Part shown: in pieces, positions 1 to 64,000 of the stretch
Position numbering within the stretch: the first letter of the stretch is position 1
Layout: every line of letters begins with the position of its first letter
The notes under the pieces: generated by a model
Told to the model about the DNA's origin: nothing
The model's input: only the letters and a program-made list of their open reading frames with translations
The model's database searches: none
Program-made: the position numbers and the translations under genes
Source of the DNA: Chondrosia reniformis
Lineage: Eukaryota; Porifera; Demospongiae; Chondrillida; Chondrillidae
Direction of reading: 5' to 3'
NCBI GenBank assembly: GCA_947172415.1
Contig: OX359199.1
Location: forward strand, 4,490,001 to 4,554,000
Length of the DNA: 64,000 bases

Positions 1-475
1 CGCTCCTCCAGGTACGGGTCGTATAGTGAGAACCAACAAAGTTGATTAATAGTGAGATACATCTCCAGGCACTAACCCATAGGTAGAGAGACCACCCCAC
101 TATACGAACACCGATGACCCTTTGTCGCATGGTACCATGGTCGTGCTCCTACCACGGTTTTCGCATCGATCCACACCAAGGTAGACCTCCAGAGTTGATA
201 GCCCGGAGGCCAAAGACCGAAATTTTCCTTGCCTATTTATTAGAAATTGTCGGCGGGAAACATCGTGAACTTGGCGGAAAATCGTGAAACCAAATTGTTT
301 TCGAGGTCCTATTCAAGAACAATAGACAACATGCAGAACATAACCCGGCCTATTCAGCAAGTTGTTATTGTTATTGAGTTTCGACTAGAAATCAATCATG
401 GCTATCCAGCGAAGCAAATCATAAAATGTGCAGTGACCCAATGAATAGAAATGTTTAATTAATAAACAAACTATC

Positions 476-590
476 GGCATCTTAATGAACCTCTGATTAT
501 TTCAGTATCTCAATGAACCTCTGATTATTTCAGTATCTTAATGAACCTCTGATTATTTCAGTATCTTAATGGATCTCTGATTATTTCAGC
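476..590. repeat. 28-bp tandem repeat, about 4 copies
   Basis: A 28-bp unit containing CTCTGATTATTTCAG repeats about four times with single-base differences (AATGAACCT versus AATGGATCT). No gene overlaps it. Confidence 0.85.
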
Positions 591-726
591 AGTGGTCTTT
601 TATTTCACAAGCTCTTGTAAGCGCATGAATTAACAACTAGACTATATTACAATTACCTTTTACGCTATTTCGCGCTATTGCTTATTTAGGATCCCTGCTA
701 TTGCTCAATCAATTTGTGAATCCAAA

Positions 727-1961
727 ATGGCCGTTGCTCAAATCGCAATTAAGCGCTTGACGTTGTCCATGCCTAAACTACACTCATTGGTAGGTCATCT
801 TGTTTAGAGAATCAGACAAAATGTATAGCTACGTACTTTATTTGAAGTCTATAATGTTTCTTTTTATGATTAGCATACGTATTAATCAGCATCTTATTAT
901 GCAGCCTATACATGGAAGTCAAATATCAGTTACCTAGCAACATGTCCAATTAAGAAACAAGGAGGAGTGCAATTATTATTAAAGTTGTTGGCTTAACCCA
1001 TTCAGGTAGGAAAAGATAGTAAAAGAATATGTTGTATAACAACTGTAAAGGTCCTGGATTACATCTGTTCAATGGGACCACCAGATTTTAGCATGTCTAC
1101 ATACCAGTCCCTAGTAACTAGTAACTCCCAGCTACTGTAATTCAGTTAGGGGAAGTGTGTAGTACATGATTAACAGGTTCTTTGTATCTTATAGATCAGT
1201 TTGCCTTGCTATTTGGCTATGAAACCATACAATCCCTTTGAGTTAGTGTATTATTGTTTGAACTTTTATAGGACAATTTGGCGGGTTAGTCAGACCGCAG
1301 TGTGACATTGACATTTGGCAAGATATCCGTTTTTGATGTCACTCTTGTCTTAGCCTCCTGAGGTCTCAAACTCAGAACACTTGTCAACTCAGTATATATA
1401 CATGTATAAAGTGTATGTAAGTGTGATCTTAGGACTCTGTTAACCTTCAAAATCCAAACATTCTCCAGCCAAACTACTAACTAGTAGTCAATTAGCCTTA
1501 TAACTGAGCAATATAAATCTGCTGACCATATGTTCAAAGAATACTTGTATGGCAGAGGCATGCATGTACATCTTAGCAAAGTCTACATGTACAAACTATT
1601 AAATCTACATCTAGGTTGATATTAATCATAAAACACACATGCAGTTTTAATTGACACCATAATCGAAGTGGAAGAGAAATGTGTAATGAATGGACTACAA
1701 GATCAGATGTGAATATGCAATTTTGATTTTTAAAATGGCAGTAGAGTGAGGTTGTTTGCTATCAAAGACGAAACCTTATTAAAACGTTTTCTTTTAAAAT
1801 TAAAGTTATTTGGTTCCCTTCTTGTTCACTTTAATGTATGTGCCACATTCTAGCAGCTTTGTATGCGCTTGTTTGTCTTGTCTAATTATTTTACTCCTTT
1901 ATGAACTCATAGGACTTATCAGAATGTCCTGGACATTATCTTGGATGACAAGTTTGACTAA
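727..1961 (+). other. Possible small gene: only putative first and last exons visible
   Basis: At 727-789 an ATG opens a 21-codon frame (start MAVAQIAIKRL) that ends exactly at a good splice donor, TTG|GTAGGT. The N-terminus is basic and amphipathic, as in mitochondrial presequences. At 1913-1961 a segment preceded by CATAG can read TYQNVLDIILDDKFD and then TAA, which looks like a protein C-terminus. I found no middle exons linking the two and do not recognise the protein, so both could be chance. Confidence 0.2.
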
Positions 1962-2834
1962 GAAAGTGACAAATAAATGGACAAGATGATGGGAGATGCT
2001 ACATGCACAGCTCTGTGAGGTTTTGGTACTTAGAAATCATGCATGTTCTTAAATAAGTACTGTAGACAACTTCAGTCATAGTTACATGGGAATCATTCAT
2101 GCTCTTAATAAAGTTCATTTTTACTTTAAAAGATATTGTACTACCAGCTAAGTTAATATCCTAATTGTTCAGTTGCAGCCTGAATTGATTGCATGGATTG
2201 CAGCTGTTGCTATGGCAATCTTGTCATTTAGATGTAACCATGGTAATTGGTACTTGGTTGGTTGTATGAACTTTTTGTTCTTAAATGTCAGGCATGTTTT
2301 CCTCAAGTCTGACTAGAATGATAAGAATTCTTCTTATAGTTGTCTATATCAGTCCAGGCCAATAATAATAGTACATTTTCAGCATGTTTATTCCCAGGTT
2401 CATACTACTGTGAGTTTCATTTTTTTATTTCCATAACACTAGCTATAGGTTTTAATTTTTGTATCTTAAAGTGATAATGTTAGGTTAACCAAAGGAATCC
2501 CGAACTTGTTTTTCATACAGTTTGGCTTTAGTCCATAACTAATGTTCTCCAGCCAAACCAGAAATGTGGCAGTGCTCAGCTGGAGAGCTCCTTGGCCATG
2601 TACAAGCCATTCAATAGATCAACAATTAGTTTAAATATATGCATGCCCCAGGTATCTGGCTGTTCCTGTTGAAGTGTAGCTAATTGCTTGGGTTTCATAG
2701 TGATCCTTGTTCCAATTTTAGTTTAAAGTAAAGTCATGGGGCCTGGTACCTTATAGTTTAAAGTAGGGCATGTCAGTTTGTATTCTTTGTGTGATAATCA
2801 TTTCAGATTATTTGTGATTGACTATTACATAGAG

Positions 2835-2870
2835 AACTTTGTTAGAATGTTAGAACATTCTAACAAAGTT
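2835..2870. repeat. Perfect inverted repeat (17-bp arms, 2-bp centre)
   Basis: Two 17-bp arms beginning AACTTTGTTAGAATGTT are exact reverse complements separated by AG. There is no T-tract or gene context, so it may be a foldback element remnant or a fixed hairpin. Confidence 0.9.
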
Positions 2871-4024
2871 CAGATTATTGTTATGACCATTTATGGAGAA
2901 TAGCAAAGAACAATGGCAGGTCTAGTGTAAAGCAACTCAGTAACTGTCCTATGACAGGGAATGATATTTGTTACAATAGCCACAGTTCAATAAGAACTTA
3001 ATTGCCATTGAACCAAACCAATTATTGGCCAGTTGGCCATCTGACCTGTTTTATACGTATGTGATGATCTCAATGTCCCAATGTCAGGTTTGCTGGTAAA
3101 AGAGTGCATTTTATGTTACCGCTCAATGCAGTGCAGTTACTTTAATTTACAATATTTAACATTTAGCTAACTTGATTGTGGTTATCCTGGAGTGAGAACA
3201 TTTTGTAACTTGCACTGTGTATTATATTTTAATTATTGGTTATTTATAAAATGATTACTATAGCTGCATGCATGTATATAAGTATTTGTTATACTTTTTA
3301 TAGGGTGAACATGCAGGCAAGTATATATCATGGAAGGTTTCTGGGTACAAACATCATACATTATATGCATATGTTTTTAAGGTACATTTAAACTATAAAG
3401 TTGTAATAATTGATGTACATAATTTATGACTTCGATTAATTGGAAATCATATATGCAAGTTGGTGCTATGTAAAAGCCAATAAAATAATAATATTATAGC
3501 AATACTCACAAGAAATCCACCATTTTTGGTGGAGATTGCCATCACCTACGGGCTGGAATCTGAAGTTTACATGTACGTATGTACATATGTACTGTATATA
3601 ACCTAGTTTCTATATAAAAGCTGCATGCATATTCACATTTGCAAACAGTTATCCTATGTATAGGAGCCAGCTTTTTATAACTTTATCAATCAGTTAAAGA
3701 TTATTACAAAATACTCTAACTCTTGGAACAAGTCTAAATATTGCAAATTTTAATAACTGCACTGCATTAGATGGGCATCATACATAAATGCACTCCTATA
3801 TACCAGAACCTGGACATTGAGACATTCATATTGAGATCATCCTTATAATGAAACTATTGCTGCATATAAGTTATCAAAATTAACAAACTTTCAAGTGTGC
3901 ATTGAACAATTCTACAATAAACCAATTAATCAAACTGAGCCTAAATCTCTCTACTTTAACAGGATAGCTCTGAGTTAGACATGTTACAAACTCCTCCTTC
4001 CATATATTTGAATAAATGTTTTGG

Positions 4025-5530
4025 CTATGCCTTTAAAGCAGCAGGATTGATGACCCCTTTACTTGGCTTGTTCTTTGTGGCATCCACAAACTGTTCAGCT
4101 ACCTCCTGAGCCACTTTGATTTGAGCTTCAACTGTGCTAGCCCCTAAATGAGGAGTTGTAACAATCTTTGGGTGTTCTACCAGCTCCTTGTAAGTTGGAG
4201 GTTCCTGCTCAAAGACATCCAAACCGGCAGCTGCTACCTGACCATTGTTGATTGCCTTTACTAAGTCTGCTTCGTCAATGATCCCGCCTCTAGCACAGTT
4301 TATGATCCGCACACCCTTTTTGCATTTTGCAAAGGTTTCAGTGTTGAACATTCCCTTAGTTTCCGGAAGTAGTGGGACGTGGATAGTAATGAAATCCGCC
4401 TTGGGCCAAACCTCTTCAAGGGACATGAACTCGACCCCAAACTTGACAGCTACCTCAGCAGGTACAAGAGGATCATAACCTATAGTCTACAAGACAGAAG
4501 ACACATCAGATGTACAGTTCTAGCTTGTTAGAACATTATTCCTTACTTTCATGCCGAAAGCTTGCATCCTCGTGCCAACTTCTCTGCCAATTCGGCCCAG
4601 ACCCACGATCCCCAGAGTTTTTCCATACAGCTCAACTCCCATAAATTGACTTCTTTCCCATTTTCCCTGTTTTAGGGAGGCGTGGCCTTGGGCCGTGTTG
4701 CGTGCTGTTGCCATTATGAGGGCACACGTTTGCTCCGCTGCACTAATGGTGTTACCTGCAGGAGTACTACAAGTAGGAACAACATCACCATGGCAACTGC
4801 TGTAACAACTTAGACATAACACATCTATTATATATGTACACTATCCTTGGTCGATTTGTGTATCAGTCATGTAATTTTCTAAAACCTTTTGACCGACCAG
4901 GTTATTGAACTATTTTAATAGCTTGGATAATAATCAGTTATTATCCTTTAGATGGTACATCTTTCAATTCACAGTTAGAAGAAATCCTTACTCTATTAAC
5001 CAGTTGTTGTTGATGCTAAATTACTGATTAACAAATTTAAAATTACGAATACAAGAAATAGTCCAAATCATTTATACACTTCAACTGAGCATACTTCATT
5101 ACAATGACTCCCTGCTCACTAGCTGCATCTACATCAATGTTGTCTACTCCAGTACCAGCACGTCCAATCACCTTGAGATTTTTACCCGCCTGAATAACAT
5201 CTTTAGTCACCTTGGTACCTGATCTTACGATCAAGCCGTCGTAATTCTAATAAGCAGGCGAAGAAATAGTGTTCATAGGTGGGTGTGTGGGCGTGGGTAG
5301 CTCATACGATAGGAGCTATATACTGGATCTCTATCACGCAGTTTCCGAATGACTATATACAATCGTTAGCTCAATCGAAGCGGGTTCATACCTACCTGAA
5401 TCACTTGCAACAATTCCTCTTTAGGTAGTTTTAGCTTTACATCTACCGCGAGCCCCCCTTGCCTCAGTATCTCCTCGCAAGATGGATCAGTTTTATCCGT
5501 GATAAGTATCTTCTGTAGCTTAAGCGCCAT
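4025..5530 (-). CDS. PHGDH: D-3-phosphoglycerate dehydrogenase, short form
   Basis: This enzyme catalyses the first step of serine synthesis, oxidising 3-phosphoglycerate with NAD+ in the cytosol. Four exons (5396-5530, 5095-5246, 4547-4766, 4025-4486) join in phase to about 322 residues. The start is [10 protein letters not shown], the second-exon [12 protein letters not shown] stretch matches the family, the Rossmann glycine motif is GLGRIG, and the catalytic Arg and His lie in NCARGG and PHLGAST. The human enzyme is 533 residues. This one stops at TAG right after the region equivalent to human residue ~305, so it lacks the ASB and ACT regulatory domains. Short (type III) forms are known in other animals, insects for example, so truncation is not evidence of a pseudogene. 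All four exons are intact. Confidence 0.93.
4946..5000. repeat. Fragment of a dispersed repeat (family F)
   Basis: It lies in PHGDH intron 2 and ends with AGTTAGAAGAAATCCTTA. The same end occurs at 32238-32260 and 59700-59724. The full family seems to span from an ACTGAAGAAG motif to this end, and only the right part is present here. Confidence 0.55.
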
Positions 5531-5991
5531 GATTGAGGAAGTTTTCTGACTAACTTCCCTTACTTGTGCAGATATAAAAGAAAACAAATTATCCCAAAAC
5601 TAGATCATCCACGTGTGCTGGCACGTGTGTACCTGCGTGTACCCAGGGTGAGTGACCTTTTACATGAGGGCTCCGGCCCGCATTTCTTGTGCTAATTGGG
5701 AATGTTTCAACACCGATGACTCCTATAGACAATCAGGCCTAGGGCCTAATGGGAACTAGAGATAACGCTTCATAGACAGGTTTCATTTTCACTTTGTACG
5801 TATATCTGTGAACTTGGCATTAATAATCTACTATAGTTTAATAATTAATGTACACTATCAGGCTAAATGGTGTATAGTAGGAATAATGATAGATATAATA
5901 TATATAGAGATATAATGGTATACTTGTGCCAGTGGACATGGCAATACGGAATGAACAAATATGGAGTTACAGCTCAGGATAAGAGGAAATG
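5531..5991. other. Spacer between PHGDH 5' end and CFAP210 3' end
   Basis: This 461-bp spacer should hold the PHGDH promoter and the CFAP210 3' UTR. It has a GC-richer patch around 5610-5700 next to the PHGDH start. No other gene is seen. Confidence 0.5.
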
Positions 5992-8900
5992 TCACCATGT
6001 AAATCCAATCCTATTTTGTGTGTTGAGCAGTTTTCCCTTGCACTTGGACTGGTATGTAGGCAGTTGAACTGCCCACTCATCGGCTGCCATGTAGCTTGGC
6101 CTGACCCCGCCCTTCCCTTCAAAGATAGGACCATGTCCTCCTCCAGCACCTTGAACTGCTGCTTTCTTAAGGGGCTTTGTATTTGCCTTGCACTTCTTTG
6201 CTTCATCGATAACCTTCTTAGTGTACTGCTGGAACTGTTCCTCTTCCTTCTTCTGAAACTCAATATTTTCATTGCTGTAGTCTTTATCCTCCAACTTGAC
6301 AGCTTCATCTAATCTAGCCCTCTCTGCCTACGTATATTGGTACAATTATACAGTCACAAGGAATAGAGTGACAGCATACCCATCTCTCTGAAGACTTATT
6401 TGATTGGTTACATTCTACAGGATCTAATAATTTCATTACCATTTGCTGCTTGTGGAAATGCTGAAGTTCTTCTGCTTCTCTGTGTATCTTACTGTCCTTT
6501 TCCATCTGCTGGGCATGGAACTACGTAAAGCATCAAAGGCAGACACAAAGTGTATACCTAGAACATCAGAAGTGAACATCAGGCAGTCATTATGCTGTCT
6601 ACCTTCTGATCTTGTAGGATTCTTTGCTGCAGAAGGAGTCTCTCTCTCTCCGATTCCTCTCTCCTTTTCATCTCATTCTCATAAATCTGAAAGTAATATA
6701 GTCACTCACTGTACTAACACAAGCACTCAGAAATTATGTCAAAATACCATTTGTGCTCTGTGCATCCTAATATCTTGCAGCATTTCCATGTTCTTTGACA
6801 TTTTCTCTCTTTCCCCAGCCTACAGGTACATACGTACATGTGTCATTAAACATACTGTACAGAAAGTGCCAATGAGGAATATGGCACTTGTAACTTCATG
6901 TACATACTACCTTACAAGTACTCATGGAATATGCTGCATGTTGATAGCTTACCATTCTCTTTTCTTCTGCTAGAGCTACAGCCTTTGCTATCTGTTCATC
7001 TTCATTGCTTTTTTGCTGTGTGCACATACGTATAAGAGTTTGTTAACCTCACAGACAAATGGAGCTACCTTTGCTTCTAACTAGCCATGAATCAATATTC
7101 TGGGGAATCCCACATCAATACTTATTAACTGGATCTACTCATATAAATACATACTGTTTGTAAATGTTCCTCCAATGCCTTAGTCATTCTGTTTTGATGA
7201 GCCTGGAACTCCCTATGCGCATCAAATCAAAAATAATCTGAAAGTAACCATGAGTGTATGAGTATGTGTATGTGAGTGTGTGTGTGTGCGTGTGTGTGAT
7301 AGATGTGACTTACATGAAGATTTCTTGCTCTCTTTCCTTTCTCAGTTTAGTCATTTTCCTTTTAGCATCAGAAAAAAGTTGAATCTCCTGATCTTCTAAT
7401 TCCTCCATTCTACTCTTGGCAGCTTGATAGGCCTGAATACAAGAAATCACACAAATACGTACTCTGCTGTGACAGCAATCTCCACTCAACTGATGCACAC
7501 ATTGCCAAACAAACAAAGGAGACTATACCATTTTCTCTTCCAAGGATTTGCACAAGGATTCTCTATATGCCTCCATCTCCTATAAGACATTTGAAACATT
7601 CATCATTAAGAAGTACACATCTTCCTACCTAGGTATACGTACTGCCTTCTTCTTCTCGTCCAGTTCCTTCTGTTGATTCTTGAACTGGCTCTGCAGTTAT
7701 TAGGGAAGAAGTACATACATAGTTACATATACTGACACACACACCAATCCACCCACCACTTCCTCTTCAATCTTCTTCTGCTCATCAAGGGCAGCCTGCC
7801 TCTGCAGTGACAATGACTTCATCTTATCTTGTACCCTGTGATTGAAAGTAAGCAACATGTATTAACTTTACAGTTTGTGTGTGCTAAAATTACATACGTA
7901 CGTATATACGTACATACGTATGTGAGGGTGTGAAGCTTATTGCTTATAAAAGATAAATTACAGTATTGAAGTATGTACTTTGGGTCACACACACTGCCAC
8001 ACTTATTGGAGCTACGTACGTATATTTATAGTATTCAACATTTGTCCTGTTGTTAAGCCTTACTGAGCAATGTGAAACCTTGACAGTTTTGCTGTCTCTT
8101 CTGATCTCTCTTGAGCCTTCCTCATGTCTTCATGGATACCCTTGCATCTCTCCTACGGCAAGTATATTATATAACTTGTGTATGTACAGTGAAACCTCCC
8201 TAATGTGGTTGGCTTGTGGCTATATAAAGCTTTATGTATTGCCATCCCTACTTAGAGAGTACTGCCGTACTCACTGATAAGGGGCAGTACATAAAGCTGG
8301 GCCTTTAAGAACTGTCAGAGCTGACTGCTCTATTCAGCTGAGTACATACGTACACTGTATATACATCACTTGCTTTTACATATGTGATGACCAATCACAG
8401 AGCTTGTTGGACAATGCATGTAAGCATATTGAGCTAGCACACACTAAACAGTTGTACGTACGTATATGTGTATGTATGTACGTACCTCCTCCATTGTTTG
8501 GATGTAGTGGTTGTCTATGTACTTCAGCCTTTTATCCTTCTCTTTCTTCAAGGAAATCTGGGCCTCTCTCTCCCTTAGAACCTCAGACAGCAGTAGAGCA
8601 CCCTGCAGGTACAGCACAACCATCAAAGCACAGTACATACGTACGTATATACATGGGTTACCATTGGCTAGTGTATGTGCTTGGAAAAGAAGCTCTTACT
8701 ACTCACATGAAATTGACTAGTGTACGTATGTGCTTGGAAAAGAAGCTCTTACTACTCACATGAAACTTCTTCACTCTGTCAGTCTGATAGTAAAGTAAAG
8801 TCTTGGCTCTTTCAATTGCTTTCTTCCGTTGCTCTGCTTGAAACTTAGCTTCTTCAATATCCACTTTTACCCTTTCTTCCTACGTAAATTAACATGCACA

Positions 8901-9617
8901 GATAATATTGCATCTATTATGAACTGCCAGTGTATGTACACAATACAGTACAATACAACACACATGCATATGTACTGATTATTTTACTAATAATTGCATA
9001 CATGATGTAACATGTACGTACATAGTACTGTATGCTTTTGCATAATTAGCAATCACAAATTACATTGACCACACTCACTAGCCTTTGCTGATACACATAT
9101 GACAACTACAAGTAGTAGAATTTACTCACTTCCTCTTTTTCCTCGCGAATTTTCCTTGCTTGCAACTTCTTCAACCTTTGACCCTAAGAAGATAACAGAA
9201 GTATAGGCAAGCTAGGACAGCGCCTCCTCAAAGCATACTGTGGATGGATATTACCTGAATGGTGTTTTCCCAGTTCTTCACTATCGCTTTGGAAGTCTCC
9301 TTCAAAGACTCTCTTTCGTCTCGCTTTGTTTTAGTCAGGTTCGCCTCAGCATTATGGCCTGACAATCTTTCTTCAATCCTTTTCCATTCTCGGGACGGAA
9401 TCACCAACGTCTGTGAAATAGCATAATTAACTGGTTGGCATTACTAGTTTCAAAGTACCCACCTTCTCCTGATGATAACCTCTTGCATCTGAACGCTCTG
9501 AGGTAGAAAGGCGAAAGTTATCTCTATGTTTAGATTGTTGTACAAAGCTCATGATTTACCTCCAGCAGCTTGCGACCTCGTTAAACCTTTTCTTCTACCG
9601 TGCGTTACCGTCGCCAT
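5992..9617 (-). CDS. CFAP210: Cilia- and flagella-associated protein 210 (CCDC173), TPH-domain coiled coil
   Basis: CFAP210 is a microtubule inner protein of ciliary doublets; in a sponge the likely site is flagellated cells such as choanocytes. Seventeen small exons run from 9560-9617 to 5992-6327 and all junctions keep phase, giving about 533 residues against about 550 in human. Residues roughly 130-160 contain the family block LLYYQTDRVKKFH, followed by GALLLSEVLREREAQ. Most of the rest is Glu/Lys/Arg/Gln-rich coiled coil of the trichohyalin/plectin-homology type. The C-terminal exon has a conserved Gly-rich segment ending near YMAADEWAVQLPTYQ. Several donors and acceptors sit in TACGTA palindromes. 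TPH relatives (CFAP45, MNS1, CFAP53) are the main alternatives, but length and the central block favour CFAP210. Confidence 0.85.
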
Positions 9618-9826
9618 GTTTGTTAGAGGCCAATTTTGTTGTCATGACAACCGAAATTTGCAGCCACCCTCTCTAGGTATGCGTATAAGAAATCGATATT
9701 ATACAGTATATGTAGTCTGACAAATGACTTGAGTTAAGAATAAACAATCAGTCAATCATAGAATATTGGGTAACAAACAGTACAATAATAAATTCTGTTG
9801 TGAGAAGAAAATCTAAGTCAATTCAA

Positions 9827-11675
9827 TTACAAAATCTGACAGCCTTTCTTCTTTTTTGGTTTCTTTTTGGGTACGTCAACAGGACCCTTTCTCTTTTGAA
9901 TTTCAGACATCAACATGTAGTAAACAGTGTCCACATTCTCTTTTGTCTTGGCTGAAGTCTCAATGTATCTGACACCCCATGATTTGGAGAGTTCTTCGGC
10001 TTCTGCCTTTGAAACATCTCTCCTATCTTCTAAATCCATCTTATTTCCAACCAAGATCATGGGCGTCTGGCTGTCCACCTTCACTCTTAGGATTTGCTCC
10101 CTAAATTCATTCATCACTGAAAAAGACTCTCTATCAATGATAGAGAAAACACAGAGAAATCCTTCACCGCTTCTGTAGTAGCTGTCTTGAATGACTGCAT
10201 AACTTTCCTGACCAGCTGTGTCAAGAATATCAATTTGACCCTCATTTCCATCGAGGGTTACCTTCTTCCGGTAACTGTCTGCCTTTGTGGGTTCATAGTC
10301 TTCTACAAACTGTACACACATAATTTACAGTAAAGTAATCATTGTACCAGAGCTTTGGTGACTCGTGTGTGCATTCCGTGTCCAATGAGGCCACCCATAC
10401 TCAATACTAACACTAATTAGCATTGCTTGTTAATTTTACACCTTTGCTTTAAATAGTGACAGACTGTAAGTTATCTACAATACTACTATACAAATACTAA
10501 CCACAATTCACACATTGGGTTATATATCAATGTACCTATATGTAATTTATCCTATTTCAACCTGACAATCTGACAATTTGACTGGAGATATAGACACAAA
10601 CACATGTCTCAAATGCCTAATCATCTTGTTAGACCTTTGGTCACATCACAAATGTGACACACACTGCATATCAGGTGTGTGGATACTCCCCAGCCAACAT
10701 ACATCGGCAAGCAGTTGTACAGCCTTCACGTAGAGGTTTATATATGTAGGTATGGAAATCAACCTTGAGGTACATACTTGGTATGAATTCACATAAGGGT
10801 GTGTCAATGCATTGTTATGTTCTGTTTGGATTGGTGTAATCCTTTCAAGGTTATTATAAATGGCTTTCAGTTGCTCTTAACACATTTAATGGTAAATTAA
10901 ACTTCACACTTGTAAGTCATACAGCCTTTCACTTTAATTTGTGAAAAGAACTTGCTAGTAAGTTTCTATAAAGAAATGTACAGTTCTAAAGATAGTTAAG
11001 ATTATAGGCTTTAACTATAAGTATACAATCCTATAAGCATAGCTAGGTGAGGCCATTCTAAGATACAATACCTACTGAGCTAACATCCCTTAACGTCAGG
11101 TACACCAGCTATGCTGGAGGGTAACATTCTTCTACATTGAAAATTAAAATTCTCTATCTATCTAACGTTCTTCCAGTGTATGGTATACATGACAGCACAT
11201 TTCATAGGTAATTACAAAACACTGTATATGCTGCTAATATTACAACAGTGAAAAGCACATTAATATTAACCGAAAATGATACACCGACACAAGCGTCGGC
11301 TTAAGAGATAGACTAAATACACAGCGCGTAGGATGGCTATAAGGTGCTATAGTTATCTGTACGTACCTGTACTATAACGAACCAAGTAAATACAGAGTAT
11401 GATACGTCTGGATTTATCGCTAAGACTAGTTGGCCATACACGTAGTCTTTAAGTGGAAAACATTCCCAATTACGACACATTTCACCAACCAACAACATTT
11501 AACACAATTCCCAAGTTCACCATTTACAGTATAATGATGGAGAGATTAACCTGCTACGTGTTGACAGTATCCTTACCTCATCGTACATAAACCTCAGAGT
11601 TAGCGCCGACTTGCCAACACCACCAGTTCCTACCATGATTACTTTATGAACAGGTAGATCATTCCTAACAGCCAT
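9827..11675 (-). CDS. RAL: Ral small GTPase
   Basis: Ral is a Ras-family switch that drives exocyst-dependent secretion and endocytosis at the plasma membrane. There are two coding exons, 11577-11675 and 9827-10309, giving 193 residues. The P-loop is GTGGVGKS, the Ral-specific effector loop is YEPTKADSY, switch II is DTAGQES, and the nucleotide motifs are NKMD and ETSAK. The C-terminus is a lysine-rich stretch followed by the CAAX box CQIL; the terminal Leu predicts geranylgeranylation. The exon boundary after MYDE is where vertebrate Ral also has a splice site. The start faces GTPBP10 across 224 bp. Confidence 0.95.
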
Positions 11676-11899
11676 GTTGTCTTCTGAAAATATTCACCTT
11701 GTTAGATACCTATAGAACCTATATTAAGCTGTGCTTGATAATAATCTATATTTTTCAAGTTCAAGATTAGCCCTCAAAGAATTCACAATCGGCCATTTAT
11801 TGGCTAAAATCATTGGGTAACGTCATCAGTTCTATATTTAGAAAATTTCAAAAGGGATTCCCCTAAATAGCAACCTTTTGTGGAATCGTAGATGCTGGA
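11676..11899. promoter_or_regulatory. Shared divergent promoter region, Ral / GTPBP10
   Basis: Only 224 bp separate the two start codons on opposite strands, so both promoters and 5' UTRs must fit here or overlap the first introns. No TATA box stands out. Confidence 0.45.
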
Positions 11900-14800
11900 A
11901 TGAAGCAGCTATTAAATTGTACAGGGGGAAATGTTAAATGGAAATCCACTTTTGTAAAAGTGAGAATTTTAACTATTTATTGAAAACAAAAGAAGTTTTG
12001 TTTGTGCTAATAAATGATACATTGATATGTACGTTTAATTTAATTCGCCATGTGTCTAACATAGTACAGTTTCGTGTTTTAGGGTAGACTAGTTGATAAA
12101 GTGCGCGTATACGTCAGAGGGGGCGGGGGAGGACAAGGCAGCCCGAAGATAGGGGGGTGTGGAGGAGATGGTGGAAATGTTTTAGTAGTAGCGAGAAGGT
12201 CGTCTCTTACAGAACTTGCAAGGAGAGAGCACAGGCGATTTGTAGGAGGAAACGGGCAGAATGCAAGGTAATGTTACATTTGTAACTTTAACAGAAAGTG
12301 AACCTTAATTTACTGTAATTAGTCACTTAATTTGTTATATCCAAAACCTTTGCAATAAATACATAACAATATTACAATGGAATCTCAATAATTCAAACCC
12401 TGTAACTTGAACATTTAAATATTCACAGATATTGCTCACATACATTGATAACTAGTCAATTCAAAATAGTGGCTAATTTATGTCTGCCCAATGAGTCAAG
12501 ATTGCATTGTGTACCTGTGTATTGCTGTGTTCAATGGTGTACTTAGTGCTCATGTGTTGAATGGTAAGAGAGGAAGTGACACCATTATTGGTGTCCCGCC
12601 CGGCACTGCAGTGGTGAATGACAGTGGGCGGGTGATGTGTGACCTTGATAGGATGGGAGAGAAGTACACTCTAGCAAGAGGTGGAACAGGAGGGAGCTAT
12701 CATACCTCAAACTGGTCTGGATCTAAAGGAAATAGCACAGTTGTTAATTTTGTATTGAAGCTTATTGCAGACATTGGACTGCTGGGGTGAGACAGGAAAA
12801 CCTCAAGGGGTTATATTCAGTTGTGCCAATTATATCAAAACGTAAATTGTTTTACAATCTAGATTTCCAAATGCAGGAAAGTCTACACTTTTGGGTAAAA
12901 TTTCAAACACAGCACCCAAAGTAGCTGATTATCCATGTGAGCTAACTCATGATGTTACTATATTTAGATACATGTGATGTAATTGCCCCATCTTCCTTTT
13001 ATAGTTACAACCCTCAGACCCCACTTAGGTCATGTTGCAATGAAAAGGATTGGTCAGCAAATTGAACAGGTATGAGATTTGCTTACTCAGAGAATATGAT
13101 ACATATGTAATGCCATAATGTTTTCAACTTCAATGGCATGTTCCAAAGTGTAAAAACGTAAACTGGACCATCTATTGAGACTGTGAAAGTTGTGATGCAA
13201 CTGTGACATATGCTAGTAGTACTTGCCAATGGATCTGTAATAGGATTTTGTACTTCATATATAGAATTACTCCACATAACATAAATGTACGTATGACATG
13301 TGGATTCAAAATTAAAGAATAAAAACTGACACATGTAGTTACTGCTACAGTAATTATTGTGCAAATAAGGTACATAATTATAGGCACATGATTATAAGCA
13401 TGGGATTATAAGCACATGATTATAAGCATGGGATTATAAGCACATGATTATAGGCGCATGATTATAAGCACATGATTATAAGCATGGGATTATAAGCATG
13501 GGATTATAAGCGCATGATTATAAGCACATGATTATAGGCGCATGATTATAAGCACATGATTATAGGCGCATGATTATAAGTACATGATTGTAGGTACGTA
13601 CATGTGTTCATACTGCATCACTGCCTATGTTAGTATTTCTGCTGTAGTTTTCTGTAGTAGACCTGCCTGGTTTGGTGGAGGGTGCACATCAGAATGTGGG
13701 AATGGGACACAGATTCCTCAGACACATTGAAAGGACTAAAGCACTGATTTATGTTGTCGATATAAATGGATTTCAGCTCTCAGAAAGGCATCCCTTCAGA
13801 TCAGCTTTAGAAACAGTACAACTATTGCATAAGGTATGCATGCCACATCTAAGGCTTCTGGAGCATACAAAATCATATGTATATAGGCAGTATTTGATGA
13901 CCATGTTTGAAAAAATGCTTCCCTAGTTGCTGAACATTCAGTTTCCTGAGCTAGTAAACCTAATTCTTATGAGGCCCTCAGGGTAATCTTGCTGAATCAA
14001 ATTGTGGGCACATTTTACCTCTAGAATTATGAACATGACCTTTTGGTTCATCTGAAGGCAGTTATTTGTTTTTAAGATGCATGCAAAACCCTAGGGGTCT
14101 ACATGGGGAACTGTGACAGAACTCCTAGGGGTCAATGCAGCTATTCTCGTTATAGTTTGGTAAATGTCCCATACTAAATCTATTGTATTTAGGTACTGTA
14201 TATTGACATCCATTGTAGCTGCTAGATTGAGGAACTCCTGTTGTATGCAGCATATTATCATGCAGAGAGTAGGGATGGCCAAAAACATGGCCGTCCTATT
14301 AAATGTATGTATTATCAATTAACATTGGTTGTATTTGACTATTTACAGTCATATATACTTGTCTAAATGCAAAAACCTGTTTTGATGCTCTAAAATATTC
14401 ACAAAGTGGTTAGACGGAAACAGGCCCTATTCCAAAATTCCTCATTTTTACTTCATCCCTATATATTGATGCCCCAAACATAGAAGTGATATGATTAAGT
14501 TTCAGTATGCCACTTCTGCATGGTTACCATATGATCACTCTCTTTTTTCAATATTATATCCAGATGGGTCAATCACTGTTGGAGGCCGGTACTGACATCC
14601 CTACATCAATTTCATTTTTTAATCTTTTCTATATTAAATTGCCCTAGGAGTTACAGTACTATCAAGAAGCTTTGTGTGAGAGACCAAGCATTCTTGCAGT
14701 GAACAAGATGGACACAAAGGACTCCAAAGAGAAGTATGATGATCTTAAGGCCAGCTTGGAACAGAATAAAATGATGTCGACATTTAGATACATGCTTCCC

Positions 14801-14920
14801 ATGTCAGCATTAAATGGAGATGGCATCGAAGAACTAAAGATAGCAGCATATTCAATATTAGAAGAACTTGGAACATTAGATACAAACAATGATCAAAATC
14901 TTCAATACACAACACAATGA
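11900..14920 (+). CDS. GTPBP10: Obg-family GTPase GTPBP10
   Basis: GTPBP10 (ObgH2) is a mitochondrial GTPase needed for maturation of the large mitoribosomal subunit. Exons 11900-11953, 12083-12267, 12547-12786, 12863-12936, 13005-13069, 13648-13833 and 14648-14920 join in phase to about 358 residues (human 387). The first 150 residues form the glycine-rich Obg fold, with repeated GGGG and GGDGG turns. The G domain shows G1 GFPNAGKS, G2 in the YPFTT region, G3 DLPG, G4 NKMD and G5 SAL. The family block GLVEGAH...[13 protein letters not shown] is present. Exon 1 (18 codons, [17 protein letters not shown]) is the least certain part; it is chosen because it gives the only phase-0 ATG upstream of the Obg domain. 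The last intron ends at CCCTAG before 14648. Confidence 0.92.
13376..13595. repeat. 14-15 bp minisatellite in GTPBP10 intron 5
   Basis: Units of the type ATTATAAGCACATG, with variants CATGGG and AGGCGCATG, repeat about 14 times. The variants alternate in blocks, suggesting duplication of multi-unit segments. Confidence 0.9.
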
Positions 14921-15016
14921 TCAACTGAATATTTAACCTAATGTTACTGGATGTGGTTTAAGTATGTATATAAATAATAAAGAAGAGAAGTGCGTATTAA
15001 AAGGTCAACTTCAAAA

Positions 15017-18000
15017 TCATGCTGCAGACATCAATTTAGACACTTTTGCAGGTGGTTCAATTGTCTCATCATCTTCTTCTGTAATCCCACTTCTTTCTTT
15101 ACCTGCCAAGAAGAAATCTTTATCCAAACCAAGAAACTCCAATGCATTCCCAGATAGAATCTTATCCTAAGAGAAGCCGATTCCACAATGAACCACATTT
15201 TGGTTCTAATATTGTGACTTGCTTACTTTTAGTTCTTCAGTCCAGTCTGTGACTGACTCCACCAGTTTGCCAGGGTGATGTTCCCCCAGTGGAAAGGGGT
15301 AATCACTTCCCAGAATGACACGACTCTGAATGAATAAATAAAATGACGATAAGAACACAAAATTGGACAAATGGCTTTTGAGCCCCTTAATACATTTACT
15401 GGTTGCATTTCACACTTCAGTTAAGTAAATATGTCTCTCTCCTTCACAAGAATGTGTGGACTGGGGCTTGTTAGGTCATATGTAAGTACTAGCTGGTCAC
15501 CTTAGCCTGCCATGACAATGTCTAATTAATGCACACACAAGCAAATCTAGCTGTTGTCACATAGCTGTACTTTCAGAGATCCCAAAAGCTAATCAAAGGA
15601 CACTTATGACACAATCCTGTTATTCAATACTGCTGATGTATTCTGTATGTACGCATGTGTATGCTATGTGAGCAGGCCTATTACAACAACACTTAGATCT
15701 GTACCAACCTCTCCCAGAATAGAAGTAAGATATTTCAGTGCCTTTTCATCGTGCACCAAGGAATCACTGTATATCTGTCCGAGGTACTTTCTTGGGTTGA
15801 AAGGGTTTTCGGTAGCACAGAGATCTGGTCTTACATTAAAGCCGTGTTCTATTCTTCCAATGGTGTAAGGGAAAGCCCCAGCTAGAAAATAATTCAGGAG
15901 CAAGTTACCCCACATTAGCAGAGGAATATAAGGTTACGTACGTAGGTATATGTTGTGAACATCAAAATTACAAGTTACTGTATACATGTACAAGGATTCA
16001 CAAAAAAAAAGAAAAAAAAGATCAAGAAAAAAGATAAAGATTCCCAGGGTCACTGATGAAGGGTGGAATTCCCAGAAACAGCCGAAGGAAGAAAAGAAAA
16101 GAAGACAGAAAAGAAAAGACTCCTGTATCTTTATCCAAAGCTCTCTCCAGGTTTAGTTCCCTATAGACTTTTTTACAGAATAGGCATAGCATTTAGGAAA
16201 ATGGTGTATTAGATTTTCATGTTCTTGTACACATATCTAGGAACTAGCTGCATACCTCCATGAGCAAAGCAGACTTTCAATCTTGGAAACCTTTCCAGTA
16301 CACCACCAAAAATCATTGAACAAATGGCCATTGCCGTCTCCCCTGGCATCCCCACCAACCATGGCAACCAGTACTTTTTCATTCGACCATCCAGTTGCAT
16401 ATCCCAAGGGTGAATAAAAATGGCTGCCCCCAACTCTTCAGCAGCCTAATTGAATACATGGTAAGTACCAGTATGTGGTTACTCGAAGCATTCATACTCC
16501 ACACACCCATCAGAACTACTTGCCTCAAAAACACATTGCAGTTCTGGAGCGTCCAAGTTCCAATCATTTATGTGCGAGCCTATTTGAACTCCAGGAAACT
16601 TCAATTCCTATAAGATGATGAGGTGTAGGTATTGCACAAAATGACAACCTTTAAAAAGCTCTGTAATTTACAATCATTGTACAGGGCCACAAAAATAATA
16701 GTTGTGGTTTGACTATCAGTAGTGGACAACATGTACAGGCCACTTATCTGAAGCAAGTAAATGTTAAACACACCTACCTTGACACATCTCCTGATTTCCT
16801 GTACAGCAAGTTCTGGTGCTTGCATTGGTAGAGTACCCAGACCAACAAACCTTTTAGGGTATTTCCCTACAGTAGCTGCTAAATCATTATTCAGAATCTG
16901 ACACAAGTCCAAAGTATCCTCTGGTTTGGCCTATGATATTTACACAATATAGTAGAAATAGAGCCAGTAGCATGATCTTGGTGCTTACCCAATAGCTGAA
17001 CATGACTGGTACTGTGGACAATGCTTGAACAGTCACTCCTATAAAACATAGCAGGACAGCACTAGAGTTATAACACACTGCCTATCTCTTTAAAATAAAG
17101 GGAAATTCTTTAGCAATCATTAAAATCTTTAAAATAAACAGAAATTCTATCTTTAGCAATCATTAAAATCTTTAAAATAAACAGAAATTCTATCTTTAGC
17201 AATCATTAAAATCTTTAAAATAAACGGAAATTTTATCTTAGCAATCATTAAAATCTTTAAAATAAACGGAAATTCTATCTTTAGCAATCATGATATCAAT
17301 CATTTAGAAACACTGCATCAAATAAAACTTCACAAAAATACGTATATAAATACACCATTTTCAACTAAAAGGCCTATTAGGGAATTAATCCTAGTGATGT
17401 ATCATAAGCTAATAAGCAGTTGATTGCAATAAAGTAACCTTGTTACCTAGGCAATGACACATTTGTATTGTTTCACAAACCACGAAATTCTGTTATCCTA
17501 GCCCTGGGACCCTTGTACTCTGCTAGGTCCACTAATTAAGCTGTGCAGCCATGTTGCCACATACAGTACACATGAAATGTATGTGACACCATTATTACCA
17601 TAACAATGTGGTGGCAGGGTACTGATGTACTGGTTTTATACATAGTAATAGCTCCTTTCATATTTGGTGTTGGCATTGACTGTGTATTGTTAGACTTTAT
17701 CACAACAAGATTTCCTCATAGTTGCCATTAAAGTGAGGCACATATTCATATGTTGACAGACATAGGCTAGCATACAGCAATACACTGGTAACCATCAGCA
17801 CAGTACTCCATCCACTACTACGGGCTATGTACCTGGGCGGATGGCCTGGTAGCCTTAAGTGACGATGGTTTATGATCTGACCCAACATTTACCCGCCCAA
17901 ACACACTAAAAGTTCTTGCAAATATACAACACTAGATGGTCACACTCGTACTACATAACGCACCTGTTTTGTCCATGTCCCTTAGTCTAGCTTCTGGAGA

Positions 18001-18233
18001 CCAGCAGTTTTCATCAATAACTCTAAACAGTTGACCATCCTTCATCATCTTAGCCTTTCCCTTACAGTGATGATTCAGTTGTATCCAACCGCCATATCCA
18101 TAACGCTACAAAACAGCCCAAACGTAACACTGGTCAAAGAGAAACTGAGCGCCTCGAAACTTACTTCTTTCAAATCAGGCCACCTTTCAGGGAGAATGTG
18201 ATTGTGTATGTCTATTTTGAGTCTCTTCTCCAT
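15017..18233 (-). CDS. ACMSD: Aminocarboxymuconate-semialdehyde decarboxylase
   Basis: ACMSD removes CO2 from ACMS in the kynurenine pathway, diverting tryptophan carbon away from quinolinate and NAD+. Nine exons (18165-18233, 17964-18105, 16989-17038, 16778-16930, 16524-16607, 16256-16445, 15709-15881, 15227-15325, 15017-15166) join in phase to about 369 residues (human 336). Metal ligands typical of the amidohydrolase fold are visible: HNH in the first 15 residues, the His of FIHPWDMQ, and the Asp of GSDYPFP. FAHGG and [15 protein letters not shown] are further family blocks. The acidic C-terminal tail is longer than in human. Intron 5 begins with GC (GAG|GCAAGT). The 3' end converges on GTPBP10, leaving only 96 bp between stop codons. 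Confidence 0.95.
15990..16185 (+). repeat. Dispersed repeat family A, copy 1
   Basis: It lies in an ACMSD intron. It begins near TACATGTACAAGGATTCACA, passes an A/G-rich stretch and GGGTCACTGATGAAGGGTGG, and ends with AGGTTTAGTTCCCTATAG. This copy defines the orientation used for the family. Confidence 0.8.
17086..17292. repeat. About 45-bp tandem repeat in ACMSD intron 2
   Basis: Roughly five units carry the core TTTAGCAATCATTAAAATC followed by TTTAAAATAAAC. Units differ by single bases or short deletions. Confidence 0.9.
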
Positions 18234-18459
18234 CTTCCTACCGACAACCTCTGTCAAATATCAGGGAAGTGAATTCAAGTCCTTTGAACTATTAGATTAG
18301 GCGCGGCGCCGATTTCAACCCCCTCACGCCACTCCAAGTTCAATTTCTATTCCAAAACGAAATTGGCTATAGTTCATTGTTTATATCTTTGTAGACTACT
18401 GTACATGTACCACAGGTACTGTACGTATATACGTATGTTACTTGAATGACAATCAAGGG
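18234..18459. promoter_or_regulatory. Shared divergent promoter region, ACMSD / ATG101
   Basis: The start codons lie 226 bp apart on opposite strands. A GC-rich patch (GCGCGGCGCC, about 18301) is an obvious departure from the surrounding AT-rich DNA and sits where a shared core promoter would be expected. Confidence 0.5.
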
Positions 18460-21166
18460 ATGAACTTCAACACGTATAAGCTTAACTTAGTAAGACCACT
18501 GTACCTTTGCGTATGTTTATAACTTATATCAGGGAGCTTCAGCTGAACACTGGGAAGAAGTGTACTTATCTGTAAATGAACTTGTATTTATAGGTTGTTG
18601 TGGACAGAGAAGTTATGGAAGCTTTGAAAGGTGAGGTTTAAGAGTAAAATCCCAGGTTTAATTTATTTATCGTCAATTGTTTTCTTTTCTTTGAAATCCA
18701 TTACAATAGTTCTTCTCTCTAGCTATATATACGCAATGTTCTCTTCTCCACAGCTCTGTTTCACACGATACTCTTCCACAGGACCACAGGCAAGGTACTG
18801 TAATAGTGTAGGCTTAGAGCGAACTAAGGTTGATGGCTCTACTTCATCCCTCCTACGTACACCAGCACATATACAAGCAAGACAACACCTTCTCTGTGGG
18901 CACAGTTGGGATTGAGGAAGTGGAGTGCCATTCCATTGACCTTACCTATGTAAGTGTTCTATGTGTCTGTTGTTTAGTTAGCTTGTCTAATCCATCCACG
19001 TTGATAAGATCAGATTTTATCAGATTGTGTATGATGATGGTTTCCAGGTGTTGGTTCTAGCTGTACTTCTGTTGAGGTCTGTTCATTGGACTGTGATTAT
19101 CAATTTGTTCTGTCTTTGTATTGACTTGAATGTATAATGTATGCATTCATACAGTACTTTTTGGGTCAGTTGTCCAGACCAGACATTGCAATCGGTAATC
19201 GGTTAGCAACTCGCGACTACCATTTGAACAAACTTTCCCACTAGAATGATGTCACCGTGCAGCGATAATCCTTTTTACCAATCATTGATTGCAACGTCCA
19301 GTCTGGACAACCAACCCAAAAAGTACTGTAGATTGTATACGTATGACCTGGTAACCAGGTTTGGAATACACTAGAGTGACAATGTTTGTTGTAATTGTGT
19401 GCTTAACTTCCAGTGTCAGTTGCATATTCATCACTAATCTACGATGCCATGCAGATCCAGTGTGAGGCTCCCGACTTGGATCAGTGGGTTACCAGCCAGA
19501 TTGCCACTTTCACATCATCTCTGAGCCAAAAGCAATCCTTACCAATAACAGGACAGGTAAGAGCACTTACAGGATGGTATGGATTTGTACATAATACGTT
19601 GGTATGTTCTTTGTTCGCGACTGTATGAAGGTACGTATATAATGTTTTTTTCTGTACATATATGGACGGTCATACATAATCTTTACATTCAAAGTTTGAA
19701 CTTTGCAAAGATGGCTCGAAATACTGTAGATCGAAGTTCCATTGATGTATGCTGCAAAGTTCAAACTTTGAATGTAAGGACTACGTATTTCCATCCATAT
19801 TTATATACCATATGTACTAACATGTGTGTTTGTATGTATTTCAGTCTCGTTTTCAATGTTAGCCTTACCATGCAGTCAACTTGTAGCCATACAGCTTGTT
19901 TTATTGTTAGTATTAAGATATGTGTTAATACCTATTCTGCCTTACTCTATATAAAGTATAAAGTTGTACCTGAACCTGAAGAGAGACAGGAGTCTTTTCT
20001 TCCTTCTTTTCCTTTCTTTCATCTTCTTCTCCACTGGGTCAAACAGCCATTTCTGGGAATTCCACCCTTCATCAGTGATCCTGGGAGTCTTTGTCTTTTT
20101 CTTTTTCTTTATCTTGATCTTCTGTGAATCCTTGTACATGTACCATAATCAGGAAGTTTCATGGTGTGAGCCGACTAGAAAAAAATTTAACAACTACAAT
20201 TTCCCACACTATCTATGGCTCTGACCCATGTATTGAATAGTTGTGTATTCTGTATGCTACTGGCAAAATGCACATATAAATTGAATTGTACATGCTATTA
20301 TAGGGACTCCGTGTTCATATGTTTTTTATACATACATCTAGTTAACTTTGGAGTTTTTTGAGAGAAAAAAGGGTAGATGGCTATTACCGGGGGAAACTGT
20401 GAGTTGGGAAGCATGGCAGATCAATGTGTCTGTTGTAAAGTTGAAAAATGAGGAAGGTATGTATATGAATTGTGATTTTCTCACTAGTTTGACCTTTTAA
20501 TATACAGTGGCATTCTTGGTACCAACAGAATCTCGTGTTTTTCCCTCTTTGTGATGTTTGAAGATGATTATAATTACTTGTGGTTTGATTATCACTTCAA
20601 TAAGTCATGGAGTATTCCTTTTTTATGTAGAATGGTTGCAACACAGAGCTAGTTTGTCTTCCAACTTGAGTGGTCTGATTCTAAATGTCATTGAACTGAT
20701 TAACAAATCAGAATACACACCCAAATCACCTCGTGGTGATGAAATAGACAATGTGTATGACCTCAGATTTCAACATGTTCAACCTTACCTGCACAAAGTA
20801 AGTTCATTTATGATAAGGTGCATGGACACGTAAGCAGGAAGTAGGGGATAGCATACCGTATTAGGAATGGGATACGTAGGCAGGAAGTAGGGGATAGCAT
20901 ACCGTATTAGGAATGGGATACGTAGGCAGGAAGTAGGGGATAGCATACCGTATTAGGAATGGATGGATAAGTATGAATTAGAGGGTGTATTATTACATTA
21001 CCTATTCATTGTATGTGATGAGAACATCTACCTAAGAACAGGTTATATATATACGTACTGTATATCCAATTTTGTATTCATTATCGAGTAGTTTTCATAC
21101 CAACTTCAAGAAGAATCTGTTGGTTTTACTGTCAAGAAAATTCTTCAAAATACTTTCAATTATTAA
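18460..21166 (+). CDS. ATG101: Autophagy-related protein 101 (HORMA domain)
   Basis: ATG101 partners ATG13 in the ULK1/ATG1 complex that starts autophagy. Eight exons: 18460-18489, 18594-18630, 18754-18794, 18866-18949, 19414-19556, 20342-20456, 20631-20797, 21092-21166, about 230 residues (human 218). Diagnostic blocks are VDREVMEALK near the N-terminus, FHRTTGK, FSVGTVG, LEFFERKKGRW, EVDNV-like DEIDNVYDL and HVQPYLHK. The human WF finger (Trp-Pro-Phe) is Trp-Leu-Leu here. The exon 4/5 junction misses phase by one base: exon 4 ends TAT|GTAAGT and exon 5 after CTTCCAG needs one extra base. I cannot tell an indel in the assembly from a missed micro-exon. Introns contain a MITE, a hairpin and a family A repeat. 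Confidence 0.88.
19150..19330. mobile_element. MITE-like element, family B, copy 1
   Basis: The ends TACAGTACTTTTTGGGT and ACCCAAAAAGTACTGTA are perfect inverted repeats. The similarity continues inward through TTGTCCAGAC, with weaker matching further in. If TA is the duplicated target, the element is CAGTACTT...AAGTACTG, a form typical of Tc1/mariner-derived MITEs. It sits in ATG101 intron 4 and has no coding capacity. Confidence 0.85.
19683..19777. repeat. Perfect 25-bp inverted repeat, 45-bp loop
   Basis: Arms 19683-19707 and 19753-19777 (core ATTCAAAGTTTGAACTTTG) are exact reverse complements, and each arm is itself partly palindromic. It is in ATG101 intron 5. Confidence 0.9.
19968..20150 (-). 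repeat. Dispersed repeat family A, copy 2
   Basis: This is the reverse orientation of copy 1: CTTCATCAGTGATCCTGGGA, then a T/C-rich tract, then TGTGAATCCTTGTACATGTA. It is in ATG101 intron 5. Confidence 0.8.
20832..20962. repeat. 46-bp tandem repeat, about 3 copies
   Basis: Units containing GGCAGGAAGTAGGGGATAGC and GTATTAGGAATGGGATACGT are nearly identical. They lie in the last ATG101 intron. Confidence 0.92.
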
Positions 21167-21781
21167 CATCATTGCCTATGTATTTATATTTTATACTTTC
21201 TTTGCTGATACTTTGAACTTTTTACCCATCAATATATATTTGTGTAACATACGTACGTATGTTGTATATGATGTTATAGTTCAGAGACAGAGCACTGGTG
21301 GTCATAACCACTGTCCTAGGTTCAATGTTACTGAATAACTTTGTATTGTTTGAAATGATAGTTATTGATAAGCACTATATATTCAGTAGGAATAGGAAAA
21401 TTCTTGGCATTTTATATCACAGTAAGTTAGACTGATTCTTGCATGGGAAGTAGTATCTGCATGTATAGTAGCATGAGTGGTAATTACATATGTACATATG
21501 TATGTATGTTGTATTTTAAAAACTCCAAATAGAATTTAAACTAAGATTTATGGGTGGTCATGCATGGTGCAATACATTGTAAAGGTAAAGGTATAATACA
21601 TATACATAGAACAAGATTAAACCCTGCTTAAGTATCTATTAATTATATGCATTCAACAACCCCTGCTTAAAGTATCTCTCTCTCTATTAATTATGCATTC
21701 AACTAAAAAATACGTACTTAGCAACGTAAAATATGTACTAAACAAAATGATTATAATTAGTATACACATTTTAATAAAGAA
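21167..21781. other. Convergent spacer, ATG101 / CARD gene, with tRNA-like segment
   Basis: The two genes end facing each other across 615 bp. At 21273-21339 there is a tRNA-like sequence (see separate entry). The rest is AT-rich with short TACGTA runs and no gene. Confidence 0.5.
21273..21339 (+). repeat. tRNA-Met-like SINE head or tRNA pseudogene
   Basis: TAGTTCAGAGACAGAGC fits the A box and D arm. GTGGTCATAACCAC forms an anticodon-like stem with CAT in the loop, and CTAGGTTCAATGTT resembles the B box/T arm. The acceptor stem is poor, so a functional tRNA is unlikely. Confidence 0.5.
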
Positions 21782-22954
21782 TTACTGCCTGTAGTAAGGT
21801 TGCTCGTATGAGCCAGCTCTATCATAACGTGCTAAATTTGGCATGGAGGCATAGAGGGAATGGGAGTCATATATTGCATGTGCAGAGCTGTGGTGTTTCT
21901 GGTGTGGATGTTTGCGTGGTGACAACTTCCCATGTGATCTTGCAGCCTGAGGAGAACCTTCGGGAGATGAATACTCGGGTGTGCTGTCACGGTAGTGATC
22001 CTCCAAGTGGGGTATCCTAGATACAATTTCATAATGATGCTTAATGATATATTCTGGAAAATGCTGCTCCAGTTGCGGTTGGCTACTATGATGTCTCCTT
22101 CTAGAATCAGATGGATTTGTCTCACTTCTAGTGGGACGATTTCTGGACTTGTCTTTTGTAAACCTTTTTTTGAACATTTTCTTTGTAGAGGTTAAAAGTT
22201 TTTCAAATGATAGGGCAAGATTCACTACCACACCGTGGGTCTCTTTCTCACCTTCAACAGGTGAGCTATGGTGAGAGTGAGGTCTAGAAATTCTTGGAAA
22301 GACATTATCACCATCGGTATCATACTCTTCTTCCTCAAGGTTTCTTGACTGACTTTTACTTCTGTTTTGACTGCTTTCCCTGGAGTATCGGTCATTGTTG
22401 TGGAACACTCCCAAGCTGTTTCTCTTCTGTGCAACTTTTGCATGGCGCTTAACACTGCTTCTACCATGCCATTCCCGAGATTGTCTTCTTTGATATTTAT
22501 ACTTTTTGTGGGAGCCTTCTGGCAAACCAGAATACTGGCTACTTAAATTTGTTAGTACCTGAAAATCATAAGTACTGCTAGAGTCAAAGTGAGATGTCTC
22601 AATGTCCTCTATGGCACTGTTATGCCTTGAGGTGTATGTTGATGAATAAGAAACTGAAACAATTCTCTTTCTTATTGTCAAAGCAAGATTCCTGTTCTTT
22701 GGGTAAGTTTCTTCTTCTTCTAAGAGGGCACAAAACTTGACCAGAGTGTGATAATCTCCTATTTCTATTAAATAATCCAGAAAAAGTTTGTTAGCTGTAG
22801 AATGTTGTCCTTTCTCAAGTAATTCTTCCAATTTCTTCTTTGTATCATGTTCAATAATCCTTTGGGAGTATAACTCTGGAATTAAGGGTTGCAGATACAG
22901 TTCTTGAAGCAAGTTGGGATACATATCACGAATAATGTCTTCCAGATACCTCAT
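21782..22954 (-). CDS. CARD-domain protein with long basic Ser/His-rich tail
   Basis: A single open exon of 390 residues from ATG at 22954. Residues about 1-98 look like a death-fold CARD: six amphipathic helices including LLQELYLQPLIPELYSQ and a terminal FCALLEEEET...RKRI. The remaining ~290 residues are low-complexity, rich in Ser, Arg and His, with many SR/RS and SPR phosphorylation-type sites, a short basic helix (KKMFKKRFTKDK) and a His-rich stretch near the end (HPHQKHH). There is no enzyme domain or membrane segment. CARDs recruit partners by homotypic contacts in apoptosis or innate signalling, so an adaptor role is inferred. An upstream exon could extend the N-terminus, since the frame is open for six codons before the ATG and a CAG acceptor lies just upstream. 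I do not recognise the full-length protein. Confidence 0.75.
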   Translation of the reverse strand: MRYLEDIIRDMYPNLLQELYLQPLIPELYSQRIIEHDTKKKLEELLEKGQHSTANKLFLDYLIEIGDYHTLVKFCALLEEEETYPKNRNLALTIRKRIVSVSYSSTYTSRHNSAIEDIETSHFDSSSTYDFQVLTNLSSQYSGLPEGSHKKYKYQRRQSREWHGRSSVKRHAKVAQKRNSLGVFHNNDRYSRESSQNRSKSQSRNLEEEEYDTDGDNVFPRISRPHSHHSSPVEGEKETHGVVVNLALSFEKLLTSTKKMFKKRFTKDKSRNRPTRSETNPSDSRRRHHSSQPQLEQHFPEYIIKHHYEIVSRIPHLEDHYRDSTPEYSSPEGSPQAARSHGKLSPRKHPHQKHHSSAHAIYDSHSLYASMPNLARYDRAGSYEQPYYRQ

Positions 22955-23402
22955 AATCAGTACTCTATACAAGATCGTACTGCTCTAAAAATTAGCTGTA
23001 TATCTTAAAATCAGAGCTAACAGAACCAACTAATTGATAATGCGGAAAATCAGAGAACTTTTTATAGGATATTTGTGATATCAATTAAGTTAACCAATTG
23101 TTCAATTCAAATGCTCTGAATAGAAGATTTCCTGTGTAAATTTAGAGCCAGCAAATTATTCAAGATTTTAGGATATATACATCATAAATGTGGCATATTT
23201 TTATTATCTCTCATGCATCATCTCATGTACAGCAGATACTGTATATTTGCAGTTAATCTACTAATTGCACCTTCACTGGTGTGTTGTGTCAACAATAATA
23301 ATAATATAACCAGAAGGTATACAGCATGCATTCCTCTCAAAGCAGGATTGGCATACACTGTAAATATGTATACATTAAGCAAATGGTACATGGATTGATA
23401 AT
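22955..23402. other. Spacer between CARD gene and GTF3C4 3' end
   Basis: AT-rich, 448 bp. It should contain the CARD gene promoter and the GTF3C4 polyadenylation site. No other feature is seen. Confidence 0.45.
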
Positions 23403-26400
23403 CTAAGTGGAAGATGAACCTGCAAAACAAATGCAGTATTACGTATGGTGCTAGTCTGTGGTAATTAAGATGCAATTATGTTTTCCATTTTTCCTAGCAA
23501 GTAGGTAGAAGCCAGTAATAATTACAGAACTTCTACGCATACAGGTACACCAAAATCAATGTTATCGTAGGAAGCAAAACGGTAAAAATAAAAGAGTGTA
23601 GTTTGCGGTCCTTATCTTGTACATCTGAAGCAGATGCCTTTGTGCACATATTACTACATAATAAAATGTCATACATACGTACGTATATAGAATTAGCATT
23701 GCTTGTAGTTTGGTAGTAAACTGTACACATAAAATGCTTGAAATGAAGAAATACTCTACCCTTAAAAACAGCTGTTAACAAAGAGTGTTAATGACATGTA
23801 AATGTTGACTGTCAATCTTAAGTGAAAGGTCTATCACAGAACAGACACAATGGTTGCAAATACTTTGACATCCATGAATCTAAAAGGATACAAATGTGTA
23901 CATCTGACTCACTGGTTAGTTTGTCAAATTAGTAAAAATGGCAGTAACTACAATACTGTACATACATTACTAGCATAAGTGGAGGAGTGAATTAATGTCC
24001 TATGTAGCTGTTTTGTGAAAGAGTACAATAAGGTTTTATCATAGCTCTACTGTACCTGCCACCAGTTTGGCCTCATCCAAGTAAACTCCGCAATGAGAAC
24101 ACTCTTTCACATGCACAGGATTTTCAGGGATAGCAAGTGACAGAGAACATCGACCTAGGGAGGGGAAACAGAGATAGTTAAAAGGAACACCTAAGAAAAT
24201 GGCCGAAGAATCAAATTATGTAGGTAGTGGCATCAGCACTGTTAGAGTTATTTACTATAAATATGTACATGATTAAGAAACAACATTTACAAAGTGAGCA
24301 AAATTCAGCTGTATGTATTGCACATACTGAGCATATGTCCATTGGTACAGACAGTGTCCAGTTCAGTTGTGTCTTCTTCATCACTTTTTGTAACAGATAT
24401 TGCTGCTTTACATATAACACATCTCTCTAATTCCGGGACATCACTTCCGTTAAATTGACTCAACACCTACAATACACCAGCAAGAAGTGCAGCATTCATT
24501 ATCCCCAAAAACCATAATTCCAAAGTGAATAGGTAAAACACCACATGTATTTAGTAGCTCAAGGCTCTCGTATATACAAGTAAACAAGTGTATGTGAAGA
24601 ACATAGACAAGAAGGCTATCAAGGGTCACCAATGAAAGGTAATATCCCCAAAACAGCTGTCTAGCCTAGTGGTAAAAAGAGAAATTGGTATGGAATGTAT
24701 CTTCATCTGAAGCTTTAACTCGCTTTCCCTAAGTATAAAACTAGTCTCTTCTAAATATTTTCCTTAATGTTAACCACATCTTTATAAGGAAAAAGGTACT
24801 TTAGATTGTCATGGATTACCCAGATTTGTGACGTTCAAATAAAACCAGTGACAAAAATTATAGTCGTACATTCTTGTTATACCTGGTCAGCTAGAGTCTC
24901 AGATTCTTCGGATGTGCGTTTCAGCCATCTTGCAAGGTTAATTATGACACTATTGTCTTCAAACAAAAGCACACAAATCAAAACTGGACTCGTACAAACT
25001 TTGATACACAGATGTTTGTACCTTTAATGTGATGTTCTTGCACTTTATGAGCTCCTTGACAATGTGTCAACCAAAACTGAATGCAACTTTTAACATGATA
25101 CACTAAAATTAGTCTTTCCAATTTATTTGTTTCATTCTATTGATTGAAAGAAATAAAAGGGGCAGTTAATTGCACAAAGCTTATGCAAAGACTATGCTGA
25201 AAATAACCTAATTACAGTGATTTTTTATGGAAAGAAATATTAGATAGAGTGTACAGAATGAAGACAGTGATTTAATTCATAGTGAATGCTTATATCCTCC
25301 AAGGAAATGCTTTAAACTACAATGGTGCAAAAGGATGTAGCACAATAGATATACTTCTAGAATTAGAGACCATAATTGAAAATCGAATAGGTGATAACCT
25401 AGTCTTGAATCCAGCCCTTATCCTCCATGTGCGCGTCACTATTGCACAATCGCACAGGGGCTGGATTCGAGACTAGTGAAAACCAAACCAGAAGTACTCA
25501 ATCACAAACAATAGTAAGAGTCAAGGGGAATACCCAAAATGAACTTACTTTAATATTCAAAAGGTGGGCCAATTGTAGTAGTATCCTCAACTTTTGAAGA
25601 TTAAGCGATGACTGTTCTAACCTTGATACGTTACAGGCCAAATAATATTGATGCATAATATCTTTGTGAGAAGATACAAGCAACAGCAAATCCCACAAAC
25701 AAGTACCAGGAGAACCTGGGGAATATGACCAACCTAGGAAACATCAGAGAATTTGTAACATCACAAACTGGGGCAGTCAGTAATCTTATGTCACAATGTC
25801 ACAAAATACGTACATATGTCACAATGTCGCACAATATGTCAATATTACGTATATTACAGTGTCACACAAGTATGTTAAATACGTATGTCACAATTTCATA
25901 AATATTGAAACACAGACTAATTAAAGTACAAAAGTTATTACCCTGTATGTAAGGCAATTAGTTGTAATCACGCTAATATAGTCTACTAACCAATTATATA
26001 GGTATGCTACACTTAAATATACAACCCCTATCTTAGCAGGCTGTTATAAAACTTACAATCTACTGCTTTCTCTACATCAGAACTCTCCATCAGTGTTACA
26101 AAATCAATCTACAATGGGTACAATCAAAATACAGAAGCCTCGGAGATGAACAATAGTCACAATCACCAGTAATGATTTACGTACTTATGTTTATAATGAC
26201 TAACATTAAATAAAGTTTCAAAATAAAAGTATAGAAGACTACAATGTACAGTGATGTACGTACCTTAATCCTTGGTAATTTTTTGTGGTTGGTGGGCCAA
26301 TATTTAGCCTCTTGAGGTTCTGTGCTACAGAAGGAGAGAGCTTGCAACTGATGTGCGTAGCACTACACTAGTACCAAAGGACATTACTAACCTTCCTAAT

Positions 26401-29400
26401 ACTGTCACATAGCAACCATTAGGTGATGATGCAATCCCTTGGAAAGAGCTTGATGCTATCTCTGTTCTCTTGACACTTTTGATTATATTTTGTCCATCAG
26501 AAGAATCATTGTCCTCAGCATATGGGTAGAATGATTGCATGGTGCCATCCTTGGCTGTAGTCATGGCAACCATACCCTTCACAGTTTGATGAACTGCTAT
26601 ACCTGAAAACATTTGTTAAATATTGTAATGCGCACATCAAGCTGACACCTTTAGGGTATACTGTGTATGATTCTTATTAGTCTGGATAGGACTCTTATTA
26701 GCCTGGATAGGACTCTTATTAGCCTGGATATGACTCTTATTAGCCTGGATATGACTCTTATTAGCCTGGATAGGACTCTTATTAGCCTTGGATAGGACTC
26801 TTATTAGCCTGGATATGATTCTTATTAGCCTTGGATATGATTCTTATTAGCCTTGGATAGGACTCTTATTAGCCTGGATATGACTCTTATTAGCCTGGAT
26901 AGGACTCTTATTAGCCGGGATATGATTCTTATTAGCCTTGGATAGGATTCTTATTAGCCTGGATAGGACTCTTATTAGCCGGGATATGATTCTTATTAGC
27001 CTGGATATGATTCTTATTAGCCTGGATAGGACTCTTATTAGCCGGGATATGATTCTTATTAGCCTGGATATGATTCTTATTAGCCTGGATACAAAAGTAT
27101 AATGACTGCGTACGTACAGTATATACAATATGCACCTGAAATAGGCAGAGTGTGTAATCCACTGACATATTTCACTTGACTTGTGACACCTCGTCTGAAA
27201 ATAACTACTGCAACTGCACTTCTCTTGCTACACAGAAGTCCACTCTCCTCGTCTGGATTGCCATTTGGTCTCCTCTTGGTGTCCTCTGAAGTGTCACAGT
27301 CTTGACTGCTGCCTTGAAAGTGGGAGTACCTTGGACACCACTTCAGCTGAGAAACTGGAATAAAATCTGCTGTTATCACTTTAGTATGTACAAAATCCAG
27401 CGATTGCTGATCCTCTACTGCTCCACTTTGGCTGAATAGGTACACTGATCCATCGGAACACCCGACAGCAAATGATACATCTAATACGACAGAGGAAAAG
27501 TACAGTCTCAAATCATGCAGCAAAATGTACTATTTCCAGTACCCAAATATCCACATACACATGTAATATACTGTAGCATGTCAGATAAGGTGCACATTCT
27601 GTATACCTGAAGCAGTCAAAGCTCTTTCCTGTTTCCATGCAATGGAAAGGATTTCATGTGACAAAGCTTTGTCTATCTTCCCAGACCAAAGTACAGAAAT
27701 ACTCAGTTGGTCTTCTTTGGAGAGAGGAATAGACGAAACACTGACAACACTAACACTACCGAACCTAGCTCCCACAGCTAATCTTGCTTCAGTACATCCC
27801 CCAATCTCCTGCCAAGAATGTGCTAACAGTGGAGCCAAAGAAGGGAAGATAATAAATTTAGATATATAGTAGGTCATTTGAGGGTAGGTCATGTGAGGGA
27901 AGGTTGTGCGAGGGAAGGTTGTGTGAGGGAAGGTTGTGCGAGGGAAGGTTGTGTGAGGGAAGGTTGTGTGAGGGAAGGTTGTGTGAGTGAAGGTTGTGTG
28001 AGGGAAGGTTGTGTGATCCTTAATAGCAGGAGAGGAGTGGTAGCTAAACTCGAGATGTTTGCAGCACCATTTACCTGTAAATGTTGCCTGAAGTCTCAGT
28101 GTCTCAAAATGCTTGAAGGATGTGCAATATCTCTTTGAAGCAAGCTGTACTATTGACTGCAAAGCCTCAGTAGCCTCCTCTCTCTGACAGTACATGTCCA
28201 GATACACCTCTGATACATTGCACACCTGCAGTAGTTAACCACAGTACATAACTCAGTCTTGTCACAGATGAGAAGGAAGAAACAGCTGTCTGGCCAAGTA
28301 GCGAAGAAGAGAAGGAGAAAACTCTTGTATCCTCATCCAACACTCTCACTAGGTTTAGTTCCCTATAGGCCTTTACTCTAAAGTAGATGTAACATGTATG
28401 AAAAATGTTGTGTTAGATTAATGATAAGGGGTACTTGTTGGGATCATTCTAGCTGATTGCTTATCCAACTGGTCCTCATATTGTACTTGTACATACCTAT
28501 ACAGGTCTTTCATAATGATAATCTTGAAGAAAATTATTTATTGAAACACTCCAGGGAAATGACTTCTGATCATTGAAAAGGATTAAAATTGTAATTTTAG
28601 GCGTGTTGACCTGCCCATTAAGTGTAAATACTAACAGAAAAAAATATATAAACAGTGGCACTCCTTCTTCAAAGTCATACTGAAGCTTACAGCCACCCTA
28701 AAGCACTCACTGGGTGTCTTAATAGTAGCCCGGTAGGCTAGTGGCCTTCCCAGTATAAATAAGAAACCTAATCTAACCCCGAAGCACATGGATACAGTGT
28801 AATATCACTGAGAATTGTGTTGTGTGTGAATATACACACCCTCACACCCTCATACTCTCACACCCACACACCATCACACCCTCACACCCTCACACCATCG
28901 CACCCTCACATTCTTACACCATCACACCATCGCACCCTCACATTCTCACACCATCGCACCCTCACATTCTCACACCCTCACATTCTCACACCCTCACACC
29001 ATCGCACCCTCACACCATCGCACCCTCACATTCTCACACCCTCACACCATCGCACCCTCACACCATCGCACCCTCACATTCTCACACCATCGCACCCTCA
29101 CATTCTCACACCATCACACCCTCACACTCTCACACCATCACACCCTCACACTCATATGCATGACAATTTTAGGCAATCTTTGCATGTCTAGAAGTATTCT
29201 AGTTTGAAAGTAAAACTTTTCTCTTTTGATACACATTATATACACTTGGGTGAGTCACATAACACGTTAGGATATGATGGCTTACAAGGTCCCACTTCCT
29301 TCTCAGGTCACTTGGACACTTGAATATCAGCAGGAACCCATGAGAGGTCAGAGCAGAGAGGTAGAAACCTGTTCTACCCAAAAGGGGGGACCATTCACAG

Positions 29401-30256
29401 GTCACAAACTTGCCTGAATCCACCACATTATTATAGCAAGGCTCTACAGACCTTGAGAAGGTTGACCGTGCATTGCCTAAGGAAAGTGATTGGCTGTATC
29501 AGGAAATCCATGATTTAAATATTAATATCGTATATCAGGAAATCGAATGCAAGGATAAAAGATTACAATGTATCAAAATTATAGGTATATATAAGTGATT
29601 AAAAGAATGTGAGATGAAGCTTAAGGTGTAGGGACTAGTATACGGAATTACTAGGTGTCAAATAAATGTACATCAAGAGATTGCAGATGCGGCCAAAACT
29701 CACAATCTCACATTCTTTAGATACACACATTACAGTCCTGGCACATAGCAATTGAGTTTAATGTATATTTAGCAAGGTCAGAAAATGGTGTGTGAGTAAT
29801 AAAGACATAAAACATCAAATGTGATCAGCACTGATGATATCCGAAACCTTCAGCAGAAAGCAACTACCTATCACAAAGCTTGGATGGAGGATTTAAATAC
29901 CTTTACTGTCTGTATCTTCGTGTATCATCTGTTTTTTGGACCGAGGTGTACTGTCAATAGTGTGTTTAATGTTTTCTGGTAAATCGACAAGTGACAGTGA
30001 AAAAGGAATATCAGTGCCTCCCCCCTTTACTTCAGATATTGAAGGAGGCGACTACCAGTAGTCTAGTTAAGGTAAACAATATAGAGACAAGGAGATACAC
30101 GCTACTATGACCTAGAGCCACTACTGGAGTAGAGGATACCAACACGTACACAAGCTTCTCCGTACAAATTGCCACTTTCGCATCCTTCTTTGACCACTTA
30201 ATTGCGTCATCATTACTTACAAGAAGAAAATTCGAGTATGGCATTAAGAACATCAT
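23403..30256 (-). CDS. GTF3C4: General transcription factor 3C polypeptide 4 (TFIIIC90)
   Basis: This is a TFIIIC subunit for RNA polymerase III transcription, with WD-repeat N-terminal and zinc-binding C-terminal parts. About 15 exons: 30140-30256, 29901-30051, 29286-29476, 28075-28225, 27607-27822, 27136-27480, 26392-26602, 26264-26324, 26057-26108, 25549-25733, 25022-25136, 24883-24956, 24328-24466, 24056-24154, 23403-23419; about 707 residues (human 822). Matches include CEWSPLLGRTGFYLSALT, VSGLHTLPIS, GIASSPNGCYVTVLG and the Cys/His block CVICK...CTNGHMLSRC...CSHC. All listed junctions keep phase. The exon 1 donor (30140 or 30125) and the 17-nt last exon are the weak points. Introns carry three minisatellites and two family A repeats. 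Confidence 0.85.
24625..24750 (+). repeat. Dispersed repeat family A, copy 3 (degenerate)
   Basis: GGGTCACCAATGAAAGGTAA, then CCCAAAACAGCTGTCTAGCC and TATCTTCATCTGAAGCT follow the family order. It lies in a GTF3C4 intron. Confidence 0.65.
25399..25476. repeat. Inverted repeat with about 19-bp arms
   Basis: CTAGTCTTGAATCCAGCCC at 25399-25417 pairs with GGGCTGGATTCGAGACTAG at 25458-25476 with one mismatch. The loop is GC-richer than the surroundings. It is in a GTF3C4 intron and could be a small foldback MITE. Confidence 0.85.
26678..27092. repeat. 21-22 bp minisatellite, about 19 copies
   Basis: The unit is of the form GGACTCTTATTAGCCTGGATA, with TGATT/TGACT/GGACT and CCTGG/CCTTGG/CCGGG variants. 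It fills most of GTF3C4 intron 6 and gives long spurious open frames. Confidence 0.93.
27876..28016. repeat. 15-bp minisatellite in GTF3C4 intron 4
   Basis: GGGAAGGTTGTGTGA (or GTGCGA) repeats about nine times. Confidence 0.92.
28262..28385 (+). repeat. Dispersed repeat family A, copy 4
   Basis: AAACAGCTGTCTGGCCAAGT, then CTCTTGTATCCTCATCCAAC and TAGGTTTAGTTCCCTATAGG match the right two-thirds of copy 1. It is in a GTF3C4 intron. Confidence 0.78.
28838..29153. repeat. CACACCCT/CACACCATCG minisatellite
   Basis: Mixed 9-10 bp units (CACACCCT, CACACCATCG, CACATTCT) form higher-order blocks over about 315 bp in GTF3C4 intron 3. Confidence 0.92.
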
Positions 30257-30512
30257 TGTGTAGAGACTGAGTGTTCTTATATATCTTGATTGTTTACAGT
30301 TCCACTTTCAAATAGGGCAGACATTTTTGCAAAATTTGGACCGCGGGAACTATCACGTGGTTAGCTAACACACAATTAACAATATCTGTTTTTGTATATC
30401 CAAAGTAATGGTGTTTGGATTATAATAGGCAACCAGCACATGTAGACATGTTGTCAATAATTCAAACTGCAAAATATGTGTAGTTATATACTCGGAAAGG
30501 TAAAATAATTCA

Positions 30513-31123
30513 TCACTCTTTGGAATACATATATACAGGTTTTGAATGTTTTAACTCTTTCTGTTCCTTCCTTAAAAACTTGGCACTTGGGACGTATGTC
30601 TGAGTTGTATTCACTAGCCTTGGATAAGGATTTCTGTATCAAATAAAATGTAGTAGCATACATGTACAGTAATACTATATGTTCACAGAAATGTAATTGC
30701 AGTGCCAGGGTAAAGCATTTGTATACATGTACGTACATAAACTACCACAATACTGTATTCTTTTAATTGAATAGAAGAACAAAGTTCTAAACTAAGGGCA
30801 ATCGGCTGGTTAACTCATACACTGTATGAGTTTTTGTAATTATTACATATGCGTAGACTACACTATAGAAACAGATATTGGGTATTCACTGACTTGTAAT
30901 GGAGCGCCATTTGCAATCTTGATTTGGCCTCTTGTAACGCGATAACAATTTCCTCTTCCTCCCTCAATAATGAATTCTTTCTAAACAAAAATCTAGCTTC
31001 TTGTCTGATATATTCGCGCTCTTCAAGCGTAGCTGATTCCATTTGCGTACCTGACTGCCAGGATCTAGCCACTCTTAAAATATCCCGATAGACTCTCAAG
31101 ACTTCCTTTCTGAGGTTGGCCAT
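30513..31123 (-). CDS. LYRM1: LYR motif-containing protein 1
   Basis: This is a small mitochondrial-type LYR protein of the acyl-carrier-protein-binding family. Exons 30894-31123 and 30513-30633 give 116 residues (human 122). The LYR motif reads VYR inside EVLRVYRDILR, followed by the conserved EARFLFRKN and LHYKNPYPR, and the C-terminal K-SKPVY segment. The start is the ATG giving MANLRKEV. An upstream ATG at 31292 opens a short frame that ends at a good donor (GGAA|GTGAGT). If spliced to the CATTAAG acceptor, it would form a 9-codon upstream frame closed by TAA. Confidence 0.9.
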
Positions 31124-31421
31124 TACCACTCGTACTCGTACTGACTTATTCTTAATGCGTTCGAATAAGAAATTATGTACATTAAATTTAATTCAAATAT
31201 TATTAAGTTCGTATATATGCATATAGCAAAATTTGTAATAAATCGATTTCGTATTTTGTAAACTCACTTCCAAAGCTCACTTTCGCGGCCATTTTAAAAC
31301 CTTGTGCAATCAATTTCGAAATTGACACGTATGACATAAACAACACAACAAAACACAACTATAAACAATAACAAAGGTTCTCTTAAAAGAACTGTAAAAG
31401 GGTTAAAATACCACAAATATG

Positions 31422-38933
<7,512 letters not shown>

Positions 38934-39744
38934 AATCCTAAGAGGAACCGAAATACTTTGAAAGGCTTCACATAATACTTATGAAACATAAAAATGTGTC
39001 TCTAAAACACCACTTATTCAAAAGTTTAGGATGTTTCTAGAATGAAACCTTTAGCATCATTCTGACTGGGATATCTTATGAGGAAAACCTTTACATGCTC
39101 ACTGTATCCGACACGACCGTTGGGTATGACAGATCTAAACTACAAGTATCTGTGCAATAAACTATAGTTCAATCCACCAGATGTAAAAAAGATGTTTTAC
39201 ATACATTTTCCACACAAAATGTTCTATTCTTACAAAATAATTTAAGAAACGGATCTATATATCATATGTTTAAGAGCATCATCGAATGCCAATAACCTAG
39301 CTACTTATTAGTACCGGGAGTGTCGATTGCGTAGGAATATAACGCACCACCACTTAGAGTAAATAATAATTGAAAAAGATGTACCGTCTTGTGTAGGGAC
39401 ACTGAAGCGAACTTTATCTTATATACAACTTTACATAAAGGGCGTTAAAAAGGCATCGGTCAAATTATATGTTAAAACAAGGAATTAAGTGTTCAATAAC
39501 ACATAAAGTGGTACCTACACCATATGTTTACGGCCGTGCGGTGGCTATAAAGCTATGGAGAAGCGAAAAGGAAACTCACCTCTGTTTAAACGTTCAACAC
39601 ACGAATCAGCTGGTTGAATGACGCAATCACCAAAATATTATTAACCAAAACCACAACTGTTTGCAGCGTATATACACCACATTCACAATATAATTCAATC
39701 AATGTACAGAAAATTTATATTTATTAAAATCATTGTGAAAATCA
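38934..39744. promoter_or_regulatory. ZAK 5' region and BRCA1 downstream flank
   Basis: A 5' non-coding ZAK exon ends at 39580 (CAGAG|GTGAGT). Its intron ends at 38939-38940, just before the ATG. The ZAK promoter should lie upstream of 39580. On the BRCA1 side, an AATAAA lies about 20 bp past the stop. Confidence 0.5.
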
Positions 39745-42700
39745 TTATTTTGGTTTCAGTAAATATGAATCCATTGGTAAGGATCTGTAAGGGAGAGAAA
39801 CAAAGAGTACCAGACACTCAAGAGTTTAAATTAGTATGATAGGGCAGAAAGAGGCGTACCTGTAGTTTGATAGTGAATCCACAATCCAATACACTGAGAC
39901 AGCTTTTGCAGATGACATAGCTTTGAAAGGAGAGAAAGAGAGTCGTTAACAATGTGTGTTCGTACCTTAATTTGAAGTAGTATTGCAGGAGCAGTAAGCC
40001 TGGGATCACTTATTACATAAAAATTAGCTATCTAAGGATTTATTCCCCACATTAATTCGTTTCCAATTTACAATGTTTAACACAGAATTTGTGTCAATAT
40101 GATAGAGGACTCTAGATGTATGTACATATATAGATGTACATTTCTTGTGATGTTGGAATGTAAGTGTGGTACAGGGACTACAGGAAGTTACTACTACTAC
40201 TACTAATAATAATAAAAATGACTAATAATTATTATATATATCACGTTACCAGGGCAACCGGGTGATATCTGGGGTGTTACAAACCTTATATTTCACACTT
40301 GAACTAGTGATAAATATTATATCACCAGTAGGCCTACTCATGTTTATTTATCATCACCTTTACAATTGATTCAAATCATACATGATATATATTAATTATA
40401 CCACACTCAAGTGTGGTATAACTACTACATGTATAGCTTTATCATACGTGTTAGGCACTATCAATATACTGTAAAACCCTTAATATTAGTGCGCCATTAA
40501 TGTTAGCGAAATTAGCAATGCGATATCATTTATGGTCGCTATTATTATGCATGCACATATTTACAACAAAATGCTAAATTTAATGGATGCTAATAAGTCA
40601 TGTATGGTAAAATGCTAAATTATAAATGGACATTAATGTTAAGGGTTTTACAGTAATAACTATTACTTGTTACTGCTCCACTGTACACTTGAGGCTCCCA
40701 AACCTGAAGGAGTCCATCTTCGTGAGTCTTCCCATTTTCGTGAGTCTTCCCACCACACATTTGTATCAGCTGATTCAGCTGACCTACATGGACAGGTACA
40801 CAGGTAGGTGGCACAGCAGAACCAATGAGGATCAGTTCAAACATTAACTAGGATTTCATTATCTACGTATTTGTAAGTATCCTAATTTAGTGAGACTTAT
40901 TATGAACGCAACAAAAAACCCTTATCACTTCTATGTATACGTATGTATACGTACCTCCATATATGAATACTTAAGCATATAGAAAAAGGCATTACATTAA
41001 GTTATTGCGTCACATACCTGCTGTTAAATCATGAAATGATCCACAAACTTGAAATGTTAAGCCCTCAAAGAAACCTTTTCTCTAAATCAAAAAAAGAAAT
41101 CCAACAATTGGTATACATCATACAAGTCACTTAATGTACATACACACATACATATAATTAACAACTGCACATACATAATATGACACATGCTTCGAACTTG
41201 CTATACTCTGCAGGTGCTTTCCCGTGTACATACATGTGAACATACCTTGCTCACTCTAGCCACTCTGGGAATTCCAAACATGCAAGTAATAGTGTCACCC
41301 CTGACTTCAAAATCTTCCTGTTCAGAAAGTACATAGAACAATACGTGGATATGTGTATTTGTTGCTGTAAACATGATATACACAAAATTAGTGTATGTTC
41401 AAGTTTATCCAGTCACCCAAAGAGGTGAACCCTGTCATTTGGTCATTCAGCATGTATATATCTCATGTATATATATATCTCATCAATATGATTTGCAGGC
41501 TAGGACTACTAAGGTTTTGCTTTCCATAGCGCTATAGGTACGTACAAATATGAACTACTACCACATACCTCTGGTAGCAGGAAACCAGCTCTTGTAGACT
41601 CTTCAATCCCTAGATACGTATGTACAATCTAAAACACCATATTACGTCTGTCCTAGTCTTATAGGGAAATAAATCTAGTAAGAGCTTTGGATGAGGATAA
41701 AAGAGCCTTCTCTTTACTCTTCTGCTCCACTGAGCCATACTACTGTTTTTGGGAATACCATGCACCCTTCATCAGTGACCCTGTAAATCGGTCTGAAAAT
41801 TTTTTCCTTAAAATTCTTTGATACTTTGAATGGCTCTCCTCAGAACACAAACCTAGAAACATGTAGTTACATATTTCATCAGTTTAACTTACAATGGTGA
41901 CAGAGTATCCATCTTTTGGCCGCAATACCAAAGAGGTATTTCACTGTACGTGGACAACACTGATTCTCATCTAATATGTTTATGTATAGATAAGGGAAGA
42001 GTGAGATTCGGTGCACACAATGTGTTGGATCGAAAGGGACAAAAGTAGTACCTGTGGCCATAATGACATGAGTTGTACAAAGATTAAACGTTGTAGCCAA
42101 TCTTAGCTTGTGTTTGTCCACCAAACCTTGTAGTTGTTGCTAAACACAGAAGAAAAGACAAGACACTTGTACTACATATACCGTACTACACACATGTCTA
42201 TACAGATTCTGTGCTGATGTTCAGGACATATGTAGGTCTTACCATTAAATGGATCTTAAGACCAGAAGCAACCAATGAAAACTGTTTCTTCCTTTCAGAT
42301 GATGCTTGAATGACACTTTGATAGCCACGCTCTAGAACCCTTGATGCCAGTGGTGTTCCTGGAGTGGAGGTGCACTGTGAAATGTCATCCAGAGTTTTTC
42401 TGCTCAATTCTCCTTCAAAAGAATGAGGTACAGAGTCCTGTCTAGGAGTATCCCCCTTTTTGAAACTCAGCCTCTTCCTTTTGTCTTTAGTAGGAGACCA
42501 AAACTCTGTTGGCTGTCTCCTCTTGCTCCTTGCTCTAGAGTTCTCTGTGTCATACTTACCCCCCTCCTCAGTTACATTGAATTGACTGAGGGAAGGACCA
42601 AACGATGGCAGCATTTTGCTCTTTTTTACTAAGGGTTCTGAAGACTCTGACATGCCATCTTTTTCCACAGGCTGTTCAGACACAACAGCGTTCTTGTGAG

Positions 42701-45700
42701 ATGCCTTGATGGTAGTCAACAATGCCTTTGACTCTTCAATAAGTCTCCAAGTGCTACTCTTTCTATTTGTGCAATCATTCACTTCTAAGACAGAGACAGG
42801 AGGAGGTAAGAGATTTGCTGTTGTCTCGGCTGTAATCCTTTCATTTTGCAACTCTCTTTCCTCATTTTTGGGAGAGCCACTCTCTTCTGCAGCTAGTAGA
42901 CTGAAAGATTGCACTGATCCATGTAAAGCAGTGGGACCCACTCGTATATCTCCTTGAACTGGCAGAGGCACTGAATCTTGGATAGTGCTCACCTCAGCAC
43001 TACACTGCGAGTCATCTTTGAATGACATTTCTACAAGGTTGAATGACATTTCTACGAGGCTGCATAGCTGACTACCCATGTCAGTGTGTAGGGATCCATC
43101 ATTTTGTTGTGAGGAAGGGAAGGTGGCTGGAATGACATCTTTGGTTTCAGAATGCAGGTGAATGTCTTGAGAGAGGTTGAGCTTTTTCTGTCCAACTGAA
43201 TTTGGGAGGTATGTGTCTGTTTCATCTTTTCTAGGTGGATCATAATAGGCCTCACTTATGGCATTTGGAACAGGCTGTGAGGGGCTATCATGAATGATAC
43301 TACACACTGCTGACAAGTCTGAGGCCTTTGGCATGACTGGAGATGATGAAGCTGATTCTGTGAAGGCTTCCAGCAATCTCTCCACTTTAAAATCGACATC
43401 AGAGGCTGCTGGTAGGTACGGTTCTTGACCATCATCTTCACTTGTGAATGGGTCTGCTTCAAAGGCCAGATCTTTTGACAAGCAGAACAGCTCCCTCTCA
43501 ATGAGCTCATACAATGCCCCCTCGCTATCAGGGAAGATGGACGTTCCATCTTTTGATTGATTGACAATTGTATCAAGAATAGAACCTTCTTCAAGATCGA
43601 TTTTCATTTTTTTACTTCCATGATTTGGGAGTGGGGATGGTAATTGATTCCTTAAGGCCATACTGATATCATTAGTGGCTTGATTGAGCGAATCATTGGG
43701 TTGGAGTTCTGGATACACTTGAGCAATGCTCACTTCAGCATTTTCAGCTCGTAGTTCATTTATAGATTCTTGATCACTTTGCATTTCCAGAAGGGCATTC
43801 AATTCTGCTAGCTCCCTCTCTTTGGCCTCAAGCTTACTCTGCAGCTGCTGAATGTCCTGTAAACAAATGTAAAAGGCCACTATATCACAGTTCATAGAGT
43901 GTGAATATGAAGACACGAGTCATCATCATATTCAATATTCAAACACATGTGCAAAAGGCATAGGGAAGACCTAGTGAAATATAAAACTAATTAATAATAT
44001 AGCTAACCAACATAAGCTGCCAGTGGCAAACGTGCATAAAGTCACTATATATCTTGTAGAGACCTGTGTGGCTAGGCAGTTCTGACATATCTAGTTTCAT
44101 TCAATACTAGCCAAGATAAACAATTCAAATTCATTGATAAAGGTAGCTGTAAGCTGCTGAAACATTTGACTTTAAATTGTTTATCTTGGCTAGTGTTGAA
44201 TGATACTACAAAAGTCACTATATATTATTCAACTCACCTGTGTGTTGGGATTTTCGCTCATAGTGCCAAATGAATCTAAAGTACACATATAATATACGTA
44301 CATTATCATGTAAATTGGCAACAAAACATTCATTGATACCTCTACTTACAGTCACTAAATGGAGATATAATACTCTTGGAGTTCACAGAAGAGGAGTGGC
44401 TCGGCTGTGCTCCAGAAGAGGAGTGGCCCAGCTGTGCTTCAGAAGAGGAGTGGCCCGGCTGTGCTTCAGTAGGGGAGTGGCCCAGCTGTGCTTCAGTAGG
44501 GGAGTGGCCCAGCTGTGCTTCAGAAGAGGAGTGGCTCGGCTGTGCTTCAGTAGGGGAGTGGCCCAGCTGTGCTTCAGAAGAGGAGTGGCTCGGCTGTGCT
44601 CCAGAAGGGGAGTGGCCCAGCTGTGCTTCAGAAGGGGAGTGGCCCAGCTGTGCTTCAGAAGGGGAGTGGCCCAGCTGTGCTTCAGAAGAGGAGTGGCTCG
44701 GCTGTGCTCCAGAAGGGGAGTGGCCCAGCTGTGCTTCAGAAGGGGAGTGGCCCAGCTGTGCTTCAGTAGGGGAGTGGCCCAGCTGTGCTTCAGTAGGGGA
44801 GTGGCCCAGCTGTGCTTCAGAAGGGGAGTGGCCCAGCTGTGCTTCAGAAGGGGAGTGGCCCAGCTGTGCTTCAGAAGAGGAGTGGCTCGGCTGTGCTCCA
44901 GAAGGGGAGTGGCCCAGCTGTGCTTCAGAAGGGGAGTGGCCCAGCTGTGCTTCAGAAGGGGAGTGGCCCAGCTGTGCTTCAGTAGGGGAGTGGCCCAGCT
45001 GTGCTTCAGTAGGGGAGTGGCCCAGCTGTGCTCCAGAAGGGGAGTGGCCCAGCTGTGCTTCAGAAGGGGAGTGGCCCAGCTGTGCTTCAGTAGGGGAGTG
45101 GCCCAGCTGTGCTTCAGTAGGGGAGTGGCCCAGCTGTGCTTCAGAAGGGGAGTGGCCCAGCTGTGCTTCAGTAGGGGAGTGGCCCAGCTGTGCTTCAGAA
45201 GGGGAGTGGCCCAGCTGTGCTTTAGAAAGAGAGTGACTCGGCTGTGCTTCAGAAGGGGAGTGACTCGGCTGTGCTTCAGAAAGCGGGGATGCATTAAAGT
45301 CTAAACCTGGCAGAGCACAAGCAGAGAATCTGTTGCTGCCTTCCTGGCTGGGAGTTTTCTCAGGTGTCCCTTCTATGATATAATGGCATAGCTGTCCTGC
45401 TGTCCCTTGGTCCTTGCTTGATGAGCCTGAACTTGACTCTGAGCTGGTCTGAATGGGAATATTGGGAGACTGACTATCTGTTACACACTTGGACTGCAGT
45501 GCTTTTGGTGTGGAGGCTGCAGCTGGCAAGCTCGATGGGATGATGGAAGGAGACAGGGAAGGAACAGGTGGAAGGGGAGTAGAATCACACATACTAAAGT
45601 TGGAATCAGGAGGTTTGGTGTCCATAGTAAAACTGTCTTCAATAACAGCTTTCAGCCTCTTTGAAGGATGAGTTGGAGAAAGGAAACCTGCCTCGCTTTG

Positions 45701-48158
45701 AGTGCAATCCATCACTTGCGCTGTGCTGGAAAAACTGTGCTCTGTTATCTTATCCTTCTTGCCATTTGCACAAGGAACAGAGACAGACTTTGTGCTGTGA
45801 AAATAATAATTCAATGATTTATTCCTGCGTTTGCTCCTGGTCGATCTAGTTAACTCATTAAATTTGATAGTGTCAATATCCTCTTCCTCCTCCACTGTAT
45901 TCATTATCAGAATACCTTCCACAGAGTTATCCTTATCTATTATACTGCTCTCGAAAGGAGAGAGTGATGGGGAGGCTATCTCTCCTAAGCTAAGTGTAGT
46001 AGTGGAGCTGCTGGTGTCGGATGGCCAGCTAACGATTTTGCCATCCAAACCATGTTCACATTGGTCGGCTGTCGGGGTATCTACTAATGGACTGGATGAT
46101 GGAACAGATGTGTGGGCAGATGAGGGATGACCACTTGTTGTATGAATTATTGGAGCCTGGAGTCCATCTTTGTCAGTTGGTACAGTATATAGCATATTTG
46201 AATTGCCATCTACAGGAGTAATGTTTGAATGTTCTCCAACGCCAGGTGCTGGGTGCCTGGGTGTGACTTGTGAGTCAGATGTACTCCTCCCAGTTGTTGG
46301 AATACTATATCCCTGGACGCTGAGTGGGGTACAAGGAATGGCAACAACACCTTCATAGGGGCTTTCTGGAACTTTATTCGCCTGGCTTAGTGAATGTTTT
46401 AAGAATACTTTTATATCAGATGACAAATTTTTTGAAGGTGTATCTCTATCAGATGATGGTTGCTTGGAAGGTGTAGCTTTATCAGATGATTGTTGCTTGG
46501 AAGGTGTAGCTTTATCAGATGATTGTTGCTTGGAAGGCGTATCTTTATCAGATGATGGTTGTTTGGAATGTATATCTTTATCAGATGATGGTTGCTTGGA
46601 AGGTGTAGCTTTATCAGATGATGGTTGCTTGGAAGGTGTAGCTTTATCAGATGATGGTTGCTTGGAAGGTGTAGCTTTATCAGATGATGGTTGCTTGGAA
46701 GGTGTAGCTTTATCAGACTGTTCTGAGGGAGATGGAACAGAGACTGACACATCTTTAGAATAAGACTGCTTCCCTTCCAAAGATGAGGAGTGTCTAATGG
46801 TGTTGAGAATTATTGTGATGGGTAGCACACTCCTTCACACCTTATCATGGCTACATGCATCAAAAGTGGTACGTACCTGATCCTTTTCTTAGCTCTACTC
46901 CGTGAAATTCTAGTCACTGATTCATGTACATCAAAGTTGGCTCCAGATGACTCCTATATACAGGTATATATACATAGATTTATCTCAGTACATATGTTGC
47001 TACAGTGCCTATAAGATACGTATATGTATACAGTGGAAACTGGTTAACAAGTACTCCTGGTATCATACCTTTTATCAGTAGTTCTTGTTAAACAATAGTA
47101 CTGCTATAATACCGTTATACAAAGTTTTGCAAAATATGCAGCTCCATATATAGTTAAAAGTAGTCATTATGTGAGCTGTGCTTTGTGAACGTTAAATAGT
47201 TAAACTAATAGTCAGTTGCCAAATTGTTGTTCTTGTTAACAGTACACATTCTTGTTAAATGTTTTGCATATTAGGGGCTCTGTTTTCCAAGTTTTGTTTG
47301 TATAAAGCAATAATTCACGTAAGGTGTGTGTGTTGGCCAGTTTCCACTGTATAGTATATTACTGGGTATTGGGAATGTACCAAATTGGAATATGTCCATA
47401 TATACAAAGCATATATCACATACGTAGTACAGCACATGTTTATTATCACGTGATGGGTATGAATGGGATCACATATACGTACATCATGCTAAAACACTGG
47501 AAAGGCTGTTCATTATTATAACAGAAATTTCTTACTTTGGGACCAACTTTTAAAGCACTTTTCTGTGGCTTCTGTGGTGTAGGATGCAAGAGGGAGTGAA
47601 AGAGGATTCCAGGAGTACCTCTGCTCTCGTGTGTATGCCAAATAGCTTGCGGTGGTGTTTCTAATAGGAAGAAAGGAATACGATGGAGTGATAGATTAGT
47701 ATTACTTCGTCTATCTTCATACTTGCTATGCCAGTGTCTTCAATAAGAGCTGTTTCTAACTTTTTTACAGCTTCAACAATTTCTCCCAATCTGCTACTTT
47801 CGTGAATACTTCTACATACATACATACATTAAGTAGAGTATTGCGTGCAACATTCTACGACACTTCGTGTAAGTGACTATTGTGTGAGTGACTTACCTTC
47901 TTGAGATTGGCGCCTTGCACAGCGGACATTTTGGACTTTTACTGGAGGTTATAACAGTTGTGATGCATGGTCGACAAAATGGGTGGTTGCAATGAGACGA
48001 GTATGGGTCGCTTAAGAGCTCCAAACTAGCAATAAAGGAGGCATCAATTGGAAGATAGCTATCTTTTCCTTCAATGACAATTTAACTAACCAAATCGCGC
48101 ATTCGAGGTTCTTTTTCATTTTTCTTAGTATTTCTTTGACCTTGTTTGCTATCTCCAT
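39745..48158 (-). CDS. BRCA1: BRCA1 homologue with RING, coding minisatellites, coiled coil and two BRCTs
   Basis: BRCA1 is an E3 ubiquitin ligase (with BARD1) and homologous-recombination scaffold. Exons: 48091-48158, 47897-48025, 47723-47811, 47536-47660, 46877-46953, 44350-46793, 44238-44275, 42243-43856, 42052-42139, 41893-41970, 41569-41609, 41246-41317, 41018-41081, 40687-40783, 39966-40008, 39860-39920, 39745-39784; about 1,720 residues (human 1,863). The C3HC4 RING reads LECAICLELL...HCNHPFCRPC...CPLC, followed by RRSIHESSRLGEIVE as in human. Exon 6 holds the repeats. Exon 8 starts with a coiled coil (LQSKLEAKERELAELNALLE) placed like the human PALB2-binding helix. BRCT1 has VASGL, RTVKYLFGIA and EDFEVRGD. 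BRCT2 ends VSVYWIVDSLSNYRS. The exon 14/15 junction is one base out of phase, and the exon 13 end is uncertain. Confidence 0.9.
40397..40420. repeat. Short perfect hairpin (11-bp arms)
   Basis: TATACCACACT and AGTGTGGTATA flank a CA centre, in BRCA1 intron 13 next to the family C MITE. Confidence 0.85.
40467..40655. mobile_element. MITE-like element, family C
   Basis: TA, then CTGTAAAACCCTTAATATTA, and at the other end TAATGTTAAGGGTTTTACAG, then TA: inverted ends of about 20 bp with TA target duplication. It is 185 bp, AT-rich and non-coding. It sits in BRCA1 intron 13, about 30 bp from the inferred exon 13 donor. Confidence 0.88.
41655..41800 (-). repeat. Dispersed repeat family A, copy 5
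   Basis: In reverse orientation: CTTATAGGGAAATAAATCTA, GAGCTTTGGATGAGGATA, GTTTTTGGGAATACCATG and CCTTCATCAGTGACCCTG. It lies in a BRCA1 intron between the two BRCT1 exon groups. Confidence 0.8.
44098..44200. repeat. Long inverted repeat (about 30-bp arms)
   Basis: ACTAGCCAAGATAAACAATT near 44107 pairs with AATTGTTTATCTTGGCTAGT near 44175, and the match extends to CATTCAA/TTGAATG outside. The loop is about 45 bp. It is in BRCA1 intron 7. Confidence 0.9.
44395..45290 (-). repeat. BRCA1: Coding 27-bp minisatellite in BRCA1 exon 6, about 33 copies
   Basis: On the coding strand each unit encodes SEAQLGHSP, with variants TEAQLGHSP, SGAQPSHSS and SEAQPSHSS. The unit is 27 bp, so any copy-number change keeps frame. 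The DNA has no stop in several other frames, which yields long antisense false ORFs. Confidence 0.95.
46436..46715 (-). repeat. BRCA1: Coding 33-bp minisatellite in BRCA1 exon 6, about 9 copies
   Basis: Each unit encodes an 11-residue repeat of the type SSDKATPSKQP. Two central units diverge (DIHSKQ, DTPSKQQ). It is Ser/Thr-Pro rich and basic. Confidence 0.93.
47029..47351. mobile_element. MITE-like element, family D
   Basis: TA, CAGTGGAAACTGG at the left and CCAGTTTCCACTG, TA at the right. It is about 320 bp and non-coding, in BRCA1 intron 4. The CAGT...GTTAACAAG start resembles family E at 34546. Confidence 0.82.
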
Positions 48159-48797
48159 CTCTTTTTTCGGTTTCCCAAGAAATTTGGATTTCGCGCTTAT
48201 TTTTCCCGCCAAACATGACCAAAAGTTACAAACTGGTCTACGTATATCCCAGTAGGCATGCATGTATGTGCATGCTAAGGCTTGGCTTCCTCTCAAGGTA
48301 CATCAGCTAGCAAGGGCGTAGACATAGCTGAGCAGGTGGCGGGAAGGGGCTTTAAAAGACACTTCACAATTTACGTAAGTGATATTTTCATAGTGTTCAT
48401 AGTTTGTGTGGACTGATTGCATATGCAGGAATTTCTGGGTTATTGGAGCATCATAATGGTCATGGTGGTTGGCTGGTATGAGTGAGCATGAGTTAGCATT
48501 TGTCTGCATTTGTGATTTTTTCAAAGTATATTTCACAACTTAAAGGCTTCAATTGCAACCCATCAATCATCACGTGCTTCAAATAAACACTTAACTATAA
48601 CAGCACATTAGCTCAATTCCTTTTCCAAGTACGTATTCCAGCATCTACTGAATTTATAAATACAAACAGAAAAACACAGGGCAGATGTTTATATACAAAC
48701 ATGTATAATAAAGTTATACAAGCAATTTGTTTGCGGGTTAGACATTTTGAAATACATAAAATAATGATTATTCCTGAAAGGGAAGAAACTGAATGGT
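48159..48797. other. Spacer between BRCA1 start and DRAK-like kinase end
   Basis: 639 bp that should hold the BRCA1 promoter. A second ATG-led frame upstream of the BRCA1 ATG (ATG at about 48216) is out of frame with the RING and could be an upstream ORF. No further gene is seen. Confidence 0.45.
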
Positions 48798-51700
48798 TTA
48801 CTGACAATCCCCATGTGAATCTTGCTTGTATATTGACTCATCAATGATATCAAAATCTCCTTTTAGGATAGCCTCTCTGACTTCCATGGGAATGACAAAG
48901 CTGTCAGGTCTTGAGTGTACATGGTTCCTTTTCGTGCGGTTCACAACCTTTCTGCTGTGGAAGTCGGGCACATCCTTGTGAGAAGATGGAGAGTGTCTCC
49001 TGTGGGAGTTGGGCACATCCTTGTGAGAAGATGGAGAGTGTCTGCTGTGCTCATTATCAACAGGACCACCAGAGGTAGGTAGCAGAATGACTTCATCCTT
49101 CTTGTAGGCAGTAGTGGACCCTTGGTTTGGAATATCCTGAACTAGCATAGACCGTGGATGTATTTCAGGTGCTTGTCCGGACCCAGGTATCTGGAGGGGG
49201 GTCCTCATGAGTGCCGGACTACTCATGGTGGGCAGGTCACTGGAAGATACTCCATGGGTGAGCATTTGTAGACTATTGGCTACTGAGGAAGGTCCTTCAG
49301 TGACATCACTTGATGAGGCTACCATATTTCTGTCAGAATCTGCTGATGAAGATGATGTAACTTCAGATTTTGGTTTATCCTGATTGCTATGAGGGGAAAA
49401 CCCCTTGATAGTTGATTGAGAGGATTGGAGTGAAGAATGTGTAACCTCCAGAGGCTGCTGAGGGCTTTCTATTGGAAGATGCGCCTTCACCTCTCGACCA
49501 GATGACAATGTTTCAGAGAGAGCAGCAGAATCTTTCTTGTTCTTGGTGTTCCGCTCCGTTACTAAGTTGGCTGTACCGGCTAAAAGTTTGGAGTTAGGTG
49601 ATGTACTGTACATATTCTCCTTTTCAAACATCTTTTTCACCTTCTCCAAAGATGGTTTCAACTTATCAAATGATGTATCAGTTTTACTTGATTCTGTTAA
49701 ATCCTTCTCTGAATGAGTGCAAGTTTTATCCAATGGTAATGTAATGCTTTCTAAAAGGGATGACATCTCTAGCTTTTCTGGGTAAGATGATGATTTTATT
49801 CCTTCTTCGGGGATATCCCTCTCATCGGGGTAGGAGGAGTCATAGGATGACTGACCACCGGCAGCAAATGAAGATGTGCAGGAAGAGATGGGTGAATTGT
49901 CAGCAGACAAGACGTTGTCCATCGACAAAGATATGGAGGAATCCACCGACATGGTGGATTCATGGTGGGTCTTGATGGGCCTGCTTACTTCCATTTCCAT
50001 TAGCCAAGGGTGAGCAAGGCATTCCTTGGATGTCAACCGATCCCTATAAGGTGTAGCAGCAGTTTAAGATCAACATCAGTAAAACACATTAAAGGTTTAC
50101 ATAAACTATCAAGTGCAACATCAAAGTTGAGTGTACATTCATTTTATTGCTGTCAATACACAAGCTAGTCTGACTGGCTGGCTTTGGAGTATCAACTTAC
50201 TTTGGTTTCTTTACAAGCAACTTTCCGATAAAATCTTTGGCATTGTCCGAGATTGTAGCAAATACCTCATCTTCATAATCATAATTTATCATGGACACAT
50301 TGAGGTAAGTTTCCTGGTGGGTTTCGCCCTGGAAGGGGGAATACCCTGCCATTCTGTTGGAAGACAGAGAAACAACAAGACATTGGTCAACACAAACTTG
50401 TATACATAATCCCCACTAACACATTATTACGTACGTGGGCAGGTCATGAAACGGGATAGCCGAAAGATTATAAGCCCAATAGATAAGTATAAACTAAATA
50501 ATTAATGATCTGTATAATATTATAACAATTCAAGCAGTTGGCTTGTTTGATATTGCCATCTCATTTCAGTGAAGTGTACACACTTACAATGAGTAGGTAA
50601 GGGCTCCTACACTCCACATATCAGAAGCACAGCCTATGGCCTCGTAATTAAGAATCTCTGGAGCCACATATTCTGCTGTTCCAACCAAGTTTCTCAATAT
50701 CTCTCCTGGTTGGAGTTGTACTGCTAGTCCAAAGTCTGCCACCTTGATATCGAGGGACTCCTTAGCACACAACAAGATGTTCTCCGGCTACAGGAGGGAA
50801 TAGAAGGTATTGTTGATGGGAATTGTCTGTATCTCTGTGTGGAATAGGATACCATTCTTTCAGGAGATAGCAGCTATCAAATGTCACATGGATATGTGTG
50901 GCACTTGTTACAATCACTTGCAACTATTTCAACACTGTATTTACACAATATATACAGGTGCAAAACAGGTCAGTTTGACAGTGTAACTTGACTCTACATT
51001 TTATCCACTCTTTAATTGTTCCCAATGAGTGGAAACATGAAAAAAGAGTCCAAAATCAATTTGATGGGAATTAGGGCAGGGTAAATCCAGAATTACATAA
51101 TACTATGCATCACTATTGTCTGATAGTACCAGTTTCAGATCTCATATTCCCCACCTATTCATCCTCCTATCTGTTCATCCTAGGCATGTATGCAGCTTAA
51201 ACCAGTGAAATACAACTTCATACAATGATTGTTATCTGGTATGTAGCTTAAAGGAAGTATCTGTAATACAATATACATGTGGTGAAAATAAGAGGAGGCT
51301 GATAGGGTTAGGGGCAGAGACAGGCTGGTGTCTGAAGAGAGACCTTGTAGATAACACACACAGAAAGAGGTGGATGATGAAAAACAATGTTTATTGCAGT
51401 GTGGATATTCGGTGTAATGAGATTTGCATTAACCTGGTGAAAGAATTACTGAAAATGAGTATAAGAAGGCAGTGTTAATATTGGATCTATTTTGTAAGAT
51501 ATCAATATCAGAGACATGCTTAAAAGACTTGTGGAGTTTGTTTTGAACATACTGTATTCTCTAACTACACATATTCCTATACACAGTTCTACTTGGGGCA
51601 AATGCCCAAAGCTATTCTACACTGGGAATAACATACCAGCCTTGATTACATTAATTGCCTGAGTGTTAGTTACCAGGTCTTATATTAAGTCATAAAAACT

Positions 51701-54700
51701 GCAAGACATTAGGACTGTAGAGTGGTTTAACACATTTTGCTCTAATTGAACTTCCTTCTTCAGTGTACCTATGCATACTCTAATTACCTCTGTTAATGTT
51801 GATATCATTGCAGTACATGGACAGCTGGTACCTGTTCAATATGCAAATGTATGTAGAAATACACTCTAAACTACAGCTACGTACTGTATGCATGCACTTA
51901 TATCTCTTTTATCTATCAGCCAAGAATCATAAAACTTTACATAGCTGAACTTAAGTAACTTTTGAAAGTCAACAGAAATAAAGAAAAACATTTAGCCGTT
52001 CAAGAACACTTCCAGGATCAGTTATCTGACCCAATGGAGAAAGTTCAAAGAAGACAAACGTACATTCTACCAACAGCCTAAGATTTTAATTAAACTGATA
52101 CGTTGATCTACTTACTATCCTAGTTTGATGACGTACGTATATTCATAGGGAATAAATAAATAGTGATTTTAATAATTCATATATTAAATTGAAATTGTCT
52201 AAATAGCTAGTAGCTCCTCAGGGTCCACTAGCTCCTCAGGGTCCACTAGAAAGAGACAGATGTTTCCCTGCGGGCAGTTTAGCAGCTGTTGACAACCTTT
52301 GAGTAGATGAGCAACAAATAGCTTTTAATTGCCCAACTATGCCTTTCTGCCCACAAATATGTGTTTGCTTTGGAAAACCACCAAGAGATAACAAAAGTAC
52401 ATAAGATGACTGAAGAATTGATATTCACAACTGTCCTTTATTGGGAAAAGAAGTCTTTGAACTCTACTTTACCAAGTACATATACGTACAACATTGCTAA
52501 TTTTTTATTACACAATCATCGAAATATATGTTGACATGTACATTACACTTCATGAAAATTCTCAACTTGGTTGCTGATTAGCAATAAAGTATTGAGACCA
52601 TCAAACCAGTAGTATAATACACGTTGGCTGATCAAAATGGTCAATTTAGAGAAGTACAAAACATCTTGTATAAAACACTTTAGAGAACTAAAACACTCCC
52701 AGTTCGTGACCAGGGTACTTAAACGTCTCTAATAAGTAGGCAAATGCATAACAGTCAGACAGCTCCCACACTGTGTAAACTACAGGTAGACTCCACTTCC
52801 ATATATGGAGTTGTGTGGGTAGCCATGTGTGCAGTAAAGTAAACACAGCCAGCCACATCCACAAACTGCCACTTCTCCTCTATTTGGGAGTGAAGGGCTG
52901 ACATTGCTCATCAGAACAGTGGAATGTGATCCTATTCATGAATCAAGCAGATCCACTGCTAATGTTACCATGGAAACAAGCCTCAACAAACACTCTCTGG
53001 CCTCAGGCACCATGGTCCAGTGGGAATAGAAGAAATGTTAACTGTATCCTCATTCGAAGCTCTGTATATGCTAGCCCTAAGTCATAAGACTGGGAATAAT
53101 GTTTTAGTTTAATTCATGCACTTCAAATGTACGGCAAGTTAACCATATCTGCAGAACATTGCAATTAAAGCCATTCATGTGACTCCCCTGAACAGTTATT
53201 CAATAATTAGCAGAGAAAACATACTAGAGCATTCACTTGAACACCTAATACCAGTTCTAATGTGGACTGAGCCATCAGTATCTATGGCTAGACACATGTG
53301 GGAGAATACATAAGTAAAAAGAGACTATTTAAATGCCCTTCTCCCACCACAAATGATATCACATAAGTAGGATTGACATACACATATACATACACACATA
53401 CACATACACATACATACACACATCACACATACACACATCACACACACACACACACATACACACATCACACATACACACACATACACACATACACACACAT
53501 ACACACATACACACACATACATCCATCCATCCATCCATGTGCTGCTTTGCACTGAAGACATCTCCAGTGGTACAGGCTGCCAGATCCAGCTTCTCAGTTC
53601 ACCGCTGGCCTTGCTTTACAGAACCTCTTGTGGTTGTGCAGACCTTGATGCCTTAACTCCCGGCCACAGTACGGGCATGGGCGTTGTGTGTGCATGTATC
53701 ACCACTTCAACAAACCATGATTTTACACCCCCCTACATTACCCTACATTACCCTACATTACCCTACATTACCCTACATTACCCTACATTACCCTACATTA
53801 CCCTACATTACCCTACATTACCCTACACCCCCCTACATTACCCTACACCCCCCTACATTACCCTACATTACCCTACATTACCCTACATTACCCTACATTA
53901 CCTTACTCATATTTGTTACATTGTTGGATCTGTTCCTGGGAACCATCACTTCCTGTGATGTAGATCAGACTGTGCCAAAGTGCAGCCTGTTCCCAGAGAA
54001 ATGGACACTTGTGCTGCCAGTATCAGGGACTACTGTCATAGCTAGCAAATACCATTCCAAATGGGCAAGTACAGCCAATCAGATTAAGGACATGCTATGC
54101 AGATATATTTATATACTCCATTAAGGGTTAGGATTTGGGGCCAATTAAAGTAGGTTCAAATTCTTGTGGTCATTAGAGATACAATAACCATATGAATGCG
54201 TAAGGACACATGAATTCTCCTTATTAACAAAACAGTTGTAAATGTATATAGATTCTGCACCCAAATTGTGATAGGTTTTGTATATAAGCCTTTAGCAAAC
54301 ACAGGCAAGCAAAAACATCTTTTCTCTAATGCACGTGTAGAATCTCCACCAGAAATAGTGACACAAGTTGTAAATAAACACAAGAAGAAAGAAACTGCCA
54401 ATTCTAACACCACTTAAAAGCATATTTCCCTGTTACATGTCATGCATGGAATGCAGTATATGTACCTCAACAATGCAGTGGGTGTTACAGACAAATATAT
54501 GCATATACTGTACATAATGTTCAAAGAATATCCTTCAAGAATAGTCAATTATGGTCTGACAGACTAGCATAGTCCCATAATTATTCTTATTATATTAGCA
54601 ATACAAGATTAGCCATTACAGAGCTGTTTGTTCTACGCACACATACACCTTATCCAATCCTGATCAAATTTCAAGTCCATTCTATTGAAATTAAAACAAT

Positions 54701-56636
54701 TCCTTGTCAAATCATTAGGCTTCCTATATGAAACAGCTGATGTACAATCTACACTAACCATACTCTCCCAACATCTTACGATAAACCATGAAATGTCAGG
54801 AACCACATTTTACCCCAAACATGCTCTACAGATTACATTATAACACTTGTTCGACATCTTGTAAACCCACTAGAGGTTAATTATTCCATTTACGTCAGTA
54901 GTTTGGCATATCACATTAATTACATCTTTATTATTATGTTATTATGTTGTTATATAATTCTATGCAGACATGTGGTGGTGTGTAGCGTGAACTAAATAAC
55001 AGTAGATACTGACCTTGAGGTCCATGTGGACAATCTCCTTGTTGTGAAGGTACAAGGTGCCATTGACAATCTGCCTGACAATGAACCGAGCATCTTCTTC
55101 AGGCAGAGGTTCTTGGGCAACTCTACGAAACAATTCACCTCCAGCAGCGCTATTGAGGAAAAATGGGCAGAGATTTATGTACCAGTTTTAATCCCAGATC
55201 ACACAACAATCACATGACATGCACATGACATGTGCCTAGTGGGGTAATTGACAATGGGTTTACTGAAATGGGCACATAAATATTAATTAAATATTAATTT
55301 CTTGCTACTATTTGTATATGCTGATTCTTTCAAGTGTACTCCAGTCAGAGCCTAAAGGAAGACTTATTGACATAATTGGACCCAGGCAAGCAATAGTTGT
55401 AATCCAGTTAGCGCACAAGAGGAGATGAAAGGGGAGTGATATATTAAGTTAGATATTAAATAACAGCCCCTAACTGTCTCAGATTATCACATCAGTTACA
55501 CTACACACTGAGGAAAGTCGGTGCACTTTTCTCTCATTTTCACTAGTTCTGAACATACACTAGCTAAAGAAGATTGTAATTTTCTCTTTGGCTACCCATA
55601 TACTTTCCTTATCAACACACATCCTGTCATTCACAACATCACTTATATAGCATCTTTGCACTGATATACTCTGACAAATTCAATTTTCCATGTGTGCATG
55701 TACTGATAAAGAAAACTACTTAAATCAACAGAATGGGAGAAGTGGTGACAGTATATTAATAAGTAATTATACTGATTTATATAGGTACTAAATGATATAT
55801 GTAGTGCTGTTCATCATTTGAGATACTACAGTACCAGTGTTAATCTTAGAACTTAGATAAATACAGTAGCGGGCCATATGCTACTACAGATATGTATACA
55901 TACAAGTGAAGCACTGAAGCCAGGAGTGCCACATATCAATATCATACAAGGAAGAAAGTCCTTTTATAGAATGGTGAAACAGCCGCGGAACTCTCTCTCT
56001 GAGAGGTGGTTCCCTGTGATCCATTCACGCCACCCTTTTAACTACTGTCAGAGAGCCCCGTGTAATGAATATACCGGGTAAATTATATTATCAATAACTT
56101 TCACTTCTTTTCAAACATATTTCACCAACTTACAGTTCCAAGATAATTATCATTTCTCTTTGCGTCTCAAACACCTCGTGCATCTGGATAATATACGGTT
56201 GGGCCTTGGCCTGTCTCATTATATCAATCTCTTTCATCGCATCTTCTCTGCAATTTCCAGCTCGTCTTCGCTTCTTCAAGTACTTCGCTGCGTAAAACTT
56301 GCCCGTAGACTTCTCCGTACATTTCTTAACAACGGCAAATTTGCCTCTACAAGTATACAAAACCCTCTCAATACGATATAATTACAAGACTTTCCCCGCA
56401 ACACATCTACTAATCAGACATCCCTGCTGGACGTAACAGTTTAATGTACATGGGTAGGGCTAAAGCTTTAGTACTCTATCGTTACATGCGCACAACGCAC
56501 AACCACCCAGAACCAGCTGGAACGGTTAGCTACACATATTGCTGTACCTGCCCAATTCTGTTCCAATCTCGTAAACATTCTCAATCAGTTCCTTACAGAT
56601 TAACTCTTCTGCCTTGTCGTGTTTTGAGACAGGCAT
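48798..56636 (-). CDS. STK17: DRAK/STK17-like death-associated protein kinase
   Basis: A serine/threonine kinase of the DAPK family, related to DRAK1/2 that promote apoptosis. Exons 56548-56636, 56134-56346, 55014-55149, 50588-50787, 50201-50353 and 48798-50043 join in phase to 678 residues. The kinase domain (about 25-290) shows LGRGKFAVVKK, the DAPK basic loop KKRRRAGNCRED, catalytic HMDLKPEN, ADFGLA, GTAEYVAPE and HPWL. The 380-residue tail is Ser/Thr-rich with a tandem SPSSHKDVP duplication. Human STK17A/B have tails of only about 80-110 residues and no calmodulin or death domain. This protein also shows none of those domains, which favours DRAK over DAPK1. Intron 3 is 4.2 kb, the longest in the window. 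The start lies 155 bp from the RAB18 stop. Confidence 0.87.
52985..53100 (+). repeat. Dispersed repeat family A, copy 6 (degenerate)
   Basis: GGTCCAGTGGGAATAGAAG, then TGTATCCTCATTCGAAGCTC and GCCCTAAGTCATAAGACT keep the family order. It is in the DRAK intron. Confidence 0.55.
53380..53525. repeat. ACACAT/ACATAC microsatellite
   Basis: Imperfect CA-rich repeat of about 145 bp ending in four CATC units. It is non-coding. Confidence 0.95.
53731..53905. repeat. CCCTACATTA decamer array, about 17 units
   Basis: Near-perfect 10-bp units with a few CCCTACACCC variants. On the minus strand the unit is TAATGTAGGG. It resembles but does not equal the metazoan telomere repeat. Confidence 0.93.
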
Positions 56637-56791
56637 CCTGCTTCTGTATTCGCGGACGGACGGACTTTTACAACTGAAGCAAAGCTAAATGGCTTGCGTC
56701 AATGAATTGACCATAATTATATTATTTCCGGCGAGCTGGGTGCATTTCCGCTTATTTAAATGTATACGTACATATAAATTCACAGATTTAG

Positions 56792-58937
56792 TCAACAATA
56801 GCAGTTCCCTCCTTCCTGCGATGATCTGTCCGAAGGTCCCATGTGAAGCGTTTGCGGTTTCTCTGATGTGTAAAGGTCAGGGTTTTGCAGAACCTGGAGG
56901 AAGAGAAGTGAAAGATTAGATCATTGATGATGCATAAATAGGAAACTACAGTTATGTCAGAGAATTTAGCTATTTAATCATTTCTTACTTTGTGCACAAG
57001 CTCTTCGAAAGCTTCCACGACACCATCTCGGGTTTTAGCACTTGTTTCAATGAAGAGCATTGAATTCCTTCTTGCAAACTGCAATCCTTGATGTCGCTCA
57101 ATGGCATGACTAGGCTGTGAGAGCAGCAGAAGATCACAGGTGACTTTCAATGTTAGATTCAAGATAATTTAAGATGAAACAAAATGCATACACACTTCAC
57201 ATATTCACTCAATAAAAGCAATGGAACAACTGAACTGTAAATTAAAGGCATAAATACCACCTTTTCTATACGGCCAATGGGCAGTGAATAGCCAGACAGA
57301 CAGCTATAGTACATGTAGGCAAATTGATTTGCCCATCTTTGTGATGTAAGATTACTTGTTGTGAATTCCCATAAAATGACATCACCACTCTACTAACCTG
57401 GGATGTGTGGCTCTACAACCCAGTATAGCTGTATGTACATAATATATTCAAAGCATTATTAGATTTCCAAGAAGACAAGACAGCATCATACAGGGTGAGG
57501 TCATGTCAATTCAGGGAGGGCTCATTCAAATAATAAACCACAGAGCCAAAAAGGCTATTTTAGCAGACTCTTGTGACACTCCTTTTATCAATGAGTTAAC
57601 CAATCAGTTCACTGACCAATCACTATTGGTTGCATGCAAGGCCTTACTTGAATATACAAAAAGGTCTTTACTACTAACTGCTATTATATTACATGATGCA
57701 AGAAGACTACTTTGTTAACAGTTTGGGATTATACAAAGATATTGAATTCTTCCACAAATCCTACCTAATCAATCATAAAATTCGTTTTTTTAATAATAAA
57801 ATAAGTATTTGTACCTTATCTATCTTGTTGCCAACAAGCATCTTGACAACATCCTTTTTGGTAGCATATGTGTCCAGCTCCGTCAGCCACTCCTCCAAGT
57901 GCTGAAAGGAGTCCTGAGAGGTGACATCATACACCAGGATGACCCCCTCCGCTCCTCTATAATAGGACGGCGTTAGCGTGCGAAAACGCTCCTGTCCAGC
58001 TGTATCCTAGAAACAATCAGAGAAATAGTACAAGATGAATTAATAAGGCTCGTCATCTCACATGTAACATTCATACCTTACCCAACCGAGAGACCTTCCC
58101 AACCGAGAGACCTTCCCAACCGAGAGACATACCCAACCGAGAGACCTACCCAACCGAGAGACATACCCAACCGAGAGACCTACCCAACCGAGAGACATAC
58201 CCAACCGAGAGACATACCCAACCGAGAGACATACCCAACCGAGAGACATACCCAACCGAGAGACCTACCCAACCGAGGTTGGTTTGTTCTGCATACTAAA
58301 CCCTGATATAGATCTTATGTCATTACTGCAATTATTCCTTAAGTGATACAATATAGGTAGGATCATGGTGTCCTTGTTATCAAGAGACAAACAGTAACTT
58401 TCTCATATATGCAAGCCAACAACTTAGATACTGCTGTACATCAGCCTTTCACTAGACCAAATAATCCTCCTTCCATAAGACCTCCGTCCGCAAGTGTACA
58501 AGGGATACAAGGTCCACTCTCCGCTTAACTTAAATGTTTTCCACTACGGCAACATGAATGCTAAGAAACAGTTCCTAACTCTATTATCTCAGATATAACT
58601 AACTATACGTATATAAGAAACACTTGGACGTACCCATATTGATAGCTTAATTCGCTTTGTGTCCAGGTTTAAAGTTTTTACTTTAAAATCAACTCCAATA
58701 GTGGCGGCTTGATCGGGATCAAAAGTGTCATCTGTGAAGCGAAGTAATAAGCTAGAGAGAATTCAGAAAATATACGATAAATTCACCTGTCACGAATATA
58801 TTTATGTGCCTTTTGAGTTTTTATGTTTGTTGTACAGTGCAATTTGTCAGTATATTCGCAACATAAAAACAAGAATACCTTGACTTTCCGGTACCACTGT
58901 CGCCAATAAGTAAAATCTTTAAATTCACGGCCTCCAT
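56792..58937 (-). CDS. RAB18: Rab18 small GTPase
   Basis: Rab18 acts on ER and lipid-droplet membranes. Five exons (58879-58937, 58634-58751, 57815-58006, 56989-57114, 56792-56893) join in phase to 198 residues (human 206). The P-loop is GDSGTGKS, the Rab18 effector region [20 protein letters not shown] is near-identical to vertebrates, WDTAGQERF spans the exon 2/3 boundary, and NKID and ETSAK complete the nucleotide pocket. The C-terminus NCYC has two cysteines in a C-X-C arrangement, predicting double geranylgeranylation. Human Rab18 instead ends in a CAAX-like CSVL, so the prenylation mode differs. The start is 101 bp from the integrin stop. Confidence 0.95.
58078..58277. repeat. 17-bp minisatellite in RAB18 intron 2
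   Basis: ACCCAACCGAGAGACAT and variants (ACCTA, CCTTC) repeat about twelve times with almost no other differences. Confidence 0.95.
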
Positions 58938-59038
58938 TTTTCAATTGTTTGTATTAATGCTTATCAATAAATTAATAAAGACAGTTCAACCACAAGTCAA
59001 CAGTTAACCAGTGTCATTTGTATTGTATATCTCCTAAA

Positions 59039-62000
59039 CTAAGTCCCTTCTTTATATGCATAACTGAAGGCATTTGGGTTTTTAAAGAAGTCTATAGTGT
59101 CAGGTTCTTCAAATATAGGATTAATAACCTCCCTGTGAAGCTTCTCATATAGAGGATTTTCCATCTACATAAGCATCAAAGAGATTTAAAGATAAACGTA
59201 TTGCTGATTATTCCTGCAAGTACAGTACATACCGTTGCATGAATTTCATGCTTGACTTTCCGCTTCCACTGGCGATATTCATAAGAATCCTGTCGATGAT
59301 GGGAATGAAAAAAAATAATGGAAAATATGATCACTATCCAATCAACAAGATGACACAGAAATATGACTTTACCCAGGCCAGTAAGCATAGCTTTATAGCT
59401 ACAATGACAGCAATTGCAATAAGTAAAACTGCCAGGAGAACAGGAACTGCTACTGTCCAAGCCTCAATTGCCATTGGAGTGGGACAACCTAGAAGTCAGT
59501 TAGGATTAAGGAGTCAATGTGGGAGAATAGACACAAATTACTGATCTTCTGAAATGTTCATCTTTTTAACTTTTTGTGCACCTAACTTGAGTTACTGAAG
59601 AAGACCCTTGGTGTCAGCAATCGGAAGATTTTTACCAACTGCATCTCTAGATGCTCAAAAAGTTCGAAAGATGAACTTTTCAAAAAATAAAGTTTGAAGC
59701 AGTTAGAAGAAATCCTTATTCTACTACTATGTATATATGTTAATATAATGTATACATTTCTTAGATGATTCATTTTTACACACTCAAATCTATTACATGG
59801 TGGATATGATGACACTTTAGAGATTGCATTTCTATGCAACAAGATGTTTGCTCACGTACTGTTCAGAGGCTCCATTTGAACAAATATATTTCCCTGATGT
59901 TCTACTTCTACTGGAACATGGAATATAATTATACTGCAGGAATCACTTGCATATTCACACTCAAAGGTCTTCATGTCTAAGGGATGTAATTTATCAAAAT
60001 TGATGCTCTTTTATTCATGTATAATGACAATCATTACCTGTTATGGCTGCCTTGTCTGTTATAAATGATACATTAGGGCAGCTTGTACAGTTGGAGCTTT
60101 GACTGAGTGCCACCATATTATTCTCTACTATTAGCAGACAGTTTATGCAATTATCACCTATTGGTTTGCAATTCTCTCGTCCAGCGCAAGCCTCAATGTG
60201 TTCAGAGATGGGGATGAAGGAAGTGTATAATTGCACCACAAAATAGATGTGTCTACATGAATGATTGCATATTTACCTCTTCAGAGATGCATATTTCACA
60301 AAAATCTCCGATATAGCTGTCAGAACATTCACATTGATTGCACTGGCATTCGCCTATCCCCACACAAATCCTCTACAGTAAATATTGAATGCCATATAGT
60401 TAAATCAGTGGGGTGACAAAACAGGGGTGTGGTGTGTAGAATGAATTCTGGGGGTGTGGCTTGTAGAGTGAACTCAATGGGTGTGGCTTGTAGGATGCCC
60501 TCCAGGGGTTGTGGCTTGTAGGATGCCCTCCAGGGGGTTGTGGCTTGTGGGATGCCCTCCAGGGGTGTGGCTTGTGGGATGCCCTCCAGGGGTGTGGCTT
60601 GTGGGATGCCCTCCAGGGGTGTGGCTTGTGGGATGCCCTCCAGGGGTGTGGCTTGTGGGATGCCCTCCAGGGGTGTGGCTTGTAGGATGCCCCCTAGGGA
60701 TATGGCCTGTTCGGGGGGTGTGGCTTATAGGATTAATTCAAGGGTGTGGCTTGTAGGATGCCCTCAGGGTGTGTGGGTTTGTAGCAGAATAAAAGGGGTA
60801 TGACTTGTATGCATTGATGGATTCTGATTTCTTACTTGTAGAGGATCTAATGGACTGAGGCAACTGTCAGTTTCAGGTGAGCAATCACACAGCTCACCAG
60901 TATAAGGTAGGCCAGAGAGACCAGATCTCATACAGGTACATGTACCATTGCATCCGCATATTCCCTGTCCTAGTGAAATGGATTTCAGTAAACTATCATC
61001 CTAAGACCACTATATTGGATCTCACCACTACAACGTCTCCCCAATGAGTCTAGTGGACAATTGAAGTTGTTACATTCACAAGTCTGCCCAAAATAATATT
61101 CTTCTTCACTCTATCACAAAGTTACGAGACATTAAATTTTAAATGTATAAAAGAAATAGTAAATATGTAGATATATTGTTTACGAGAGTACTGATAACTG
61201 CTAACAAGCTGAGTTAAATCTTAATTTGTATAATTTATGCTGCTCTTGTTGTGGTATACTAGTAGGACTTTCTATATACTTTAGATATCCCACAAAGCCA
61301 TGGTATGTACACAACTCACAATCGTCTTACACTGGCACTGGCCACATATACATTCTCCATTACCAGAACACTGTAAGCCATTATCTCCAACTAGACAAGT
61401 TTCATCTCCAGTCAGTGAAGTAGAATAGTCACAGGAGCAGTCGTTCCCTCCACTGGAGATGAAATAAAACCACAAGTCATTGTCAATTCAGTAAGTGGCC
61501 ATTCATGTTTAAATGAAAGGTCTTACAATCCATCATGACATATACACTTTCCACATGAGTAGTTACCAGATCCAGAACATTCTACAGCTGAGAATTCCTA
61601 CATAAATGAGATGCCCTGTTTGTAAACACCATCTCTGTTTGTTGCCTTAATCAATTACCATAGTGGAAGCACATTCACATTCTTGTATTGTGTGTACATA
61701 GATATCAATATTTCCAAAGAAAGGGATCCTTAGAGTGATCCTAGAAAGAATGAAAGAAACTTTGTATATACGTATGTATATGTACTTATATACACTCATT
61801 TGCTGGAGCAACCAAGGCGAATTATATTCCATAACTAAAGTATAACTATAATTAGAGACACTTTGGCTTCTTATTTTAGTTATACAATGTGATATCCCGC
61901 CGAAAACTCAGTGAACGCCGGTAAGCTTGCGTTATCCCGTGAAAATGCAAGAAAAGCCTAGGGGTGGAGTGTATAACAGTTATACGTACAATGTCACTTT

Positions 62001-64000
62001 GCAGTGTATTGATTATACACACACTCGCCCTCAGGTATTGATACACCGCAAAGTGACATTGAATAACTATTACATATACACAAATATACATATATAGTAC
62101 ACAGGGACAACCATGTATATCCTGTTTTGGAAACCTACCCAGTCTCATTGGCTGCCATTACATCCTTAGTGTATTCTGTGATTTCAATGGAAACTGTATA
62201 TGTTACCTATATATGTATGTAAACAAAGAATGGTAAATAGAAGACAAGATATCTACACACTTGTGTACAGAGAAATTGCAATAAGATTGGATGAGCAGAG
62301 CTTACAATCTGTCATAATAAGGATATTACAATAAGGGGAAAAAGCTTAGCTTACAATCTGTTCGATCTTTACACCCAAACAAGTATTTGGATTTTCTGGG
62401 TCAGGCCTACAGATACAAATATTTGAAATTATTTGTTACACTTACAGATCACTGTAAATAGCTCTTAAACACTGTATAGACTCACATTGAACCATCTGGA
62501 CACACTCTATCAACCACTTTGATGACAAGACCAGGAATTTGGTCAATTACAAGGGAGACCGTCTGAGATATTTCCTGTAACATTAGGAACAGAATAAGAT
62601 TTAACATACTGTACATGTAAAATTATGTATCAATTTTACTACATCAAGCATTTTCCACTTACATTGTATTGATCTTGAATCAGTTGAATTAGATTACTTG
62701 AATCTCTTTCAAGCCTTGCAGCTACTGATCCAGGTATAGCTTGAACAAGTGTCTACAGTAAAGTTTTATATATCTACATAAGTCCATGAATAATTGAAGT
62801 GATAATCAAACCACAAGTAATGATAATCAGTCAAACATCATAAAGGGAAAAACACGAAGAAGCAATTGCTGGGAATCGAACTCAGGACTATGACTTACCA
62901 GTTGCTCTGTCACTGAGCTACAATTGCCACAGCAATGCCTCACTCATGTTTTCCCTGTTAAACCATGTATTAAGTTGGTATACGAGAATTTAATGTACAT
63001 TTAGGGCTAAATGGAAAGATATGAAGCTAATACTTGGTGTCAGCATTTACAGACAACTATAAAGCATGCCCAATGAGTTTTTGAAATTTTGAAGTATGTC
63101 AATATTTGCCCTATCTCTCACCATGCATTAACTTGTTTACACTGATGGACGTCTCAATTCTGATTGAGGCTGTATTATATACACTTAGATATGTAAGCTG
63201 ACCACTGGCTGGTTTGAGTATAATATTTCCAACAATTTTTCATTACTTATACTTACTTCATATCTGGGAAGAAAATCTTCAGTGCACGCAAATATTGTAC
63301 TTATTTCGTTGACTGCTAGCAAGTGGTATATTGTGGAAACGGAAGGATAGTCAAAATATTCATATGCATCATATGTTGCTGGTATAGTAGCAGTGTTGAG
63401 TCTACATTGCCCATTGTTTGGGTGAATTGATCCAGATAACTGGAGAAACAGGAGACAGTTTGAAGGTGCAAAGATAGGAATGTCTAAGTCTAATGAGGTA
63501 GCTCTAAGTGTGGGGATAGGAATGTCTAAGTCTAATGAGGTAGCTCTAAGTGTGGGGATAGGAATGTCTAAGTCTAATGAGGTAGCTCTAAGTGTGGGGA
63601 TAGGAATGTCTAAGTCTAATGAGGTAGCTCTAAGTGTAGGGATAGGAATGTCTAACGAGGTACGTAGCTCTAAGTGTAGGGATAGGAATGTCTAAGTCTA
63701 ATGAGGTAGCTCTAAGTGTAGGGATAGGAATGTCTAAGTCTAATGAGGTAGCTCTAAGTGTAGGGATAGGAATGTCTAACGAGGTACGTAGCTCTAAGTG
63801 TGACTTACTATCCCATCACTTCCCATATGAAAACCAGCATCAGTTAAATAAATAACAATGTGGTGAGCATTCTCCCTCCAACCAATTTCCTGAAAATGTG
63901 CAGCAATAATGTTACTAGGAACCAATTTATGCATAATATCATTTACTTTCCTTAGTACATATACACATAAACACGTAGTTTACCTCTTTACATGCTAATA
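59039..64000 (-). CDS. ITGB: Integrin beta chain, 3' portion (5' end outside window)
   Basis: Integrin beta chains pair with alpha chains as adhesion receptors. Eighteen exons in phase from 63984-64000 (edge) to 59039-59164 encode about 583 C-terminal residues. Exon 63809-63889 holds the end of the beta-I domain (IYLTDAGFHMGSDG), and 63257-63439 reads HPNNGQC...TIFACTEDF. Hybrid and cysteine-rich I-EGF exons follow (CSGNGECICGQCQC, CVGIGECQCNQCEC), then a beta-tail domain, a transmembrane helix (VAVPVLLAVLLIAIAVIVAI, exon 59373-59488) and a cytoplasmic tail with NPLY and NPIF in the NPxY/F positions. The membrane-proximal tail (DSYEYRQWKRK) differs from the vertebrate HDRRE motif. The MIDAS residues would lie upstream of the window. 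Confidence 0.93.
59593..59724. repeat. Dispersed repeat family F, most complete unexpanded copy
   Basis: It runs from ACTGAAGAAG through CCAACTGCATCTCTAGATGC to AGTTAGAAGAAATCCTTATT in an integrin intron. It gives the ancestral form of the expanded copy at 31959-32260. Confidence 0.7.
60424..60780. repeat. 26-bp minisatellite in an integrin intron
   Basis: GGGTGTGGCTTGTGGGATGC followed by CCTCCA repeats about 12 times, degenerating at both ends. Confidence 0.93.
61870..62062. repeat. Nested inverted repeats
   Basis: CAATGTCACTTTGCAGTGTA (about 61989) pairs with TACACCGCAAAGTGACATTG (ending about 62061). A third related segment, TAGTTATACAATGTGATATC (about 61879), matches the outer end TAGTTATTCAATGTCAC. 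It is possibly a foldback element in an integrin intron. Confidence 0.7.
62862..62927 (-). repeat. tRNA-Met-like SINE head or tRNA pseudogene
   Basis: On the minus strand, GCAATTG and CAATTGC form a perfect 7-bp acceptor stem. GCTCAGTGACAGAGC gives a D arm (A box), GTCATA carries CAT in the anticodon position, and GAGTTCGATTCCCAG is a good B box/T arm. The anticodon stem and variable loop are defective, so this is a tRNA-derived element rather than a working tRNA. It is in an integrin intron. Confidence 0.65.
63468..63798. repeat. About 42-bp minisatellite in an integrin intron
   Basis: Units contain GGAATGTCTAAGTCTAATGA and GGTAGCTCTAAGTGTGGGGA; about eight copies, two with an internal deletion and a TACGTA insertion. 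It directly abuts the exon donor at 63808. Confidence 0.94.

Follow-up and report, generated by a model that had tools for sequence, protein, structure and literature searches.

An apparently length-polymorphic coding minisatellite in the large central exon of BRCA1 from the sponge Chondrosia reniformis

The window, by which is meant the whole stretch of 64,000 nucleotides of Chondrosia reniformis DNA that was analysed, is located on contig 11, which is 7,633,987 bp long; the genome comprises 117,379,552 bases and 15 contigs. On its minus strand it carries an orthologue of BRCA1, for which a 16-exon model of 1714 residues was built by hand using splice motifs and continuous phase. The exons and the tandem arrays named in the text, all coordinates being those of the window, are as follows:

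48158-48091 and 48025-47897, minus strand: exons 1 and 2, with the start codon and the RING finger
47811-47723 and 47660-47536, minus strand: exons 3 and 4, with agreeing phases and GT-AG splice sites
46877..46953, minus strand: exon 5
46793-44350, minus strand: exon 6, the large central exon (2444 bp), containing both arrays, donor ACT/GTAAGT
46415..46711, minus strand: 33-bp in-frame array in exon 6, nine units of the type KATPSKQPSSD (Tandem Repeats Finder, 46434-46717, 8.6 copies)
45280-44387, minus strand: 27-bp coding minisatellite in exon 6, 33 units and a trailing Ser codon, 298 amino acids, residues 668-965
44238..44275, minus strand: exon 7 (38 bp), directly downstream of the array exon
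42243..43856, minus strand: exon 8 (1614 bp), opening with the leucine-rich RELAELNALLE
43018-43059: 21-bp duplication (two copies; Tandem Repeats Finder) inside exon 8
42139-42052, 41970-41893, 41609-41569, 41317-41246, 41081-41018 and 40783-40667, minus strand: exons 9 to 14, with BRCT1 and most of BRCT2
39920-39860 and 39784-39745, minus strand: exons 15 and 16, with the end of BRCT2 and the stop codon

The identification of the gene as BRCA1, already made in the first-pass annotation, was borne out at both ends of the predicted protein. The N-terminal RING (residues 6-94) matched human BRCA1 at 4.4e-21, the next molecule among the best 60 of 97 sequences being TRIM30 at 6.9e-13; the matching region reaches residue 94, and its tail is encoded in exon 3. 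The last 224 residues matched the BRCT part of human BRCA1 at 1.1e-27 and the best BARD1 chain at 3.2e-6, and an identity as BARD1 was rejected on these values. Both arrays lie in the reading frame of this gene. When the spliced protein was searched against Pfam, BRCT was found above the cut-off (4.4e-10) while BRCT_2 reached 26.4 bits against a cut-off of 27.3. The second BRCT is divergent, with a Pfam score just under the cut-off and with residues of vertebrate BRCT2 absent in the alignment. An SG pair and an R-T-x-K motif, which we take to be the phosphoserine pocket of BRCA1, are conserved in alignments with BRCA1, as is the basic pair after the RING. When the whole genome was searched with Pfam BRCT, nine matches were returned, none of them at the BRCA1 gene, whose BRCT exons are short. 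The least certain point of the model is the junction of exons 14 and 15. An 18-bp repeat of 2.2 copies (GKTHENGKTHED) was located at 40714-40752 in exon 14, within BRCT2, where vertebrates have a longer and different segment; BRCT2 may be altered at this point, or the exon model may be incomplete there.

The start of exon 8, RELAELNALLE, resembles QQMAELEAVLEQ of protein P0028, and by this resemblance it is a candidate, not a proven, PALB2-binding coiled coil. A motif drawn up post hoc matched one of 31 homologues; when the sponge protein was shuffled 2000 times it appeared in 4 of the shuffled sequences. MAFFT left the stretch unaligned. The same genome was searched for possible partners of the protein. 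A BARD1-type RING profile gave two matches below the cut-off; a typed BARD1 RING query gave nine, the best at 6.8e-6, RINGs being common. The search for the WD40 domain of PALB2 gave no match in this genome, and the controls likewise gave none. Two further minus-strand frames resembled kinases by eye. The one at 48798-50063 looks like the tail of a Ser/Thr kinase and contains a 45-bp repeat of 2.2 copies at 48951-49049 (Tandem Repeats Finder); the one at about 38960-38460 looks like the beginning of a ZAK-like kinase.

The 27-bp array forms the 3' end of exon 6, close to its donor. Tandem Repeats Finder reported it as one array at 44386-45281 (period 27, 33.2 copies, 93% matches, 0% indels, score 1498), and identity at an offset of 27 bases was 0.93, a value that never exceeded 0.32 when the bases of the array were shuffled 500 times. 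The first-pass annotation of a 27-bp unit repeated in frame 33 times in the large central exon, over some 300 residues, was reproduced by this program and by the table of units; its placement at 44395-45290 was shifted by about 9 bp. In frame, unit 1 begins at 45280 and unit 33 at 44390, and the trailing Ser codon ends at 44387. The tandem unit thus falls within the range of 10 to 100 bp used for variable-number tandem repeats (VNTRs), and the array is read as part of a gene's coding frame. Ten unit types were distinguished around the consensus SEAQLGHSP, which itself accounts for 14 of the 33 units, followed by TEAQLGHSP with 8. The units end in HSP (25 of 33), HSS (7 of 33) or HSL (1 of 33), so that the Ser-Pro site attributed to every unit in the first reading is present in 25 only. 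Relative to the consensus, nine types of single-base variant were counted, seven nonsynonymous and two synonymous, against 59:22 possible; in this small sample of nine variant types there was no sign of amino-acid constraint. Higher-order repeat structure was considered and rejected: the longest repeated block spans five units, a length reached in 658 of 2000 shuffles, and block-wise unequal exchange is for that reason not directly visible. The array alone, modelled with AlphaFold2 without an alignment, had a mean pLDDT of 41.8 and no helix or strand of listed length. The region is probably disordered, a low pLDDT from a single-sequence model proving little.

The 33-bp array, which is missing from the first-pass annotation, lies upstream in the same exon. 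TPSK is present in eight of its nine units and fits the full consensus site of CDKs.

A second version of exon 6 was obtained by a protein search in which 5.8 billion proteins were covered and the 7982 candidates sharing most words with the query were scored. The repeats may have consumed words in this word-based search. The one match, protein P0001 (639 aa), is the same exon with 12 units instead of the 33 of the window, a difference of 189 residues. Before the array P0001 departs from the window reading frame at two positions only, the start residue and a P-to-L change immediately preceding the array; after the array all residues match. At the protein level its units 1 and 3-8 equal those of the window, unit 2 is TETQPSHSL where the window has SEAQPSHSL, and units 9-12 differ from the window units in the same order. 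The length change therefore seems, from this one protein-level comparison, to fall mainly towards the C-terminal end, a pattern known from minisatellites whose turnover is polarised. The 33-bp array is identical in the two versions, and thus not every array in exon 6 is hypervariable.

The contig that encodes P0001 is 7,880,420 bp long, which fits none of the eleven contigs examined in this assembly and no chromosome in Table 3 of PMC12181767. The corresponding protein search with exon 8 (5.8 billion proteins, 7987 candidates sharing most words scored) likewise gave one match on the same contig, and exon 8 is 100% identical on the two contigs, of which the 7,880,420-bp one is the longer. On the strength of the near-identical flanks and the identical exon 8, the second contig was taken to belong to the same species. 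Read most simply it would be the other haplotype of the sequenced animal, although it could derive from another individual. According to the portions of PMC12181767 available, an alternate haplotype was deposited, and k-mer completeness was 69.43% for the primary assembly and 93.73% for the combined one; this gap suggests high heterozygosity. The cluster of P0001 holds three member sequences. The window version and P0001 may account for two of them, and a third variant may exist. Copy number thus differs between 33 and 12 units within what is, as judged from the flanking residues, one species, which is the polymorphism that defines a VNTR. The array appears to be length-polymorphic, with at least two alleles of 33 and 12 units (only one further allele having been seen), and the variability in length foretold in the first-pass annotation accordingly found its example.

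The background of tandem arrays was sampled in twenty random 10-kb pieces (200 kb in total). Sixty-seven arrays with a period of at least 9 occupied 13.1% of these bases, and at least one array was present in 17 of the 20 pieces. Since six of the 67 reached at least 33 copies, an array of 33 copies is unusual but not exceptional in this genome. Periods divisible by three were over-represented (32 of 67). The DNA unit coding for SEAQLGHSP was found 28 times at up to three mismatches, always in this array and nowhere else in the genome, by which an origin from a dispersed repeat was rejected. At the protein level the array units gave 22 matches in the genome, 6 in this array and 16 elsewhere. 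Two of the latter, on contig 13, were examined and turned out to be 27-bp arrays whose units are unrelated; the others are on contigs 5, 6 or 11 and at a third place on contig 13. Because both examined places had unrelated units, the matches elsewhere were attributed to a chance likeness between periodic peptides.

The two 27-bp arrays examined on contig 13 have 41.6 and 13.2 copies and lie in open frames. The 41.6-copy array (L051:62-1184) can be read without a stop for 400 residues on one strand and for 385 on the other. A 19-bp array of 24.5 copies (L049:4936-5400), its period not a multiple of three, is found in a stop-free frame of 784 aa, and a 24-bp array of 11.5 copies (L049:3694-3969) has a frame length that is also 784 aa. 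Within the window a long array rich in GTGG and GTGA extends over 35656-36351, its copy number ranging from 3.5 to 27 with the period chosen by Tandem Repeats Finder. BRCA2 was recognised by eight BRC-repeat matches in a frame of 1668 aa, with seven stretches in the part examined (contig 8, 6139254-6141644). It carries arrays of 33 bp x 10.1, 24 bp x 8.1 and 258 bp x 2.6, all in one open frame, the last consisting of tandem-duplicated BRC units with 99% matches. The BRCA1 array would then be one case of a tendency common to the whole genome and visible where coding regions are under loose constraint.

For comparison with other BRCA1 proteins, a search with the BRCT region gave 31 homologues from 680 candidates, all vertebrates by name (27 birds, two eels, a lungfish and a shark). 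None of the 31 had a comparable tandem repeat; in a simple self-match scan their best periodic identity was 0.45, against 1.0 and 0.95 in the sponge. The first-pass view that tandem repeats are foreign to known BRCA1 held among these homologues, in a comparison that is narrow, birds making up 27 of the 31. No other sponge was among the matches to exon 6 or exon 8 in the protein searches described above. In viral contigs, neither an identical copy of a 21-base stretch of the unit nor a relative of exon 8 turned up. Among the literature matches listed, judged by titles and the starts of abstracts, there was no report of tandem repeats in BRCA1 of sponges or other invertebrates. BRCA2 and BRIP1 were found in every studied species except some protostomes in a study that includes Amphimedon (PMC4219131, available in part), and the available text of PMC11061109 gives no description of a sponge BRCA1.

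Like the sponge protein, vertebrate BRCA1 has a RING, a long and poorly conserved middle and tandem BRCTs with the residues of the phosphoserine pocket kept, the middle being one giant exon; in contrast to the sponge it had no tandem repeat in the 31 homologues. The BRC repeats of BRCA2 resemble the array as a repeated motif in a large exon of a partner gene, but they bind RAD51, whereas the SEAQLGHSP unit has no known ligand. VNTRs are familiar from disordered or secreted proteins such as MUC1, DRD4 and PER3, with which the array shares a short in-frame unit, an unstructured region and length alleles, and from which it differs in that its host gene is the homologue of a DNA-repair tumour suppressor. 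The zinc-finger array of PRDM9 is likewise made of in-frame units that vary in copy number between alleles and turn over by duplication, deletion and conversion, with 7 to 17 repeats and one allele of 2 in wild mice (PMC3890296, available in part). The units of PRDM9 are folded DNA-binding fingers, unlike those of the sponge, for which there is no predicted fold or known domain. What seems new is a BRCA1 with an apparently length-polymorphic repeat tract; coding minisatellites, of which that of PRDM9 is well studied, are already known.

The array is probably best explained as a coding VNTR in a likely disordered linker of BRCA1, with a turnover driven by recombination or slippage, and tolerated as its period is a multiple of three. 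Units would be added or removed through unequal exchange, gene conversion or slippage, the processes at work in other minisatellites. Changes in copy number would keep the reading frame, the unit being 27 bp, and the protein would tolerate the differences in length because the linker that holds the array, between the RING and the BRCT part, is probably unstructured. The four arrays detected by Tandem Repeats Finder in the BRCA1 coding sequence have periods of 18, 21, 27 and 33, all divisible by three, an argument for the keeping of frame that is weak since the genome sample is also enriched in such periods (32/67). We infer that the array is nearly neutral and is retained in mRNA and protein.

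Three rival readings were weighed. Instead of being nearly neutral the array could be a tunable phosphorylation domain, more units offering more Ser-Pro sites to CDK or MAPK kinases and length setting charge or binding capacity. Such a function would suit the HSP endings of 25 of the 33 units, and the 33-bp array with its eight TPSK sites, unchanged between alleles, would suit it too. It is nonetheless unlikely, in view of the eight units that lack Ser-Pro, of unit variants with no sign of amino-acid constraint (7:2) and of the short allele, in which 10 of 12 units would have Ser-Pro compared with 25 of 33. Moreover, further open frames contain 27-bp arrays built of different units, and the genome is full of arrays, three of them in BRCA2. 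Retention in mRNA would fail if the array were spliced out of most transcripts and were in effect an intronic minisatellite. The large central exon of human BRCA1 uses an internal donor, a precedent for such splicing, and the array adjoins the 3' donor of exon 6. Donor sites were scored with a simple matrix. Two GT sites upstream of the array, at 46351 and 45916, are in phase with exon 7, and their score of 4.1 exceeds that of the weakest accepted donors (3.6). Only three sites inside exon 6 exceed 4, and the best of them (45489, 6.2) is out of phase and below the exon's own donor (6.7). With these scores, routine removal is not favoured. The frame runs open without indels through the array in both versions, but a stop-free 27-bp unit would stay open unselected too. 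Splicing out in most transcripts is on the whole quite improbable.

The difference in copy number might itself be an accident of assembly, tandem arrays being classic sites of assembly error and the second contig having a different count. For the reference count this is hardly credible. The assembly was made from HiFi reads (0.80 million reads, 10.31 Gb; primary QV 69.8; PMC12181767, in the part available), and about 12.9 kb per read compares with an array of 0.9 kb. The 12-unit version has TETQPSHSL and SGAQPSHSP, unit types absent from the window array, as well as a different residue before unit 1, and is for these reasons not a mere collapse of the longer one. The same exon with 12 units, near-identical flanks and an identical exon 8 on a second contig make an assembly accident unlikely and underlie the reading of the array as length-polymorphic.

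A further and speculative thought, to which only a slim chance is given, is that BRCA1 and BRCA2, a core gene pair of homologous recombination, both carry hypervariable coding minisatellites that are mutated by the very recombination these proteins control, the lengths feeding back on repair choice and on minisatellite load. If true, the reach of the linker and its load of Ser-Pro sites would depend on the length of the BRCA1 allele (12 to 33 or more units). A BRCA1 that apparently tolerates a 189-residue difference between two alleles is a natural experiment on the extent to which the central region serves for spacing alone. This matters for how variants and skipping isoforms of the large exon 11 of human BRCA1 are interpreted. 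Coding arrays in both BRCA1 and BRCA2 offer a system for following minisatellite turnover inside core repair genes.
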